Assembly (NCBI GenBank): GCA_017475805.1
Contig: JAFVEW010000023.1
Span: 1-5,226 of the forward strand
Origin: Synergistaceae bacterium
GTDB taxonomy: Bacteria > Synergistota > Synergistia > Synergistales > Aminobacteriaceae
Direction: 5' to 3'
DNA length: 5,226 bases
A program made the translations under genes and the position numbers. Numbering within the stretch: the first letter of the stretch is position 1; every line of letters begins with the position of its first letter. Below are positions 1 through 5,226 of this stretch, one piece after another. The notes beneath the pieces are model-generated. The model worked only from the letters and a program-made list of their open reading frames with translations, was not told the DNA's origin and did no database searches.

Positions 1-57
1 AAGAGCTTCGAGATTTATAAAAACTTCATGCCCTTTTTTTGTCATAACCTCTGCCAA
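1..57 (-). CDS. Start of a minus-strand gene of unknown function, cut by the left edge
   Basis: Read on the minus strand, an AGGAGG at 70-65 sits 7 bases before a TTG at 57-55. From there 19 codons stay open to the window edge, reading MAEVMTKKGHEVFINLEAL. The spacing makes TTG the best start. An in-frame ATG at 99-97 would add 14 residues (starting MLCSFSNIAK) but has no ribosome site in front of it, and the ATG at 45-43 is too far from the AGGAGG. I do not recognise the protein. It is divergent from the mobilization operon, so the repeat-rich stretch between them would hold both promoters. Nineteen codons is too little to prove coding; the case rests on the strong ribosome site and the open frame. 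Confidence 0.4.
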   Translation of the reverse strand, partial: MAEVMTKKGHEVFINLEAL

Positions 58-64
58 ATAAATT

Positions 65-70
65 CCTCCT
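65..70 (-). promoter_or_regulatory. Shine-Dalgarno AGGAGG for the left-edge minus-strand gene
   Basis: A perfect AGGAGG on the minus strand, with 7 bases between it and the TTG at 57-55. It decides the start in favour of TTG over the ATG at 45-43 (19 bases away) and the upstream ATG at 99-97. Confidence 0.45.
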
Positions 71-187
71 TTTGCAATATTTGAAAATGAGCATAACATC
101 AAGAAAAAAAATAGTACTTTTAGGAATAATTAAAATCGAACGTATATACTCAGAGAAATTGCTGGAATAGAAACGAAAGGTAACTTG

Positions 188-288
188 GACAAGCAGTCCC
201 TTTGCCGTACAAAATTACTCTGTAATTTGCAGACAAAGGGAGTTCGTAATGTAATCGGCTGTAAACAGTCTCTCGCATTTTGCTTGTC
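188..288. repeat. 8-bp inverted repeat GACAAGCA/TGCTTGTC flanking the palindrome
   Basis: GACAAGCA at 188-195 and TGCTTGTC at 281-288 are exact reverse complements and enclose the 197-241 palindrome asymmetrically (1 base on the left, 39 on the right). The right copy overlaps by two bases the next hairpin, which begins at 287. An 8-bp match over this distance could arise by chance, so significance comes only from its placement among the other repeats. Confidence 0.45.
197..241. repeat. Imperfect 45-bp palindrome, two stacked stems
   Basis: The outer arms TCCCTTTG (197-204) and CAAAGGGA (234-241) are perfectly complementary over 8 bp. The inner arms AAATTAC (212-218) and GTAATTT (222-228) are complementary over 7 bp around a 3-base loop (TCT). 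The internal bulge (205-211 against 229-233) keeps partial complementarity, as if a longer perfect palindrome had decayed. Suitable as a relaxosome or regulator binding site, or as an extruded hairpin in single-stranded DNA. Confidence 0.7.
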
Positions 289-305
289 AGGGATAACCAC
301 CCTGA
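287..305. repeat. Hairpin TCAGGG / CCCTGA with nick-like core
   Basis: TCAGGG (287-292) pairs exactly with CCCTGA (300-305) around the 7-base loop ATAACCA. The right arm carries CCCTG, close to the CCTG core of IncP-type nick sites. It ends 31 bases before the MobC-like start codon. AT-rich sequence follows (AAAATTTTT), but the stem is only 6 bp, so I do not call a terminator. Confidence 0.5.
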
Positions 306-336
306 ACCCGAAAATTTTTGAATTAAGGCGATAAAA

Positions 337-636
337 ATGAAACGGTCAGTGCGTAATGTAAGGTTATATTTGAGGGTAACAAGTAAAGAATATACACTCA
401 TAAAAATGGTCTCTGAATTATCGGGGCTTTCAATTTCAGAATACCTGCGAAGACGGGCATATAACATTCGTATTGTAGCGAAGTCAGATATTCATGTTTT
501 GAAAGAACTTAGAAGACTCGGCGGACTTATTAAGCATCTTTATAACGAAACAAATGGAATTTACAGTAAGCAAATGGCAGAAGCTCTTGAAGCCATAACG
601 TCATACGCCCGTGTGCTTGAAAGGAAAATATCATGA
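337..636 (+). CDS. mobC: MobC/NikA-like relaxosome accessory protein
   Basis: A 99-residue basic protein expected to bind oriT and help the relaxase nick it. The N-terminus (about residues 7-45) looks like a ribbon-helix-helix fold: a strand-like VRLYLRVT, then a helix ending EYTLIKMVSELSG, then LSISEYLRRRAYN. The following ELRRLGGLIKHLYNE (57-71) resembles the ELRRIGNNLNQ-type segment of MobC proteins, and the length is normal for the family. The ATG at 337 follows a modest AAGG (325-328) by 8 bases. The stop overlaps the relaxase start (ATGA at 633-636), so the two are translationally coupled. Such RHH proteins often repress their own operon, and the repeats just upstream would fit that. 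The assignment is from motif memory, without a search; a NikA-type name would be equally apt. Confidence 0.82.
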   Translation: MKRSVRNVRLYLRVTSKEYTLIKMVSELSGLSISEYLRRRAYNIRIVAKSDIHVLKELRRLGGLIKHLYNETNGIYSKQMAEALEAITSYARVLERKIS

Positions 637-2519
637 TAGGAAAAATTCCTAAATCGCGTAAGGACGGCAGGAGCAGTTTTAAGGATTTAATAAATTACTG
701 TCTTGGAGTTACGGGGCATTCCACGGGCGCAGTTTTATACGCAGGAAAACAGAACATTAACGACTTCAAAACGGCGGCAGTTGAAATGGAATCTTTGGCT
801 GTCGAAAGCGTCAGATGTAAAACTCCTGCGTTCCATTTTATTCTGTCATGGCGTTCAAATGAAAGCCCAACGAATGAACAGGTTGACGAAGCCGTGAATA
901 TTGCGCTGAAAGAATTAGACTTGCAGGACTGTCAGGCGGTTTGGGGCTTGCAGTCCGACACGGATAATCTTCATGTTCATGTTGCCGTGAACCGAATATC
1001 GCCTGAAACATTCAAGGCGGTTAAACCAGCAGGGGGATTCAGCAAAAAAGCCCTCGAAAGAGCCGCACGGAAAATTGAAATCACTCAGGGCTGGGATATT
1101 GAACGGACTGGACATTACGAAGTAAATTCTTCGGGAGATATTTTATATAAAAAAGAATTTCCAAAACCTGAAATTTCTCAGACTGCAAGGGACATTGAAG
1201 CCTATACGGGCGAAGAGAGTTTTGAGCGTATTGCAAAACGCGAGCTTGCAGAAATTTTAGAGTCCGCAAGAAGCTGGGACGAACTTCATCAAAATTTAGC
1301 GTTAAAGGGCTTTGAGCTTGAACGGAAAGGGAACGGGGCAATTTTGAAACAGGGCGACAAAGCCATAAAACTCTCGCAAGTATCCCGAAACAGCAGTTTT
1401 TCAAAATTAGCGCAGAGACTCGGCGAATATCAGGAACGGCAGAACGGCATAATTATTCAAAATCCGTCAAAGATTTTGCAGTCAGAGTCAAAAACTCCCT
1501 CAAAAAATTTTTCATGGGAAAAATATCTGTCTGAAAAACGCAATTATTTAGACAGTAAATCTTCAGCCCTAAAAAAATTAAGGGAACGGCAGAAGCTGGA
1601 ACGTGAAAATTTATACCAGCGTCATAAAGAAAGCCGTTCAAAGCTATATTCTCAAAGCTGGCGCGGACGTGGCAAGGAGCTAAACCAACGGCGGAGTGTT
1701 ATGGCTTTTTTCCAAGAAAAAGAACGCCTTGATTTGCAAGAGAAGCAGGAGGAGGAAAGACAGGAATTAAAATCTCAATTTCTGAAAATATTTCCTAAAT
1801 TTAGATATTGGCTTGAGATTCAGAATAACGAAGAGTTATCCCGTCTGTACCGTTACCCGGGGCAGTTTTTATTATCGCCCGAACAGTCAGGAATAAAAAT
1901 CGCCCAGCCACGAAAAATTGATTTACGGGATTATCAGGCACGGCGCGGAGCAGGAAGCAAAGTTTTGTACTGTCGGGACGGAAGTTTCACGGCAGATTTT
2001 TCAGACATGGGCAAAAGAATAGTTCTGAACAAACGGAAGCTGACTGAAGAATCAGTTGCGGCGGCTTTACAGCTTGCGAATCAGAAGTGGGGCGCGACCT
2101 TAATCACTGGAAATGACGAATATAAAGAGCTTTGCGTTAAGGCGGCTGTCAAATACGGCTTGAAACTTGCGAATACCGATTTAGCTGCAGAAGTCGAACG
2201 GCGAAAACAGGCTCAGAGAGAAAATCTGCGTCCGATTACGGCTGAAGAAATATTGAATTTGAATTTAGCCGAAAATCCCCAAATTTATCCGAATCCCCGA
2301 AAAGATAATCAGCAGTACACGGGGCGCATCGTTCACATAGACGAAAATCGCGGTTATTGCGTCCAGTTAGTTGGAGAGCGCAGTTTGTTTGTTCACAAAC
2401 TCGAAAAACTCGAACGTCAGCCGTTGAAGGGCGAAACGCTGAAAATCTCATATCCAGATGAAAATCATCAGGCAAAAATCCAGCGCGAAGAAGTCCGCAT
2501 ACGGACTCAAAGTTTGTAA
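633..2519 (+). CDS. MobP-class (TraI/MobA-like) relaxase with LPD7-like and KfrB-like C-terminal domains
   Basis: A 628-residue DNA relaxase that would cleave oriT, stay bound to the 5' end and lead the strand into the recipient. The nuclease domain is residues 1-160. Motif I carries the probable catalytic Tyr22 (DLINYCLG), motif II is HFILSWRSNE (68-77), and motif III is DNLHVHVAVN with the metal-binding His114, His116 and Asn120. A TraI-type segment follows at 210-266 (SWDELHQNLALKGFELERKG, then SRNSSFSKLAQRLGEY). Residues 295-385 are a charged Glu/Lys/Arg-rich coiled coil. About 425-525 resembles LPD7 (LRDYQARRG, AAALQLANQKWG, ITGNDEYKEL). Residues 561-620 resemble KfrB and recur at the end of the downstream ArdC. 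The ATG at 633 is chosen for its AAGG (621-624) and its ATGA overlap with mobC. The gene appears complete and undamaged. The nuclease call is secure; the two C-terminal domain names come from memory of the families. Confidence 0.93.
   Translation: MIGKIPKSRKDGRSSFKDLINYCLGVTGHSTGAVLYAGKQNINDFKTAAVEMESLAVESVRCKTPAFHFILSWRSNESPTNEQVDEAVNIALKELDLQDCQAVWGLQSDTDNLHVHVAVNRISPETFKAVKPAGGFSKKALERAARKIEITQGWDIERTGHYEVNSSGDILYKKEFPKPEISQTARDIEAYTGEESFERIAKRELAEILESARSWDELHQNLALKGFELERKGNGAILKQGDKAIKLSQVSRNSSFSKLAQRLGEYQERQNGIIIQNPSKILQSESKTPSKNFSWEKYLSEKRNYLDSKSSALKKLRERQKLERENLYQRHKESRSKLYSQSWRGRGKELNQRRSVMAFFQEKERLDLQEKQEEERQELKSQFLKIFPKFRYWLEIQNNEELSRLYRYPGQFLLSPEQSGIKIAQPRKIDLRDYQARRGAGSKVLYCRDGSFTADFSDMGKRIVLNKRKLTEESVAAALQLANQKWGATLITGNDEYKELCVKAAVKYGLKLANTDLAAEVERRKQAQRENLRPITAEEILNLNLAENPQIYPNPRKDNQQYTGRIVHIDENRGYCVQLVGERSLFVHKLEKLERQPLKGETLKISYPDENHQAKIQREEVRIRTQSL
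2274..2480 (+). repeat. KfrB-like domain, copy 1 (relaxase C-terminus)
   Basis: Relaxase residues 548-616 align without a gap to ArdC residues 332-400, with 40 of 69 identical. Shared blocks include GYCVQ, LEKLER and LKIS. The match starts before the compact domain and includes the NPR-D-QQ lead-in, which suggests duplication of a whole module within the element rather than two independent acquisitions. Confidence 0.8.
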
Positions 2520-2546
2520 AAGACCGTGCCTGTAAAAGAAAAAATT

Positions 2547-2553
2547 AAGGAGG
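2547..2553 (+). promoter_or_regulatory. Strong ribosome binding site AAGGAGG
   Basis: A near-perfect Shine-Dalgarno 10 bases before the ATG at 2564, within the 44-bp gap after the relaxase. It is the strongest plus-strand site in the window, so translation restarts here and would feed both the acidic protein and, by coupling, ArdC. Confidence 0.75.
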
Positions 2554-2563
2554 AATTGTAATT

Positions 2564-2752
2564 ATGGACGAAAAATTGCAGGAAATTCTCAATTATTACG
2601 GGGCAAATTTAGACAACAGCGGAGAACCTGACGAAATTCCCGAATTTGAGGGAGCTGTAATGTTCCCGAGCCTCGAAGAAGAAATTTCGAGGACTAAGGA
2701 ATGGGCACGGAAAGTTCAAAGCTGGAACAAAGACGGAGGCGAAAATTTATGA
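2564..2752 (+). CDS. Small acidic protein of unknown function, coupled to ardC
   Basis: A 62-residue protein with about 15 Asp/Glu against 6 Lys/Arg. I do not recognise a family. Residues 1-12 and 36-55 look helical (SLEEEISRTKEWARKV), while the middle is loop-like and acidic (SGEPDEIPEFEG). There is no signal peptide or membrane segment, so it is probably cytoplasmic. Coding is supported by the strong AAGGAGG 10 bases upstream, the lack of room for anything else, and the ATGA overlap (2749-2752) with ardC. That overlap suggests matched expression and perhaps a joint function. Small acidic proteins near antirestriction genes are sometimes DNA mimics, but nothing in the sequence shows that here; it could equally be a chaperone or partner of ArdC or the relaxase. 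Confidence 0.75.
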   Translation: MDEKLQEILNYYGANLDNSGEPDEIPEFEGAVMFPSLEEEISRTKEWARKVQSWNKDGGENL

Positions 2753-3987
2753 TTTCTTCAAAAGCGCAGGAATACCGCGATGAACTCGTGAAAAAATTAT
2801 GCGACGCTATGGAAAACGGGACTGCCCCGTGGCAGAGAACGTGGACTGACGGGGACGCGCCTTTTAACGCAATAAGCGGCAGGGCGTATCACGGAATTAA
2901 CGCAGTAAATTTAGCGTTGCAAAGTCAGGCGTTAGGCTCATCTTCCGATCCGAGATGGCTCACTTTTGACCAGGCAAAAGAAAAAGGCTGGCACGTAAAG
3001 CAGGGCGAGAAAGGCACTCACGTTGAGTTTTATAAATTTGAAGAGAAGCCTAAATTTGATGAGTCAGGCTCGCCAGTTTTTGACGCGGACGGTAAGCAGA
3101 AAGTTGAAAAAAATCTTATCGTGAGAAATTACGTTGTCTTTCATGCCTCGCAGATTGAGGGAATAGAGCCTTATGTTCCGAAAGCCCGAAATCCCATCGA
3201 GGACAACGAAAAAGCCGAGCGGATTTTGAAAGAATCGTGCGCGAAAATTCTTCACGGAGGCAACGAGGCTTTCTATAACCGTACTGATGACCTCATTCAG
3301 CTTCCCGAAAAAGGGCAGTTCAGAAGTCAGGCGGATTATTACGCTACTGCGCTTCATGAACTTTCACATTGGACGGGACACCCCGACAGGCTGAACCGCA
3401 AAACTTCGAGCGATATGAAGTCTGAAACTTACGCCAAAGAAGAACTTGTAGCGGAAATCAGTTCGATGTTTGTGTCGGCTGAAACGGGAATACCGCAGAC
3501 AAAAGAACATTTTGAAAATCACGCGGCTTACGTTGATTATTGGGTGAAAGCCGTCAAAGAAGACCCGAACGCGCTTTTTAAGGCAGTCAATCAGGCTCAG
3601 AAAGCCTCAGAAGAAATTTTGAAATATGAACGAGTCCGCGAACAGAATCAGACTCAAAATTCACAGGCTGAAATTAAAAATCCTGAACAGAAGCCCGTCA
3701 TAACGAAGCAGACTATTCAGGACTTGAAGCTCATTGACGGCAATCCCGAAATTTTTGAAAATCCGCGAACAGACGGTCAGCAGTTTAAGGGAAAAATTCT
3801 TCACGTTGATGAATCACAAGGCTATTGTGTTCAGCAAATCGGGAAAAACAGCCTTTATGCTCACAGGCTCGAAAAATTAGAAAGGACTCCCGAAGTCGGT
3901 GAAAATCTTAAAATTTCGTTTGATGACAAGGGCGAAAAAGCAAAAATCAGCGTTCAGAAAGAGCGCACTCACGGCTTGAAGCGTTAG
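2749..3987 (+). CDS. ardC: ArdC-family antirestriction protein with a KfrB-like C-terminal domain
   Basis: A 412-residue protein. ArdC proteins bind single-stranded DNA and protect the incoming strand from host restriction. Residues 5-135 form the N-terminal ssDNA-binding domain: APWQRTW (26-32), then AISGRAYHGINAVNL (41-55), LTFDQAKEKGWHVKQGEKGT (71-90) and YVVFHASQIEG (128-138). Residues 195-245 are the metallopeptidase-like domain with HELSH (203-207), the following TGHPDRL, and a likely third zinc ligand Glu236 in EELVAEISSMF. A polar Gln/Lys/Glu linker (about 293-320) leads to a KfrB-like domain (345-400) shared with the relaxase. The ATG at 2749 is preferred over an in-frame ATG at 2701, because it has GGAGG at 2735-2739 nine bases upstream and gives the canonical start of the domain. 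The extra C-terminal domain makes it longer than simple ArdC proteins. The HExxH is intact, so it may be active. Confidence 0.92.
   Translation: MISSKAQEYRDELVKKLCDAMENGTAPWQRTWTDGDAPFNAISGRAYHGINAVNLALQSQALGSSSDPRWLTFDQAKEKGWHVKQGEKGTHVEFYKFEEKPKFDESGSPVFDADGKQKVEKNLIVRNYVVFHASQIEGIEPYVPKARNPIEDNEKAERILKESCAKILHGGNEAFYNRTDDLIQLPEKGQFRSQADYYATALHELSHWTGHPDRLNRKTSSDMKSETYAKEELVAEISSMFVSAETGIPQTKEHFENHAAYVDYWVKAVKEDPNALFKAVNQAQKASEEILKYERVREQNQTQNSQAEIKNPEQKPVITKQTIQDLKLIDGNPEIFENPRTDGQQFKGKILHVDESQGYCVQQIGKNSLYAHRLEKLERTPEVGENLKISFDDKGEKAKISVQKERTHGLKR
3742..3948 (+). repeat. KfrB-like domain, copy 2 (ArdC C-terminus)
   Basis: ArdC residues 332-400 are the partner of relaxase residues 548-616, with 69 ungapped positions and 58% identity. 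Between two otherwise unrelated proteins this points to a shared docking or nucleic-acid-binding module. Confidence 0.8.
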
Positions 3988-3990
3988 GAG
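3986..3990 (+). promoter_or_regulatory. Ribosome binding site AGGAG overlapping the ardC stop codon
   Basis: The AG of the ardC TAG stop (3985-3987) is the beginning of AGGAG, 6 bases before the ATG at 3997. Ribosomes ending ardC would therefore lie on the start signal of the next gene, which supports coupled translation and fixes the ATG at 3997. Confidence 0.7.
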
Positions 3991-3996
3991 CGGAAA

Positions 3997-5226
3997 ATGG
4001 CAAAAGAATCGGCTCTTCATGAGGCACGGCGCAGATTTAACGAGGTCAGCCAGCGAGTATGTTCAGACGGCGATAACTGGCAGAATTTTTTGACGTGCGC
4101 GGCACGGAATCATAAATATAATTTTCAAGACCAGCTCTTGATTTTTGACCAGCGACCTTACGCGACAGCTTGCGCGGACTTCGATTTATGGCATGACCGC
4201 TTTAACCGTTTTATCGAGAAAGGTACGAAAAGTGTAAGATTATTAAGTCCTGACGGCAACTCAGTCAAACACGTTTTTGACATAACGGACACCCGCCCAG
4301 GCTTCGGGCACGAATTTGACGAACCGCCTTACATATGGAAAATTGAAGATGAAGATTCTCAGGCAGTTTCAGAAAGATTAAATCAGGTTTACGGATTTTC
4401 GGGTAATCTCGGAGTGCAGATAGCTGGAATAGCCCGAAATTTTGCCCAAAGGCTCGAAGAAAACGGCGATTCCTTATATTCAGCAAAAACACCCGAAGAA
4501 CGCCAAAAAATCACGGATTTACTCAGCAACAGCGTGGAGTATTATTTGAGAACACGTTGCGGACTTGAAGCGAGAGCAGAAGATTTTAATTTTGAAAGTA
4601 TTTCAGAACTTGACGCTGACACCGTAACTCGTCTTGGCAACTCGGTCAATAATTTTTCGCGTCAGGTTCTCGATAACGTGGAGCGCGTAGTCCGCGAAAA
4701 TCACGAAAGGAGAAAACTTGAAAATGGACGAGAGCAAAATTCCTCCGACAGCCTCATTGATCAACTTCATGACGGGCGAGGAGCTGAATCAGTACGAAGA
4801 CAAAATTCTGACGGAATTGGAAACGAAGCCGGAAGAGGACATGACGATTTATCAGGAATCGGAGCTGACGGAATCGGACAAGGACGATCTGCCGGAGGGG
4901 ACTTTGATGAGAGAACCGAACGACAGAGCGATTTTCGTGAAGATTCTGGACGTTTGGATGCCTTATCAAATGCAGAAGCTGAAACAGCCACCCCAGCCGT
5001 TGACGAAATACGGGAGAATGCGCCGGAAATTCTTGGAGGAGTGGAGAGTTCGGACAGCGTTGGAATTGGGCGAGAATCTCCTGATTCACTGCGCCGAGAT
5101 TCAGGAACAGGCGAAAACAATGAAGCAGGAGCTGATGAGCCAGTTAGAGCAGAACGACCCGCCACCGGACAAGAGCAAAAATCCGATGGCTTGGGTACAA
5201 CACATGAACAGCCTCGACATGCAGGC
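3997..5226 (+). CDS. N-terminal part of a giant SNF2-helicase/DNA-methylase-type element protein, cut by the right edge
   Basis: The frame stays open for 410 codons to the edge. Residues 28-76 (WQNFLTCAARNHKY, then QDQLLIFDQRP, TACADFDLW and RFIEKGTKSVRLL) match the conserved start of the very large helicase/methylase proteins of Bacillota conjugative elements, whose relatives read YHEQLMIYAQRP and WNxxMRRYVRRGAKGIALL. Residues 93-240 continue that family's helical region (VFDITDT, then EYYLRTRCG, LGNSVNNFSRQVL and ERVVRENHERRKLENGR). From about 243 to the edge it is a low-complexity Gly/Asp/Glu/Arg/Ser linker, the part overlapped by tnpV. The helicase and methylase motifs would lie beyond the window, so catalysis is not shown here. 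The first 80 residues also recall the ArdC ssDNA-binding fold. The start at 3997 follows AGGAG 6 bases upstream. The family call is from memory of the N-terminus; the alternative is a shorter stand-alone protein. Confidence 0.82.
   Translation, partial: MAKESALHEARRRFNEVSQRVCSDGDNWQNFLTCAARNHKYNFQDQLLIFDQRPYATACADFDLWHDRFNRFIEKGTKSVRLLSPDGNSVKHVFDITDTRPGFGHEFDEPPYIWKIEDEDSQAVSERLNQVYGFSGNLGVQIAGIARNFAQRLEENGDSLYSAKTPEERQKITDLLSNSVEYYLRTRCGLEARAEDFNFESISELDADTVTRLGNSVNNFSRQVLDNVERVVRENHERRKLENGREQNSSDSLIDQLHDGRGAESVRRQNSDGIGNEAGRGHDDLSGIGADGIGQGRSAGGDFDERTERQSDFREDSGRLDALSNAEAETATPAVDEIRENAPEILGGVESSDSVGIGRESPDSLRRDSGTGENNEAGADEPVRAERPATGQEQKSDGLGTTHEQPRHAG
4709..4712 (+). promoter_or_regulatory. 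Internal ribosome binding site GGAG for the nested tnpV frame
   Basis: GGAG within GAAAGGAGAAAA lies 11 bases before the ATG at 4724. In the host gene the same bases encode the HERRK segment (residues 236-240). A usable start signal inside another gene is what one would expect if the nested frame is translated independently. Confidence 0.5.
4724..5226 (+). CDS. tnpV: TnpV-family protein nested in the helicase-type gene in another frame, cut by the right edge
   Basis: The frame one base ahead of the helicase-type gene is open from 4691 to the edge. From the ATG at 4724 it gives 167 residues so far. Residues 94-167 match the core of TnpV, the small protein first named in Tn4451: TKYGRMRRKFLEEW (94-107), a helix ending in HCAEIQEQAKTMKQEL, then NPMAWVQHMNSL (153-164), equivalent to the MEWVRRMNSI hallmark. 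Residues 1-93 are an acidic extension with IFVKILDVWMPYQ before the core. TnpV's function is unknown. A normal protein composition with Trp, Tyr, Met and Leu, against the low-complexity host frame, argues that this frame carries the selective constraint. Its codons favour G or C at the third position (CTG, GAG, AAG), unlike neighbouring genes (GAA, TTA, AAA); this follows from sharing bases with first codon positions of the host frame. The end of the protein is outside the window. Confidence 0.75.
   Translation, partial: MDESKIPPTASLINFMTGEELNQYEDKILTELETKPEEDMTIYQESELTESDKDDLPEGTLMREPNDRAIFVKILDVWMPYQMQKLKQPPQPLTKYGRMRRKFLEEWRVRTALELGENLLIHCAEIQEQAKTMKQELMSQLEQNDPPPDKSKNPMAWVQHMNSLDMQ

Follow-up and report, generated by a model that had tools for sequence, protein, structure and literature searches.

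Small genes lying out of frame and wholly inside a larger gene of the same strand are known from bacteria and phages, Rz1 within Rz and comS within srfA being examples. Long overlaps have met with reserve, and a referee's view of 2007, in the excerpt of PMC2174442 that deals with them, held that they are uncommon in cellular life and that the longest ones reported vanish as artefacts. Three antisense overlapping genes have been described in E. coli O157, in a work whose passages on annotation point to rules that suppress overlaps (PMC9927249). Regarding TnpV, an excerpt of PMC3158075 states that the protein of Tn4451 has been postulated to act in excision, by its likeness to lambda Xis, and according to the relevant part of PMC9815147, other elements inserted into the snf2 gene of Streptococcus suis ICEs and their kin carry a TnpV gene of their own. 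The locus presented here brings these themes together, since, as far as can be judged from sequence, one stretch of DNA very probably codes for two proteins on the same strand, a giant helicase and an internally initiated TnpV.

The window, that is, the whole stretch of 5,226 nucleotides under analysis, shows on its plus strand a mobilization module followed by a frame that runs from 3997 past the window end, and contains the following features:

337..636, plus strand: NikA-like mobilization protein (Pfam).
633..2519, plus strand: relaxase of the TraI/MobA(P) family, with LPD7 and KfrB (Pfam; NCBIfam NF041893, E 1.7e-92).
2564..2752, plus strand: small ORF (ORF list).
2749..3987, plus strand: gene with an ArdC N-terminal domain, a zincin-like peptidase and KfrB, upstream of the host frame (Pfam, scanned from 2752).
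3997..5226, plus strand: host frame, the start of a methylase/SNF2-helicase gene, with its N-terminal domain at about 3997-4700 and then a linker (ORF; profile).
4707..4712, plus strand: AAGGAG, Shine-Dalgarno-like, 11 nt before the nested ATG and within host codons (sequence).
4724..5226, plus strand: nested tnpV, with ATG at 4724 and 167 codons plus a cut codon, its frame being open from 4718 (PF14198).
4982..5221, plus strand: segment of the nested frame aligned to Pfam TnpV, profile positions 17-100 of 111 (Pfam).

The relaxase at 633..2519 marks the carrier as a mobilizable or conjugative element. On the minus strand, a 105-codon ORF (150-467) lies over the start of the NikA-like gene, and the stretch across the overlap is also open (4767-5225, 152 codons). 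Antisense ORFs of at least 150 codons overlap several nested loci in relatives, the one of Cohnella being annotated as 'hypothetical protein'; this antisense open frame is perhaps a by-product of sequence make-up.

The first-pass annotation had described about 500 bp as open in two plus-strand frames, both with recognisable content, and both ORFs were indeed found. The host frame (3997-5226, plus strand) comprises 410 codons, is still open at the window's end and scores 286 bits with the host N-domain profile. The nested frame (4718/4724-5226, plus strand), likewise open at the window's end, had been identified as a TnpV with its own ATG and a GGAG site, an identification that agrees with its PF14198 match (E 4.3e-13, 49.6 bits against a gathering cut-off of 27), its ATG at 4724 and the AAGGAG at 4707-4712. 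The ending of the linker had been taken for the frame-shifted version of the MAWVQHMNSL segment, and the linker text DGLGTTHEQ is in fact the shifted reading of MAWVQHMN. Similar linkers of related elements, some of them described there as ending in DEMGGADEQHQ-like text, turned up with DEMGRADEQHQ (L014) and DEMGGPDEQ (L058), which are shifted readings of MKWVGLMN.

A protein search with the nested frame returned 42 proteins at E<=0.001 among 69 candidates, the window's own (P0001) included. The other 41 were 51-90% identical to it, those bearing names belonging to Synergistaceae or Fretibacterium, and PF14198 was carried by 41 of the 42, with P0042 as the exception. In the latter, a metagenome protein of 286 aa, the host N-part passes mid-way into TnpV text, and it may result from an indel or a faulty assembly, or else be a natural fusion. 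The TnpV core KYG-MR...L, WV..MN is common to the nested frame and its relatives, and the AEE expected past the window end is present in P0002, a complete 182-aa relative with 90% identity which ends with a further AEEIVLNSLIYS. The AlphaFold model of P0002 (pLDDT 90.8, pTM 0.79) consists of an N-part of helices and short strands followed by three helices, and structure comparison of this model gave no informative match. With low confidence, we would guess that TnpV acts as a small partner of the DNA-processing or recombination machinery of the element.

The window itself ends in the linker and both frames are cut there, so to say, in mid-course; in relatives, the N-domain is followed by the methylase and the SNF2/DEAD helicase in one open frame, and the small gene lies wholly inside the larger one. 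The host frame has 2,212 codons in L001, 1,788 of them after TnpV, and 2,249 in L004, with 1,822 after TnpV, and appeared shorter in L003 (814 codons). SNF2 and Helicase_C scored above cut-off in L001, L004 and L005, where the methylase models stayed below it, and Eco57I methylase was above cut-off in the L206 host. The lengths of the L001 and L004 genes and these SNF2 and helicase matches support the earlier view of the first frame as a helicase-type gene continuing beyond the window.

The TnpV alignment, run against genome contigs, gave 179 relatives, the best 80 being kept, and viral contigs contributed two. Of the 86 TnpV frames contained in these and the window, 25 were placed inside a frame of more than 400 codons. 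All 25 lay in one relative frame, and among the matches listed for these 86 TnpV frames none was nested in any other. The host side was searched with a profile of the host N-domain only, run on 291 Clostridia genomes; since this profile was built from hosts found through TnpV, hosts far from the nest-bearing ones were less likely to be found among the 78 genomes that matched. These yielded 129 host places, 80 of which were examined, the 49 short or broken ones being left out. A TnpV profile match came directly after the N-domain in 69 of the 80, in the same relative frame in all 69, 13 of these matches being weak or short. The host frame was open through TnpV in 68 of the 69 profile-matched loci and closed in L132; in three of the 68 (L131, L156 and L165) it stops within 41 codons past TnpV, and one more ends with the contig.

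Two of the 80 places reach the contig edge before the nest, leaving 78 with room. Eight of them (L177-L182, L185 and L191) contain, in the same place and the same frame, a frame of 137-155 codons with TnpV-like text, and a profile of these eight divergent nested frames matched the TnpV profile with probability 80 and E 1.3e-5. The sole host with room and no nested frame is L172 (G260:C68). In total, the nest was found in 77 of the 78 Clostridia places with room (69 by profile, 8 by reading frame), with the host frame open through in 76; in L149, at a contig end, and in L165 the nested frame is present, though short. Together with L207, the eight loci form a very divergent nested subfamily with NPTYAVMRLDYL-like text, missed by the TnpV profile or below its cut-off, which may deserve a family model of its own.

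Outside the Clostridia, 180 Synergistales genomes gave 10 host matches, in 9 genomes, that cover most of the model. TnpV was nested in seven; of the other three hosts, one lies at a contig end and two (L223 and L227) look broken and are devoid of an intact TnpV. The same nest was observed at plasmid loci of Cohnella, Virgibacillus, Listeria, Streptococcus agalactiae and Subdoligranulum, where Pfam TnpV matched the nested frames of Virgibacillus (2e-21) and Listeria monocytogenes (1.1e-6) above cut-off and that of S. agalactiae (0.013) below it. In a Monoglobus locus TnpV is present and the host frame is broken in the N-domain. Mapping homologues of both proteins has thus placed them in the same position and the same relative frame in many elements. 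Stops proved not to be frequent in the nested frame, present and open in 77 of the 78 Clostridia host loci with room, and this count, along with the Bacilli plasmids, lends weight to the initial guess of a recurrent and old arrangement.

Several observations bear on the history of this arrangement. Distances of the host N-domain and of TnpV agree (Mantel r 0.79, 0 of 2,000 permutations, 56 clusters). In a quickly searched tree with 77 nested and 44 free TnpV rows, 121 in all, the two states required 11 changes, as against 36 in shuffles, at least four of the changes being forced by strong branches, and a single split of nested and free copies was rejected by the AU test (p 8e-12); both the host and the TnpV trees are quick searches rooted at the midpoint, and that of TnpV stands on few columns. 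Free clades appear among nested ones, as L116 and L121 inside L136, L154 and L128. In the five cases looked at, the gene before the free tnpV encodes a Mob_Pre relaxase in three and a serine recombinase in two. L172 can be regarded as a natural empty version, in which the long linker and TnpV are both missing and the same downstream motif is reached through a short linker. It groups in the tree, without strong support, among nest-bearing hosts, a position that suggests loss of the nest. Codon usage favours neither frame, the value for the TnpV frame being higher in 28 of 53. We infer from these data that the nested state is probably old in the helicase family and that many free-standing tnpV genes would have come out of the nest. 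With the root placed at the midpoint, the simplest reading would be an old nest, occasional loss and several escapes to free-standing tnpV.

How the nest came into being admits two histories. It is quite possible that a free tnpV was first located between two genes, or was inserted into one, the host frame being opened through it later, a capture that differs from birth in place in history alone. Such a course is favoured by the fact that, of the two partners, TnpV is the conserved one and has a confident fold model, the linker looking like its shadow, as well as by L172, where the host domains are joined without TnpV. Against it speak the nested copies, which occupy either side of the midpoint root and have free clades interspersed, and the weakly supported position of L172 among nest-bearing hosts, suggestive of loss. 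More tentatively, we propose that the TnpV family might have been born by overprinting in the helicase gene of a conjugative element, from which it would later have escaped several times to give the free tnpV genes that neighbour serine recombinases and Mob_Pre relaxases.

Whatever its origin, expression of the nest would proceed as follows. Ribosomes starting at the host ATG (3997) would translate the whole series from the N-domain through linker and methylase to the helicase into a single giant protein of the conjugative or mobilizable element, and other ribosomes would begin inside the host message, at the internal Shine-Dalgarno sequence and ATG (4724), to produce TnpV, whose reading frame would end within the host gene. 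Both the translation of the two frames and internal initiation are predicted from features of the DNA, among them a Shine-Dalgarno-like match of at least 5 bases before the nested start in 31 of 60 clusters, as compared with 8.8% of 3,973 control stretches; the remaining 29 clusters have no match of that length with the start chosen. Alternatively, programmed frameshifting could join TnpV to the host N-domain in a single fusion product. P0042, whose host N-part runs into TnpV text, would fit this possibility, although an indel or assembly fault is as likely an explanation, and so would L159, where about 155 codons upstream of the domain are open in the TnpV frame. However, the nested frame of L019 and L058 has a stop just one codon ahead of the ATG, and because of this closure and the Shine-Dalgarno enrichment internal initiation is favoured over frameshifting, which we consider unlikely.

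The open state of the host frame across TnpV is not chance. For the window, keeping the TnpV protein and drawing its codons anew from the window's other genes gave an open helicase frame in none of 20,000 trials (12.2 stops on average, 0 observed); when the helicase-frame protein was kept instead, 0.44% of 20,000 trials had the TnpV frame open. The set of 129 nested loci, which contains some places twice, was then reduced to 60 clusters at 80% identity, and the codon-redraw test on the clusters excluded the single locus whose host frame is closed (present under two handles, L114 and L132). Holding the TnpV proteins and redrawing codons from the usage of each host gene, 0.1 of 60 clusters were expected to be open in the host frame and 60 of 60 were; the third frame was open in 0 of 60, both expected and observed. 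Among TnpV domains adjoining a host domain, 127 of 130 had no stop in the host frame (some loci fetched twice), the three exceptions being a broken host that was counted twice and an additional TnpV copy next to L156, whereas none of the 74 TnpV domains without a host domain nearby was stop-free in that frame (1-19 stops each).

These figures make it very unlikely that the host frame goes unused across the overlap, a single operon yielding three separate products (N-domain protein, TnpV and helicase) and the openness being a by-product of TnpV composition. In line with that explanation, constraint on the linker is weak, host-frame stops number just 1-3 in some free TnpV frames, and free copies show slightly fewer stops than the codon null (mean z -0.41); yet the explanation has to face the 60 of 60 open clusters, the 0 of 74 among TnpV domains away from the host, and L172, in which a short linker with no TnpV in it fuses the same N-domain to the same helicase parts.

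Selection mainly protects TnpV. The proportions of differing host codon positions 1, 2 and 3 were 0.249, 0.146 and 0.114 inside the overlap and 0.182, 0.137 and 0.357 outside, a reversed pattern drawn from 40 pairs, some of which are the same places fetched twice. For fourfold sites, 30 pairs sharing no member were compared, 27 of the 129 loci having been dropped as second copies. Host-frame differences amounted to 40 of 1,221 sites (3.3%) inside the overlap versus 1,891 of 5,825 (32.5%) outside, and the scarcity of such changes inside the overlap indicates that the nested protein is strongly conserved. At fourfold sites of the TnpV frame, 261 of 1,103 differed, the corrected ratio to outside being 0.67 (0.52-0.83) over all 30 pairs and 0.94 (0.70-1.26) in the 12 closest, intervals that are optimistic because some of the 30 pairs are near-copies of others. 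Amino-acid differences reached 756 of 3,917 (19%) in TnpV and 1,205 of 3,917 (31%) in the linker, with 22% for the remainder of the host. Taken together, the TnpV-frame fourfold ratios and the amino-acid differences indicate that the linker is mainly required to stay open; selection on its amino acids is weak and could be mere avoidance of stops. The comparison of rates in both frames, put forward in the first-pass annotation, yielded strong constraint on the TnpV frame, but constraint on the helicase linker turned out to be weak. TnpV would be the product kept by selection, and the host linker a loosely constrained spacer whose main duty might be to remain stop-free. That the TnpV frame is instead a decaying or untranslated passenger, conserved through the host protein alone, is extremely unlikely, since a few short or broken copies (L165, L227) are all that was found in its favour, host-synonymous fourfold changes show an about tenfold depletion in the overlap that cannot be produced by selection on the host protein, and TnpV amino acids differ less than those of the linker.

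Existing records, read from plasmid gene tables that are incomplete, tend to give one frame of the two. The Cohnella record lists 'TnpV protein' and the antisense 'hypothetical protein' and no helicase over the N-domain, those of Virgibacillus and Listeria welshimeri list 'SNF2-related protein' and no TnpV, and that of S. agalactiae lists neither TnpV nor helicase. In the Monoglobus record, where the host frame is broken, TnpV is annotated and the helicase is not. It is suggestive that annotation shows half of the nest, and TnpV and helicase families may therefore both be undercounted. With its recurrence at one position and in one frame in Synergistota, Clostridia and Bacilli, the nest makes available dozens of diverged lineages in which two-frame evolution can be measured on the same bases. 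These findings recast TnpV as a protein whose home may be inside a conjugation helicase gene and, were birth by overprinting true, an out-of-frame nest would be the birthplace of a widespread mobile-element protein family.

The arrangement resembles Rz1/Rz and comS/srfA in that the small gene is on the same strand, in another frame and fully contained, and departs from them in that the nested frame has about 120-190 codons and belongs to a named protein family, and in that its hosts, mostly genes of 1,500-3,650 codons, are spread over Synergistota, Clostridia and Bacilli. With the antisense overlaps of E. coli O157, as given in the passages of PMC9927249 on annotation, it shares suppression by annotation; those overlaps lie on opposite strands, while the nest is same-strand and extends across phyla. 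A S. agalactiae plasmid with snf2 in its name (L207) bears a host locus of the nest kind with a divergent TnpV-like nested frame and, judging from that name, its host is probably the same gene as the snf2 of PMC9815147; the part of that article dealing with S. suis ICEs mentions no overlap of frames, unlike the nest described here. As regards TnpV itself, the nested frame matches the PF14198 profile above cut-off and has the core motifs common to its relatives. Nevertheless, the TnpV genes treated in the excerpt of PMC3158075 appear as ordinary, separate ORFs, whereas here the gene lies inside another gene, in 77 of the 78 host loci with room for it.
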